The notes beneath the pieces are model-generated. The model was not told the DNA's origin. It did no database searches and saw only the letters and a list, made by a program, of their open reading frames with translations. The position numbers and the translations under genes are program-made. Positions 1 through 34,950 of a stretch of 34,950 nucleotides of DNA are shown piece by piece. Within the stretch, counting starts at the first letter, position 1. Every line of letters begins with the position of its first letter. Source of the DNA: Mollicutes bacterium (GTDB lineage: Bacteria > Bacillota_I > Bacilli_A > RF39 > UBA660); assembly GCA_012799635.1 (NCBI GenBank), contig JAAZKW010000002.1, positions 1 through 34,950 of the forward strand, given 5' to 3'.

Positions 1-155
1 AATGTAATAAAGTTATTATCTCCAGAAACAGAATTGATTATATCAAAAGCATTTAATCCTTTTAAAATATCAAATAATGAATCAATTAGATTATAAATAA
101 AATGTACTAATGCCCATCCAAGAGTTCTTAATAAATCTAATGCTTTTAATAACAT
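1..155 (-). CDS. Conjugation membrane protein, VirB6/TrbL-like position, partial (N-terminus only)
   Basis: An open frame starts at an ATG at 155 and runs off the left edge, giving 51 residues. A strong AGGAGGTG ribosome site (about 162-169) overlaps the stop of the upstream pilin-like gene, so the two are probably co-translated. The visible N-terminus is hydrophobic and amphipathic (starts MLLKALDLLRTLGWALVHF, with aromatic and leucine-rich stretches), as in polytopic channel proteins. Its place directly after a two-helix VirB2-like protein is where Gram-positive conjugation modules often carry a VirB6/TrbL-like channel protein. The family call is inferred from position and hydrophobicity, because no motif can be seen in so short a piece. 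Confidence 0.5.
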   Translation of the reverse strand, partial: MLLKALDLLRTLGWALVHFIYNLIDSLFDILKGLNAFDIINSVSGDNNFIT

Positions 156-167
156 TCAAATCACCTC

Positions 168-446
168 CTAGAATAAATCAATGATTAGATTTACAATTGA
201 TATTGCTAAAATAATTCCTACAATACCAAACATTGTTTGAATTATTCTTTGTTTTACTTGAGCTTTTCTATCTACATCAACAACAGCATATAAAATAAAT
301 CCAACAATTAGTGATACACCAGCAGCTGCAATTCCAACTCTTAAAGCCCAAGTAGAAAAAGTTTGTATTGCTTTAATAATTGAATCTACATTATATCCTC
401 CACCTTCAAGGTGTTCAATTTTTAGCATTTGTAAATAATTACCCAT
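168..446 (-). CDS. Pilin-like conjugal transfer protein (VirB2/Mbov_0395 type)
   Basis: This 92-residue protein has a short polar N-terminus and two hydrophobic helices at about residues 35-57 and 68-91. They are separated by a basic loop (DVDRKAQVKQR). That size and topology match VirB2/TrbC-like subunits and the small Mbov_0395-type proteins of Gram-positive integrative elements, which are thought to form part of the conjugation channel in the membrane. The ATG at 446 has an AAGGAGG site 7 bases upstream, which supports the long start over an internal Met. The gene follows the XRE regulator by 12 bases and precedes a second membrane protein. I recognise the family by architecture and context rather than by a catalytic motif. 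Confidence 0.65.
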   Translation of the reverse strand: MGNYLQMLKIEHLEGGGYNVDSIIKAIQTFSTWALRVGIAAAGVSLIVGFILYAVVDVDRKAQVKQRIIQTMFGIVGIILAISIVNLIIDLF

Positions 447-458
447 AAATATTCCTCC

Positions 459-716
459 TTATACCATCGCAAGAATATCTTCTTTAGATACTGGTCTTGT
501 AAAAAAATCAAATATACTAATTTGTAATACCTTGCAAATATTTCTTAATAATTTAAAGTCAAGCATACATACATATCCTTTTTCTATACTTTCTATAGTT
601 TCTTGATCTGTATATGTAAGTTTCGCTAATCTTCTCTTAGACATACCCCATGCTTTTCTTTCTTGTTTAATTTTTTCACCAGCACTATCGCTGATTAATT
701 TTAAAAATAAGTTCAT
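459..716 (-). CDS. XRE/Cro-type helix-turn-helix regulator
   Basis: This 85-residue DNA-binding protein has a helix-turn-helix at about residues 12-62. The segment GEKIKQERKAWGMSKRRLAK is followed by a recognition-helix region (TDQETIESIEKG) and by the C-terminal helices of the fold (LLRNICKVLQISIFDFF), the usual HTH_3 pattern. Small XRE proteins in conjugative elements usually repress transfer or excision genes. Here it lies just ahead of the pilin-like gene, so control of that operon is a reasonable guess. The start at 716 has a GAAAGGA site. Immediately upstream lies the branched inverted-repeat structure at 740-822, a possible terminator or regulatory RNA. Confidence 0.8.
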   Translation of the reverse strand: MNLFLKLISDSAGEKIKQERKAWGMSKRRLAKLTYTDQETIESIEKGYVCMLDFKLLRNICKVLQISIFDFFTRPVSKEDILAMV

Positions 717-739
717 TTTGTTTGTCCTTTCATAAAAAT

Positions 740-822
740 ATAAAAAGAAAAAGCAAAGAAGTGATATAATATCACTAGAGTTATTTTGCTGGCTGGCGAT
801 TTAACTCTTTTTTCTTTGCTTT
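740..822 (-). terminator. Branched (three-way) inverted repeat with U-rich tail between ssb and xre
   Basis: On the minus strand an outer helix pairs AAAGCAAAGAA (822-812) with TTCTTTGCTTT (760-750), 11 perfect pairs. It encloses two hairpins: AGAGTTA/TAACTCT (808-802 with 783-777, an 18-base loop containing CGCCAGCCAGC) and GTGATATTATATCAC (775-761). A TTTTTCTTTTT-like tract follows (about 751-740). This would fold as a three-way junction ending in a U-tract, so it may be an elaborate intrinsic terminator or a structured regulatory RNA between ssb and the XRE gene. A single-strand structure used in transfer is another option. Confidence 0.55.
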
Positions 823-834
823 ATTCTCATATGA

Positions 835-1203
835 CTACATATCTAATTCATCATCAGATTTTTCAATGTCGTCTTCTTTTTCTTTTTTTGAAGATAAGAA
901 AGTTACTTTTTCAGCTACAATTTGAGTTGATTTTCTCTTTTCTCCATCTTCAGTCTCATAGTTATTTGTTTGAATTCTACCTTTAACTCCAACTATGTCA
1001 CCTTTCTTACAATATTCAGCTGTGTTTTCAGCTACACCACCCCAAAGAATGCAATCAACAAAATCTGTATCATATTCGCCATCAGCATTTTTATAACTTC
1101 TAGGTACAGCTAAAGTTATTTGGCTTCTTTCCTTTCCTTCTTCAGATTTTACAACTTCAGGATTTCCTGTAAGTCTTCCAACAATAACAATTTGATTTAA
1201 CAT
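835..1203 (-). CDS. ssb: Single-stranded DNA-binding protein (element-borne)
   Basis: This 122-residue OB-fold protein opens with MLNQIVIVGRLTGNPEV, the classic SSB N-terminus. It continues with the core strands (ITLAVPRSYKN, TDFVDCILWGGVAENTAEYCKKGDIVGVKGRIQTNNYE). It binds single-stranded DNA during replication or conjugative transfer. The acidic tail (KEKEDDIEKSDDELDM) does not end in the canonical DDDIPF tip that recruits partner proteins to chromosomal SSB. A strong AAGGAGG site precedes the ATG. It sits between a small helical protein and the XRE regulator, in a replication/transfer block, so it is probably the element's own SSB rather than the cell's housekeeping copy. Confidence 0.9.
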   Translation of the reverse strand: MLNQIVIVGRLTGNPEVVKSEEGKERSQITLAVPRSYKNADGEYDTDFVDCILWGGVAENTAEYCKKGDIVGVKGRIQTNNYETEDGEKRKSTQIVAEKVTFLSSKKEKEDDIEKSDDELDM

Positions 1204-1250
1204 ATAATTTTCCTCCTTCTATAAATCAAAATATTTAGTCATTTTATTTA

Positions 1251-1276
1251 ATTCAGTTGACTAATTCTGAATTGTT
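1251..1276. repeat. Small inverted repeat upstream of ssb
   Basis: AATTCAG and CTGAATT flank a 10-base spacer (TTGACTAATT) in the gap between the 75-residue gene and ssb. It lies 47-70 bases upstream of the ssb start, on the side where a promoter or operator would sit. No U-tract follows on the minus strand, so it is more likely an operator-like site than a terminator. Function not established. Confidence 0.35.
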
Positions 1277-1313
1277 TTCACTCTATAGAACCACCACCCT
1301 TCAATAAGCAATT

Positions 1314-1541
1314 TTATTTATCTCTATTTCGTTCATCTGCATCGCTTATTTTTGCAATTATATCTTCTACCTTTTCCCAAAGATTATCTAGATAGTCATA
1401 ACATTTATTAAATTTCTTTAAATCTTTTTTATCTAAATATTCTCTAAAAATATCCATATCAGATAGAAGAGTTCCTATATGATCTTCAAAATCACTTAAA
1501 GCTTCAATTTCCATAAGTTTAATTTCTTCTATATTTTTCAT
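1314..1541 (-). CDS. Small acidic helical protein of unknown function
   Basis: This 75-residue, charged, mostly helical protein (MKNIEEIKLMEIEALSDFED...) has no signal peptide, membrane segment or recognisable motif. Its ATG overlaps the stop of the replication initiator gene by four bases (ATGA), so the two are almost certainly translationally coupled. Small helical partners downstream of plasmid-type rep genes can act in copy control or partition, but nothing in this sequence shows that. It may simply be an accessory protein of the replication module. Confidence 0.65.
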   Translation of the reverse strand: MKNIEEIKLMEIEALSDFEDHIGTLLSDMDIFREYLDKKDLKKFNKCYDYLDNLWEKVEDIIAKISDADERNRDK

Positions 1542-2335
1542 AACTCATAATCCTCCTCATTATCGTTTAGCCAATCATATTCTTCATCATCATCAAATTC
1601 ATATAAGTGTTCTAAATTTTCGAATCTTCTTATATTTCCAATGAGAGCATTTTTGAAATAACCATATTTATTTTTAATTTCATTTCCATCTTCATCTTTA
1701 AAGTCTCTTTCTTTAATTCTTGAGACAACATAATTAGTCATGATTAATAAATCTCTAAAGTTATTTCCTTGCTCTAACAATTCTTCAAAAAATTGATCAA
1801 ATAAAAAAGAACTACTATCATCTTTTGAAATATAGTTCCTTTTAATTAATTCTTTAGTAAAAATTGAATGATTGATTGACTCACCAGATTCCTCTGGTGT
1901 TTTATCTATTTTATCTTTTTTATTATTATTCTTTTGTTCTTTGGGTTTCACCGTCTTCGGTTGCACCGTATTCGGTCTCACCGAGGTGGTAAAGCCGTCT
2001 TCGGTTAATTTGCTCATTTCAAGCCATTTAGGATATGGTAAATAATAAACTGAATATTTATACTTAAAATGTCCATTTGCGTCTCTATACTCATCTATAG
2101 ATACATATTGAGCTTGTTTTAATTCATTTAAAGTACTCTTAATCATATCTCTACCATCTTTTGATAAAGTTACCAAACCATTAATTGAATAATCCCAATC
2201 TTTTGGAAGACTAAGCATTAATGATAATAAACCTTTTGCTCTAATTGAAAGATTCCTGTCTTGTAAGTGATAATTAGACATAACTGTATATCCAGTTACA
2301 CCATGTATTTGAAAATCAATTAAGTTATCATTCAT
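1538..2335 (-). CDS. RepA_N-like replication initiator (winged helix plus DUF6017-like C-terminal domain)
   Basis: This 265-residue protein has two domains joined by a low-complexity linker. Residues 1-110 resemble the N-terminal winged-helix domain of RepA_N/DnaD-like initiators (YTVMSNYHLQDRNLSIRAKG, LLSLMLSLPKDWDYSINGL). Residues 118-132 form a TVxPx pentapeptide repeat in the linker. Residues 155-245 form a helical domain of the type found in DUF6017 proteins of Gram-positive elements. It probably initiates element replication. The linker-coding DNA (1950-2006) contains four roughly 15-bp palindromic GC-rich repeats, as in RepA_N plasmids where the origin lies inside the gene. The start has a GGAGGTGAAGT site. 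The upstream terminator at 2348-2372 may limit read-through into it. Confidence 0.75.
   Translation of the reverse strand: MNDNLIDFQIHGVTGYTVMSNYHLQDRNLSIRAKGLLSLMLSLPKDWDYSINGLVTLSKDGRDMIKSTLNELKQAQYVSIDEYRDANGHFKYKYSVYYLPYPKWLEMSKLTEDGFTTSVRPNTVQPKTVKPKEQKNNNKKDKIDKTPEESGESINHSIFTKELIKRNYISKDDSSSFLFDQFFEELLEQGNNFRDLLIMTNYVVSRIKERDFKDEDGNEIKNKYGYFKNALIGNIRRFENLEHLYEFDDDEEYDWLNDNEEDYEL
1950..2006. repeat. Iteron-like ACCGtctTCGGT repeats inside the rep gene (candidate origin)
   Basis: Four repeats begin CCG at 1951, 1966, 1981 and 1995, a period of 15, 15 and 14 bp. Three are palindromic (ACCG-4 bases-CGGT or very close) and one is a degenerate ACCGAGGTGGT. They are GC-rich in an AT-rich gene and fall exactly in the linker between the two Rep domains. 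In RepA_N plasmids the origin iterons occupy this place. Origin function here is inferred. Confidence 0.6.
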
Positions 2336-2347
2336 ACTTCACCTCCA

Positions 2348-2372
2348 TTAAAAAAAGAGCTATTGCTCTTTA
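2348..2372 (-). terminator. Intrinsic terminator overlapping the end of the upstream gene
   Basis: On the minus strand AAAGAGC-AATA-GCTCTTT is followed by a run of T. The stop codon (TAG) of the 153-residue gene lies in the loop and stem, so a terminating ribosome would cover the hairpin and could favour read-through into rep. Confidence 0.75.
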
Positions 2373-2821
2373 TCTACATAATCAAATTCTATAAAATACT
2401 TTATGTCTTCTAAATCTCTATCATGTTGATCTTCTTGATATGGGTGAATTAAGTAATCTAATCTAAAATATAATTCTTTAATTATTTCAGTAAGTATATC
2501 ATTATTAATCCAATAATTTAAATCATGTAACATTAAGGCATAAGAATATAAATGCATATCATTTTCCCATACTTGTTTAATTGCTCTTTTATCATCTAAC
2601 CATTTAATTGGTGCTAAATTAAAATCTCTAGTTTCTTCTATATCAGAATCATGATATGGAACTCCTTCAGATTTACAAAAAAGCCAATTAACTAATTCAT
2701 TTATTTCTGGGCTTGTACTTTCAAACTCTTGCATAAGAAGAGCCATTCTATTTATAAAGATTATTCTATCTTTATTTTTCTTATCAACTTTACCTTTTGA
2801 ATAATCAAAGAATTTATGCAT
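2360..2821 (-). CDS. Hypothetical soluble protein of the element
   Basis: This 153-residue protein (MHKFFDYSKGKVDKKNKDR...) is rich in aromatic and acidic residues, with no signal peptide or transmembrane segment. I do not recognise a family. It is the first gene of a transcription unit. A promoter at 2847-2874 lies 26 bases upstream and an AGGTGTT site precedes the ATG. The intrinsic terminator at its 3' end overlaps its stop codon and separates it from the rep gene, suggesting that rep expression is set partly by read-through from here. A role in replication control is possible but rests only on position. Confidence 0.65.
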   Translation of the reverse strand: MHKFFDYSKGKVDKKNKDRIIFINRMALLMQEFESTSPEINELVNWLFCKSEGVPYHDSDIEETRDFNLAPIKWLDDKRAIKQVWENDMHLYSYALMLHDLNYWINNDILTEIIKELYFRLDYLIHPYQEDQHDRDLEDIKYFIEFDYVDKEQ

Positions 2822-2846
2822 AATAACACCTCATAAACATTATAGC

Positions 2847-2874
2847 ATTATATAGATAAGATTATATTGTGCAA
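2847..2874 (-). promoter_or_regulatory. Sigma-A promoter for the hypothetical-rep-ssb operon
   Basis: The -35 TTGCAC (2874-2869) and -10 TATAAT (2852-2847) are 16 bases apart. A second TATAAT lies at 2844-2839. It sits just after the sortase stop codon and before the 153-residue gene. Confidence 0.65.
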
Positions 2875-2877
2875 AAA

Positions 2878-3489
2878 TTATACTTGTTTAAAGATGACTA
2901 CTATTTGTCTATTAGTATTATGTCTGCATGTAATTAATGTTAAAGTGGTGGTATTCTTTTCTTTAACTATTTCTGCTTTACCAGTTTTCTCAATATCATA
3001 TATGTCGACAACTTTATAGTTATATGTTTTACCATTATATATAATAGAAGCTTCATCACCTAATACTAACTTATCTAATTTTCTAAAATAAGATATTCTA
3101 GCACTACCTGAGTGTCCTGCAATTATAACATTGCCATTTTCTTGATCTGGCATAGATGAACCATCTAACCATTCAAGATTATAATTAACATTATTAAGAT
3201 AACTATTTAGATCTACTAAACCTCTTTCTAAACCAATTTTCGGAATTTTAAGTACAGCAATATAATTAACTTTAACTTGCTCTTTTACTTCTTCTATTTC
3301 TTGAGGTTCTTCTATAGATTCAATTTCTTCTTCTACTTCGTAAAAATCTTCTAACATTGTTGTTTCTTGATCATCTATTTTTTTGTTAGATAAATAATCA
3401 TATGATATTAATCCAATACCAGTAAGAAAAATTAAAGAGCCGATTACAATTAACCAGCTCTTATTTTTTGTTTTTCTTTTTGATTCCAT
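2878..3489 (-). CDS. Sortase, membrane-anchored transpeptidase
   Basis: This 203-residue protein has an N-terminal transmembrane anchor at about 11-30, an acidic stalk at 38-75 and a sortase beta-barrel. Catalytic residues are visible: His126 (IIAGHSG), Cys188 (TLTLITCRH) and Arg194 (NRQIVV). Sortases cleave a C-terminal sorting motif and join the protein to the cell wall or to another subunit. The neighbouring adhesin, whose 3' end overlaps this gene by 29 bases, carries a VPNTE-type motif and is the obvious substrate. The TLxTC context and lack of a C-terminal membrane segment fit a class D-like enzyme better than class C, but the class is uncertain. An AGGTG site lies 10 bases before the ATG. 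Confidence 0.88.
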   Translation of the reverse strand: MESKRKTKNKSWLIVIGSLIFLTGIGLISYDYLSNKKIDDQETTMLEDFYEVEEEIESIEEPQEIEEVKEQVKVNYIAVLKIPKIGLERGLVDLNSYLNNVNYNLEWLDGSSMPDQENGNVIIAGHSGSARISYFRKLDKLVLGDEASIIYNGKTYNYKVVDIYDIEKTGKAEIVKEKNTTTLTLITCRHNTNRQIVVIFKQV

Positions 3490-6244
3490 AAATAATTACA
3501 CCTGCTCCACAAACTAATAAAGTAATTCCACTAAATAATAAATCTTTATAATCTTCAGCTTCAGTATTTGGTACTTTAACTATTTGCTTATCTTTCATAA
3601 TTGATTTTACTACTTCTCCATCTTCCCTAATTTCAAAATACATTCTTTCAGGATTTAATTCATATCCTTCTGGAGCTTCCTTTTCTAAAATATAATAATT
3701 ACCATATTTTAATTTTTCTATAGTAATTGTTCCGTTATCATCAGTTCTTCCAGAGAATACTAATTCATCTGTATCAGCATTGTAAATTTCAATTAAAGTA
3801 TTTGGTAGTGGATTATCATTTGAAAAATCTAATTTAGTAAATTCTAATGTACCAGTAATGTCTTCATCTTTCATAGTAGATTTAACTATTTCACCATTTT
3901 CTTTTATTTCAAATGGCATTTTTTCTTCATTAAGTTTGTAACCCTCAGGTGCTTCTTTTTCTATGATATAGTACTTGCCTTGTGGAAGTCTATCAATAAC
4001 AATTTTACCTTCTTCATCAGTTCTACCACTAAATACTAGTTCATCATTTTCTGTATAGATTTCGATTAAGGTATTTGGTAGTGTTTTAGACTCAGAAATA
4101 TCTGTCTTAGTAAATTCAAGTTTACCAGTTTTTAAAATATTTAAGATTGCTTCTGAATGGAAAATTGTTGGAGTATATTGATCTTTATATACAAGTTCAG
4201 CTTCATATGTATTTTCATCTAAAACATAGTTATCTAATGTTTCAATTTCTTTAACATAATACTTACCAAGATATAATTCATCAAATACAATTTTACCTTC
4301 ACTATCAGATGTTTTTTCTGCTATTAAAGAATCTTTAGTATAAATTGTTTTACCATTCCATACGATATCTTCTAAAGCATATAATCCAAATTTAACTCCT
4401 TCTAATGATTCTGTTTTAAATTCAAAACCATTTTCAGTAAGTTCTGCAACTTCTCCAGTTTTTTCTATTTGAATTTCACCTTTAACTCTAGTGTTTTCAA
4501 AATCAGTATCAAATATTATTCCATACTCTGAATCAGTTCTTAAATTAGAATCTTCATCAATTGAAAATTCATGAGATTGACTATTCCATAAATAACCGTC
4601 AATTACTTGATCAACTTCTTCAAGTCTATAAGTTCCTGTCATTAATGGATAAGCTGTTGTAAATTCACCATCTTTGTCTGTTTCCCATACACAGATAGTT
4701 TCTTTATTTGGATATGTAATTGTTTGACATACATATTCATTTTTTGTAACATCAAATATTTTAAATTTAATATTACTTCTCTTTATTACTTCTTTAGTTT
4801 CAGAATCGATTTTAACAACTCTTAACTTAGCAGTAATTGGAGCATTTGAAATAACTTTCTTAACTACTTCTCCTGTAGTTTTAGCTTCTACAGTAAAGTC
4901 ATTTATTTTTTCATGTCCTTTAGTAGTAGTTAATTGTTTAATTGTATAAGTACCATAAGGTAAAGTAAATCTAAATACACCTTGTGAATCTGTAGTTACT
5001 TCTTCAACAAGTTCATTTTTATTGTTATAGATTCCAAACTTGATACCTACTTCTGGTTCCATTATTTGTGTTTCAGCACTAGCATATACTTTAGTAAATT
5101 CAAAATCTCTTTTGATTACTTGTTCAAATACTTGTACTTCAGGATTTAAATTATCCTCTGTTATTTCAAAATAATATTTATTACTATCTAACAAATATCC
5201 TTCTGATGGTTGTTCTTCTAATAAGTAGAATCTACCAAGTTCTGGTAAATAATCTGATGTATTTCTACCATCTTCATTTGTTACAACTTGTCCTACTCTA
5301 GTACCATCAACTTTATAAATTCCATAAACAGCTCCACCTAGTTTTGCTTCACCTTGAGGAGTGTTTGTTCTAGTTTCAACATCAACTTTCGCTGGTGTTA
5401 CTCTTCCACCTATAACCTTTAAAGTAAACTTACTTACTACTGGGTCAAAGTTACCAACTCTAAATACATTTTGTGAATGATCACTGAAATATACTATTGG
5501 TGGTATTTCATATTTAGTTGCTTTCTTTTCAAAAGTGATAGAACCTTCACCAATACTATTTGCAGTTACTGATAAAGTGTTTCCATTAATTGAAGCTGAC
5601 ACTTTATCTGTAGAAGTAACTTTATAATTACTTAATACATTATTATTATCATTGACTTCAATTGTACTTCCAATAGGTACAACTAATCCACTTTGTAATT
5701 GTGGTCTTTTATAATGATTTGCTACTAAACTTTCAAGTTCTGCTATTTCACTATCAAACTTAGATATTCTATTTCCATTTAGAGTATCTGTGAAAAATAT
5801 TTGAGATTCAGGATTTGTTGTTCTCCAAATCATAACTTGAGTAATAACATACCATTTTTGATCATTATGATTATATCCATTTTGGTCATATTGATATCCA
5901 TAATAAGCTAGTAAAGATATTCTTTCCCATTGTTCTTCACTAAAACCTAAAACTCTTTCATAATCCTCTCTTATTACATCATAATAAGGTAAATTATTAT
6001 CAATATCTGTGTATGGTTGTAAACAATAAACAAATTTATTATCTTCACTTCTTCTGATAAATCTTGCTTGTTGATACTTTGTATAACCATCTGGTTTTAC
6101 TTTTTTAATATAAATATTACTGATATATTCACTAGGCCATATAGCTTGTCCAGTATATTTTTCAGCATGTACTGTTGTAATATTAAAAATTGACAATAAA
6201 AAAAGTATGCTCATCATAGCACACTTAAATATTTTCGACTTCAT
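3461..6244 (-). CDS. Sortase-anchored thioester-domain adhesin with SpaA/Cna_B-like repeats
   Basis: This 927-residue secreted protein has a signal peptide ending near Ala27. Residues 28-190 look like a Gram-positive thioester domain: Cys74 in FVYCLQPY and Gln136 in YVITQVMIW match the paired Cys and Gln motifs that form an internal thioester able to bond host or surface amines covalently. About six prealbumin-like SpaA/Cna_B domains follow (roughly 280-890), several ending in EKEAPEGY-type E-box motifs expected to form isopeptide bonds. The C-terminus has VPNTE, a hydrophobic helix and KKKNKK, a non-canonical LPXTG-like sorting signal. It lies between a membrane protein and its sortase, so it probably acts in surface attachment or mating-pair contact. 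The last two repeats are near-duplicates. Confidence 0.88.
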   Translation of the reverse strand: MKSKIFKCAMMSILFLLSIFNITTVHAEKYTGQAIWPSEYISNIYIKKVKPDGYTKYQQARFIRRSEDNKFVYCLQPYTDIDNNLPYYDVIREDYERVLGFSEEQWERISLLAYYGYQYDQNGYNHNDQKWYVITQVMIWRTTNPESQIFFTDTLNGNRISKFDSEIAELESLVANHYKRPQLQSGLVVPIGSTIEVNDNNNVLSNYKVTSTDKVSASINGNTLSVTANSIGEGSITFEKKATKYEIPPIVYFSDHSQNVFRVGNFDPVVSKFTLKVIGGRVTPAKVDVETRTNTPQGEAKLGGAVYGIYKVDGTRVGQVVTNEDGRNTSDYLPELGRFYLLEEQPSEGYLLDSNKYYFEITEDNLNPEVQVFEQVIKRDFEFTKVYASAETQIMEPEVGIKFGIYNNKNELVEEVTTDSQGVFRFTLPYGTYTIKQLTTTKGHEKINDFTVEAKTTGEVVKKVISNAPITAKLRVVKIDSETKEVIKRSNIKFKIFDVTKNEYVCQTITYPNKETICVWETDKDGEFTTAYPLMTGTYRLEEVDQVIDGYLWNSQSHEFSIDEDSNLRTDSEYGIIFDTDFENTRVKGEIQIEKTGEVAELTENGFEFKTESLEGVKFGLYALEDIVWNGKTIYTKDSLIAEKTSDSEGKIVFDELYLGKYYVKEIETLDNYVLDENTYEAELVYKDQYTPTIFHSEAILNILKTGKLEFTKTDISESKTLPNTLIEIYTENDELVFSGRTDEEGKIVIDRLPQGKYYIIEKEAPEGYKLNEEKMPFEIKENGEIVKSTMKDEDITGTLEFTKLDFSNDNPLPNTLIEIYNADTDELVFSGRTDDNGTITIEKLKYGNYYILEKEAPEGYELNPERMYFEIREDGEVVKSIMKDKQIVKVPNTEAEDYKDLLFSGITLLVCGAGVIIYGIKKKNKK

Positions 6245-6260
6245 ATTGTTTTTCCTTTCA

Positions 6261-6884
6261 TTATTTTTTTACTCTGAGCATATCTCCTAAATAAGCACCC
6301 GAATAACTATTAATGTTTGTACACGAAAAACTAATTATGTCTTCTAATTGATAACCAACATCAATACAAGCTTGATGTGTTGCATCAAAAGATCCATAAT
6401 CTTCAATCTTATAATCTACTCTTGCCCAACTCCACATTGGCTTATGATAATAATCATATTCACTTATTCCTAAACTTTCCCAAGCAGTTGGCTCATGTTT
6501 CGGTTGTTCTGGTTCAGGTTGAGTTACTGGCTGTTGTACTTGAGTTGATTCTTGCTTTTGTTCTTCTATTTTAACATTAGTTGTAGTTTTATTTTCTTTT
6601 ACGACATTAGAGTTACGAACATTATTGCTCTCCATATTGTTCGAACTAGTACTATCATCATTAGTGCTGTCGTTTTTAACAATATCATTATCATTTTCAT
6701 TATTTTCTGTAATAGGTTCATTTTCTTCTTCCTCCATTTCACTTGAATCCTTATTTGATTCAATAACTGTAGTATCAACTACTGGCTTTTTCTCATCTTT
6801 ATTTCTCATAAATACAAATTTATAAGTTAAGAATCCTGAAGCAATAAGAAATAAAATGACAAAGCTAATTATAACTTTTTTCAT
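6261..6884 (-). CDS. Membrane-anchored protein with low-complexity stalk and small C-terminal domain
   Basis: This 207-residue protein has an N-terminal membrane helix at about 4-24 with no lipobox. A long Glu/Asn/Ser/Thr/Gln/Pro-rich extracellular stalk (35-135) follows, then an 70-residue C-terminal domain with two cysteines (ACIDVGY and SFSCTN) that could form a disulfide. The C-terminal domain is not one I can name. Its position, 17 bases upstream of the adhesin and just after parB, suggests a surface component of the conjugation/adhesion module. An AAGGGGTGA ribosome site precedes the ATG. A weak promoter candidate (TACAAT-17-TATTAT, with TG before the -10) lies upstream at about 6904-6933. 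Confidence 0.65.
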   Translation of the reverse strand: MKKVIISFVILFLIASGFLTYKFVFMRNKDEKKPVVDTTVIESNKDSSEMEEEENEPITENNENDNDIVKNDSTNDDSTSSNNMESNNVRNSNVVKENKTTTNVKIEEQKQESTQVQQPVTQPEPEQPKHEPTAWESLGISEYDYYHKPMWSWARVDYKIEDYGSFDATHQACIDVGYQLEDIISFSCTNINSYSGAYLGDMLRVKK

Positions 6885-6939
6885 TCTTTTTCACCCCTTA
6901 CTAAAATAATATCAGAAAATGAATAATTATTGTAGGGTG

Positions 6940-7809
6940 CTAAATATCTAAATCATATGAATCACCCCTTTCATTAGAGAGTGTCTTAGAATAACTCTCG
7001 ATTGCTTTTATTATAAAATCTTCGATCTTATAATCCTTAATATCTTTAGGTAATACTTTTCGTATTCTCTCTTCGTTAAAAGATAATCTTTTAGCTTGAT
7101 TTGGTTTTTGTTCCAAAAAAATAGACTCAAGTATATCTGAGTCTAATTCACCTTTCTCACCAAGTTCTCTTATTCTCTTTGCTTGAACATGACTTGGAGT
7201 TAAATCTTCATATGTTATTTCTTCGTAAACAAGTTCTTGATCATCTTTAGATAAATAAGATAATTCTACAGCTGGTCTTAATCCCATTGTAAGAGCTGAC
7301 CTCTTATCTTTTAATACAGTATCATCTACTAACTGTAATAACTCAGGAATTAAATTATTTAATCTAATATACCTTCTTATTTGTTCTCTACTTTCTCCAA
7401 CTTGTTCACCTAATATTTCATCTTTTCTTTTGTTTGACACCGATGGTGTCATAGATTTCATTGCATCATATTTCATTTTATAAGCCATTGCTTTTTCACT
7501 AGGTAATATCTTATCCCTTTGAAGATTAGAATCCACCATTAATATAATAGCTTCTTCATCTGATATATCTTTAACTATACATGGGATTTTTTTAATCCCT
7601 TGTTCTTCACAAATTTTCTTTCTTCTATGTCCAGATAGCATTTCGTATTTTCCATCTTCTTTTTTTCTTACTATTGTAGGAACTAATACTCCACTTTCGA
7701 TAATACTATTTTTTAACTCTTCATAATTTAAATCGTTATTTATCTTAAATGGATGTTTAGGAAAATCACAAATATCTTTGACATTCAATTCAACAACTTC
7801 TTCTTTCAT
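6940..7809 (-). CDS. ParB/RepB/Spo0J family partition protein
   Basis: This 289-residue protein has the ParB N-terminal nucleotide-binding domain at about 5-95, including the LSGHRRKK motif and IKKIPCIVKDISDEEA. A helix-turn-helix region (about 140-185) contains VGESREQIRRYIRLNNL. Such proteins bind a centromere-like site and, on conjugative elements, help to keep the circular form. No ParA ATPase gene is adjacent: the next gene upstream is an ASCH-domain remnant. It may therefore work with a ParA encoded elsewhere or the element end may have been rearranged. Its 5' leader holds a terminator hairpin (7838-7857), a 17-codon micro-ORF running into it, phased T-tracts and the leader ORF at 7986-8087. 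Confidence 0.87.
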   Translation of the reverse strand: MKEEVVELNVKDICDFPKHPFKINNDLNYEELKNSIIESGVLVPTIVRKKEDGKYEMLSGHRRKKICEEQGIKKIPCIVKDISDEEAIILMVDSNLQRDKILPSEKAMAYKMKYDAMKSMTPSVSNKRKDEILGEQVGESREQIRRYIRLNNLIPELLQLVDDTVLKDKRSALTMGLRPAVELSYLSKDDQELVYEEITYEDLTPSHVQAKRIRELGEKGELDSDILESIFLEQKPNQAKRLSFNEERIRKVLPKDIKDYKIEDFIIKAIESYSKTLSNERGDSYDLDI

Positions 7810-7831
7810 AAACCCTCCTAAATTATTGCAT

Positions 7832-7857
7832 AAAAAAATCAGATATTACTATCTGAT
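7832..7857 (-). terminator. Attenuator-like intrinsic terminator in the parB leader
   Basis: On the minus strand ATCAGATA-GTAA-TATCTGAT (8 perfect pairs) is followed by seven T. It lies 29 bases before the parB start, so it can only end transcripts that would otherwise enter parB. A micro-ORF ends inside the stem, fitting attenuation by ribosome position. Confidence 0.75.
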
Positions 7858-7892
7858 ATATATTCTTTTTTTAAAGTGTTACTCGTAATCAC
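7839..7892 (-). CDS. Possible 17-codon leader peptide running into the parB attenuator
   Basis: Starting at GTG 7892 (or GTG 7895) the frame encodes VITSNTLKKEYISDSNI (first residue would be Met) and stops with TGA inside the terminator hairpin. The upstream AAGGGGTGG sequence resembles a ribosome site but lies very close to the GTG codons, so the start is doubtful. The arrangement, with a peptide whose last codons form one arm of a terminator, is the same as that of the micro-ORF at 14100-14156, and that makes it worth recording despite the weak start. Confidence 0.35.
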   Translation of the reverse strand: MITSNTLKKEYISDSNI

Positions 7893-7913
7893 CACCCCTT
7901 AAATACTATGCTA

Positions 7914-7959
7914 TTTTTGGGGTATTTTTGGGTATTTTTTGCTAATTTTAGTAATTTTT
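7914..7959. other. Phased T-tracts (predicted bent DNA) upstream of parB
   Basis: T-tracts of 4-6 bases begin at 7914, 7925, 7935, 7946 and 7955, spaced 11, 10, 11 and 9 bases. Tracts in phase with the helical repeat are expected to curve the DNA. On the minus strand the unit reads AAAAATACCC. Confidence 0.55.
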
Positions 7960-7985
7960 ATTAAAAAAATGTAATTACACGATGC

Positions 7986-8087
7986 CTATTTTACCCTTAT
8001 TTTATGGGAGTTTTTAAAATGTGTTGCGTATTTTCTTATCGAACACTGTATACCCGATTTTAGGAACAAATTTTCTTCATTTTTCAT
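7986..8087 (-). CDS. Leader ORF 1 (33 residues), KSGIQ-type leader peptide upstream of parB
   Basis: The frame begins at an ATG at 8087 with an AGGAGAG site. It contains the segment LFLKSGIQCS near residues 7-16, clearly related to KVVKSGIQWE of the leader ORF at 15717-15776 and to the one at 19962-20084. Unlike the others it reads on through the region matching the conserved CCTTAT hairpin and ends at 7986. It lies 20 bases after the ASCH remnant and 176 bases before parB. This is the most diverged copy of the repeated leader, and whether the peptide is made is inferred from the ribosome site. Confidence 0.5.
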   Translation of the reverse strand: MKNEENLFLKSGIQCSIRKYATHFKNSHKIRVK

Positions 8088-8107
8088 AAGGTTTTCTCTC
8101 CTTTTTA

Positions 8108-8465
8108 TTAGGTTTTTCTAACTTTAGATAAGGTTAAGCAACAGCATCCATATTTGTCGCTATCCTCTTTTGTATAGTAACCACCGTTATATGTATCGTC
8201 TACAACATCCTGAATAGTGTCATATCTGTCTTTAAAGTCTTCTTCAAAATATTTAGCATAACATTCGTACCAATTTGTAAATACTTCAATATTAAGCACA
8301 TCTGCATAAATGTATTTATCTGCCTCTGGAAGTTTTACAAATCTAATTGTATCTCCAATTTTAATTAATCTTCTTTTTTTTATCATATAATCTATACTCT
8401 CTATTTTTTTGACCAGATTCCATTCTACTAAAATTTTTACCATATAACTTTAAATCATGTTCCAT
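8108..8465 (-). pseudogene. ASCH-domain protein, frameshifted at an A8 run
   Basis: An ATG at 8465 with an AGAGGTGAGCTT site opens MEHDLKLYGKNFSRMESGQK and reaches EYRLYDKKKK, then stops. The rest of the domain (RLIKIGDTIRF..., ending YYTKEDSDKYG and a short tail) continues in another frame to 8108. Removing one base from the run of eight A (plus-strand T 8375-8382) joins the two frames into a normal-looking ASCH protein of about 118 residues. ASCH domains are small RNA/nucleotide-binding folds. The frameshift may be a real mutation, slippage that still gives some product, or a sequencing indel. It lies upstream of leader ORF 1 and parB. Confidence 0.75.
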
Positions 8466-8530
8466 AAGCTCACCTCTTATTTTATAATATACTTTTATTT
8501 TATCACTTTGCTATTATATAAAAAGGCAGA

Positions 8531-8674
8531 TTATTCATCTACTACTTCATTATATTTAATAATCAATTCTGGATAAAGTTCAAAAAACTTATTCACATCA
8601 TATCATTTACTTACCCATCTTTTTACTTTTCTTATTAAATCACTATGATAACTACTATGATATACATATTTCAT
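8531..8674 (-). pseudogene. Degraded ORF fragment with internal TGA
   Basis: One frame from an ATG at 8674 reads MKYVYHSSYHSDLIRKVKRW, then VSK, a TGA stop, and continues YDVNKFFELYPELIIKYNEV to a TAA at 8531. The part after the stop looks protein-like (aromatic and helical), so this may be the end of a decayed gene. I do not recognise the family. The remainder of the gap 8466-8806 holds nothing else I can support. A plus-strand 62-residue hydrophobic ORF there has no ribosome site. Confidence 0.3.
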
Positions 8675-8806
8675 ATTTACCAACTACTTTTTTATTTTAG
8701 TTCACTAATTTCTTATCTATTTATTTATAAATTGGTAATTTTAGATTATATTCCAGGAAAAGTATTAATTAAATCTATTTTTATTTCTTTTCTTAATACT
8801 ATATAT

Positions 8807-10033
8807 TCATTTATAAATAATTATACCTTTTAGTTTTAAATTGTTTATTTTGTTAAGATGAACTTTTACATTTTTATAATTGCTTATAATTTCTTTTCCT
8901 TTTATAAAAACATATTGTGGTTTTATCGCATACGAATATATTAAATCATTGTAAAAAGTTTCATTTCTTGTTATTTGGTAATTGTCTAGTTCGTATATTA
9001 ACAAATCTGCTTCATAACCTTCTTTAATATAACCATTTCTTGAGTTTAAATATTTTTGAGGATTTATAGTAATCATTTCTAAGAGTACTTTAGTATTAAT
9101 TCCAAATTTTAATGCTAAAGTCTTACAATTATCTAGAATATTCATACTTTCATCTGTAGCTATACCATCGGTTCCTACACAAACATTTATTCCTTTAGAC
9201 ATTAATTTTAAAGGATTTGGTATATTATTACCAAGCTTTAAATTACTATTTGGGCATAAACAGATGCTTGCTTTTTTGTTACTAATTATCTCTATATCGC
9301 GTTCTGATAAATAACAACAATGAATTAAAAGAGTATCTTGACTTAATAAATTATATTTTAATAGAACTTCCGTTGGCGTTAAACCGTATTTTTTTTTAGC
9401 GTAAGAGTTTTCAATTTTTGTTTCACTTAAATGGATTGCTAATTTTACTTTGTTCTTTTCTAAATATTTCTCTAATCCCTCAAGTATTTTTTCGTCAACC
9501 ATTTGTAATGAGTGTATAAAAATATACTTTTCTTGTAACTCATTACACTTTAATTTTTCAAATTTTTGATATAAATTATTCAAATAACCTTTCAATTTCC
9601 TTGACTTCATTAAAGGGTACCCAAAATACAATCTTATTCCAAATTGATCTATACAATTCCAACCTCTAATACCAACTAAAGTAGTACAACCAAAAGAAAG
9701 CGCTTCAGTTGCTGTAATTAATGTCGAATTTTGGCGAATTTGTTCCGCATACTTTTCATTATGATAATTAAACTTTTCTGTGTATTTAATATATTCTTCG
9801 GTCGATAAATTACCATCGTAACCTTTTACAAAATATTCACCAAAATGTATATGAGTATTTATATACCCAGGAATAAGCACCTTATTTTCAGCATCAATTA
9901 TTTTTGCCTTTTCATCAATAAGATTTAAACCAATCTTTGCGATAATTCCATTTTTTATAGCAAGATCTCTCTTCAAAAAATCTTCTTTTACTTCATCGAA
10001 TAGAAAAGCATTTTTTATAATAACATCATACAT
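8807..10033 (-). CDS. Amidohydrolase, MTA/SAH/5'-deoxyadenosine deaminase-like
   Basis: This 408-residue metal-dependent hydrolase is of the TRZ/ATZ (MtaD-like) family. Visible metal and catalytic residues are His61 and His63 (NTHIHFG), His201 with Glu204 (IHLSET), His238 (LLIHCC) and Asp289 (VGTDG). The order HxH, HLSET, H, GTDG is that of deaminases acting on S-adenosylhomocysteine, methylthioadenosine or 5'-deoxyadenosine. It is the last gene of the radical SAM operon, starting directly after the pyrophosphatase-like gene stops. Both radical SAM enzymes would release 5'-deoxyadenosine, and a B12 methylase would also release SAH, so clearing these by-products is an attractive role. That substrate is inferred, and other cyclic-nitrogen substrates are possible. 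Confidence 0.8.
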   Translation of the reverse strand: MYDVIIKNAFLFDEVKEDFLKRDLAIKNGIIAKIGLNLIDEKAKIIDAENKVLIPGYINTHIHFGEYFVKGYDGNLSTEEYIKYTEKFNYHNEKYAEQIRQNSTLITATEALSFGCTTLVGIRGWNCIDQFGIRLYFGYPLMKSRKLKGYLNNLYQKFEKLKCNELQEKYIFIHSLQMVDEKILEGLEKYLEKNKVKLAIHLSETKIENSYAKKKYGLTPTEVLLKYNLLSQDTLLIHCCYLSERDIEIISNKKASICLCPNSNLKLGNNIPNPLKLMSKGINVCVGTDGIATDESMNILDNCKTLALKFGINTKVLLEMITINPQKYLNSRNGYIKEGYEADLLIYELDNYQITRNETFYNDLIYSYAIKPQYVFIKGKEIISNYKNVKVHLNKINNLKLKGIIIYK

Positions 10034-10390
10034 TTATCTTAGGATTTCAAATTCAAACCACTGCTCTTGGAATTCTGTGAGAGCAATTATTTGTTCATCT
10101 GAATATTCTTTTCCTTCAGGTACAACTATTAACTTATCATCATTATCATTAGTTCTGTGAATAATTGCAATACACTTACCAGTAAACTCTTTTTCTGGTT
10201 TAAAAACACCAAGAACATATGCATCAAGTTCTTCCTCATCTGCACTCATTGTTCCAGGAACAAAACCATAGTTTAATGAATAAACAAAACCATGCTTAGG
10301 GTGTTTGGTCCCTAAAGGTCTATCCATTTCTACTTTGACCTTCTTTCCTAAAAAATCTTTCGCATTATCTATTTTTTTTGAATTAGCCAT
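10034..10390 (-). CDS. Inorganic pyrophosphatase-like protein (short)
   Basis: This 118-residue protein resembles the core of family I inorganic pyrophosphatases: FLGKKVKVEMDRPLGTKHPK, then YSLNYGFVPGTMSADEEELD and AYVLGV. The acidic cluster corresponds to the metal-binding D-x-D-x-x-D region, though the exact PPase signature is altered. It is shorter than the typical 170-180 residues. The start is placed at 10390 because an AAAGGAG site lies 8 bases before that ATG. An upstream in-frame ATG at 10420 has none. As the fourth gene of the radical SAM operon it may hydrolyse pyrophosphate or a phosphorylated intermediate. Catalytic activity cannot be assumed. Confidence 0.75.
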   Translation of the reverse strand: MANSKKIDNAKDFLGKKVKVEMDRPLGTKHPKHGFVYSLNYGFVPGTMSADEEELDAYVLGVFKPEKEFTGKCIAIIHRTNDNDDKLIVVPEGKEYSDEQIIALTEFQEQWFEFEILR

Positions 10391-10447
10391 AATATATTCT
10401 CCTTTTCTTATATTTAGCATATATAAATGTTTTTTTCAAGACTTAAA

Positions 10448-11557
10448 CTATTTTATTTTTCCTATCCAAGTACATAAATAATCTTGATGTACTAAGCATT
10501 CACTTTTTCTAAACTCTGGTTTTGGTAAAGTATCTGTTTGTTCATAGAAACAATATGGGTCTTTTTTATACATGTTTTTTTCGTCATTTACATGATAGTT
10601 GTACCAGTAAGCAGACGCTGCACATCCTCCTCGACAAACATCTTTTCTATCACAGTCTTTACATTCTTCAATTTTATGATAATTGGTATTTCTTTCTTTA
10701 AAACTCTTAAACTTTTCTGAGTTAATGATATCTAGTATATCGTCCTTAAGTAAGTCTCCAACTTGAAAGTGATGCATATATACACATGGGGAAACAGGTA
10801 CTTTTCCCTCTGCTGTAATACCATTTATTCTTAAAGATGATATTCCACAAGAACAACCTTTTATATGATCATTACTAAATTTAGCAGCTAATATGGGATC
10901 AGACATATCTAGAGTATAACAAGAATTAATTAATATTTTATAACCTTCTATAATTTGTTTCTTACTTGGCATCAATGCTAAATGAGCCTTTTCTGTGGGT
11001 TTTAACATATTAATTCTAATATTTGCATTATATTTCTTTACTAATTCTAGTAGTTTCATAATTTTTTCTGGATAAAAATTCCAATTCATTGCACACATTA
11101 CTACTGAACAATCTATACTATATTCATTACATATGTTTAAAGCTTTAATTGCTAGCTTAAAGGTATTTTGCCCACGGTTTTTATTATGTTCAGTTTCAAT
11201 TGGAGAATCAATTGATACATCTACATCATTAAGTAATTCTAGTGTTTCTGGAAAATGTTGTTTTAAATTTATTAAAGATATTCCTGATGTTGTAATGCCT
11301 GTCTTGATTCCCAGGTTTGATAATTTTTTTATAATATATGGCAAGAGACTCTTTTTAGCATCCAAACCATTTGTAAAAATTGGTTCATTTCCACCAAAAT
11401 TTACTGTTTCTACATCAAGTTTTAATATTTGTTCAATAATTCTATCTATTTTTTTAATATCTAAATTCTGCCCACGCTCTCTCACTTGCAATGAATAGCA
11501 ATGTTTACAATTACATGGACAAGCATTTCCTAATGTCCAACCTATATTTTTAATCAT
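10448..11557 (-). CDS. Radical SAM/SPASM-domain protein
   Basis: This 369-residue enzyme has the radical SAM motif CxxxCxxC at Cys13, Cys17 and Cys20 (CPCNCKHC). The barrel includes FGGNEPI, and a C-terminal SPASM-like cysteine set (CVYM; CKDCDRKDVCRGGCAASAY; DPYC) should hold auxiliary iron-sulfur clusters. Such enzymes commonly modify peptide side chains in RiPP pathways, or protein residues. It follows the B12 radical SAM gene by 10 bases and precedes the pyrophosphatase-like gene. With the HPr-kinase-like protein it suggests peptide modification, but no dedicated precursor is obvious except the 18-residue micro-ORF at the start of the operon. Confidence 0.87.
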   Translation of the reverse strand: MIKNIGWTLGNACPCNCKHCYSLQVRERGQNLDIKKIDRIIEQILKLDVETVNFGGNEPIFTNGLDAKKSLLPYIIKKLSNLGIKTGITTSGISLINLKQHFPETLELLNDVDVSIDSPIETEHNKNRGQNTFKLAIKALNICNEYSIDCSVVMCAMNWNFYPEKIMKLLELVKKYNANIRINMLKPTEKAHLALMPSKKQIIEGYKILINSCYTLDMSDPILAAKFSNDHIKGCSCGISSLRINGITAEGKVPVSPCVYMHHFQVGDLLKDDILDIINSEKFKSFKERNTNYHKIEECKDCDRKDVCRGGCAASAYWYNYHVNDEKNMYKKDPYCFYEQTDTLPKPEFRKSECLVHQDYLCTWIGKIK

Positions 11558-11567
11558 ATCTTTCTCC

Positions 11568-13109
11568 TTATCTTATAAATGGATTACATTCTGCATTATA
11601 TTTTAAATTTTCTTTTTTATATAAACTCTTCACTTTATCATGATGGGCTTTATAAAAACTTTGAGATGTTTCGACTAAGTTTTGAATATTTAAATCCTCT
11701 TGTTTTTTTCTGGCTATTAAAATCTTTTTAAATACTTCTAAATCTTTTCTTTTTAAATCATTAGCGATTAATAAAAGTGTATCTATGCTTTCATTACTGA
11801 TATTTTTAGGAGCAGATAATGGATCAATTGTCATATCATATATATAACTATGACTTTTGTGCCAATCTTTTAACTGTGTATAAATAATAGATGCATCTCT
11901 ATCTTTTATTTGGTAAGTATTATTTCCGCTTAAAGAATTTCCCTTCATTAAAATATTACTCGATTTTAATTTTTCGTTTAAAAGTGTACCTTCAGCAGAA
12001 TACATTTCAGAAAAAATACCTTTTGTAACTGTGAACATATGCTTCTTGAGAAAATAATAATTTTCCCATAATTCATCTACAGTTGTAAATCTATCAAACA
12101 ATATATAACCCATTTGCACAATGTAATTATGCTTATTAAATAACTCTAAGGCTTTTTCGTTATCATGCACTGTTGCGGTTTTATTCATTCTAGCTAAAGC
12201 TGTTGTAGATCCATTTTCTATACCACAAGCAAAAGAGAAAAAACCTGCTCTTTTAAGGTGATACAATATCGCATCACTTACTTTGTCTGCTCTAATTTGC
12301 CCTCTCAATCTTACTTTTATATTTCTTTTATTTATTTCCTCAGCAAAAGCTTTGCACCAATCTTCATTACGATCTCCATCTATAAAGCTATCATCAACCA
12401 TTTTAATTAAGTTAACACCTTGTTTATACAAAATTTCAATTTCATCAACAATATTTTTAATACTTCTTGTACGCCACTTTTTTCCTTGACTTTTCTTAAA
12501 AAAAGCTATCACAGAGCAAAAATCACAATTTCCACTACACCCACGTGAAGTAACCATATTTACTGAGGATTTTTTTGATAATACTTGATTTATAGTTTCT
12601 CTTGAGGGAAAAGGATAAATATCTAAATCTCCTAACATTGAGGCGGTATTGTTAAAATATTTATTACCAATGCACCACGATAGGCCCCTCACTCGCTCAA
12701 ATGAAAGATTTTTCTCAAGGCAATTTGCAAGTTCTACTATTGGTATTTCACCCTCACCTCGAATGACAAAGTCTGCTCCTTCTTTAAGAAATACCTCAGG
12801 AAAAAAAGTTGGGCCAAAACCACCACAAACAACTTTTATATCATCTTTCTTTAGTTTTTTTATTAATTTTATTGAATCTTCATTGTTTTGCATATACGAT
12901 GAAATACCAACAAATAGTAAATCTTCATTTTCTCTTATTTTTTGATAAACTTCATCAAGTGTAAGTTCTCCCAACCAACCATCTATTATGGTAACATTAT
13001 ATCCTCTTTTTTCAAGAGAAGCTTTTAAATATCCTAATCCAAGATTTTCTTCGGACGTTCTATGACTAATGGGTACTAAAGTTGTTAATACTATTTTCTT
13101 ATTTTTCAT
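11568..13109 (-). CDS. B12-binding-domain radical SAM protein
   Basis: This 513-residue protein has an N-terminal Rossmann-like cobalamin-binding domain at about 5-135 (LGLGYLKASLEKRGYNVTIID, then VGISSYMQNNEDS and VVCGGFGPTFFPEVFL). A radical SAM domain follows with CxxxCxxC at Cys191, Cys195 and Cys198 (CSGNCDFC). The usual cobalamin-ligating His motif (DxHxxG) is not seen, as in many members. Enzymes of this class often methylate unactivated carbons or rearrange substrates. The gene overlaps the HPr-kinase-like gene by 11 bases. The C-terminal 130 residues are helical and charged. Substrate unknown. Confidence 0.87.
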   Translation of the reverse strand: MKNKKIVLTTLVPISHRTSEENLGLGYLKASLEKRGYNVTIIDGWLGELTLDEVYQKIRENEDLLFVGISSYMQNNEDSIKLIKKLKKDDIKVVCGGFGPTFFPEVFLKEGADFVIRGEGEIPIVELANCLEKNLSFERVRGLSWCIGNKYFNNTASMLGDLDIYPFPSRETINQVLSKKSSVNMVTSRGCSGNCDFCSVIAFFKKSQGKKWRTRSIKNIVDEIEILYKQGVNLIKMVDDSFIDGDRNEDWCKAFAEEINKRNIKVRLRGQIRADKVSDAILYHLKRAGFFSFACGIENGSTTALARMNKTATVHDNEKALELFNKHNYIVQMGYILFDRFTTVDELWENYYFLKKHMFTVTKGIFSEMYSAEGTLLNEKLKSSNILMKGNSLSGNNTYQIKDRDASIIYTQLKDWHKSHSYIYDMTIDPLSAPKNISNESIDTLLLIANDLKRKDLEVFKKILIARKKQEDLNIQNLVETSQSFYKAHHDKVKSLYKKENLKYNAECNPFIR

Positions 13110-14061
13110 ATTTCTTCCTTAATTGATACACAGCTTTATCAACATCTCCTTTTAATTCATAGATTCCAACATTTGTAGCAATAGATTCAGCCATTTTATA
13201 TCTTTCTAGTAAATATTGTTCATTTTCAAAAGAAGGTAAAGGATAAGCTAAACTTGTAAAAACATATCTATTGCTTCTAATTTGTTTTGTTAGTTGTTCA
13301 TATATTAATAATTTCTTATCTATTAACTCTCTATCACGTATTGAAAGTGTATTTGATTGGTTTGTACTTATAAAATAAATATCTGAAATATTTGATTTGT
13401 CAGCATAACTAACACCTTCATTTTTTAAAATATGATCAATATAAATTTTAATATCCCACTCATTTCTTGAATTTAATTTATCTTTTTCATTAATTAAAGG
13501 TAGTAAGTTTGGAAAAAACATTTTTATTCCGCCTAACCGCAATTGTACACTTTTGGTTCCTGCTATACTGTTTAAACTCTTTTCATTCATTTTGACAAGC
13601 ACATTATCATTTGATATTAAGTCCCAATTTCCAGTAAGTGCTAATTTTACAGACAAGGTCGTTTTACCAGAATTTGGTTCGCCTATGAACATTATTGACT
13701 TTTCATCATCATACTTAACTACTGATGATTGTAAAAAGTATTTATTCTCACTTTGAAAGAAATTTGCAAACATACACAGTGCTAAATAAACAATATCTGG
13801 AAAAAACAATTTTTTTGAAGGTAACATGATAACACTTGTATTATTATTTTTATCAATATATATTTTTGAAACTGAGCTATCTATCAAATGGATATAATTT
13901 TCTAAAATATCCACTTCAGTAACTTGTCCCATATAAATGACTTCACATGGAATTGTTTTTGTAATTTTATTAGTATTTTCTTTTATGTTCATTGCAATTT
14001 GATTATTATCCAAAAACAAATATAATTGTTTGTCTTCAATTTTTAACTTAAATTTATCCAT
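13099..14061 (-). CDS. HPr kinase-like (HprK-related) P-loop protein
   Basis: This 320-residue protein is the first large gene of the operon. A Walker A motif lies at about 127-135 (GEPNSGKTT), preceded by FLQSSVVKYDDEKSIMFI and followed by LTGNWDLISNDNVLV. That is the layout of HPr(Ser) kinase/phosphatase-like domains found in RiPP gene clusters, where some phosphorylate or bind the precursor peptide. The N-terminal 100 residues form a beta-rich domain. The ATG at 14061 has an AAAGGAG site and lies 23 bases downstream of the attenuator-like terminator. Housekeeping HprK is unlikely because of the context and the divergent sequence. Confidence 0.75.
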   Translation of the reverse strand: MDKFKLKIEDKQLYLFLDNNQIAMNIKENTNKITKTIPCEVIYMGQVTEVDILENYIHLIDSSVSKIYIDKNNNTSVIMLPSKKLFFPDIVYLALCMFANFFQSENKYFLQSSVVKYDDEKSIMFIGEPNSGKTTLSVKLALTGNWDLISNDNVLVKMNEKSLNSIAGTKSVQLRLGGIKMFFPNLLPLINEKDKLNSRNEWDIKIYIDHILKNEGVSYADKSNISDIYFISTNQSNTLSIRDRELIDKKLLIYEQLTKQIRSNRYVFTSLAYPLPSFENEQYLLERYKMAESIATNVGIYELKGDVDKAVYQLRKKYEK

Positions 14062-14078
14062 AATCTCCTTTCAATAAC

Positions 14079-14119
14079 AAAAAAAGTAATAACCTTATTT
14101 TAAAAATAAGTTACCACTT
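14079..14119 (-). terminator. Attenuator-like terminator before the radical SAM operon
   Basis: On the minus strand AAGTGGTAACTTATTTT pairs with AAAATAAGGTTATTACTT, followed by a run of seven T. It lies between the operon promoter and its first large gene, so it must be passed for expression. The 5' arm is the end of the 18-codon micro-ORF, so ribosome position on that ORF could decide termination. Confidence 0.75.
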
Positions 14120-14156
14120 CAATTATTACTCTCGTTATTATTTTGGTTTTATGCAT
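14100..14156 (-). CDS. 18-residue micro-ORF: leader peptide or minimal precursor peptide
   Basis: The frame encodes MHKTKIITRVIIEVVTYF and has one of the best ribosome sites in the region (GGAGGG 6 bases upstream). It is the first thing transcribed from the promoter at 14191-14218. Seven of its 18 residues are Ile or Val, and its last five codons form the 5' arm of the terminator, which favours a role as attenuation leader. The alternative is that it is a tiny precursor peptide for the radical SAM enzymes of the operon: short hydrophobic precursors ending in aromatic residues do occur in streptococcal radical SAM systems. Sequence alone does not decide between the two. Confidence 0.6.
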   Translation of the reverse strand: MHKTKIITRVIIEVVTYF

Positions 14157-14190
14157 ATGCGCCCTCCAAAATATCTAGTAATTGTTAGTT

Positions 14191-14218
14191 ATTATAATAT
14201 TTTTTTATAAAATGTCAA
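14191..14218 (-). promoter_or_regulatory. Consensus sigma-A promoter of the radical SAM operon
   Basis: The -35 TTGACA (14218-14213) and -10 TATAAT (14196-14191) both match consensus, with a 16-base spacer. Transcription would begin near 14184, giving a leader of under 30 bases before the micro-ORF. Confidence 0.8.
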
Positions 14219-14358
14219 ACTGTGTATAGAAATATGTTACTTCAAAAGGTAAATGTAACTTTAAATTAATAATTTTACGAACTTACATTTAGTCTTTGAA
14301 TAATATTTAATATTTTTAATCAATTGTTTTCATATTAATAATTGGAAGGAGGATAATA

Positions 14359-14487
14359 ACGAAAAAGAAAAGGTTAACAATTGAAAATAGAATGTTAATT
14401 GAACAATTATTAAAGCTTAATTATAATTTAAAAGATATTGCTGAAGCAGTTGACTTTTTAATTAATAAGCTTTTATCTTATATATAA
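14359..14487 (+). pseudogene. IS30-family transposase N-terminal remnant
   Basis: This is the only plus-strand gene trace I accept. After a strong GGAAGGAGG site the frame reads KKKRLTIENRMLIEQLLKLN, then YNLKDIAEAVDF, and stops at 14487. It resembles the N-terminal helix-turn-helix of IS30-type transposases. The expected ATG at 14359 reads ACG, so even the remnant lacks its start, and the catalytic DDE region is absent. It abuts the RhuM pseudogene, and insertion of an IS30-like element may have broken that gene. Flanking terminal repeats were not identified. Confidence 0.6.
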
Positions 14488-14495
14488 CTTTAATT

Positions 14496-14742
14496 TTATC
14501 TGCCCTTTTTAAATTCTTTTTACTTCTTTTTGAACTTGCAAGAATTTCTTGCAAGTTGATATTTGCAATTCATTATCAAGATAAATATTCTCTATGTGTT
14601 ATTCAATATTTTGTCTCGTAGTTTTATAAATATCAGCTATTTAATACTTTGTGAACCAAACATCATCATTAACAATTTTAACATCTACTCTTGTTAAACC
14701 ATCTTTATCTTCATATATTAAAATTTCATTTTGTCTAGTCAT
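14496..14742 (-). pseudogene. RhuM-family pseudogene (N-terminal part with in-frame stops)
   Basis: One frame reads MTRQNEILIYEDKDGLTRVD, VKIVNDDVWFTKY, stop (14641-14643), IADIYKTTRQNIE, stop, HIENIYLDNELQISTCKKFL, QVQKEVKRI, stop. This is the N-terminal half of a RhuM protein, matching the intact copies at 16541 and 17794 (VWLTQ/VWLNSEQIAELF; ST...VQKEG). Both early stops are TAA at places where CAA (Gln) would fit. The start has a GAAAGGAG site. Two palindromes belong to the locus: 14786-14822 upstream of the start and 14533-14557 inside the frame. The gene is truncated next to an IS30-like remnant. Confidence 0.75.
14533..14557. repeat. RhuM intragenic palindrome A (AACTTGCAAG/CTTGCAAGTT)
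   Basis: Ten perfect pairs flank a 5-base loop. It falls on the codons for S-T-C-K-K-F-L-Q-V-Q, the same protein position as the palindromes in the two intact RhuM genes. Confidence 0.8.
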
Positions 14743-14785
14743 ATACTCTCCTTTCTATATATTATTATCTTTAGTTTCACTTTTT

Positions 14786-14822
14786 AATTTCAACTATCCA
14801 GAAATACTGGATAGTTGAAATT
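14786..14822. repeat. RhuM upstream palindrome A
   Basis: Arm AATTTCAACTATCCAG (14786-14801), 5-base loop, and its perfect complement (14807-14822), 16 pairs. It is the strongest hairpin in the window and lies 44 bases before the RhuM pseudogene start. Confidence 0.85.
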
Positions 14823-14834
14823 ATACTATTGTAT

Positions 14835-14873
14835 TTTCAAAGGGGTTAGACGCTCCCATCTCACCCTTTGAAA
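14835..14873 (-). promoter_or_regulatory. Conserved leader hairpin with loop motif, RhuM locus A
   Basis: TTTCAAAGGG pairs with CCCTTTGAAA (10 pairs) around a 19-base loop. The loop sequence is nearly identical in the second copy at 18864-18899 (minus strand TGAGATGrGAGCGTCTAAC), while the stem sequence differs. A conserved loop on a changed stem suggests a functional RNA or a protein-recognised structure. Confidence 0.55.
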
Positions 14874-14881
14874 TATACCCG

Positions 14882-14918
14882 TTTTTGACCATTTTTTTGA
14901 CATTTTTACTCATTTTTT
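14882..14918. other. Phased T-tracts in leader of RhuM pseudogene
   Basis: T-tracts of 5-7 bases begin at 14882, 14892, 14903 and 14913, spaced 10, 11 and 10 bases. Predicted intrinsic DNA bend, homologous to the one at 18909-18954. Confidence 0.55.
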
Positions 14919-15000
14919 ATTAATTTCAAGAAAATTATATAAAATTTTAATTCCATACTTTCCTTATTTTATAAGAGTTTGAGCAAAGGTTAGACTAAAT

Positions 15001-15036
15001 CTATCTCAACCAGTTAATGTTTGTTTTGTTTTCCAT
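15001..15036 (-). CDS. Leader ORF 2: MENKTNINWLR
   Basis: This 11-residue ORF starts at an ATG at 15036 with an AAAAAGGAG site, 24 bases after the GNAT gene. It is followed by TTAGTC and by the conserved CTTAT/ATAAG hairpin (about 14962-14976), then phased T-tracts and the RhuM pseudogene. It is nearly identical in protein sequence to leader ORF 6 (19028-19063) and shares KTNINW with leader ORFs 4 and 5. Conservation of the peptide and of its ribosome site across separate loci argues that it is translated. Its likely role is cis-acting control of the downstream gene. Confidence 0.65.
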   Translation of the reverse strand: MENKTNINWLR

Positions 15037-15060
15037 GTAATTCAACTCCTTTTTAACCAT

Positions 15061-15591
15061 TTATAATTTAATCCAATATCTTTGTAAAATTATTGAATTA
15101 TCCGGGCTTTCATTATATTGTCTTTCATCCTCTAATATTCCTCCATTAGAAACAATCGTTCTTCTAGATGCTTCATTATTTTTATTACACGTAACTAAGA
15201 TTTTATCATTTCCCATTTGTTTGCATATCAATAACATTTGCTTTAACATTTCTTTTGCATATCCTTTTTTTCTTTCATCAATTGAAACACTATAACCAAT
15301 ATGCCCACCGTAATTAAATAAAAAATCATTTAGTTTATGTCTAAAATCAATTATTCCAATTAACTTATTATCTTTTTTTCTAATTGCAAGTAATACAGTT
15401 GAGGGCACATAGGATTCTTTTAAGTTCTTCTTCAATCTATTTTCAAAATCTAACCATTCATGATAACTTTCACATTCTTTTAGACCGGCGCAACCATCAA
15501 ATGATTGATTATTATCAATAAATGCTTGTCTATACTCCATTACTTGTTTTTCAAATTCATCAGTTGGTTTTACTAAAATTATTTCTTCCAT
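15061..15591 (-). CDS. GNAT-family N-acetyltransferase
   Basis: This 176-residue protein has the GNAT core. A central strand-turn (GHIGYSVSIDE) is followed by the acetyl-CoA pyrophosphate-binding loop ERKKGYAKEML (Q/RxxGxG/A-like), then VTCNKNNEASRRTIVSNGG, the usual motif B region. Such enzymes acetylate small molecules, antibiotics or protein N-termini. It resembles predicted acetyltransferases of broad distribution, and the substrate is unknown. It stands alone between two leader ORFs (15717-15776 upstream, 15001-15036 downstream), like a single-gene cassette. The start has a GGAAAAAT site. A resistance role is possible but not shown. Confidence 0.85.
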   Translation of the reverse strand: MEEIILVKPTDEFEKQVMEYRQAFIDNNQSFDGCAGLKECESYHEWLDFENRLKKNLKESYVPSTVLLAIRKKDNKLIGIIDFRHKLNDFLFNYGGHIGYSVSIDERKKGYAKEMLKQMLLICKQMGNDKILVTCNKNNEASRRTIVSNGGILEDERQYNESPDNSIILQRYWIKL

Positions 15592-15716
15592 ATTTTTCCT
15601 TTCTATTTATTTCAAAAATGTAAAAACTTTTGACTTTTTTGATTATTTTTCATTAAAAGTGTAAAAACTATTTTTGCCACTTTCCTTATTTTATAAGGGT
15701 TTGCGAGTTTTTCTCA

Positions 15717-15776
15717 CTAGAGCCCCATTTCCCACTGTATACCCGATTTGACAACTTTTTCATTGTAATTTTCCAT
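15717..15776 (-). CDS. Leader ORF 3: MENYNEKVVKSGIQWEMGL
   Basis: This 19-residue ORF begins at an ATG at 15776, 7 bases after the kinase gene's stop, whose last codons supply an AAGGGAG ribosome site. It ends CTC TAG TGA, two stops in tandem. The region after it holds a GCGAG-AAAAA-type hairpin at the stop and the perfect CCTTAT/ATAAGG hairpin at 15684-15698. It shares NEKVVK..IQ.E.GL with the leader ORF at 19962-20084 and KSGIQ with leader ORF 1. The downstream gene is the GNAT. Most likely a regulatory leader peptide. Confidence 0.7.
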   Translation of the reverse strand: MENYNEKVVKSGIQWEMGL

Positions 15777-15783
15777 AATTATT

Positions 15784-16368
15784 TCACTCCCTTAAACCAT
15801 CACTTTGAACCCATGAATAAAATAATTCTTTAGATGGCTCAATATAAGTATAATCCATTTTACTTTCATAATTATCAATAATATTAATTGCTTCTTTCAA
15901 AACTTTTTCTGCTGATTTCCCAGCTACATCTAATAACACTTCATTGGGTAATAATTCTCTATTTGTAATTTTTTCACATGATATTTTAAGCAATTTTAAA
16001 TCAATTAGTCCTTTTTTACCACGAGATATCATTTGATCTTTAATTTGTTCATAATCAGAACATATTAACTTTAAGGTAATAAAATTCTTACCTTTAAATA
16101 TTATCGGTATTTCTTTTGTTCTTATGTCATTAAAGTCTAAAGCAATAACATTTTTAAGTCCTTTATTATAAAAATATTTTAATAATTCAATTGAACTTTC
16201 CCAAAGAACTTCTTCTTCATATTTCCCCTCATCAACATTATTTGAAATATGAAATTCAGGAATCATATTTTGCTCAAAATACACACCTTTATAATGCTTA
16301 AATAACTCTTTAGCAAGAGTGGTCTTTCCAACTCCACTTGGACCAATTATAAAAATAAAATCTTTCAT
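15784..16368 (-). CDS. P-loop NTPase/kinase-like protein
   Basis: This 194-residue soluble protein starts MKDFIFIIGPSGVGKTTLAK, with Walker A GPSGVGKT at about 9-16. It continues with segments typical of small kinases (FNDIRTKEIP; LICSDYEQIKDQMISRGKKG, a possible lid with Arg/Lys residues). The fold suggests an adenylate- or shikimate-kinase-like enzyme that phosphorylates a small molecule. The substrate cannot be told. It lies alone between leader ORF 4 (16454-16495) upstream and leader ORF 3 downstream, whose ribosome site overlaps its last codons. The ATG at 16368 follows a GGTGAT site. Confidence 0.75.
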   Translation of the reverse strand: MKDFIFIIGPSGVGKTTLAKELFKHYKGVYFEQNMIPEFHISNNVDEGKYEEEVLWESSIELLKYFYNKGLKNVIALDFNDIRTKEIPIIFKGKNFITLKLICSDYEQIKDQMISRGKKGLIDLKLLKISCEKITNRELLPNEVLLDVAGKSAEKVLKEAINIIDNYESKMDYTYIEPSKELFYSWVQSDGLRE

Positions 16369-16391
16369 ATAATCACCTTCTTAATTTTATC

Positions 16392-16409
16392 AAAAGTGTA
16401 AAAACTTTT
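16392..16409. repeat. AAAAGTGTAAAAACTTTT repeat, copy in kinase leader
   Basis: An 18-bp imperfect inverted repeat (AAAAGT...ACTTTT). The same sequence occurs at 17659-17676, 17700-17717 and 19901-19918, with variants at about 15614-15631 and 15653-15670. Always between the conserved CCTTAT hairpin and the start of the next gene. Confidence 0.75.
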
Positions 16410-16453
16410 TTAGCCACTTCCCTTATTCTATAAGGGTTTGTGTGTTTTTCTCA

Positions 16454-16495
16454 CTAGAGTCCCATTCCCCAGTTAATATTTGTTTTGTTTTTCAT
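16454..16495 (-). CDS. Leader ORF 4: MKNKTNINWGMGL
   Basis: This 13-residue ORF starts at an ATG at 16495 with an AAAGGAG site and ends in tandem stops TAG TGA. It combines the KTNINW beginning of leader ORFs 2, 5 and 6 with the GMGL ending of leader ORF 3, so it looks like a recombinant of the two leader classes. The CCCTTAT/ATAAGGG hairpin follows at about 16420-16436, with seven perfect pairs because one base has changed on each side. Downstream gene: the P-loop kinase. Confidence 0.68.
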   Translation of the reverse strand: MKNKTNINWGMGL

Positions 16496-16540
16496 AAAGT
16501 TCAACTCCTTTATTTTTATGAGTATTCGGTAAAATCGAAT

Positions 16541-17569
16541 TTACTCTTTTTTGTCATTACTGGCTTCTTCTAATAATAAATCAAAATCCGATTTATATAA
16601 TTGATCCTGCTTTATTCTATATTTTTCAAATTCAGTTAACGCTTTATCGCATGCTATTTTATGAGAAATTTTTCCAGCATCTTTTAGAACGTCTAAATCA
16701 TCTGCTAGTAAATATTTATCAATTCTGGTTGACCAATCTTCCATAGTCATTGGAATATTTCTTTTAGCTCTGTTTTCTGCCAAATCTAAAAATGCCGATA
16801 CTATTCTTTCTAAGCTTTCTAATTCTTCCTTTGATAAATAGTTTTTAGCTATTGTAACATCCGTTTCTAAAATTTTACCTTTAGGTGAATTCTTCCATGA
16901 AGTTAATCCCATATATTCTCTTTCAGAATCAGCCCTATTATAAATAATCTCTGGAGCAGTCATTTTAGAAATAGCATAGTGCATTTTATTTTGTACTTTC
17001 TTAAAAAACTTAATCGTTGTTGGTGCTTTTGAATCATAATCAACACTAGTTGCATATATATCTGTTATTTTTTGATAAAATCTTCTTTCGGATAGTCTTA
17101 TTTCTCTTATTTCTGCTAATAATGAATCATAATAATCTTCATCAAAAAAAGCACCATTTTCCATACGTCTTCTATCAATAATATAACCTTTTTTAGAAAA
17201 CTCTTTTAATATATTAGTTGCCCATCTTCTAAATTGAATTGCTCTATCTGAGTTAACTCTATATCCTACAGAAATAACAGCATCTAAATTATAATATTTA
17301 ACAGTTCTTTTTACTTCTCTTTGGCCTTCTTTTTGAACTATCGAGAAATCCTCGGTAGTTGATTCTTTATCAAGTTCATAATCATTATAAATATTTTTTA
17401 AATGTAATCCCACATTATCAACTGAGCAATTGTATAATTCACTCATGGCTTTTTGAGTAAGCCATAAATCCCCATTTTCAAATCTAACTTGTACTCCTTT
17501 TGAATGTGTCTGCCTTTCAAATATTAAAAATTCCGCACTACTACTTCTAATTGTCAAATTATTCTTCAT
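16541..17569 (-). CDS. RhuM-family protein
   Basis: This 342-residue protein is of the virulence RhuM family: VRFENGDLWLTQKAMSELYN, then STTEDFSIVQKEGQR, YYNLDAVISVGYRVNSDRAI, QFRRWATNILKEF, and a helical C-terminal domain ending in charged residues. The N-terminal part resembles Bro-N/KilA-N-like DNA-binding domains. The function of the family is not established. The start is set at ATG 17569, with an AAAGGA site, rather than at the longer frame from 17644, which has none. One palindrome lies 14 bases before the start (17583-17607) and another inside the gene (17336-17360). Leader ORF 5 lies further upstream. The intact copy at 17794 is fused to a Doc domain, while this one is not. Confidence 0.87.
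   Translation of the reverse strand: MKNNLTIRSSSAEFLIFERQTHSKGVQVRFENGDLWLTQKAMSELYNCSVDNVGLHLKNIYNDYELDKESTTEDFSIVQKEGQREVKRTVKYYNLDAVISVGYRVNSDRAIQFRRWATNILKEFSKKGYIIDRRRMENGAFFDEDYYDSLLAEIREIRLSERRFYQKITDIYATSVDYDSKAPTTIKFFKKVQNKMHYAISKMTAPEIIYNRADSEREYMGLTSWKNSPKGKILETDVTIAKNYLSKEELESLERIVSAFLDLAENRAKRNIPMTMEDWSTRIDKYLLADDLDVLKDAGKISHKIACDKALTEFEKYRIKQDQLYKSDFDLLLEEASNDKKE
17336..17360. repeat. RhuM intragenic palindrome B (AACTATCGAG/CTCGGTAGTT)
   Basis: Ten-base arms with one G-T pair around a 5-base loop. It covers the codons S-T-T-E-D-F-S-I-V-Q, the same place as in the other two RhuM genes although the core sequence is different. Confidence 0.78.
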
Positions 17570-17582
17570 AAACTTCCTTTCT

Positions 17583-17607
17583 AACTTGCAATAAAAACTT
17601 GCTAGTT
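17583..17607. repeat. RhuM upstream palindrome B (AACTTGCAA/TTGCTAGTT)
   Basis: Nine-base arms with one mismatch around a 7-base loop, lying against the ribosome site of the RhuM gene. Its core TTGCAA matches the intragenic palindrome of the RhuM pseudogene (14533-14557). Confidence 0.6.
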
Positions 17608-17658
17608 CACATTTTATTTTATAAGGTATATGCATAATATGCACATACCAGTTCTATC

Positions 17659-17717
17659 AAAAGTGTAAAAACTTTTGCCATTTTTGACTGTTTTTCGATA
17701 AAAGTGTAAAAACTTTT
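17659..17717. repeat. Two copies of AAAAGTGTAAAAACTTTT in RhuM leader
   Basis: Exact copies at 17659-17676 and 17700-17717, separated by 23 bases, downstream (minus strand) of leader ORF 5 and its hairpin. Confidence 0.75.
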
Positions 17718-17735
17718 TTCGCTTCTTTCCTTATT

Positions 17736-17801
17736 TTATAAGGCTTGCGAGCTTTTCTCACTAGAGCCCATTTCCCAGTTGATATTTGTTTTATTATTCA
17801 T
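17736..17801 (-). CDS. Leader ORF 5 (21 residues, MNNKTNINWEMGSSEKS...)
   Basis: The ATG at 17801 overlaps the last 8 bases of the RhuM-Doc gene, whose AGAGGTG coding sequence serves as ribosome site. The peptide begins like leader ORF 4 and continues into WEMG like leader ORF 3. One G is missing relative to those leaders, so the tandem stops are bypassed and translation reaches TAA at 17736 inside the CCTTAT hairpin (about 17729-17743). Downstream gene: RhuM. The altered end makes it a natural variant for testing what the stop position does. Confidence 0.65.
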   Translation of the reverse strand: MNNKTNINWEMGSSEKSSQAL

Positions 17802-18753
17802 TTGAATCACCTCTTTTTAGGAAGTTCATTATTAAATCAATTAATATATTTTTTTCATTAGGATTAGATTCTGCTATTAAAAGAGTAATTGCAACAAGTG
17901 TATTATTATCAATAACTTCTTTACCTTCATAATATAAGATGTTATAAAAGTCTAAAAAGTAAATAAATAATGTAGCGGCAATTCTTTTATTTCCATCAAT
18001 AAATATGTGATTTTTAGTAATTAAATATAAAAAGTTAGCAGCCTTTTCTTCAATAGTTTTATATACATCTTCACCATCAAATGTTTGATATATGTTCCCA
18101 ATTATTGCTTCAAGACCTTTATTTCTTTCAAGAGCAAATAAATCAGAATCATTATTAAATTTTAATTTATTAATTATTTTTATACATTCTTCATAAGTTA
18201 TTTTTTTATCATCAAATAAACCTTTTGGTTTAATTATTTTTTTATGATCATAATCATCAAGTAAATCTAATGCTTCTTTATAATTATTAATAACTTTAAT
18301 AATATCTTTTGCTTCATCACCTGTTAAATTAGAATCAATTCTTCCTGCGATATCTATTAATTGAACTTTCTTTTCTAAATACTTTAATCTTTTTTGATTA
18401 ATAGCATATCCTTTTATTAGATAATCTTTTAATATTTCATTAGCCCATTTTCTAAAAGTTATACCGTTTTTAGATTTAACTCTATAACCGACTGATATTA
18501 TCATATCTAAATTATAATAATTAATATTACGTTTAACTTTTCTATTTCCTTCTTTTTGAACTGTCGCAAATTTTGCGACAGTTGAAGAATCAAGCTCTTC
18601 ATTTAAAGCATTATTAATATGTTTCCTAATTGTTTTAGAATCTCGATTAAATAATTCTGCTATTTGCTCTGAATTTAACCAAACTGTATCATCGTTTACA
18701 TTAACTTCTAATTTAACTTTTTGGTCTTCAAAAATTACTAATTCATTTTTCAT
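17794..18753 (-). CDS. RhuM-Doc (Fic-fold) fusion protein
   Basis: This 319-residue protein joins a RhuM N-terminal domain (VNDDTVWLNSEQIAELFNRD; STVAKFATVQKEGNRK; YYNLDMIISVGYRVKS; FRKWANEILKDY) to a C-terminal Fic/Doc domain. The Fic motif is HIFIDGNKRIAATLF, close to the Doc form HxFxDxNKR. Doc enzymes phosphorylate EF-Tu and other Fic proteins transfer AMP, so the protein could be a growth-control toxin or a regulator. No separate antitoxin gene is visible, but the RhuM part might give DNA binding or self-control. Palindromes lie inside the gene (18559-18583) and upstream (18823-18853). Leader ORF 6 precedes it. Start has a GAAAGGAG site. Confidence 0.88.
   Translation of the reverse strand: MKNELVIFEDQKVKLEVNVNDDTVWLNSEQIAELFNRDSKTIRKHINNALNEELDSSTVAKFATVQKEGNRKVKRNINYYNLDMIISVGYRVKSKNGITFRKWANEILKDYLIKGYAINQKRLKYLEKKVQLIDIAGRIDSNLTGDEAKDIIKVINNYKEALDLLDDYDHKKIIKPKGLFDDKKITYEECIKIINKLKFNNDSDLFALERNKGLEAIIGNIYQTFDGEDVYKTIEEKAANFLYLITKNHIFIDGNKRIAATLFIYFLDFYNILYYEGKEVIDNNTLVAITLLIAESNPNEKNILIDLIMNFLKRGDSNE
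18559..18583. repeat. RhuM intragenic palindrome C (AACTGTCGCAAA arms)
   Basis: Twelve perfect pairs with one central base. It covers the codons S-T-V-A-K-F-A-T-V-Q of the RhuM-Doc gene. Confidence 0.85.
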
Positions 18754-18822
18754 AGTATCTACTCCTTTCTATATATTATTACCTTTTAATTATAAACTTT
18801 CTTTCGTTTTAAATAATTTTCT

Positions 18823-18853
18823 TTTAACTGTTCGAAAATTTCGAATAGTTAAA
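18823..18853. repeat. RhuM upstream palindrome C (TTTAACTGTTCGAAA arm)
   Basis: Fifteen-base arms with one mismatch and one central base, 70 bases before the RhuM-Doc start. Keeps the AACT...AGTT ends common to all six RhuM palindromes. Confidence 0.8.
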
Positions 18854-18863
18854 TTTATATTTA

Positions 18864-18899
18864 TTTAAGGGGTTAGACGCTCTCATCTCACCCTTTAAA
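18864..18899 (-). promoter_or_regulatory. Conserved leader hairpin with loop motif, RhuM-Doc locus
   Basis: TTTAAAGGG pairs imperfectly with CCCCTTAAA around a loop that repeats the loop of 14835-14873 with one change. The stem sequence differs from that copy but keeps pairing. Confidence 0.5.
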
Positions 18900-18908
18900 A
18901 TATAGTCA

Positions 18909-18954
18909 TTTTTGACCATTTTTTTGAGTTTTTTAGCCCTTTTTTATTATTTTT
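18909..18954. other. Phased T-tracts in the RhuM-Doc leader
   Basis: T-tracts of 5-7 bases begin at 18909, 18919, 18929, 18940 and 18950, spaced 10, 10, 11 and 10 bases, very close to the helical repeat. Predicted intrinsic bend. Confidence 0.6.
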
Positions 18955-19027
18955 AACAAAATTATGTGAAATTTCAACTACATACTTTCCTTATTTTATA
19001 AGGTTATAAGCAAGGGTGAGAATAAAT

Positions 19028-19063
19028 CTATATCAACCAGCTAATGTTTGTTTTATTTTCCAT
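19028..19063 (-). CDS. Leader ORF 6: MENKTNISWLI
   Basis: This 11-residue ORF differs from leader ORF 2 at only two residues. It starts at an ATG at 19063, 18 bases after the MBL-fold gene, with a weaker AAAGAGAT site. The CCTTAT/ATAAGG hairpin follows (about 18989-19003), then phased T-tracts, the conserved loop hairpin, a RhuM palindrome and the RhuM-Doc gene. The whole leader (18754-19063) is homologous to 14743-15036. Confidence 0.62.
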   Translation of the reverse strand: MENKTNISWLI

Positions 19064-19081
19064 AAAGTTTATCTCTTTTTT

Positions 19082-19876
19082 TTATATTTCTATAACATCT
19101 AAGTCTTTAGGAACGATTACATTGTTATCAAAATATTCTTTTGCTTCTTTTTTATACAAAACATCTTTATCGCTTGGATGAGAATCTTCTGTATGAAATA
19201 AAATTAAATTTTTAATATTTAAATCATTAAAATTTTCACAAACATATTTTACGGTTGAATGTTTCTTTTCATAAGGTTTGAATATTTCCTTATCAGCATC
19301 TAAACAAAATGCCTCATGCATTACATAATCTTTATTTTTAATAATATCATATAATTCTTTTTTTAAAGTTCCATCCCCACAAAAGACAAGTGTTTTACCG
19401 TTGTTAAATGCAGTTTCAAATCCATATAATTTATTATTGCCTGATTTCATATCAATAAATTTATAAGTTTGATTTTGTATTAGAACTTCTTCTCCATCAT
19501 CGACAACAATAATGTTCATATACTCATTAATCGCATCAACATAAACATCTGGATACAGATGTTTGTATATATCTTTAATTGCACACTCAACTTCATCATT
19601 ACAATATATATTTAACTTACCAATATATTCTCCATTTCTATACATTCCAGTTAATCTTTTTAAAAACCAAAATAACCCTAATAAATGATCAGTATGGGAA
19701 TGAGAAATAAAGATATCATGAATATTTGATATATTAATCCCTAATAGTTCTAAATTTTTAACAATATCTGCACTACCACCAGTATCTATCAAAAAATTAT
19801 TATTTACTACAAAACATGTATTATATAAGTTATGAACAAAACCATGTCCTGTTCCTATCATTGTTAATTTATTCAT
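19082..19876 (-). CDS. MBL-fold (RNase Z-like) metal-dependent hydrolase
   Basis: This 264-residue protein has the metallo-beta-lactamase fold: motif HSHTDH (about 60-65), NFLIDTGG before it, FCGDGTLKKE supplying the later Asp, HEAFCLD, and a C-terminal FHTEDSHP His. The pattern resembles RNase Z/phosphodiesterase-type members rather than drug beta-lactamases. The substrate (RNA, cyclic nucleotide or small ester) is not determinable. It is a single-gene unit with its own promoter at about 20101 and a 40-residue leader ORF. An AGGAGGAGAT site precedes the ATG. Confidence 0.85.
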   Translation of the reverse strand: MNKLTMIGTGHGFVHNLYNTCFVVNNNFLIDTGGSADIVKNLELLGINISNIHDIFISHSHTDHLLGLFWFLKRLTGMYRNGEYIGKLNIYCNDEVECAIKDIYKHLYPDVYVDAINEYMNIIVVDDGEEVLIQNQTYKFIDMKSGNNKLYGFETAFNNGKTLVFCGDGTLKKELYDIIKNKDYVMHEAFCLDADKEIFKPYEKKHSTVKYVCENFNDLNIKNLILFHTEDSHPSDKDVLYKKEAKEYFDNNVIVPKDLDVIEI

Positions 19877-19900
19877 TATATCTCCTCCTATAATGTTATC

Positions 19901-19918
19901 AAAAGTGTAAAAACTTTT
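19901..19918. repeat. AAAAGTGTAAAAACTTTT repeat, copy in MBL leader
   Basis: Exact copy of the 18-bp repeat, 25 bases before the MBL start. A truncated copy is at 20164-20173. Confidence 0.75.
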
Positions 19919-19961
19919 TTTGCTACTTTCCTTATTTATAAGGGTTTGTGAGTTTTTCTCA

Positions 19962-20084
19962 CTAAAGCCCTATTTCCCGCTGAATGCAGGTTTTGACAAC
20001 TTTTTCATTGGCATATGTTTGCATTTTTGCATTAATTAAAAAACTTATTAATATATGACTTTCTTTATTCAATTTTATAACCAT
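19962..20084 (-). CDS. Leader ORF 7 (40 residues, ends ...NEKVVKTCIQREIGL)
   Basis: The frame starts at an ATG at 20084 after a purine-rich AGAGAAAGAA sequence, about 10 bases from the predicted transcription start. It ends in the tandem stops seen in leader ORF 3. Its last 15 residues match leader ORF 3 (NEKVVKSGIQWEMGL) at 11 positions, but Trp is Arg here. The first 20 residues (MVIKLNKESHILISFLINAK) are not in other leaders. A GTGAG/CTCAC hairpin surrounds the stop codon and a CCTTAT/ATAAGG hairpin follows (about 19929-19942). This is the clearest case of promoter, leader ORF, hairpins and gene in one 5' untranslated region. Confidence 0.6.
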   Translation of the reverse strand: MVIKLNKESHILISFLINAKMQTYANEKVVKTCIQREIGL

Positions 20085-20100
20085 TTCTTTCTCTATAGTT

Positions 20101-20106
20101 ATTATA
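20101..20106 (-). promoter_or_regulatory. Extended -10 promoter of the MBL unit
   Basis: TGTTATAAT (minus strand) gives an extended -10. No good -35 is seen 17 bases upstream. It lies just downstream of a terminator, as expected for a new transcription unit. Confidence 0.55.
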
Positions 20107-20133
20107 ACACAATAAATCATATCTTTTTCTAAT

Positions 20134-20156
20134 AAAAAAGAGAGTATTAAACTCTC
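20134..20156 (-). terminator. Intrinsic terminator
   Basis: GAGAGT-TTAAT-ACTCTC followed by six T on the minus strand. It ends the transcript of the 134-residue protein gene (20250-20654). Confidence 0.8.
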
Positions 20157-20163
20157 AAATCTA

Positions 20164-20243
20164 TAAAACTTTTTTTGCTATTTTCCTTATTTATAAGGGT
20201 TTCAATTCAACTTTGACTAAATTGTCATCAACTAGTTAATAAT
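20164..20243 (-). repeat. Degenerate leader copy 8
   Basis: The minus strand keeps TTAACTaGTTGA...TTTAGTC and the CCTTATAAATAAGG hairpin in the same order and spacing as leader 2, but the peptide frame is lost (only a five-codon ORF remains). It lies directly after the 20250-20654 gene and before a terminator. The gap 19877-20249 thus holds this relic, the terminator, a promoter and leader ORF 7. Confidence 0.55.
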
Positions 20244-20249
20244 TTATTA

Positions 20250-20654
20250 TCATCGTCCATTCATCTTTCTTAGGTTCTTATATTCATTATATGAAGTAAT
20301 TAAGTACGTAATATTCATTGCATTCCATCCAATAATTATTAACCAAAATATAAAATCTGATTTTTTTCTATCTGATTCAACTTGCCTTTTTATTTGAGCT
20401 AATTCTTTTTTCTTCTGAATTAATTCTTCTTTAAGAGCTAATCCTTCAAAACTAGACTCACTTAGTCTTTCATAGTCTACGTCACCTCTATTATCTTCAA
20501 TTTTTATTGCAGGTGTTTCCTTAGCACTAACTATTTGCTTAGAACCTATAGAAATTGTTGAAGCTAAAAGAATTGCTAAAAGTACACTTGATAACCCTTT
20601 AATTTTACCATTATCCCTATTTATTCTCGTTACTTTATGTGGTTTTTCATTCAT
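20250..20654 (-). CDS. Small membrane protein with signal-like helix and C-terminal transmembrane helix
   Basis: This 134-residue protein starts at an ATG at 20654, chosen because AAGGGAGGG lies 8 bases upstream. The longer frame to 20738 covers the promoter. A hydrophobic segment at about 20-42 (SSVLLAILLASTISIGSK) is followed by IKIEDNRGDVDYERLSES, a coiled-coil-like stretch (LKEELIQKKKELAQIKRQVE) and a second membrane helix. The motif IKIEDxR...ERLxES recurs at the N-terminus of the 21850-22551 protein, so the two are related at that end. No family is recognised. It has its own promoter/operator at 20680-20728 and is followed by a leader relic and a terminator. Confidence 0.65.
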   Translation of the reverse strand: MNEKPHKVTRINRDNGKIKGLSSVLLAILLASTISIGSKQIVSAKETPAIKIEDNRGDVDYERLSESSFEGLALKEELIQKKKELAQIKRQVESDRKKSDFIFWLIIIGWNAMNITYLITSYNEYKNLRKMNGR

Positions 20655-20679
20655 AAACAAAACCCTCCCTTCTGCGTTT

Positions 20680-20728
20680 ATTTTAACACCATAAAAAATA
20701 CTGTCAATTTTTTTTGTAAAGTTGACAG
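20680..20728 (-). promoter_or_regulatory. Promoter with CTGTCAA/TTGACAG operator-like inverted repeat, copy 1
   Basis: The -35 TTGACA (20707-20702) and -10 TAAAAT (20685-20680) are 16 bases apart. The -35 is one arm of a perfect 7-bp inverted repeat (20701-20707 and 20722-20728, 14-base spacer), so a bound repressor would block RNA polymerase. A near-identical copy lies at 22577-22625. Confidence 0.7.
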
Positions 20729-20738
20729 TAAAGGTCAA

Positions 20739-21170
20739 TTATTTCCTTCCTCTTGTGTAATTTGTTTCAGCATTTAAATTTAGTAATAGTATTTCATCAA
20801 ACAAATTAGAACGTTCGTCTGACTCAAATTCTACCTTTGATAACTCTTCATTCTCACGTAGCTCTTGCTCTATTAAACTAAAGTCTTTACCTTTTAAATA
20901 ATCTATGTATTTTGTGCCTAAATTAAGGTCTGTATCCTTAAACTCAAGTGCTAATCTTTCATACATATTCTTAATAATTGTTTTTTCTTTCGAATAAGGA
21001 TTAGAATAATAAATTGTTGTAGCAAATGCATAAAGTTCCTTATAGAAATAAAAGTCATATTTTCGATATAAATATTTTAACTCATTATTATCAAATATAT
21101 AATGTCTAGATGTCCGATTTTTTTCTATTTCATCTTTTAATATGATATTACCTTCTGGAGTATATTCAAT
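20739..21170 (-). CDS. Hypothetical protein, probably extended by a non-canonical ATT start
   Basis: The last 75 residues (from ATG 20966) are only part of an open frame that continues upstream with protein-like sequence (YTPEGNIILKDEIEKNRTSR, HYIFDNNELKYLYRKYDFYF, YKELYAFATTIYYSNPYSK). No ATG, GTG or TTG occurs between the upstream TGA and Met 20966. An ATT at 21170 has an AGGTGG site 4 bases away, overlapping the stop of the preceding gene. An ATT start gives 144 residues. Otherwise the gene is missing its beginning. The protein is charged and soluble-looking, and I do not recognise it. Likely third gene of the operon with 21179-21847 and 21850-22551. Confidence 0.55.
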   Translation of the reverse strand: MEYTPEGNIILKDEIEKNRTSRHYIFDNNELKYLYRKYDFYFYKELYAFATTIYYSNPYSKEKTIIKNMYERLALEFKDTDLNLGTKYIDYLKGKDFSLIEQELRENEELSKVEFESDERSNLFDEILLLNLNAETNYTRGRK

Positions 21171-21178
21171 TGTACCAC

Positions 21179-21847
21179 CTATATAATATCACCATAAAGA
21201 ACTTCTTTTGTAAAAGGCTTATTTAAAAAATATTCTTCTGGTAAACTTCCAAGATAATGAGTTAATAATTGTTCCTTTACAAAATTTCGAATCATCCTTG
21301 CTTCATTTATACCAATAATACCATTTTCTAATTCCTTAACAGCAGAAGCTTCAATTGGAGTATAATTAACACCTGGCGTATAATCAACCTCTGGTGGATA
21401 AAAAACTTTTGGCATAGGTGTTGGATCTGAAAGGTCATATATTTCATTAATAGTTAATGGATTTTCTTTTTCAAATCTAGCTTCCATACTTTTTAATATC
21501 TTTATACCACGATTATAATTAGAAATGCTCCATATAATCGCTAATATAGATATTATATTAGCTGCAGCAATAATTTTATTTTTTTTCCTTTTTTTCCTTC
21601 CTTTTATTTCTTCACACACCTCTTTTATACCATTAAATAGTGGTTTAGCTTTATTATAAAGAACATCAAGCTCATCGTCTTTATAATTATTAATATTTTT
21701 AAGTATATCATTTAATTTACTTTTTAAACCCTCTATTATTTCTTTCATTTCTTTATCAATATAATTATCATTTAATGCTTGAAAATCATTAATTTCATCA
21801 AGAAATTCTTGATACATCTTTATATATGCTTCTTTTGTTTGTTCCAT
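21179..21847 (-). CDS. Hypothetical single-pass membrane protein with coiled-coil N-terminus
   Basis: This 222-residue protein has a charged helical N-terminal half (1-85) predicted to form a coiled coil, a basic cluster (KGRKKRKKNK), a transmembrane helix at about 93-110 and a C-terminal extracytoplasmic part with a Pro/Tyr-rich stretch (TPMPKVFYPPEVDYTPGVNY). It starts two bases after the 21850-22551 gene ends, with the ribosome site inside that gene (GGAGAAAGT). No known family or catalytic motif is visible. Context suggests it functions with its two neighbours, perhaps at the cell envelope. Confidence 0.65.
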   Translation of the reverse strand: MEQTKEAYIKMYQEFLDEINDFQALNDNYIDKEMKEIIEGLKSKLNDILKNINNYKDDELDVLYNKAKPLFNGIKEVCEEIKGRKKRKKNKIIAAANIISILAIIWSISNYNRGIKILKSMEARFEKENPLTINEIYDLSDPTPMPKVFYPPEVDYTPGVNYTPIEASAVKELENGIIGINEARMIRNFVKEQLLTHYLGSLPEEYFLNKPFTKEVLYGDII

Positions 21848-21849
21848 AT

Positions 21850-22551
21850 TTACTTTCTCCTTTCACGACTATATGATGACAAATATTTTGATAAATCATA
21901 TCCATCATTTAAATCAGTTCCAAAACGTTCTATAATTTCAGCATTATTATATTCACCTTTAATTTTAGAAACATCTCTAGTAATAAGCAACTTTCCTTGT
22001 TGTTCATAATCTTTTAAAATATCTTGTAAACTTTCATTATATTTATTATCCTCTACAAGATGATATGAAAACCATTGTATATTATACATATTAACAGGTT
22101 TAAATTCACCTGTTTCTTCAGTATATATAATTGCAGGTTCACATTCATGACAATAATAATATGTTGTACGACGTACAATAACACTTGAACTATCATTTAT
22201 TACTTGAAATAGCCAATGAGTCTCTAAAACATCAGATCTTGCTGTATCATAATCATATATATAATATTCAAATTCAGGAATAGTACCAATCCCAAGCGCA
22301 TTTGGTTTTGCAAGAGAATCTATTAAATGTAAATTGCCTTCAGGTGTTATTTTTATTAGTCCGTCTTTATGACAAGAATAATCTATTATTCCACAAAATA
22401 AATCACCCAAAACATATGAAGAAAAAAAATTATCATATTCATCTTTAAGATAATAATTCCTTAATAATAATTTACGCCTAGACTCACGCAATCTTTCAAA
22501 GACCCCTTCTCTTCTTGCATCTTCAATTTTTATTGTTGATTTTTCACTCAT
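21850..22551 (-). CDS. Hypothetical protein sharing an N-terminal motif with the 20250-20654 product
   Basis: This 233-residue protein starts at an ATG at 22551, with an AGGAAGAAG site upstream. The longer frame to 22590 lies over the promoter. The N-terminus TIKIEDARREGVFERLRES matches AIKIEDNRGDVDYERLSES of the 20250-20654 protein. The rest is soluble, rich in Tyr and Cys (FCGIIDYSCHKDGLIKITPE, YYYCHECEP) with a CHEC pair that could bind metal. Function unknown. It is the first gene of an operon driven by the promoter at 22577-22625, the twin of the one at 20680-20728. Confidence 0.65.
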   Translation of the reverse strand: MSEKSTIKIEDARREGVFERLRESRRKLLLRNYYLKDEYDNFFSSYVLGDLFCGIIDYSCHKDGLIKITPEGNLHLIDSLAKPNALGIGTIPEFEYYIYDYDTARSDVLETHWLFQVINDSSSVIVRRTTYYYCHECEPAIIYTEETGEFKPVNMYNIQWFSYHLVEDNKYNESLQDILKDYEQQGKLLITRDVSKIKGEYNNAEIIERFGTDLNDGYDLSKYLSSYSRERRK

Positions 22552-22576
22552 AAACAAAATTCTTCTTCCTATATTT

Positions 22577-22625
22577 ATTTTAACATACAAAAAAATACTG
22601 TCATCTTTTTTTGTAAAGTTGACAG
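22577..22625 (-). promoter_or_regulatory. Promoter with CTGTCA/TGACAG operator-like inverted repeat, copy 2
   Basis: ATGACA (22604-22599) and TAAAAT (22582-22577), 16-base spacer, with inverted repeat arms at 22598-22603 and 22620-22625. Sequence matches copy 1 across about 45 bases including the GTAAAGTTGACAGTAAAG block. Confidence 0.68.
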
Positions 22626-22643
22626 TAAAGATATAATGTTTTT

Positions 22644-23996
22644 TTATTTATTTTTTTTATTTTCTTTTACTACTTTTTCATCTTTAGGAAGTTCTTTTTT
22701 GGTTTTTTCTTTAACTTTTTGTTCTTTATCTTTAATTTTAGGTTTTCTTTTAAAAGATAGCATAATAATTATTGATAATGCAGTTGTTGATAAAAATATA
22801 ATTGTTGTTGCTAAATATATTTTATTTAACTTTCTAAGAGTATAGATATCTTTTAAATCATATTTAACTGCTGTTTTATCAACTATATCAAGCAAATAAA
22901 GCCCTTCTTCACCGTTAAGGATATTCTTTGCATTTATTAATTTAAATCTTTTATCAATTTTATATACATCTATTTTACCATCAAAATCAATAGTTTCTTT
23001 TTCATAATTAAGCACCTTATTTCCAATTGATAATGGTGTTAATTTTAAATTACCTAATTTTAATTCTAAAAACCTTTCATATTTATTTTTTTCATACTTA
23101 TATAAATAGATATTACCTGCTTCATCTTTTAAACCAACAAGAGTATAATTAATCTTCTTATTGTAAAACGCCGGTATATCAATATCACTCATTTTAATAG
23201 TTGTTTCTTCAAAACCTGATGGAATTGTTAAATATTCTTTATATTTTACTAAATGATAAGTTACATTATCTATTATTATTTCAATAGGATTCTTATCAAT
23301 TACATTAACATTAAGAATATATATTCTTTCACTACCATTTTGGGCTCTAACAACAATATTTAATTTATTATTACCTACAACAACTTCTTTTTCTCCAAGA
23401 CCATCAATTGTTGATCTATTATCATTTGCTACAGCCTTTATATTTATAGTCTTAGTATTCTCTGGAACCTCTACAGAATATTCTAAAGTATCTTTATTAA
23501 ATACTGGGTTTATTTCAAATTCATCAACTGATAAAGATTTTAAATAATTATCTTTTGAATATGATGCTTCAATTTCTTGTTGAGTCATAATTTTCAAATT
23601 TTTATTATAGGTCCTAACAGTCATTTCTCCCATGGTATCAAAATCATATAAACTGCTACTTCCAATTGACAATAAAGTATTTCCTGCTTTTAAAGTTCTA
23701 AAAGTAAAAGTATATACCTTCTTATTAATACCAGAAGCTCCCGCAACTTTATTAGCCATGAATGTTCCCCCATTATCAGCATCTGATCCTATTAACTTTA
23801 AAAAACTAGAATCATAGTTTAAAGTAAGTTCCCAAGAACCAATTGCTGCCGATGATGATAAAGTAACATACATTTTAATATTATTTCCAACAGCAGCTGT
23901 ATTTACTCCAGTAATTGCTATCGTAGCATTTGAAGCAAACACCAACTTTGGAAGCAATAATATTGTAAAAAGAATTATTATTTTTATTTTTTTCAT
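22644..23996 (-). CDS. Membrane-anchored cohesin-domain protein
   Basis: This 450-residue protein has a signal peptide ending near Ala21. Residues 22-135 look like a cohesin domain (ATIAITGVNTAAVGNNIKMY, IGSWELTLNYDSSFLKLIGS, FTFRTLKAGNTLLSIGSSS). Residues 150-232 resemble a cadherin-like beta-sandwich (LKSLSVDEFEINPVFNKDTL). A beta-rich region, a transmembrane helix near 393-413 and a Lys/Glu-rich cytoplasmic tail follow. Cohesins bind dockerin domains, and the gene directly upstream, 11 bases away in the same operon, encodes a dockerin-bearing wall hydrolase. The likely job is to hold that enzyme at the membrane. A GAAAGGAAT site precedes the ATG. Confidence 0.82.
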   Translation of the reverse strand: MKKIKIIILFTILLLPKLVFASNATIAITGVNTAAVGNNIKMYVTLSSSAAIGSWELTLNYDSSFLKLIGSDADNGGTFMANKVAGASGINKKVYTFTFRTLKAGNTLLSIGSSSLYDFDTMGEMTVRTYNKNLKIMTQQEIEASYSKDNYLKSLSVDEFEINPVFNKDTLEYSVEVPENTKTINIKAVANDNRSTIDGLGEKEVVVGNNKLNIVVRAQNGSERIYILNVNVIDKNPIEIIIDNVTYHLVKYKEYLTIPSGFEETTIKMSDIDIPAFYNKKINYTLVGLKDEAGNIYLYKYEKNKYERFLELKLGNLKLTPLSIGNKVLNYEKETIDFDGKIDVYKIDKRFKLINAKNILNGEEGLYLLDIVDKTAVKYDLKDIYTLRKLNKIYLATTIIFLSTTALSIIIMLSFKRKPKIKDKEQKVKEKTKKELPKDEKVVKENKKNK

Positions 23997-24007
23997 TTTA
24001 TTCCTTT

Positions 24008-25729
24008 CTATTCATTTATTTTATACATACCTAATATGTTTTTATGGATTTGTAGTAAATCAAGGGCTCCAACCTTACCATCATTTGAAGAATCAGCAGC
24101 CCTTATTTGAGCATCATTTAAATTATACATACCTAATATGTTTTTATGAACTTGAAGTAAATCAAGGGCATTAATTTTACCATCACCAGAAGTATCGCCT
24201 TTTACAACAATTTTTAAATCTTCACTTGTTGTAGCATTTGATATTGTTATAGTATATCCTGTACCAACATTTCCACTTGTTACTTTTTCACCAACAGTAT
24301 TTTTAATATTTACTGTTGCTCCAAGTGATACAAAAGCATTAGTTAAAGCCTCAACTGAAGTTTCATCTTTCACTCTATTTAAATAACCCGAAGAATAACT
24401 ATACCCTGCTTTAGTTGCTATAGTACTTATTTCACTATTCGAAGGTATTGTTGGGGTATCATCTGGAGTACTACCACTGTTAGAATTAACAATCTCTACA
24501 TCCATATTTGTATATACCGGAATATAAAAATTATATGGAAGATCTAATAAACTATTATTATTATACGTACTATATGTAATTTTTGACTCACTTACTGGGG
24601 CCCCAATATTAGTCATATATTGATGTAAAAACAACTTATTTTTATCATTAGGATTAACATTAAACTTTTGCAAATACATTGTATCTTGTCCTACAGCAAT
24701 ATATCCCGAGGATAGAAAGACAGCACCACCATGAAGAGCACCATAAATGGAATTCCACCCTTTACTTTTCGCATAACTTAAACCACAATAAGTTGTTCCA
24801 CTTACCTTAACACAAGAATCTGACACTCCATAGTTATAAAAGTTATAATAACCATAATATTCACCAGGATAAACACCACTATATAGATTAAACAATGAAG
24901 TTGTACGTCCTAATTCCTGAAGGATTCTCGATGCTAAAAAAATAGGACTAACATTAGCATCTTTTCCAGCTTCTCTAAGAGTTCCCGAAAAATCTACTCC
25001 ATTTTGAACATGATAAGTATAAAAATTAGCACTTTGTACTATTGAAGTTATTGCTGGCGAATATGATTCATATAATCCTTCAGTATATTTCAGATTTTCA
25101 AATTGAAAAATAGTGTTTTCATTAAACCAATTTCGAGGATCCATATATATAGCTACGGCTTTCTTCGAAGCTGGATATGGCCCGTTGGGATATTGACCAA
25201 TACAACTACTATCAATAAATTCTGTATTACTACTATTAGTGTAAACATAACTAAGGCCACATTTACTTTCTTGATTAACAGCAGTTTGCCAATCAATATT
25301 TGTTATTATAGGATAAAAATTCCAATTAGGACGATTTTTCTTTAAAGCACAAAGACCAGTAACATAACTTTGATGAAATCCAAGAGCTATAAGAGATTGT
25401 TCACATTCTCCATCAACAGATATAACCTCTTCTTCCATTTCTTTTACCTCTATATAATCAGAACATGCATAACCAGTTATTACTGGTGAATATTTTAATT
25501 TATACCATCCTGCAGCACAACCCATTTCAGAAGGTATTTTTTCATTTGACTCTAACTCATAAGTTGAGCCTAAATGTAATGAAGCAATGTAGCTATGATT
25601 AGTTCCAGGGCCTGTCCTTAAATTTACCCCATTTCCTGTTAGTACTCCTTGATATTTTACAGCAAAAACAGGAATTTTTCCCATAAAAAAGCTAAAAATG
25701 AATAATATTAAAAACATTTTCTTTTTCAT
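24008..25729 (-). CDS. Secreted SH3/glucosaminidase-like cell-wall hydrolase with dockerin
   Basis: This 573-residue protein has a signal peptide ending near Ala23. An SH3-type domain lies at 26-95 (GNGVNLRTGPGTNHSYIASL). A glucosaminidase-like catalytic region at about 105-400 contains NWFNENTIFQFENL, SPIFLASRILQELGR and the YYGYYNFYNYGV motif seen in LytG/Auto-like N-acetylglucosaminidases. A beta-rich region follows, and the C-terminus (about 510-573) has two dockerin repeats: GDTSGDGKINALDLLQVHKN and SSNDGKVGALDLLQIHKN, with calcium-loop Asp/Asn residues. It should cut peptidoglycan and dock to the cohesin protein encoded next in the operon. AGGAGG lies before the ATG, and an extended -10 promoter (TGATATAAT) lies at 25754-25762. 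Confidence 0.88.
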   Translation of the reverse strand: MKKKMFLILFIFSFFMGKIPVFAVKYQGVLTGNGVNLRTGPGTNHSYIASLHLGSTYELESNEKIPSEMGCAAGWYKLKYSPVITGYACSDYIEVKEMEEEVISVDGECEQSLIALGFHQSYVTGLCALKKNRPNWNFYPIITNIDWQTAVNQESKCGLSYVYTNSSNTEFIDSSCIGQYPNGPYPASKKAVAIYMDPRNWFNENTIFQFENLKYTEGLYESYSPAITSIVQSANFYTYHVQNGVDFSGTLREAGKDANVSPIFLASRILQELGRTTSLFNLYSGVYPGEYYGYYNFYNYGVSDSCVKVSGTTYCGLSYAKSKGWNSIYGALHGGAVFLSSGYIAVGQDTMYLQKFNVNPNDKNKLFLHQYMTNIGAPVSESKITYSTYNNNSLLDLPYNFYIPVYTNMDVEIVNSNSGSTPDDTPTIPSNSEISTIATKAGYSYSSGYLNRVKDETSVEALTNAFVSLGATVNIKNTVGEKVTSGNVGTGYTITISNATTSEDLKIVVKGDTSGDGKINALDLLQVHKNILGMYNLNDAQIRAADSSNDGKVGALDLLQIHKNILGMYKINE

Positions 25730-25753
25730 TGATAGCCTCCTACTTAAATGATT

Positions 25754-25762
25754 ATATCATGT
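25754..25762 (-). promoter_or_regulatory. Extended -10 promoter of the dockerin/cohesin operon
   Basis: TGATATAAT on the minus strand, with no convincing -35. It lies about 25 bases upstream of the hydrolase start. Confidence 0.55.
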
Positions 25763-25800
25763 TAATGAATAAAAAACGAGTTTATTTACCATTTGCTTTA

Positions 25801-26499
25801 CTATTGTTTCTTCTTTCCAAAAAACACAAATATCGAAGCAATCAATAATATAATATAAGTGCCATACTCACTAATTTTTTTATCGTTTTTCTGAAGAAAC
25901 TCAGAAGCCTTTTGAGATGTATCTATTATCTTTTTTAAGCGCTTTTCATCTGTTTTTGATAATTTATTATCTTTCTTTTCTTCTAAAATATCATCATAAT
26001 TAATATTATAATCTAAATCACTAATACTTTTTTCATCACAATACTTATATTTAGTACTTTCTTTTGACCATACCCCAACTTTATTTTCCTTAGCTTTCTT
26101 TTCATCAAAACAAAGACTATTAACATACCTATAATCTTTATAAATATATGCTGTCTGAGCAAAACCCTTTTCAATTAAAGTCTTTTGAAGTAATTTTTTA
26201 TCATACCATACCCAAGCAAGCACTCTTCCATATTTATCTGCTTTATCAGCATCATACTCAAGCAATATCTCTTTAGCATTTAATAAAGTATCACAAGTAA
26301 ATTCGCTTGCTTCTTTGCCATAATCATCTTTTAATTCTGGAGCATCTATTGCAATAAAACGCACTTTTAAAGTATCTTCTGCGACCTTAAAATATGCTGT
26401 GTCACCATCTACACATGCCTCAAATGTAGCTTCTTCAGTTTTAGGAGTTGCATATACATTTATTGCAAAACAAAATAATAATAATAGCACTTTTTTCAT
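25801..26499 (-). CDS. Thermonuclease-family (SNase) protein with C-terminal membrane anchor
   Basis: This 232-residue protein has a signal peptide at 1-17, a staphylococcal nuclease-like domain at about 25-145 and a C-terminal hydrophobic helix (about 211-228, TYIILLIASIFVFF). Expected active-site features are present: VRFIAIDAPE (Arg and Asp) and DKYGRVLAWV (second Arg). It would cleave DNA or RNA outside the cell, tethered to the membrane, for nutrient scavenging or other surface roles. The ATG overlaps the stop of the upstream frameshifted gene (ATGA), so the two were co-translated. Confidence 0.87.
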   Translation of the reverse strand: MKKVLLLLFCFAINVYATPKTEEATFEACVDGDTAYFKVAEDTLKVRFIAIDAPELKDDYGKEASEFTCDTLLNAKEILLEYDADKADKYGRVLAWVWYDKKLLQKTLIEKGFAQTAYIYKDYRYVNSLCFDEKKAKENKVGVWSKESTKYKYCDEKSISDLDYNINYDDILEEKKDNKLSKTDEKRLKKIIDTSQKASEFLQKNDKKISEYGTYIILLIASIFVFFGKKKQ

Positions 26500-26739
26500 T
26501 GTTTTACCTCACTATAAAAGGCTTTTTCTTCAATATCATTTAGTAATTCTTCAAACTCATCATCAAAATCTTCAATTTCATTAAGAGCAAATAAAAGTTC
26601 CGAAAAAGTTTGATATTTATTAGGATTAATACCTTTCTTAATAAGAATCTTTTCTTGATAATCACTTAATAAAAGTCCCTTTTTTTCTTTCTTTCATAAA
26701 CTTTTCTTCTTTAGGTACATATTTTTCATATTCATTCAT
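26496..26739 (-). pseudogene. Small acidic protein gene, frameshifted at an A7 run
   Basis: From an ATG at 26739 (AGAGG site) the frame reads MNEYEKYVPKEEKFMKERKK and stops shortly after. From the same point another frame continues KGLLLSDYQEKILIKKGINP, NKYQTFSELLFALNEIEDFD, DEFEELLNDIEEKAFYSEVK, ending at 26496 and overlapping the thermonuclease start. Deleting one base from the A7 run (plus-strand T 26680-26686) gives one 80-residue protein. Family unknown. Mutation, slippage or sequencing error are all possible. Confidence 0.7.
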
Positions 26740-26763
26740 ATTAACCTCTAGTATATCAACTTT

Positions 26764-26792
26764 AATATACTATATTTTTATTAATAATTCAA
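26764..26792 (-). promoter_or_regulatory. Sigma-A promoter for the frameshifted gene and thermonuclease
   Basis: TTGAAT (26792-26787) and TATATT (26769-26764), 17-base spacer, just after the valS terminator. Confidence 0.55.
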
Positions 26793-26804
26793 TTTATACT
26801 ACTG

Positions 26805-26829
26805 AAAAAAAGATAATTATTTATTATCT
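26805..26829 (-). terminator. valS terminator
   Basis: AGATAAT-AAATA-ATTATCT followed by seven T on the minus strand. The hairpin overlaps the valS stop codon. Confidence 0.78.
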
Positions 26830-29237
26830 TCTTTTAAAAGTTCTATTTTATTTATAGTATAACTTTTCAAACTATTATTTAACTTTAACTTATCAATAAA
26901 TAAAGTTGCTTTAAAATCTTTAATAGCATTTTTAATTGCCTTATTTATATTATCACTACAAGTAATATCAAGAAGACTTACAACCGTTTTTAAAGATAAA
27001 TTATTATCAGATTTTTCTCCCCGTACCTTACTTATTATTTCACAAATAATATCACCATTTACAACTTCTTCTTCAAAATCATATTTAAGTTCTTTAAGTT
27101 CTGTTATATGAATTGACTTTTGATCATGATATAACTCTTGATATATTTCTTCACATATATATGGCAGAAAGATTGAAAAGTTCTGAAGGAATTTATAAAG
27201 AAGCATATATACTGTTTTTTGTCCTGAATATCTTGGAATATCTCCAAACTCTTCTGGGCGATATAAACGATGTTTAACAATTTCAATATAATTATCACAA
27301 AAGTGCCAAAAGAACTTTTCTAACGTATTTAAAGCAAGTCCTGTTTCATAATTATCAAGATTTTTAATAAACTCTTTTTCCATTTTAATAAACGAACCTA
27401 TAATCCATTTATCAAGATATTCAAAGTCATTAAATTCTTTATCATTAAAATCAGTTAAATGCATTTCAATAAACTTAGATACATTCCAAATTTTATTAAT
27501 TAACTTTTTACCTCTTAATAAGCCTTCTTCATTAAATATAATATCTGTCCCAAGTTTTCCAGATGCTGCCCAATATCTAGTTGCATCTGCTGAATAAGTA
27601 TCAATTATATTAATGGGATCATTTTTAGAATTACCCTTACTCTTACTTATTTTCTCATTTTTACCTACTACAGCAAATCCAGATATCATAATATTTTCCC
27701 ATGGTATATTATTAAAATGATAATAACTTTTCACAATAGTATAAAAATCCCATGTTCTTATTATGTCATATGCATTAGCTCTTAAAGACATTGGATTTAA
27801 AATATCTTCATAATTATCTTTTTCTTGATATCTCATATTAATAAGTGGTGTTACTGATGATGTTGCCCATGTATCCATAACATCTTTTTCACCAGTAAAC
27901 TCTTTACAGCCACAATTAGGACATGAAGATATTCTAGGCTTATCTACCAAAGGATTTATTGGTAATTCTTCTTTACTTGCATAAATAATTTTACCACATT
28001 TATTACAATACCAAACTGGAAATGGTACTCCAAAATATCTTTGTCTTGATATACACCAATCCCAAGCAACATTTTCTACCCATTCATTATATCGAACCTT
28101 CATATACTTTGGATACCATTTAATTTTAGCTCCCATTTTTAAAAAGTCTTCTTTATGATTCATTATATCAATAAACCATTGCTTCATAATCGTATATTCT
28201 ACTTCTTTACCACATCTTTCATGTACTTGAACTTCATGTTCTATACTTTCAGTTTTAACAACATAACCACCATTTGATAGGTCTTCAAGTATTTTTTCAC
28301 GTGCTTCTTTAATAGTAAGCCCCTTATATTTTGGAACACTATCATTTATTTTACCATCAGGAGTAAAAATATATTTTAAAGGTAAATTATATTTATTCCA
28401 CCATTCAATATCGGTTTGATCTCCAAAAGTACAACACATAACAACACCAGTACCTTTATCTATAGCTACTTTGTCATCGGCCATAATTGGTACATCAATA
28501 TCTATAATTGGTATATGAGCCCTCTTTCCTATTAAATGTTTATGTTTTTCATCTTTAGGATTTACAAATACACATACAATCGCAGGTAATAATTCACATC
28601 TTGTTGTTGCAATAGTAAATTTTTCTTTATCTTCTTTAGTTTCAAAAGTAATATAATTAAATGTTGTTTCAACGGTTTTAGTTTCAAGTTCTGCTTGAGC
28701 AAAAGTTGTTAAACATTCACTGCACCATAATGCAGGACTTTCTTTGTGATAACAAGCTTTTTTAGCAACTAAATCTAAAAAAGATAATTGTGATATTTTA
28801 ATAGCTTCTAAAGATACTGTTTTATATACTAAATTCCAATCAGTACTTACCCCTAAACGAGAAAATAATTTTTTAAACTCTTCTTCATACTCACTTGTTA
28901 TTTCATAACATAATTTATTAAACTCTTCTCTTCCAATTTCATGAGCTTTTTTACCTTTAATTTTTTCAACTAATCTTTCTGAAGGAAGACCATTATCATC
29001 AAAACCAAAAGGATAAAAGACATTATATCCCGATAATCTTTTATATCGAGCAATCATCTCAGCTTGAGAATATGAAAATATATGGCCTAAATGAATCTTA
29101 CCACTTACCGTTGGTGGTGGTGTATCAATAGAATATATTTTCTTATTATTAGAATTAAACTCATATATTTTATTATCTTCCCAATATTTAAGCCACTTAA
29201 CTTCTTTTTCCTTAAAATCATACTTTTTATCTAACAT
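26817..29237 (-). CDS. valS: Valyl-tRNA synthetase, archaeal-like type
   Basis: This 806-residue class I aminoacyl-tRNA synthetase charges tRNA-Val. The HIGH motif is HLGH at 49-52 (PPPTVSGKIHLGH), KMSKS appears as KISKS at 529-533, and the editing domain lies in between. CNKC (411-414) and CPNC (439-442) pairs look zinc-binding. DWCISRQRYFGVPFP and DTWATSSVTPL fit ValRS. Length and details (PFGFDDNGLPSERLVE, ATSS) resemble the archaeal/rickettsial branch rather than the usual bacterial enzyme of about 880 residues with a C-terminal coiled-coil arm. The upstream T-box reads a GUA valine specifier, which confirms the amino acid. It overlaps the HD gene by 7 bases. Confidence 0.95.
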   Translation of the reverse strand: MLDKKYDFKEKEVKWLKYWEDNKIYEFNSNNKKIYSIDTPPPTVSGKIHLGHIFSYSQAEMIARYKRLSGYNVFYPFGFDDNGLPSERLVEKIKGKKAHEIGREEFNKLCYEITSEYEEEFKKLFSRLGVSTDWNLVYKTVSLEAIKISQLSFLDLVAKKACYHKESPALWCSECLTTFAQAELETKTVETTFNYITFETKEDKEKFTIATTRCELLPAIVCVFVNPKDEKHKHLIGKRAHIPIIDIDVPIMADDKVAIDKGTGVVMCCTFGDQTDIEWWNKYNLPLKYIFTPDGKINDSVPKYKGLTIKEAREKILEDLSNGGYVVKTESIEHEVQVHERCGKEVEYTIMKQWFIDIMNHKEDFLKMGAKIKWYPKYMKVRYNEWVENVAWDWCISRQRYFGVPFPVWYCNKCGKIIYASKEELPINPLVDKPRISSCPNCGCKEFTGEKDVMDTWATSSVTPLINMRYQEKDNYEDILNPMSLRANAYDIIRTWDFYTIVKSYYHFNNIPWENIMISGFAVVGKNEKISKSKGNSKNDPINIIDTYSADATRYWAASGKLGTDIIFNEEGLLRGKKLINKIWNVSKFIEMHLTDFNDKEFNDFEYLDKWIIGSFIKMEKEFIKNLDNYETGLALNTLEKFFWHFCDNYIEIVKHRLYRPEEFGDIPRYSGQKTVYMLLYKFLQNFSIFLPYICEEIYQELYHDQKSIHITELKELKYDFEEEVVNGDIICEIISKVRGEKSDNNLSLKTVVSLLDITCSDNINKAIKNAIKDFKATLFIDKLKLNNSLKSYTINKIELLKEDNK

Positions 29238-29959
29238 TTTCTTTCCCTTTCTATTAAATAACTAACTACTTCATCATATAACTTTTCAAAAGTATCATCT
29301 TTAGCTATTTTTTCATAAAAATGCTTAAAATTTTCTCTTAACTCTTTAGCAGCAAGATCATAGTTTAAATCAAATGCTGCAGCAAACTTTAAAAGTAAAA
29401 AATCATTATTGGTTCTAATTTCTTTATAATTTGCTATTTCATGATTCAAAATATTTTTAACTATCTTTGGATTTACTTTAGAATTATCAAACTTATGATC
29501 ATAGTCTTTTAAATAACCTATTACATAAAATATATCTATTTTATCAGTATCTCTAATTAATTTAGCATGTTTTATAAATCTTTCATCTGAAAGTTTATCT
29601 ATTTGATATTTATTATGATTTAAAATAGCAAATTTAATTAATTCATAATCTTTTTCATCTTTAACAAATTTTTTAATAAGATTATCTTCAAAAAGAATTT
29701 TAACACCTAAAAGAGCGTGATCAGTGGACATTTGATCATCATAGGTCTTATATACTTTGTATTGTTCAAATCTTCCTATATCATGAAGTAAACCAATAAT
29801 TTTAGCCAATTTAATATCTTTTTTATTAAAACCTAATGCTTTAGCATATTTTTCTTGTAATTTCATAACTCTAAAAGAATGAAAATATTTACTATGAATA
29901 GCTTCTTCCTTCATATTAAAGTTACTAACATACTTATAAAATTTAAATTTTAAAAACAT
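29231..29959 (-). CDS. HD-domain phosphohydrolase
   Basis: This 242-residue protein has the HD fold: His near 25 (KYFHSFRVMKLQ), LLHDIGRFEQY with the HD pair, DHALLGVKIL, and NHNKYQIDKL. These supply the metal-binding His and Asp residues of HD-type nucleotide or cyclic-nucleotide phosphohydrolases. The substrate is unknown. It lies directly behind the T-box and ahead of valS, so it would be induced with valS when charged tRNA-Val is scarce, an unusual partner for a synthetase. Its stop overlaps the valS start by 7 bases. Confidence 0.85.
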   Translation of the reverse strand: MFLKFKFYKYVSNFNMKEEAIHSKYFHSFRVMKLQEKYAKALGFNKKDIKLAKIIGLLHDIGRFEQYKVYKTYDDQMSTDHALLGVKILFEDNLIKKFVKDEKDYELIKFAILNHNKYQIDKLSDERFIKHAKLIRDTDKIDIFYVIGYLKDYDHKFDNSKVNPKIVKNILNHEIANYKEIRTNNDFLLLKFAAAFDLNYDLAAKELRENFKHFYEKIAKDDTFEKLYDEVVSYLIERERKC

Positions 29960-29979
29960 TTCAAGCTTCCTTTCATTAA

Positions 29980-30185
29980 AAAAGTGGTAACCAAAGGACG
30001 AATAAACCGTGGTACCACCTTAATTATTTCTTAATACTTTAACGCAGTAAACGTTATATTCTACTTATAGTTCAAATATAATGCTCCCAAGCTACCTTCA
30101 TTTATTTTCTTTTAGAAAAGCTTTCAGCCAATGACTTTTCCTTTCTTTAAAAAGTTTTATAAACTACTCCTCTTGTTCCTTGCAT
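29980..30185 (-). promoter_or_regulatory. T-box riboswitch (valine) with terminator/antiterminator
   Basis: The minus strand carries the T-box core AAGGTGGTACCACGG (30021-30007) and, upstream, a stem I region with GAAGGTAGC, in which GTA (30095-30093) is a plausible Val specifier. A terminator (GTGGTACC...GGTTACCAC then six T) ends near 29980. Uncharged tRNA-Val should pair with the T-box and allow transcription of the HD-valS operon. The gap 29960-30238 is fully explained by this element and its promoter. Confidence 0.92.
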
Positions 30186-30194
30186 TTCTCAAAA

Positions 30195-30223
30195 ATTATA
30201 ACACTTTAGCTCTTTTTTGTAAA
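30195..30223 (-). promoter_or_regulatory. Sigma-A promoter of the T-box/HD/valS operon
   Basis: TTTACA (30223-30218) and TATAAT (30200-30195), 17-base spacer. It lies just upstream of the T-box and downstream of the sufU stop. Confidence 0.75.
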
Positions 30224-30238
30224 GAGGGCTTAAAATAC

Positions 30239-30667
30239 TTATTTTCTTTCTAATTTATTAAGAGTTTCTCTTAATCCCTTATAAGGAAGAAACGCACAAG
30301 ACTTCCTTGATGCTTGTTTATATATAGCATCATATACATTAGCATTATTAAGTAAATCTTTATCATATTTCTTTTCATTAATCATCTTTTCAAAATTTTC
30401 AATAAAATTAAGAGCTTCATCAATACTTTTACCTATTAAGTTTTCTATCATAATTGAAGTTGAAGAAATACATATTGCACAAGCTTCACCTTCAAAAGCT
30501 ATATCTAATATTAAATCATTATCTATCTTTATATAAATATCTAAATTATCAATACAGCTTTCATTTCTAGTATTAAATTTAAGATAATCATCATCCTCAA
30601 TAACTTTTCTATTCAAGGGACTTTGATAATGTTCCATTATAATTTCTCTTTTTAAATTATCGTCCAT
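30239..30667 (-). CDS. sufU: SufU-type iron-sulfur scaffold/sulfur-relay protein
   Basis: This 142-residue protein begins MDDNLKREIIMEHYQSPLNR, a SufU hallmark, and has the conserved cysteines in NESCIDNLD, EACAICISS and KSCAFLPYKG. SufU accepts sulfur from SufS through a zinc-bound Cys site. The first Cys lies in CIDN rather than the common CGD, though an Asp follows. Its ATG shares a base with the SufS stop (TAATG), so coupling is tight. It ends the suf operon, with no sufB downstream. Confidence 0.92.
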   Translation of the reverse strand: MDDNLKREIIMEHYQSPLNRKVIEDDDYLKFNTRNESCIDNLDIYIKIDNDLILDIAFEGEACAICISSTSIMIENLIGKSIDEALNFIENFEKMINEKKYDKDLLNNANVYDAIYKQASRKSCAFLPYKGLRETLNKLERK

Positions 30668-31863
30668 TATAACATCTCATTTCTAATTTTATTTTTATCT
30701 TTAAGAAGATCTACTAATAAATCAATCTCTTCTTTAGTATTATAAAAACTTAAACTAATTCTTAAAGTATTACTAACATTAGTCGCTTCTTTTAAGAGTT
30801 TAGCACAATGATTACCTGCTCTTATACAAATATTATATTTATTTAAATAAAAGGCAACATCCTGAGGAAAAATATCTTTAACATTAAATGTCAAGATACT
30901 AGATTCAGATTTCTTATTAAGAATATCAATATGACTAATATCTTTTAATTTGCTATATAAATAATTTCTTAAATCTCTTTCATAAGAAGTTATCTTATCC
31001 ATTCCTATATTATTAATATATTTTATAGCTTCTCCAAAACCAATAACTCCTGCTATATTGGGAGTTCCTGCTTCTAATCTTAAAGGAAGGGATTTTAAAT
31101 AGATATCTGTTGGACTATCAAATGATTCATTCATTCCTCCTCCAAGGTTGATAGCCTCTAATTTATCAAGTAACTCTTCCTTACCATATAAAACACCTAC
31201 TCCAGTTGGACCATAACATTTATGAGCTGAAAAAGCATAAAAATCACAATCAATATCTTGAACATCAACTTTTAAATGAGATGCACTTTGTGCTCCATCA
31301 ATTACAGTTATAATATTATTCTCTTTGGCTATTTTACAAATTTCTTTAATAGGTCTTAAATCACCAATAACATTTGTAATATGAGCTAAAGCAACACACT
31401 TCGTCCTAGGAGTAATCATCTTTTTAAAGTTATCTACTGTTACATGATAATCATCATCTAAAGGTATAAATTTTACTTTAACTCCCATTTTTCTTTCTAA
31501 TCTAAACCACGGTAAAACATTAGAAGCATGTTCTGATACTGTAATTAATATTTCATCATCTTTTAATAAATGATTTTTAACAAAACCATTAGCAATCATG
31601 TTTAAAGATTCTGTTGTACCATTTGTAAAGATAATTTCACTTTTATCTTTAGCATTAATAAAATTTGCAACAAGTAATCTTACCTCTTCATACATAATAT
31701 TTACTTTATATGACAAATCATAATCACCACGATGAATACTAACACTAAAATCTTTATAATATTCACTTGTCTTATTAATAACACTATTAGGTTTTAAACT
31801 AGTTGCACTATTATCAAAATAAATAACATCTTGCTTTAACATTGGAAAATCTTCTCTATTCAT
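30667..31863 (-). CDS. sufS: Cysteine desulfurase SufS
   Basis: This 398-residue PLP enzyme removes sulfur from cysteine for Fe-S cluster assembly. Visible features are the PLP lysine in FSAHKCYGPTGVG, the N-terminal FDNSATSLKP, the HRGDYDLS segment, and the catalytic Cys in RAGNHCAKLL near residue 370. Size and motifs match group II (SufS-like) desulfurases. It overlaps SufD by 8 bases and SufU by one base. Confidence 0.95.
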   Translation of the reverse strand: MNREDFPMLKQDVIYFDNSATSLKPNSVINKTSEYYKDFSVSIHRGDYDLSYKVNIMYEEVRLLVANFINAKDKSEIIFTNGTTESLNMIANGFVKNHLLKDDEILITVSEHASNVLPWFRLERKMGVKVKFIPLDDDYHVTVDNFKKMITPRTKCVALAHITNVIGDLRPIKEICKIAKENNIITVIDGAQSASHLKVDVQDIDCDFYAFSAHKCYGPTGVGVLYGKEELLDKLEAINLGGGMNESFDSPTDIYLKSLPLRLEAGTPNIAGVIGFGEAIKYINNIGMDKITSYERDLRNYLYSKLKDISHIDILNKKSESSILTFNVKDIFPQDVAFYLNKYNICIRAGNHCAKLLKEATNVSNTLRISLSFYNTKEEIDLLVDLLKDKNKIRNEML

Positions 31864-32422
31864 TTTTACTATCCTTTATTATCTTTATAAACTTATTATC
31901 AAACATTCCATATACTAAGCTTTGTTTAATTATATTTTTTGCTTCATCAAATGATATCCCTTTACTTGCTAAATAAAACAACTCATCAAAGTTAAAACTA
32001 CCTATTGTGGCATAATGTTTTGCATCAATATCTTTGGTATCAATTTCTAACACCGGTTTTAAAATAATAGCCCCATTTTCATTTAAACCTTTTATATCTT
32101 CGATTAAAACATTATTTTTAGTTTTTTCTAAAGCTTTTATTTTTACATCAAAATAACCATTATTTTTACAAGCTATTGCCCTTACATTAATATTACTAAT
32201 ATTATTATTACCTGTAACTATATTATCAATATATACCTTTACATCTTCATTGATATAACAAAAAAAATTTAATGTAAGTTTACTATCATTATTTTGAATT
32301 AAACTTATCTTAATATCTTTTTGATCTTTATGATAATAATTAATAATAACTTCCTTTTTATCTTTTAAATTATAATTAAAATCCTGACTATCATTTATTA
32401 TATTAACTACTTCTTTATTCAT
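31856..32422 (-). CDS. sufD: SufD-like Fe-S assembly protein (short)
   Basis: This protein of about 188 residues has the C-terminal SufB/SufD core pattern (NVRAIACKNNGYFDVKIKAL, LKPVLEIDTKDIDAKHYATI, GSFNFDELFYLASKGISFDEA, AKNIIKQSLVYGMF). The start is set at ATG 32422, which overlaps the SufC stop by 8 bases. A longer frame to 32461 lies inside sufC. The usual SufD/SufB proteins are about 400-470 residues, so the N-terminal half is missing. With no sufB in the operon, this short protein may be the only partner of SufC seen here. Confidence 0.82.
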   Translation of the reverse strand: MNKEVVNIINDSQDFNYNLKDKKEVIINYYHKDQKDIKISLIQNNDSKLTLNFFCYINEDVKVYIDNIVTGNNNISNINVRAIACKNNGYFDVKIKALEKTKNNVLIEDIKGLNENGAIILKPVLEIDTKDIDAKHYATIGSFNFDELFYLASKGISFDEAKNIIKQSLVYGMFDNKFIKIIKDSKNE

Positions 32423-33158
32423 TTTCACCAACTTCAGATGTCTTAAAGCCTTCATCTTCAATTTTAAAGGCTAAAGATTTATCTCCAGTTTTACTAATCT
32501 TACCACTTGATAATATATGAACATAATTTGGTTTAATATAATTAACAATACTAGGGTGATGCGAAATAATTAAAATACTACACTTTGTTTTCTTATGATA
32601 TTCATTAATAAAATTACTAACAACTTTTAAAGCATCAACATCAAGACCAGAGTCAATTTCATCAAGAATTAAAAAACTAGGATTAAGCATAGCCATATGC
32701 AAAAGTTCAATCTTCTTTCTTTCACCACCAGATGCTCCAACATTTACTTCTTTATGAATAAACTCTTTCTCAAGACCAAGCTTTTCACATATCTCTTCCA
32801 TCTTTTTATTAAATTCAAAGATATTAATATTTTTGTTTTCTTTCTCTCTTAAAGCAGTTCTAAGCATTTCAGCATTAGTTACTCCTTCAATAGAAATAGG
32901 TGTTTGACCAATAAGCATTATTCCCGATCTAGCTATTTCATAAGTTTCTTTTAATAATAAATTACTATTATTATAGATAATACTTCCACTTATTACTTTA
33001 TAATTAGGATCGTTTAAAATAACCCTACATAATGTTGATTTCCCAATACCATTTTTCCCCATGATAACATGTACTTCACCATCATTAATTGTTAAATTAA
33101 AATCTCTAAGTACTTTTTTATTATCTATATTAACATTTAAATCTTTTATTCTAAACAC
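32415..33158 (-). CDS. sufC: Fe-S assembly ATPase SufC
   Basis: This ABC-type ATPase of about 247 residues has Walker A GKNGIGKST, signature GASGGERKK, Walker B FLILDEIDSG and the switch His (ISHHPS). The motifs and the ABC-SufC-specific DEIDSGLDVDAL identify it. It powers Fe-S cluster assembly with SufB/SufD. The GTG at 33158 is preferred because GGTGA lies 5 bases upstream. Other possible starts (TTG 33170, GTG 33167) have poorer sites. It is first in the operon, with an extended -10 promoter at 33182-33190. Confidence 0.93.
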   Translation of the reverse strand: MFRIKDLNVNIDNKKVLRDFNLTINDGEVHVIMGKNGIGKSTLCRVILNDPNYKVISGSIIYNNSNLLLKETYEIARSGIMLIGQTPISIEGVTNAEMLRTALREKENKNINIFEFNKKMEEICEKLGLEKEFIHKEVNVGASGGERKKIELLHMAMLNPSFLILDEIDSGLDVDALKVVSNFINEYHKKTKCSILIISHHPSIVNYIKPNYVHILSSGKISKTGDKSLAFKIEDEGFKTSEVGENE

Positions 33159-33181
33159 TAAAATCACCAAACTTCTTTTTT

Positions 33182-33190
33182 ATTATACCA
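33182..33190 (-). promoter_or_regulatory. Extended -10 promoter of the suf operon
   Basis: TGGTATAAT on the minus strand, with a weak TTAACT -35 about 18 bases upstream. It lies 24-32 bases before the sufC start. Confidence 0.65.
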
Positions 33191-33214
33191 TGTATACTAT
33201 TAAATAGTTAAGCA

Positions 33215-33250
33215 AATAATAAAAGCACCTTTATAATATATTGGTGCTTT
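33215..33250 (-). terminator. Intrinsic terminator after the 403-residue gene
   Basis: AAAGCACC and GGTGCTTT (8 perfect pairs, 13-base loop), followed by TTTTATTATTT on the minus strand. It separates the unknown gene from the suf promoter. Confidence 0.82.
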
Positions 33251-33259
33251 ATCTTTTAT

Positions 33260-34471
33260 TTATCTACTTTGACCTTGATTTGAAAAATCAATTCCATATT
33301 CATCTGATTCAAGTGGTATGCCAAAATCTTCTTTTTGAGGCAGTTCTGGTAACTCTTGTGGTTCTTCAACTAGCCCATCCATAGCAAATAACTCTGGCAC
33401 ATCTTCCTTTATACGTGGCATTTCTTCAATACCTTTTTGTTTTTCTTTCATTATATCTAAAGCATCACTAATCATTCTAGGTATTTCTTGAGGATCAAGT
33501 ATTGGAATTATAACATCTTCTAACTCATAGCCTGCTAAACTTATAATTTCTTTTGTAATCGCCAGTTCATCATTTTTGAAAGACTCCCACCATTTATCTT
33601 TTATTTGAGCAACTTTGCCCTTTAATTTTTTTATTCCTTCCTTTGAAAGAGCTATTCTTTCATATGTATTTTTTAAATATTTACTAATACTATTATCACC
33701 TTTTGGTAATTCACCTATACCAAGAATGCTAATTAACTTAGTATTCATATACCAAGCTAATATTGATTCTTTAATTTTATCTATTAATTCTTTTACTTGA
33801 TTATGATATTGATTAATCATTTCTTTACTTTGCTCTCTTGCTGACATTTCGTTATTAAATCCCGCCAATTTTTTTTCATAAGTACCTGTAGAGTTTAATC
33901 CTTTAAAAAATGCTTTTATAAATAATGCATTATCAAATTTATCTTTTGGAATATTTTGATACATATTAAATAATTTATTATAAGACTCCTTATCAAGTTT
34001 ATTAATATGCTCACTAAAAAATTCTTTAATTATAGTTTCTAAGTTCATTTTATATATATAATATTGGCCTTGAGATGCAGCTTTGTCCATTTTTTCTAAT
34101 GCTTTATCATAAGATTTATTTCCAAAAATCTTTAAAAGTTTCTCATAAGTATATTCTTTATTAAAAATTTCTTCCGTTTTTAAAAACGTTTCTTCATAAT
34201 TATTAATTATTTCCCATAATTCATTAGGATTTATAGCCAGACTGTTTTGAGAATCATAATAATCACTACTTTCAATTTCTTCTCTTAATCCAACTGGTAA
34301 TTCCTCATTTAAATTTAAACCTATACGTGCACGTGCTATCTCATAATAACTACCTAATAATCCTAATATTTGAACATACGTTTCTTTATCAAGATTCACT
34401 AAAGATGCAAGAAATTCTATAGTTGATTCAGGATAGTCACTTATACTTTGACCTACTTTATTTTCATTCAT
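33260..34471 (-). CDS. Hypothetical helical cytoplasmic protein
   Basis: This 403-residue protein has no signal peptide or membrane helix, is mostly alpha-helical (repeated YEKLLKIF, DKALEKMDKA, KELIDKIKESI) and has a Pro/Glu-rich acidic tail (EEPQELPELPQKEDFGIPLE). I do not recognise the family. It is a single-gene unit with a good promoter (34508-34536) and a clear terminator (33215-33250), next to the suf operon. A GAAAGGAATATATT site precedes the ATG. The acidic tail could be a protein-interaction segment, but no function can be assigned. Confidence 0.75.
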   Translation of the reverse strand: MNENKVGQSISDYPESTIEFLASLVNLDKETYVQILGLLGSYYEIARARIGLNLNEELPVGLREEIESSDYYDSQNSLAINPNELWEIINNYEETFLKTEEIFNKEYTYEKLLKIFGNKSYDKALEKMDKAASQGQYYIYKMNLETIIKEFFSEHINKLDKESYNKLFNMYQNIPKDKFDNALFIKAFFKGLNSTGTYEKKLAGFNNEMSAREQSKEMINQYHNQVKELIDKIKESILAWYMNTKLISILGIGELPKGDNSISKYLKNTYERIALSKEGIKKLKGKVAQIKDKWWESFKNDELAITKEIISLAGYELEDVIIPILDPQEIPRMISDALDIMKEKQKGIEEMPRIKEDVPELFAMDGLVEEPQELPELPQKEDFGIPLESDEYGIDFSNQGQSR

Positions 34472-34507
34472 AATATATTCCTTTCTATTAAACTCTATAC
34501 TACTATA

Positions 34508-34536
34508 AGTATATGACTTTTTATCTTATTTTGCAA
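34508..34536 (-). promoter_or_regulatory. Sigma-A promoter for the 403-residue gene
   Basis: TTGCAA (34536-34531) and TATACT (34513-34508), 17-base spacer, 37 bases before the ATG. Confidence 0.7.
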
Positions 34537-34568
34537 CTAATAAAGATTATATTTAAAATTATTTATGA

Positions 34569-34613
34569 TTATTCCGTGATAATGTCTTAATAGTTATTCC
34601 GCGATTATATCCC
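34569..34613. repeat. Two 20-bp direct repeats, TTATTCCGyGATwAT
   Basis: TTATTCCGTGATAATGTCTT (34569-34588) and TTATTCCGCGATTATATCCC (34594-34613), 15 of 20 identical, with starts 25 bases apart. The rest of the gap 34472-34780 holds the promoter at 34508 and no ORF I can support. Such paired repeats can be the end of an IS element (IS21-type ends carry repeated units), but no transposase is seen. Confidence 0.35.
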
Positions 34614-34780
34614 AACTATGTTATACTACATCGTAGAATTGAAATAATGATAAGAAACATGCCGCTATCAAACTTCATCTATCTACAAAACCAACTAATA
34701 CCCTTATTGTTCCATAAAATTCTTAACATCAATATCATAGCACCATTAAAAAGACTAATGCATTGACTTTAAATATTTTC

Positions 34781-34950
34781 TTAATATGTATCTAATACTT
34801 TATTTAAATCTTCTTCAAAATTTGAATATAAGATATAATTATCAAATCCTTGTTCTAAATAATGTTTGGCTAAATTTTCTTTATTCTTATCGACTATTAT
34901 AATTATTGGGGTTTTAAAATCTTCTTTCTTTTGCAATTCTCTTAAAATAC
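34781..34950 (-). CDS. Receiver-domain-like protein, partial (C-terminus only)
   Basis: The frame enters from the right edge and ends at TAA 34781, giving 56 residues. The sequence ILRELQKKEDFKTPIIIIVD followed by KNKENLAKHYLEQGFDNYIL resembles the second half of a response-regulator receiver domain: the TPIIII strand, a helix, then G-hydrophobic-D-D-Y-like GFDNYI, and a last helix. There is no output domain after it, so it would be a stand-alone receiver or the end of a larger protein. The conserved Lys after the fourth strand is not obvious (YSNF), so phosphorelay function is uncertain. Confidence 0.55.
   Translation of the reverse strand, partial: ILRELQKKEDFKTPIIIIVDKNKENLAKHYLEQGFDNYILYSNFEEDLNKVLDTY

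What the first reader, a model, noticed from the sequence alone, without database searches (positions are those of the whole stretch)
22644..25729. Adjacent dockerin enzyme and membrane-anchored cohesin: a two-gene docking system for a wall hydrolase
The glucosaminidase-like protein ends in two dockerin repeats, and the next gene in the operon encodes a cohesin followed by a transmembrane helix. Cohesin-dockerin pairs are best known in cellulosomes. Here the cargo is a peptidoglycan hydrolase in what looks like a small-genome gut bacterium, suggesting that the cell holds its own wall hydrolase at the membrane.
Basis: partly seen in the sequence, partly recalled or inferred. Interest (0 to 1): 0.65.

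Follow-up and report, generated by a model that had tools for sequence, protein, structure and literature searches.

The report
Membrane docking pair for wall enzyme
A small-genome gut bacterium and dozens of its relatives appear to hold their own cell-wall-cutting enzyme at the membrane with a two-part protein clip of the kind known from cellulose-degrading complexes, and the two halves of the clip evolve together.

Summary
Orf A (24008-25729, -) is a secreted SagB/GH73-like glucosaminidase ending in a type I dockerin. Orf B (22644-23996, -), 11 bp downstream, is signal peptide, cohesin, Cadherin-like domain, beta-rich domain, one TM helix, Lys/Arg-rich tail. This genome shows one dockerin and one Pfam-detectable cohesin.

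Among relatives, all 68 dockerin-glucosaminidases examined with an intact downstream gene are followed by such an anchor. Dockerin and cohesin co-vary strongly (58 non-redundant pairs, partial r 0.68), more than either does with its own chain or with the signal peptide encoded between them. Dockerin recognition positions are kept identical between its two repeats while differing between species. The cohesin models as a cohesin.

In other families of the class the same anchor follows other dockerin-tagged wall enzymes (PF01832 glucosaminidase, GH25, Amidase_2). In 28 relatives the pair lies near wall-polymer genes (PF00953 transferase, LytR-CpsA-Psr), favouring action on the cell's own wall.

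Best explanation: a private, calcium-dependent clip tethering a secreted wall hydrolase to its own membrane, functionally like membrane-held SagB of S. aureus. Binding and function are untested; AF2 docking was inconclusive.

The parts
24008..25729 (-). Orf A, 573 aa: secreted SagB/GH73-like N-acetylglucosaminidase with C-terminal dockerin
25661..25729 (-). Orf A signal peptide (aa 1-23)
   Evidence: read from sequence; no TM segment elsewhere in the mature protein of any of the 68 homologues
25448..25630 (-). bacterial SH3 domain (aa 34-94), just below the Pfam cut-off
   Evidence: SH3_3 3.4e-5, 24.4 bits against a cut-off of 27
24515..25417 (-). glucosaminidase catalytic region (aa 105-405)
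   Evidence: NCBIfam SagB aa 247-391 8.9e-13; PDB SagB, AtlA, AtlE aa 252-393; homologues in 53 same-family relatives
24914..24916 (-). codon of Glu272, putative catalytic acid
   Evidence: invariant in 67 of 67 aligned homologues; aligned with the Glu of the LLETG motif of SagB
24032..24202 (-). type I dockerin (aa 510-566), two near-identical repeats
   Evidence: PF00404 1.2e-10; only dockerin found in this genome
24002..24007 (-). AAAGGA ribosome-binding site of Orf B inside the 11-bp spacer
   Evidence: read from sequence
22644..23996 (-). Orf B, 450 aa: cohesin-bearing single-pass membrane anchor
23934..23996 (-). Orf B signal peptide (aa 1-21)
   Evidence: hydrophobic segment aa 4-22
23589..23933 (-). 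cohesin domain (aa 22-136)
   Evidence: PF00963 2e-7; AF2 model and Foldseek matches 2w1n, 2jh2, 2xdh
23304..23543 (-). Cadherin-like beta-sandwich domain (aa 152-231)
   Evidence: PF12733 6.4e-7; found in 68 of 68 homologues
22857..23300 (-). conserved beta-rich juxtamembrane domain (aa 233-380)
   Evidence: AF2 model; part of the A3 profile that defines the anchor family
22758..22814 (-). transmembrane helix (aa 395-413)
   Evidence: hydropathy; AF2 helix 381-415
22647..22751 (-). Lys/Arg-rich cytoplasmic tail (aa 416-450)
   Evidence: mean net charge +5.3 in the 15 residues after the TM against -1.1 before it, over 68 homologues

Best explanation
Orf A and Orf B are two halves of one membrane-tethered wall hydrolase. 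Orf A is exported and released; Orf B stays in the membrane as a type I (N-out, C-in) protein. The dockerin of Orf A clips, with calcium, onto the cohesin of Orf B, so the glucosaminidase works within a short distance of the membrane on the cell's own, newly made peptidoglycan. Orf B is a dedicated receptor with one cargo; related anchors carry other wall enzymes. Shown here: domain content, gene order and its conservation, calcium positions, conserved putative catalytic Glu, cohesin fold (predicted), specific dockerin-cohesin co-variation, wall-gene neighbourhood in relatives. Inferred: binding, calcium dependence, membrane location, enzymatic activity, action on own rather than foreign wall. 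The closest functional parallel is membrane-held SagB, which is reported to cut nascent glycan strands free of the membrane; whether this enzyme does exactly that step is a weaker inference (about 0.35).
For: All 68 dockerin-glucosaminidases examined with an intact downstream gene are followed on the same strand, 67 of them within -28 to +42 bp, by a signal peptide/TM/charged-tail anchor. Dockerin and cohesin distances correlate at 0.78 in 58 non-redundant pairs; the partial correlation given all other segments is 0.68, against 0.13 for dockerin and the adjacent pre-dockerin segment, 0.20 for cohesin and Cadherin-like, and 0.13 and -0.06 for dockerin and cohesin with the signal peptide encoded between them. 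Dockerin positions 10, 11, 13, 14, 17, 18, 20, 21 agree between the two repeats of one protein in 79-97% of cases but only in 22-57% between proteins. Sister genomes G005 and G009, nearly identical elsewhere in the locus, differ most in dockerin and cohesin. Cohesin fold. Wall synthesis present: two transpeptidases and MltG in this genome. In 28 relatives the pair lies near a PF00953 glycosyltransferase or a LytR-CpsA-Psr gene. In other families the anchor follows PF01832, GH25 or Amidase_2 enzymes with dockerins.
Against: No binding, localisation or activity data. AF2 of a read-through dockerin-cohesin chain folded both domains (pLDDT 94) but pTM was only 0.58, so docking was not predicted with confidence. 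Only 20 of 68 anchors are recognised by the Pfam cohesin model at E 0.01, so in the divergent members the cohesin identity rests on position and co-variation. In this window itself the neighbours are not wall genes. The distance correlations treat related pairs as data points and are not a formal test.
Confidence: 0.75

Rival explanations
1. The tethered hydrolase is aimed at other bacteria (predation or nutrient foraging on foreign peptidoglycan), like the proposed 'lyticome' of dockerin-bearing wall hydrolases in a cellulosome.
For: Dockerin-bearing wall hydrolases and lysozyme activity are reported for the Ruminococcus champanellensis cellulosome, and a multi-enzyme lytic complex was proposed (PMC6403190). 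The organisms are gut commensals with small genomes.
Against: One enzyme, one anchor, no multi-cohesin scaffold. A single-pass anchor with about 370 ectodomain residues should keep the enzyme within or beneath the cell's own wall. Neighbour genes in relatives are wall-polymer synthesis genes.
Confidence: 0.12
2. The anchor serves a wider set of dockerin proteins (a small surface-display scaffold) rather than only Orf A.
For: Several relatives have up to 12 dockerin matches per genome (G028, G052, G059) and few detected cohesins. Paralogous pairs in one genome can have near-identical dockerins (L122 and L159, both G045).
Against: In the window's genome there is one dockerin and one detected cohesin. 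In several genomes extra dockerin proteins come with their own adjacent anchor. Co-variation is specific to the adjacent pair.
Confidence: 0.2
3. The pair is a peptidoglycan-release complex in the strict sense: it does the SagB-SpdC step, cutting nascent strands from their lipid anchor.
For: The catalytic region is closest to SagB among named families. SagB-SpdC is described as a releasing factor (PMC12272431). Two Rce1/CPBP-type membrane proteins, the family of SpdC, are in the genome.
Against: MltG, another enzyme of nascent strands, is also present. No SpdC orthologue was identified; CPBP proteins are common and ring in 11 of 14 control genomes. The NCBIfam hit is far below that model's own cut-off (48 against 425 bits).
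Confidence: 0.35
4. The dockerin-cohesin co-variation only reflects linkage: the two domains are adjacent in DNA and recombine together.
For: The dockerin and cohesin coding segments lie within about 700 bp; a mosaic tract covers both in G005 and G009.
Against: The signal peptide between them does not share the signal, nor do the segments on either side.
Confidence: 0.08

Closest known systems
S. aureus SagB-SpdC (LyrA) complex
   Same: Membrane-held glucosaminidase related in its catalytic region (PDB 6fxp, 6u0o) acting at the membrane face of the wall (PMC12272431).
   Different: SagB carries its own membrane segment (established knowledge) and partners a polytopic CPBP-family protein; here the enzyme has no TM and is held by a cohesin on a single-pass protein.
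Cellulosome type I cohesin-dockerin system
   Same: Same dockerin family with duplicated calcium loops and a symmetric recognition surface; cohesin fold.
   Different: No scaffoldin with repeated cohesins, no carbohydrate-binding module and no dockerin-tagged plant-polymer enzymes found; one receptor, one cargo, in one operon.
C. perfringens non-cellulosomal cohesin (X82) and dockerin toxin complexes
   Same: Single cohesin modules outside cellulosomes; the nearest solved folds to Orf B (2w1n, 2jh2).
   Different: There the cohesin sits on secreted glycoside hydrolases (PMC12997984); here it sits on a membrane anchor.
Dockerin-bearing wall hydrolases of Ruminococcus champanellensis
   Same: Wall hydrolase tagged with a dockerin (PMC6403190).
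   Different: They join a cellulosome scaffold; no dedicated membrane cohesin in the next gene is described there.
Single-cohesin proteins with a C-terminal TM helix (e.g. H. luporum, C. cibarium, Lachnoclostridium sp. MSJ-17)
   Same: Cohesin plus TM anchor (PMC11557425).
   Different: Reported as candidate cellulosome scaffoldins with unclear partners; not tied to a wall hydrolase in the same operon.

Membership tests
Type I dockerin (PF00404) | Two calcium-loop repeats with ligands at positions 1, 3, 5, 9, 12 | tested here: met
   PF00404 1.2e-10 over full model; position 12 Asp in 68 of 68 first repeats and 65 of 68 second repeats. In the window repeat 2, position 9 is Gly.
Type I dockerin (PF00404) | Binds a cohesin with calcium | not testable with these tools
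   Indirect only: co-variation.
Cohesin (PF00963) | Cohesin fold | tested here: met
   Model and Foldseek.
Cohesin (PF00963) | Binds the adjacent dockerin | tested here: inconclusive
   AF2 of a read-through chain gave pTM 0.58; co-variation positive.
Cellulosome | Scaffoldin with two or more cohesins and dockerin-tagged plant-polymer enzymes | tested here: not met
   One cohesin and one dockerin detected in the genome.
SagB-type glucosaminidase | Conserved catalytic Glu in the LLETG region | tested here: met
   Glu272 invariant, alignment to 6fxp.
SagB-SpdC release complex | Membrane segment on the enzyme itself | tested here: not met
   No TM segment in the mature enzyme of any of 68 homologues.
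SagB-SpdC release complex | SpdC (CPBP-family) partner | tested here: inconclusive
   Two CPBP proteins in the genome; orthology to SpdC not tested.
Sortase-anchored surface protein | LPXTG-type sorting signal | tested here: not met
   No LPXTG-like signal in the C-terminal region of any A or B homologue, although five sortase genes are present.

The most novel reading that the evidence does not exclude
A general docking-operon system in several families of Bacilli: a dedicated single-pass receptor family (cohesin, Cadherin-like, beta domain, TM, charged tail, in some members with a Y-D/N-I-F-E-D-D-type motif inside the cell) that holds different own-wall hydrolases at the membrane, each pair with its own rapidly co-evolving specificity, possibly coupled to the cell interior through the tail.
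Probability: 0.5. Interest if true: 0.75.

Novelty: new variant of a known kind. Interest (0 to 1): 0.62.

Why it matters
Cohesin-dockerin pairing is known mainly from plant-polymer degradation and a few toxin complexes. Here it appears as a housekeeping device: a reversible clip that decides where a cell keeps a potentially lethal enzyme. It offers dozens of natural matched pairs, useful for decoding cohesin-dockerin specificity and for building orthogonal protein clips, and makes the question of how gut Bacilli with small genomes control wall hydrolases directly testable.

Tried and rejected
Sortase replacement: rejected as an explanation, five sortases are present. MltG replacement: rejected, MltG is present in this genome and most pair-bearing relatives. 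AF2 docking through a chain read across the stop codon in L006 (in-frame spacing): both domains folded, docking inconclusive. phmmer of Orf B against PDB found nothing, whereas the fold search did. Linkage alone as the cause of co-variation: tested with the intervening signal peptide and flanking segments, not supported. Literature searches for dockerin with RF39 (none), with autolysin, with glucosaminidase and with Erysipelotrichaceae found no description of this pair; the library holds open-licence papers only.

Full report
What is there. The window is contig C47 of a 1.147 Mb, 61-contig assembly, 88.65% complete. Orf A (24008-25729, -) reads signal peptide, a weak SH3_3 domain, a glucosaminidase region, then a type I dockerin at its C-terminus. 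The catalytic region matches NCBIfam SagB (8.9e-13, below that model's cut-off) and PDB entries of S. aureus SagB, AtlA and AtlE. Glu272, which aligns with the Glu of the LLETG motif of SagB, is invariant in 67 of 67 aligned homologues. Orf B (22644-23996, -) starts 11 bp later behind an AAAGGA site and reads signal peptide, cohesin, Cadherin-like domain, a second beta-rich domain, one TM helix and a Lys/Arg-rich tail. AF2 gives mean pLDDT 89.6, and the best PDB matches are the C. perfringens cohesins 2w1n and 2jh2 and the archaeal non-cellulosomal cohesin 2xdh.

Private in this genome. One dockerin and one cohesin were found. The cohesin count is a lower bound, since Pfam recognises only 20 of 68 homologous anchors at E 0.01.

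Conservation. Among 117 relatives a glucosaminidase homologue was found in 53 of the 70 same-family genomes. Of 72 glucosaminidase ORFs in the fetched loci, 68 carry a dockerin-type C-terminus and have a complete downstream gene; in all 68 that gene is a homologous anchor with signal peptide and C-terminal TM. Distances run from -28 to +42 bp, with one at -86 that depends on the start codon chosen. The other four are two truncated at a contig end (L016, L157) and two tandem enzymes of a distant genome without dockerin or anchor (L166). One dockerin, L129, was missed by the single-sequence search but confirmed by Pfam.

Evidence that the two domains are partners. Pairwise distances of dockerin and cohesin correlate at 0.83 over 68 pairs and 0.78 over 58 non-redundant ones. 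With seven segments compared, the partial correlation of dockerin and cohesin given all others is 0.68; the next highest is 0.40 (Cadherin-like with juxtamembrane domain, same chain), and the signal peptide that lies between dockerin and cohesin in the DNA shows 0.13 and -0.06. This argues against mere linkage. The signal persists within the DLL-type dockerins alone (0.57) and within the rest (0.58). These are distance correlations among related sequences; the permutation (0 of 2000) does not remove relatedness, so the contrast between segments is the argument, not a p-value.

Symmetry of the dockerin. Positions 10, 11, 13, 14, 17, 18, 20 and 21 agree between the two repeats of one protein in 79-97% of 68 proteins and only in 22-57% between proteins. 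From established knowledge these lie on the recognition face of type I dockerins; keeping both repeats alike while changing between species fits two alternative, equivalent binding modes.

A natural swap. In G005 and G009 the enzyme is about 99% identical in its catalytic domain, but the dockerin segment falls to about 68-80% and the cohesin to about 58-80% at DNA level, with the signal peptide between them at about 93%. The divergence continues at about 90% through aa 340 of Orf B, so a recombination tract is likely; dockerin and cohesin stand out within it.

Other cargos. A profile of the anchor backbone (A3) finds full-length relatives in three other families of the class (f13, f16, f19) and, at E 1e-25, none outside the class in 392 genomes of the phylum. 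In 14 loci the gene just upstream ends in a dockerin. Ten of these cargo proteins were scanned and one (L187): PF01832 glucosaminidase in eight, GH25 in L172, Amidase_2 in L175 and a metallo-beta-lactamase-fold protein in L177. Genomes G141, G430 and G370 each carry two pairs with different cargos. Within the window's genus, a second, more distant operon pairs a papain-type protease carrying a dockerin with its own Cadherin-like anchor. Three anchors, L180 to L182, lack a detectable cohesin; L182 runs to the contig edge region and may be incomplete.

Own wall or foreign wall. In 28 of the 68 loci a PF00953 glycosyltransferase (20 loci) or a LytR-CpsA-Psr protein (17 loci) lies within the fetched flanks, often as the next gene. 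PF00953 includes TagO/WecA/MraY-type enzymes; LytR-CpsA-Psr proteins attach wall polymers to peptidoglycan (established knowledge). The genome has two transpeptidases and MltG, so it makes a wall. Together with a short membrane tether this favours action on the cell's own wall. In the window's own locus the neighbours are a secreted nuclease and a tRNA synthetase, so the context argument comes from relatives.

Topology. The 15 residues after the TM carry a mean net charge of +5.3, those before it -1.1; no LPXTG-type signal was found near the C-terminus of any A or B. Fifteen of 68 tails carry a Y/F-D/N-hydrophobic-E/D motif (YDIFEDD and similar) against 0.03 expected in shuffles, though the motif was defined on these same tails; the window's own tail lacks it.

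What was not shown. AF2 of a chain read through the stop codon of L006 folded both domains (pLDDT 94.2) but gave pTM 0.58, which does not establish docking. No binding, activity or localisation data exist here.

Relation to known systems. SagB with SpdC is described as a peptidoglycan-releasing factor (PMC12272431). Dockerin-bearing wall hydrolases are known from R. champanellensis (PMC6403190), and single cohesins with C-terminal TM helices have been noted as possible scaffoldins with unclear partners (PMC11557425). I found no description of a dedicated wall-hydrolase/membrane-cohesin pair, within the limits of an open-licence library. I therefore class it as a new variant of a known kind.

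Noticed in passing
Orf B homologues, e.g. L123:4569-6113, L120:4420-6015, L006:2069-3559: 15 of 68 cytoplasmic tails share a short motif like E-x-Y-D-I-F-E-D-D followed by lysines, hinting at an inside partner; absent in the window's own Orf B.
   Followed up: partly
L160:2497-7240, L161:2063-7872, L162, L163: Second dockerin/anchor operon in the window's genus: papain-type C1 protease with a C-terminal dockerin followed by a protein with Cadherin-like repeats (and a cohesin in L161).
   Followed up: partly
L180:4349-5395, L181:4521-5501, L182:87-1262: Anchor-backbone proteins with a TM helix but no detectable cohesin (L182 may be incomplete at its 5' end); they may use another way of holding a partner.
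   Followed up: no
L177:3136-5644: A ComEC-like metallo-beta-lactamase-fold enzyme carries a dockerin and is followed by the same anchor, in a genome that also has a glucosaminidase pair.
   Followed up: no
window 2878-6244 (-): Sortase gene beside a 927-aa surface protein with a thioester domain and six SpaA repeats, an adhesin/pilin-like locus.
   Followed up: no
window 16541-18753 (-): Two RhuM-family genes, one with a Fic domain.
   Followed up: no
window 10448-13109 (-): Two adjacent radical SAM genes, one with a SPASM domain and one with a B12-binding domain.
   Followed up: no
L112, L114, L115, L132, L138, L142 and others: The neighbouring LytR-CpsA-Psr protein carries a PASTA domain in the member scanned (L153).
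   Followed up: partly
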